The position numbers and the translations under genes were made by a program. DNA of 5,856 nucleotides, taken from assembly GCA_001303705.1 (NCBI GenBank), contig LJUI01000155.1, positions 1 to 5,856 of the forward strand, in the 5' to 3' direction. Shown here piece by piece: positions 1 to 5,856 of this stretch (position 1 is the first letter of the stretch; each line of letters opens with the position of its first letter). The stretch is from a candidate division TA06 bacterium SM23_40 (GTDB lineage: Bacteria > LJUI01 > SM1-40). Under the pieces are notes generated by a model. The model saw only the letters and a list, made by a program, of their open reading frames with translations. It made no database searches and was not told the DNA's origin.

Positions 1-2987
1 CTCTTGCCCCCTCCTCTGTCGAGGCTCTTCTTCAGGAGGGAGAGATCGTGGCCGGGGATCTCGGGCATCGCGTGCCCGCCGTCGTCGATGCCGGCCTGGC
101 CGGGGGGGGGCAGGGAGTCGTTGTGCCGTTGAGGGACGATGCACGGGCGAGGGGACTGCTTGTCATATCGGCCGGCGGGCTGGGCAGGCTCACAGGGCGG
201 GAAGAGCGTGTACTCAGGATGCTCGGGGCCCAGGCTGCCCGGTTTCTTGCGGATGTGGAGCGTTCGAATATCGCTCAGGAGGCGTGGAGGCTCCTTGCGC
301 GGACCCTGCAGCAGCGAGAGCAGGCCGACCGTCTGGCGGACGTGATGGCCGCATGCACAGACTGGAGCCGCGCACTCGAGGAGGCTCTCAGAAGTGTGAT
401 GGGAGTATTCTCTGCTCCCGCAGGAGGCATCCTCGTCAAGGACGTGGTCAACTCCCTGGCCTCATATGAAGTTGTGCACGGCCTCTGGGCAGAGAGTCGG
501 GAGATAGCCAGCTTCCCGCTCGGCGAGGAGGGTGCGTCGGCCGGTTTCCTGGGTGCGCGGCCTGCGGCCTGTCTGATCGACATCGAGAGGCTTGCGAGGC
601 TGGCAGGAACCGAGATGGAGTTTGCGCAGGCAGCTCTCGCTACCGGGTTGCGCGCGATGATCTCTGTGCCGCTGGGGAGCGGGGAGGGACATCTCGGAGC
701 CCTGCATCTGTTCTGGCGAGAGCCAGGCCGCGCGGAGCATGTCGATCGGGCGGCGCTGACTCAGGCTGCACGCTGGCTCCGCCTCGCTCTGACGAGGGTG
801 AGGGTCGACCGCGATCTCGGACGACGGCTCGAGGGGCTGGCGGTGCTCGACCACTTCAGTCAGGATGTCGAAACGCCGCATGCGCTCGATGATGTACTGA
901 CTGGCCTTCTGACTGCTTCGGTCCAGATCGTAGGGTGTCGCAGCGCGTGTGCCCTTGTCTGGGAGGAGGAGCGAAAACAGCTCGTGCTTCATTCGAGTGT
1001 GGGGCCTCTGTTTGCGGACATCGGTGAGGGCCGGGCGTTCCCCCACGGCGGTGTATCGCCCGCGATGCTCGCTTCTCTCGATGCTCACGGGCCCGTCTTC
1101 TTCCCGGACACGGAGTCAGCGGAGCCGTGGCTGAGTCTCATACCGTTCGAGGAGCTACCTGCGGGCGCGTTCATGCCGATTGTCACGCGGGGTAGTCTCG
1201 TCGCGATCGTTTGCCTTGGGGAATGTGGCCGTTCTCAGTTTGATGATGTTTGTCTCGATCTTCTGCGGTCGCTGTCGAGGCATGCCGCCGCCGCAACAGA
1301 GCACGTCAGACTCTTCGATGAGGTGCGAGAACGGGAGAGCGAGCTGGAGGACACAGTTCGGCGTCTCGATGAGTCGATTAAAGAGCAGAAGCGGGCGAAT
1401 ATCGAGCTCTCTGTTCTCCACAACCTCAGCGTCGCCATCCAATCGACGATCCGACTCGATGAGATTCTGGGCATAGTCGTAGAGGGCGTGCGGCAAAGTC
1501 TCGGTTTCAAGCGCGTACTGCTCAGTCTGCTCGACGACGTGAGTATGCGCCTGGAGCGCAAGGCGGCTGCCGGCGTGGCCGGGGAAGAGTTTGAAGACAT
1601 ACGGCGCGTCACGGTGCCTGTAGAGGACCTGCACACGTTGCTACGGGAGGAGTTCCGGATCTCGAACTCCTATCTGATCACTCACACGGACGCCGAGCGC
1701 GCTCAGATCCGTCGATATATCGAGCGATATGGGTACGCAGGCCCGGTCGATGATGTCGCCCCCGAATCTCACGAAGAGGGCAGATGGCATCCAGGGAATA
1801 TATTCGTCGTTCCTCTGCGTTCGAAGGACGGCCGGCTGCTCGGGATCATGTCAGTCGATAGTCCGATCGACGGTCAGATCCCGAGCGAGGAGAGAGTACG
1901 ATCCCTGGAAGCATTCGCCAGCTCTGCAACTCTGGCGATCGAGAATGCGAAAATGTACGAAGATGCGAGCCGTATGCTCTCAGGACTCTCAGGTGTGTCT
2001 GAGATATCGAGTGCGATCGGGATGATCCGGCATCTGGAGGAGCTCCTCGAGGAGGTGGTTGAGATCATCCACCGGAAGTTCGCCTACCTCAACGTGGCAT
2101 TGCTGCTTGTCGACGCAGAGAGGGATGAGCTCTATGTCGCCGCCTCGAAGGGATACGAGGAGACAGACCTCGCCGATCTGCGCCTCAGGGTCGGAAAGGA
2201 TGGAGTGACGGGGTGGGTCGCGCATACGGGACAAGCTCAACTCATCCCCGATACTCGGAGAGAGCCACGGTACGTGGGGGATAAATCGGGGCCGAAGTCG
2301 GAGATTGCGGTGCCGCTCCTCACAAAGAGCGGAATCATCGGGGTGCTCGATGTCGAAAGGGAAGGCATTCATTCGCTGCGTGAATACGATCTCAGTCTGC
2401 TCGGAGCTCTTTCCACTCACATCTCAGTCGCCATCGAGAACGCGAAGCTATATGAGCAGACGGAGAGGCTCGCTGTCACTGATGCGATGACGGGTCTCTA
2501 TAATTACCGGTATCTCCAGGAGCGGCTCGCGGATGAGGTCGAACGTGCCGAACGACGCGGTCAGCGGCTCTGTCTGATGATGGCCGATATCGATAACTTC
2601 AAGACATACAACGATACCTTTGGACATCTCCGCGGTGACGAAGTCCTGCGCGATATGGCCTTGTTGTTGCAGGAAAACGTCAGACAGATGGATGTCGTGA
2701 CGAGATATGGCGGCGATGAATTCATGATCATACTTCCCGAGACCGATCGAGATGAAGCTCTGTCCATCGCTGAACGCATCCGTCTCCGTGTCGGGAGCTG
2801 GGGACTGCAGGCAGGTCTCGGGCCGTCGGCAGGGGAGATCGGCGTGAGCATCGGCATCGCCGTCTATCCGGATGATGCGGAGAGTGCCGACCTTCTGATC
2901 GATAAGGTGGACAAGGCATTGTACCGGGCCAAGGAGTTCAGGGAGGTCGGAATAAGCTTTCTTTACACTGATGGGGGAAAAGGGTGA
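1..2987 (+). CDS. Multi-GAF diguanylate cyclase (GGDEF), 5' end cut by window
   Basis: Predicted cytoplasmic diguanylate cyclase making c-di-GMP from two GTP, controlled by stacked GAF sensor domains. Residues are numbered from the GTG codon at 48. Residues 1-72 look like the last half of a GAF domain. Further GAF-like domains lie at about 90-250, 263-420, 452-635 and 643-800, with a charged coiled-coil linker at about 421-452. GAF 4 and 5 end in similar signalling helices (IENAKMYE, IENAKLYE). The GGDEF domain spans about 805-970 and is intact: metal ligands D847 and D890, substrate residues N855 and D864, signature GGDEF at 888-892, and the inhibitory I-site RQMD at 879-882. No membrane segment is visible. 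The frame is open to base 1 and the upstream codons (ending QEGEIVAGDL) read as GAF sequence, so I extend the call to the edge; GTG at 48 is the alternative start. The ligands of the GAF domains cannot be told. The stop overlaps the kinase start. Confidence 0.88.
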   Translation, partial: LAPSSVEALLQEGEIVAGDLGHRVPAVVDAGLAGGGQGVVVPLRDDARARGLLVISAGGLGRLTGREERVLRMLGAQAARFLADVERSNIAQEAWRLLARTLQQREQADRLADVMAACTDWSRALEEALRSVMGVFSAPAGGILVKDVVNSLASYEVVHGLWAESREIASFPLGEEGASAGFLGARPAACLIDIERLARLAGTEMEFAQAALATGLRAMISVPLGSGEGHLGALHLFWREPGRAEHVDRAALTQAARWLRLALTRVRVDRDLGRRLEGLAVLDHFSQDVETPHALDDVLTGLLTASVQIVGCRSACALVWEEERKQLVLHSSVGPLFADIGEGRAFPHGGVSPAMLASLDAHGPVFFPDTESAEPWLSLIPFEELPAGAFMPIVTRGSLVAIVCLGECGRSQFDDVCLDLLRSLSRHAAAATEHVRLFDEVRERESELEDTVRRLDESIKEQKRANIELSVLHNLSVAIQSTIRLDEILGIVVEGVRQSLGFKRVLLSLLDDVSMRLERKAAAGVAGEEFEDIRRVTVPVEDLHTLLREEFRISNSYLITHTDAERAQIRRYIERYGYAGPVDDVAPESHEEGRWHPGNIFVVPLRSKDGRLLGIMSVDSPIDGQIPSEERVRSLEAFASSATLAIENAKMYEDASRMLSGLSGVSEISSAIGMIRHLEELLEEVVEIIHRKFAYLNVALLLVDAERDELYVAASKGYEETDLADLRLRVGKDGVTGWVAHTGQAQLIPDTRREPRYVGDKSGPKSEIAVPLLTKSGIIGVLDVEREGIHSLREYDLSLLGALSTHISVAIENAKLYEQTERLAVTDAMTGLYNYRYLQERLADEVERAERRGQRLCLMMADIDNFKTYNDTFGHLRGDEVLRDMALLLQENVRQMDVVTRYGGDEFMIILPETDRDEALSIAERIRLRVGSWGLQAGLGPSAGEIGVSIGIAVYPDDAESADLLIDKVDKALYRAKEFREVGISFLYTDGGKG
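34..50 (+). promoter_or_regulatory. Shine-Dalgarno-like AGGAGG before GTG codon 48
   Basis: AGGAGG at 34-39 sits eight bases before the GTG at 48, an ideal ribosome-binding arrangement. It would support a start at 48, giving 979 residues. Against this, a start here leaves only half a GAF domain, and the codons before it are open and GAF-like. The purine run can equally be explained by the codons for Gln-Glu-Gly-Glu. I favour an internal coincidence, or at most a secondary start. Confidence 0.3.
102..110 (+). repeat. Nine-G homopolymer inside the GAF-GGDEF gene
   Basis: Nine consecutive G bases encode Gly-Gly-Gly just before the conserved GAF strand VVVPLRD. It is the longest single-base run I noticed in the window. 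Loss of one G would bring a TGA at 130-132 into frame and cut the protein short. It is a possible slippage site or sequencing-error site; the present length keeps the GAF reading frame intact. Confidence 0.8.
2984..2987 (+). other. GTGA stop-start overlap
   Basis: The kinase GTG (2984-2986) and the cyclase TGA (2985-2987) share bases. This arrangement normally reflects translational coupling, in which ribosomes finishing the first gene restart on the second. I saw no credible separate promoter in the end of the cyclase gene. Confidence 0.8.
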
Positions 2988-4267
2988 GGCGTATCGGGCG
3001 CTTGGGAGGGAGACGCGGCCTCGGACTCTTGGGCACCCCGCGCCTGCTCAAGGGTTACCTGTTTCTCGGTGCGGTCATACTGGCTGCGGCCTCGCTTCTC
3101 TACACGAACCGCCTGGCGAGACGGCTCGAGCATGCTCAGCAGACGACGAGTATGGTCTTCGCCAGGGTGGCTGCAGATCTCAGCTTTTCCGCGGCTGAGA
3201 GTGCAACTCCTGACGTCTACCTTCCGCTCGTCCGCCGCATCGATTTCCCGGTCATCTTCACAGATATGAACGGTGTGCCCCGCGCGTGGCGAAACGTTGC
3301 AATCGATCCGCGCGCCGTGGATAATGAAGAGCTGGAGAGGGTCGATCCTAACGTGCCTCCGTCGGGGGCGGTGGCGGAGCTGATGGAGATCGTCGCCCGG
3401 CTCGACAGAGAACGCGAGCCAATTCCCCTGTACGCGCCTGATTCGACGATAACAGGATACCTGCACTACGGGGTCTCTCCGATCGTACGGGAGCTCTCCT
3501 GGGTCCCCTGGCTGCAGATTCTGCTCGTCACGCTCTTCATCGTCATCGGGTTCATCGGGTTTCTGACTATCCGGCGTGGAGAGGAGAACTCGATCTGGGT
3601 CGGCCTGGCCAAGGAGACGGCTCATCAGCTCAGCACCCCTCTCAGCGCCCTGCTCGGCTGGCTGGAGCTGGTGAAGGAAAAGACTCGTGCGTTCGATCTC
3701 GGGAGGCCGGAAGCGGAGAGTATTGAGCGGGTCACTCAACAGATGGCCAGCGATGTCGAGAGAATGCAACGGATCGTGACGCGCTTCTCAAAGATCGGAA
3801 GCCCCCCCAAGCCGGAGTGGGAAAATCTGGAGACGATTCTCCACAAAACGGTCGAATACTTCGGACAGCGACTCCCTCGTCTGGGGAAGGAGATATCGAT
3901 CGTCGAGAATTACACTGAGTTGCCGGAAGTCTGCGTCGACGGTGAGTTGCTGAGCTGGGCCCTGGAGAATGTGATCAAGAATTCACTCGATGCGATCGCA
4001 GGCCGAAAAGGGACGATATGGGTCTCCGCACGGCGTGATGGAGATCATGTCCGGATTCTGATCCGGGACAGTGGGAGGGGTATGTCCCACGAGGAGAGTC
4101 GCCGCGTTTTCTTGCCGGGGTACAGCACAAAGCACAGCGGATGGGGGCTCGGTCTGCCCCTGGCGAAGCGAATCGTGGAGCAGTATCACGGAGGGCGAAT
4201 CTACCTGCAGGAGACGAGGCTTGGACGCGGGTCGACGTTCGCCATCGATTTGCCCGTGCTTAGCTGA
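2984..4267 (+). CDS. Membrane sensor histidine kinase, likely partner of the PorX-like regulator
   Basis: Predicted inner-membrane sensor histidine kinase of 427 residues that autophosphorylates on His214 and passes the phosphate to a receiver, most likely the downstream PorX-like protein. A basic N-terminus (RR and K residues in 1-23) precedes transmembrane helix 1 at about 24-41. An extracytoplasmic region of about 130 residues (42-173) contains a PAS/Cache-like stretch, FPVIFTDMNGVPRAWRN, at 88-104. Helix 2 is at about 174-195. The H-box ETAHQLSTPLSALLGW (211-226) follows after fewer than 20 residues, leaving no room for a HAMP or cytoplasmic PAS domain. The HATPase domain shows the N-box (N329, N333), G1 box DSGRGM (362-367), F376 and G2 box GWGLGL (386-391), so it looks active. 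The GTG start overlaps the upstream stop as GTGA, pointing to translational coupling; a G-rich run at 2973-2977 is a weak ribosome site. It resembles the FCB-group kinases that include PorY-like proteins, but I cannot assign porY with certainty. Confidence 0.92.
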   Translation: MRRIGRLGGRRGLGLLGTPRLLKGYLFLGAVILAAASLLYTNRLARRLEHAQQTTSMVFARVAADLSFSAAESATPDVYLPLVRRIDFPVIFTDMNGVPRAWRNVAIDPRAVDNEELERVDPNVPPSGAVAELMEIVARLDREREPIPLYAPDSTITGYLHYGVSPIVRELSWVPWLQILLVTLFIVIGFIGFLTIRRGEENSIWVGLAKETAHQLSTPLSALLGWLELVKEKTRAFDLGRPEAESIERVTQQMASDVERMQRIVTRFSKIGSPPKPEWENLETILHKTVEYFGQRLPRLGKEISIVENYTELPEVCVDGELLSWALENVIKNSLDAIAGRKGTIWVSARRDGDHVRILIRDSGRGMSHEESRRVFLPGYSTKHSGWGLGLPLAKRIVEQYHGGRIYLQETRLGRGSTFAIDLPVLS

Positions 4268-4291
4268 TTAGCAACCGATGTCGGACTGCCG
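4268..4291 (+). other. 24-base in-frame spacer between kinase and PorX-like genes
   Basis: This short gap holds no clear Shine-Dalgarno sequence, promoter or terminator. The bases CCGATGTCGG form a small palindrome whose loop would be too tight for a useful hairpin. The gap is exactly eight sense codons (Leu-Ala-Thr-Asp-Val-Gly-Leu-Pro) in the same frame as both neighbours, so only the TGA at 4265-4267 separates the two reading frames. The genes are almost certainly co-transcribed. Confidence 0.75.
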
Positions 4292-5848
4292 ATGAAAGAG
4301 CAACGAGAAATTCTCTGGGTTGATGATGAGATAGAGCTTCTGCGCTCGCACATCATATTTCTTGAGCAACGGCAATACCGCGTCACACCGGTCAGCAACG
4401 GTGACGATGCGGTCAGCATGCTCAAGGAACACAACTTCGATCTCGTCCTGCTCGATCAGATGATGCCGGGGCGTGACGGCCTGTCGACACTCGTCGAAAT
4501 AAAGGAGATCGACTCGAACGTCCCTGTCGTCATGGTGACGAAGTCAGAGGCCGAGGAGTTGATGGATCATGCGATCGTAAGGCAGGTCGATGACTACCTC
4601 GTGAAGCCCCTCAATCCGCACCAGATCATCTCTGTCTGCAAGCGGATCCTCGACGCACAGGATATTCAGGAGAAGCAACTGGGAGAGGTCTATGTCGCTG
4701 AGATGAACCGGCTCAAGAGATCCCCTGCCGTGGATTGGCGGGGGTGGGTCGAGATCCATCAGAAACTCTCGGACTGGGATATCCGCCTCGAGCGGTTCAG
4801 AGACATGGGGATTCAGTCGCTCCAGGAGGAGGCGAGGCAGGAAGCGAATGCCTCGTTCGGGCGCTTCGTCACAGATCGCTACCGGGATTGGATCGAAGGC
4901 GGAGATGCTCCGTTGCTCTCCGTTCAGCTGATCCGAGATCGTATTCTCCCGGAGTTGGAGCGGTCCGAGCAGGTGATCTTCGTCGTTTTGGATTGCATGC
5001 GGCTCGATCAGTGGCTCGCCATTGAGCCGCTTATCCGCGACTACTATGACTTAACGAAGGGTTTCTATTACTCGATTCTGCCCACGGCCACTCCGTACGC
5101 GCGAAACGGGATATTCAGCGGACTATTTCCCTCCGAGATCGCACGGGCATTCCCTCAGTATTGGATCGAGCAGCACGAGGAGGGAAGCAAGAATCGATTC
5201 GAGAACGAGCTACTCGAGGCGCATCTGGCGCGCCTGCGTCCGAGGTCCTCTCAGATCCACAGGTATATCAAGATACTGAGTGCGGACGATGTCCAGGCGA
5301 TGCGAAAGCGAATGGATGTGTTGTTCAGTCAGCCGCTAACGGTCATCGTCGTGAACTTCATGGACATCCTGGCGCACGCTCGATCAGAGTCAGAAGTCCT
5401 CCAGGAGATCGCTCCCGATGAGAGCGGATTCCGCAGCTTGACGAGGACATGGTTCCAGCATTCTGTTCTTTTCGAAGTGCTGAAGGTGCTCGCGCACAGG
5501 CCCTGCACCGTGGTGCTCACCACAGACCACGGGAGCATCTGTGGGCGAAGAGCCACGAAGGTCTTTGGGGGGAGAGAGATATCCAGGAATCTGCGCTACA
5601 AGTTCGGTCACAATCTACGGTGTGATCAACGTCACGCGCTCTATATCCGTAATCCTCAGGAGTACAAGTTGCCGCGCGAGAGCGCAACCAAGCGCTATGT
5701 GATAGCCAAAGAGGATTACTACTTCGTCTACCCAACTCACTACCATGAGTATAGGCGCCAATATCGGGATACGTTTCAGCATGGTGGGATCTCTCTCGAG
5801 GAGATGGTGCTTCCGATCGCAATCCTGCATCCGAAACTGATCTCCTAG
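4292..5848 (+). CDS. porX: PorX-like response regulator: receiver plus PglZ/alkaline-phosphatase-superfamily domain
   Basis: Response regulator of 518 residues with the full PorX layout. The receiver domain (about 5-120) has the acid pair D11/D12, phospho-acceptor D55 in LVLLDQMMPG, T83 and K105 in LVKP. A helical middle region spans about 125-215. The PglZ domain (about 225-515) carries what look like all two-zinc ligands: D234 in VVLDCMRLDQW, nucleophile T267 in PTATPYARN, D358 and H362 in NFMDILAH, D412 and H413 in TTDHGS, and H497 in FQHGG. In Bacteroidota PorX regulates type IX secretion genes together with PorY and a SigP-type sigma factor, and purified PorX has been reported to cleave cyclic and linear oligonucleotides. 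Here it directly follows a kinase, its probable phosphodonor. ATG at 4292 is the first good start and places the receiver strand ILWVDDE normally, though no Shine-Dalgarno sequence is clear. Family membership is firm; the output in this organism (secretion control, nucleotide cleavage or both) is inferred. Confidence 0.93.
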   Translation: MKEQREILWVDDEIELLRSHIIFLEQRQYRVTPVSNGDDAVSMLKEHNFDLVLLDQMMPGRDGLSTLVEIKEIDSNVPVVMVTKSEAEELMDHAIVRQVDDYLVKPLNPHQIISVCKRILDAQDIQEKQLGEVYVAEMNRLKRSPAVDWRGWVEIHQKLSDWDIRLERFRDMGIQSLQEEARQEANASFGRFVTDRYRDWIEGGDAPLLSVQLIRDRILPELERSEQVIFVVLDCMRLDQWLAIEPLIRDYYDLTKGFYYSILPTATPYARNGIFSGLFPSEIARAFPQYWIEQHEEGSKNRFENELLEAHLARLRPRSSQIHRYIKILSADDVQAMRKRMDVLFSQPLTVIVVNFMDILAHARSESEVLQEIAPDESGFRSLTRTWFQHSVLFEVLKVLAHRPCTVVLTTDHGSICGRRATKVFGGREISRNLRYKFGHNLRCDQRHALYIRNPQEYKLPRESATKRYVIAKEDYYFVYPTHYHEYRRQYRDTFQHGGISLEEMVLPIAILHPKLIS

Positions 5849-5850
5849 AG

Positions 5851-5856
5851 ATGGAA
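5851..5856 (+). CDS. Possible start of a further operon gene, cut by window end
   Basis: An ATG GAA begins two bases after the PorX-like stop codon, a spacing typical of a coupled operon gene. Only two codons are visible and there is no strong Shine-Dalgarno sequence, so neither the gene nor its product can be confirmed. From memory, porX-like genes in Bacteroidota are often followed by tsaE; nothing in these six bases tests that. Confidence 0.25.

Follow-up and report, generated by a model that had tools for sequence, protein, structure and literature searches.

Does a gene for a predicted diguanylate cyclase that lies directly before a histidine kinase gene and porX mark a working tie between c-di-GMP and PorX signalling, or is the arrangement a local accident? 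The stretch of DNA analysed here, referred to as the window, is an entire contig (C127; 5,856 bases) within a draft genome of 2,883,088 bases (189 contigs, 89.8% complete), so that neither upstream nor downstream genes can be read. Nothing in the GC content of the window (0.592, against 0.602 for 196 kb of its own genome) suggests that the contig is misplaced. Among the genomes compared, this one alone represents its phylum.

Gene content and organization of the window

The window contains three genes, all on the + strand, encoding a GGDEF protein, a histidine kinase and PorX, with the following features:

3..2987, + strand: multi-GAF diguanylate cyclase gene (predicted), 5′ end missing, 994 aa readable (open frame; Pfam GAF_2/GAF and GGDEF)
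2472..2936, + strand: GGDEF domain (PF00990, about 157-161.8 bits)
~2682-2693, + strand: I-site RQMD (motif reading)
~2709-2723, + strand: GGDEF motif (motif reading)
2984..4267, + strand: sensor histidine kinase, predicted PorX partner, with about two membrane helices flanking a periplasmic domain, HisKA with H214, and HATPase_c (Pfam; motifs; kinase family)
4292..5848, + strand: PorX, receiver plus predicted PglZ/alkaline-phosphatase-like phosphodiesterase (NF052313; alignment with F. johnsoniae PorX)
4310..4633, + strand: receiver domain, phospho-acceptor D55 at ~4454-4456 (PF00072, 86.8 bits; alignment)
4967..5548, + strand: PglZ domain match (PF08665; residue mapping)

The readable part of the first gene encodes four to five GAF domains and a single intact GGDEF domain, in which the DIDNFK, I-site RQMD and GGDEF motifs are all preserved, and the protein is on this basis predicted to be a diguanylate cyclase. 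The sequence-only reading of this DNA had called the cyclase complete, which holds for the domain and not for the gene. The reading frame is already open at base 1, and the first GAF match, truncated where the contig starts, begins at profile position 59; the gene therefore extends beyond its readable part. No significant overlap was found between the ends of the window and any other contig, and the inspected contigs of the same genome carry neither a 3′-cut cyclase fragment nor an adjoining HD-GYP gene.

The second gene begins with GTG and encodes a kinase with H, N, G1 and G2 boxes that is 35-45% identical to 38 kinases located at porX. An AlphaFold model based on an alignment of 39 kinases (mean pLDDT 84.7) predicts a long N-terminal helix, an alpha/beta domain at about residues 80-171, a second long helix and a catalytic core. 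Its adjacency to porX and its membership in a conserved kinase family suggest that this protein is the PorX partner. The tight spacing noted previously was confirmed: the cyclase gene, ending at 2987, overlaps the kinase gene, starting at 2984, by four bases (GTGA), and porX begins 24 bases past the kinase stop (4267 to 4292). A promoter/terminator scan of the window gave weak consensus matches only and no terminator-like site between the three genes, whose spacing points to a single transcript.

PorX and type IX secretion

The product of the third gene matches the NCBIfam equivalog NF052313 with 664.3 bits (cut-off 300) over residues 6-515 of 518. The receiver residues D11, D12, D55, T83 and K105 are conserved in the alignment. 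Zinc-binding and catalytic residues D234, T267, D358, H362, D412 and H413 lie in or beside the PglZ match, and H497 lies downstream of it, at about 5780; together these provide counterparts for seven of the seven residues named for PorX in the literature (D237, T271, D360, H364, D414, H415 and H499; PMC11320123). The auxiliary phosphate-binding residues R275, K329 and N357 are likewise conserved. The earlier description of a receiver-PglZ protein with full catalytic ligands is thus borne out, and by its sequence the protein is a true PorX.

It is the only PglZ protein in its genome, which also encodes a translocon protein of the SprA family (504.6 bits over the frame, against a cut-off of 200) and contains 39 matches to Por_Secre_tail, the sorting tail. 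Given the SprA-like protein and these tails, the PorX of the window very probably operates with a type IX secretion system.

The window can be compared with the PorX/PorY two-component system of Porphyromonas gingivalis and Flavobacterium johnsoniae. The window shares with it a PorX that is 41% identical over its full length to that of F. johnsoniae and retains all key residues, type IX secretion in the genome, and a histidine kinase partner, assigned here by adjacency and kinase family. The two differ in that kinase and porX adjoin in the window, whereas the P. gingivalis genes are unlinked by their locus numbers (porX, PGN_1019; porY, PGN_2001; PMC4800418), and in that the window operon additionally carries a GGDEF cyclase.

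porX neighbourhoods across FCB phyla

Scanning one genome per species yielded 80 named PorX loci with identities of 45-55%. They come from Zixibacteria, Latescibacterota, Eisenbacteria, KSB1, Calditrichota, Ignavibacteria, Bacteroidota and further groups. The view that PorX is known mainly from Bacteroidota, where GGDEF proteins are sparse, does not describe this distribution: PorX is widespread in the first five of these groups and in others, and a search of 37 such genomes showed GGDEF domains in 36. A relative of the window kinase is encoded within 1 kb upstream of porX at 36 of the 80 loci. Kinase-porX pairs are ordinary in candidate FCB phyla.

The usual order in these phyla (Zixibacteria, Eisenbacteria and others) is serS-kinase-porX-tsaE-tsaB, set among housekeeping genes and found also at L180, L181 and L183. 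This locus has in common with the window the kinase family, PorX and the order of the two genes, and differs in having seryl-tRNA synthetase before the kinase, where the window has the cyclase. Housekeeping surroundings with serS before kinase-porX recur at L002, L008, L009, L012, L024 and many others, and in several FCB candidate phyla porX is followed there by tsaE, tsaB, a short gene, and accD-like and folC/mur-ligase-like genes. At the Ignavibacteria-type loci L055, L065, L066, L067, L075 and L081, the kinase's place directly before porX is taken by a gene of very large size (about 2,200-2,370 aa when it is complete).

A GGDEF profile run over all frames of the 80 loci gave two matches, one at L020, upstream of the kinase, and one at L021, over 3 kb downstream from porX. 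Among the 27 kinase-porX loci at which 3 kb or more can be read before the kinase, L020 was the only one with a GGDEF gene upstream of the kinase, which makes the GGDEF-kinase-porX order exceptional across FCB phyla. The absence of such a gene at the other 26 of 26 loci, and the presence of serS as the usual neighbour, lend some weight to the explanation that the cyclase of the window is a passenger, lying upstream with no functional tie while kinase and PorX regulate type IX secretion as they do elsewhere. The overlap of four bases between cyclase and kinase genes argues against this explanation, as does the conservation of the arrangement described below, and we consider it rather unlikely.

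A conserved gene string in Candidatus Edwardsbacteria

Locus L020 belongs to a genome (G074) of the phylum Candidatus Edwardsbacteria, as does L037 (genome G084). PorX is encoded in nine of ten genomes of this phylum, and gene order was read from the DNA upstream of each porX. Seven genomes (G074, G097, G096, G100, G101, G098 and G099) carry the string HD-GYP-GGDEF-kinase-porX on one strand. In an eighth (G103), GGDEF-kinase-porX is present and the contig start falls inside the GGDEF gene, and in the ninth (G084), HD-GYP and GGDEF genes end one contig while kinase and porX begin another, an arrangement compatible with the string. HD-GYP, multi-GAF GGDEF, kinase and porX genes thus stand in line in every Edwardsbacteria genome that can be read.

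The string opens with a multi-PAS HD-GYP gene, followed by the gene for a multi-GAF GGDEF protein of 1,411-1,900 aa. A TPR gene lies between cyclase and kinase at L020 and is absent from the other Edwardsbacteria operons read, in which these two genes are separated by 4 to about 150 bases. The HD-GYP motifs (HDIGK, HHE..DG.GYP) are intact in seven of seven proteins, and GGEEF together with the R..D inhibitory site is present in nine of nine cyclases. Because the cyclases are only 50-85% identical to one another, the string has outlasted much divergence within the phylum.

The genomic link between GGDEF genes and PorX is therefore real and is kept in at least one further phylum. The first of the two outcomes named earlier as refuting the proposal, a GGDEF gene beside porX in no related genome, is not what the survey showed: the link is present throughout the readable Edwardsbacteria. 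The proposal is upheld in the form of a gene string conserved in a second phylum, to which an HD-GYP enzyme is added, and its extension across FCB phyla fails at the 26 other readable loci. Chance adjacency as the full explanation was set aside after this survey. Retention of the string in all readable Edwardsbacteria genomes, despite cyclases that differ at up to half of their residues, also weighs against a passenger cyclase. In the literature collection searched, no paper links PorX to a GGDEF gene.

Relationship between the window and the Edwardsbacteria string

The window matches the Edwardsbacteria-type string in having its GGDEF gene immediately ahead of the kinase and porX genes and on their strand. 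In both, kinase and porX follow immediately, or almost so, on a multi-GAF GGDEF gene; the Edwardsbacteria string differs in its multi-PAS HD-GYP gene at the front, a position that falls beyond the contig edge of the window, in its longer cyclases, and in the TPR gene at L020.

Among all GGDEF proteins compared, the best matches of the window cyclase are the Edwardsbacteria cyclases, and the best match of the L020 cyclase among those of the window's genome is in turn the window cyclase. This reciprocity is a further point against a passenger cyclase. In the best kinase tree, the window kinase joins the Edwardsbacteria kinases with weak support (79/44). The PorX tree gives no resolution of the position of the window protein, and in the cyclase tree the window groups weakly with a cyclase of genome G059 that is not linked to porX; a grouping of the window and Edwardsbacteria cyclases is not rejected by the AU test (p 0.14). 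On these trees, common descent of the linked genes is neither established nor rejected, and the shared linkage could possibly reflect common descent, transfer, or two separate origins.

The PorX active site and its possible nucleotide substrates

The sequence-only reading had proposed a self-contained circuit. Profile searches of the window's genome gave nine GGDEF matches (eight besides that of the window), eight HD_5 (HD-GYP-like) matches and no EAL domain, so c-di-GMP turnover exists outside the window's operon; with eight other GGDEF and eight HD-GYP-like domains at hand, a self-contained circuit is unlikely.

The proposed circuit, in which kinase-activated PorX hydrolyses c-di-GMP or its linear product pGpG and thereby ends the signal of the neighbouring cyclase, would with the Edwardsbacteria HD-GYP protein amount to a full nucleotide route from GGDEF through HD-GYP to PorX. 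Conceivably, PorX itself might cut c-di-GMP or pGpG in the cell, by analogy with other PorX proteins in the literature. An inactive mutant of P. gingivalis PorX was crystallized with pGpG (PDB 7PVK; PMC11320123, PMC10951265), and PorX is reported to hydrolyse cyclic and linear oligonucleotides (PMC12839542). The conservation of R275, K329 and N357 in the window protein and of an Edwardsbacteria operon with both c-di-GMP enzymes is consistent with such a route. On the other side, F. johnsoniae PorX T271V showed no pGpG density in the same kind of experiment, PorX catalysis is dispensable for P. gingivalis secretion, and the substrates are described as oligoadenylates (PMC11320123).

Across 102 PorX sequences, moreover, the mapped catalytic and phosphate-binding residues hardly vary, irrespective of a GGDEF gene in the vicinity. 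A distinct active site for GGDEF-linked PorX was considered and rejected, as the mapped residues do not set these proteins apart and the single pocket position that varies does so in every group. Since linked and unlinked PorX are alike in this respect, the sequence gives no sign of specialization, a result that tells against hydrolysis of the neighbouring cyclase's nucleotide and counts in favour of a passenger cyclase. Overall, termination of the cyclase signal by PorX seems distinctly improbable. Slightly more doubtful still is the narrower proposal that PorX would complete, as its final enzyme, a c-di-GMP cycle encoded by the operon, in which the cyclase makes the dinucleotide, the HD-GYP enzyme opens it and kinase-activated PorX removes pGpG; if true, the PglZ domain of PorX would gain a physiological substrate, and the cycle would be coupled to type IX secretion.

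A proposed role for the GGDEF-kinase-porX operon

The reading that we favour, and hold to be probable, is that the kinase and PorX regulate type IX secretion and that the multi-GAF cyclase has joined their operon, so that c-di-GMP and secretion are coordinated. Counting against it are the trees, which do not demonstrate a shared ancestry of the linkage, and the many further c-di-GMP enzymes of the genome. In this uncultured FCB-type bacterium, the kinase-PorX pair would govern type IX secretion, the kinase sensing an envelope signal and phosphorylating PorX, through which secretion would be controlled. With a cytoplasmic multi-GAF diguanylate cyclase as a member of the kinase-porX operon, c-di-GMP production would be made together with the secretion regulator. 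The level of c-di-GMP may be set in response to internal signals via GAF/PAS arrays, by the cyclase and, in Edwardsbacteria, by the HD-GYP phosphodiesterase as well, and the c-di-GMP and PorX outputs could then be coordinated on surface attachment and secretion.

Work on PG_0686 of P. gingivalis, a reportedly unusual diguanylate cyclase, separately hints at a connection of c-di-GMP with type IX secretion: in the mutant strain FLL361, secretion genes were reported to be down 3- to 7-fold (PMC10101095). That protein resembles the window's cyclase in the reported connection of c-di-GMP synthesis to type IX secretion, and differs in that the passages cited from PMC10101095 do not describe it as adjoining porX. 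The Edwardsbacteria string and the window's operon suggest that c-di-GMP and PorX signalling work together, and that type IX secretion can be connected to c-di-GMP in bacteria other than Bacteroidota. A phylum-wide string of c-di-GMP synthase, phosphodiesterase, kinase and PorX also offers a specific, testable candidate for the nucleotide signal, if any, on which the PglZ domain acts in cells.

Other GAF and GGDEF genes

Three tandem GAF-GGDEF genes lie at about 10100-13700 of contig C83 in genome G000 (L116); GGEEF is present in the first, the motifs of the other two are degenerate, and the last of the three carries a long lysine/alanine-rich tail at its end. GGDEF matches also occur in pairs, 0.4-0.8 kb apart, in G080 (C82), G082 (C127) and G059 (C155). 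Very large TPR/GAF proteins of more than 1,600 aa are encoded on contigs C4 (L172) and C147 (L173) of G000, the latter combining protein kinase, AAA, TPR, GAF and sigma-54 activator domains.
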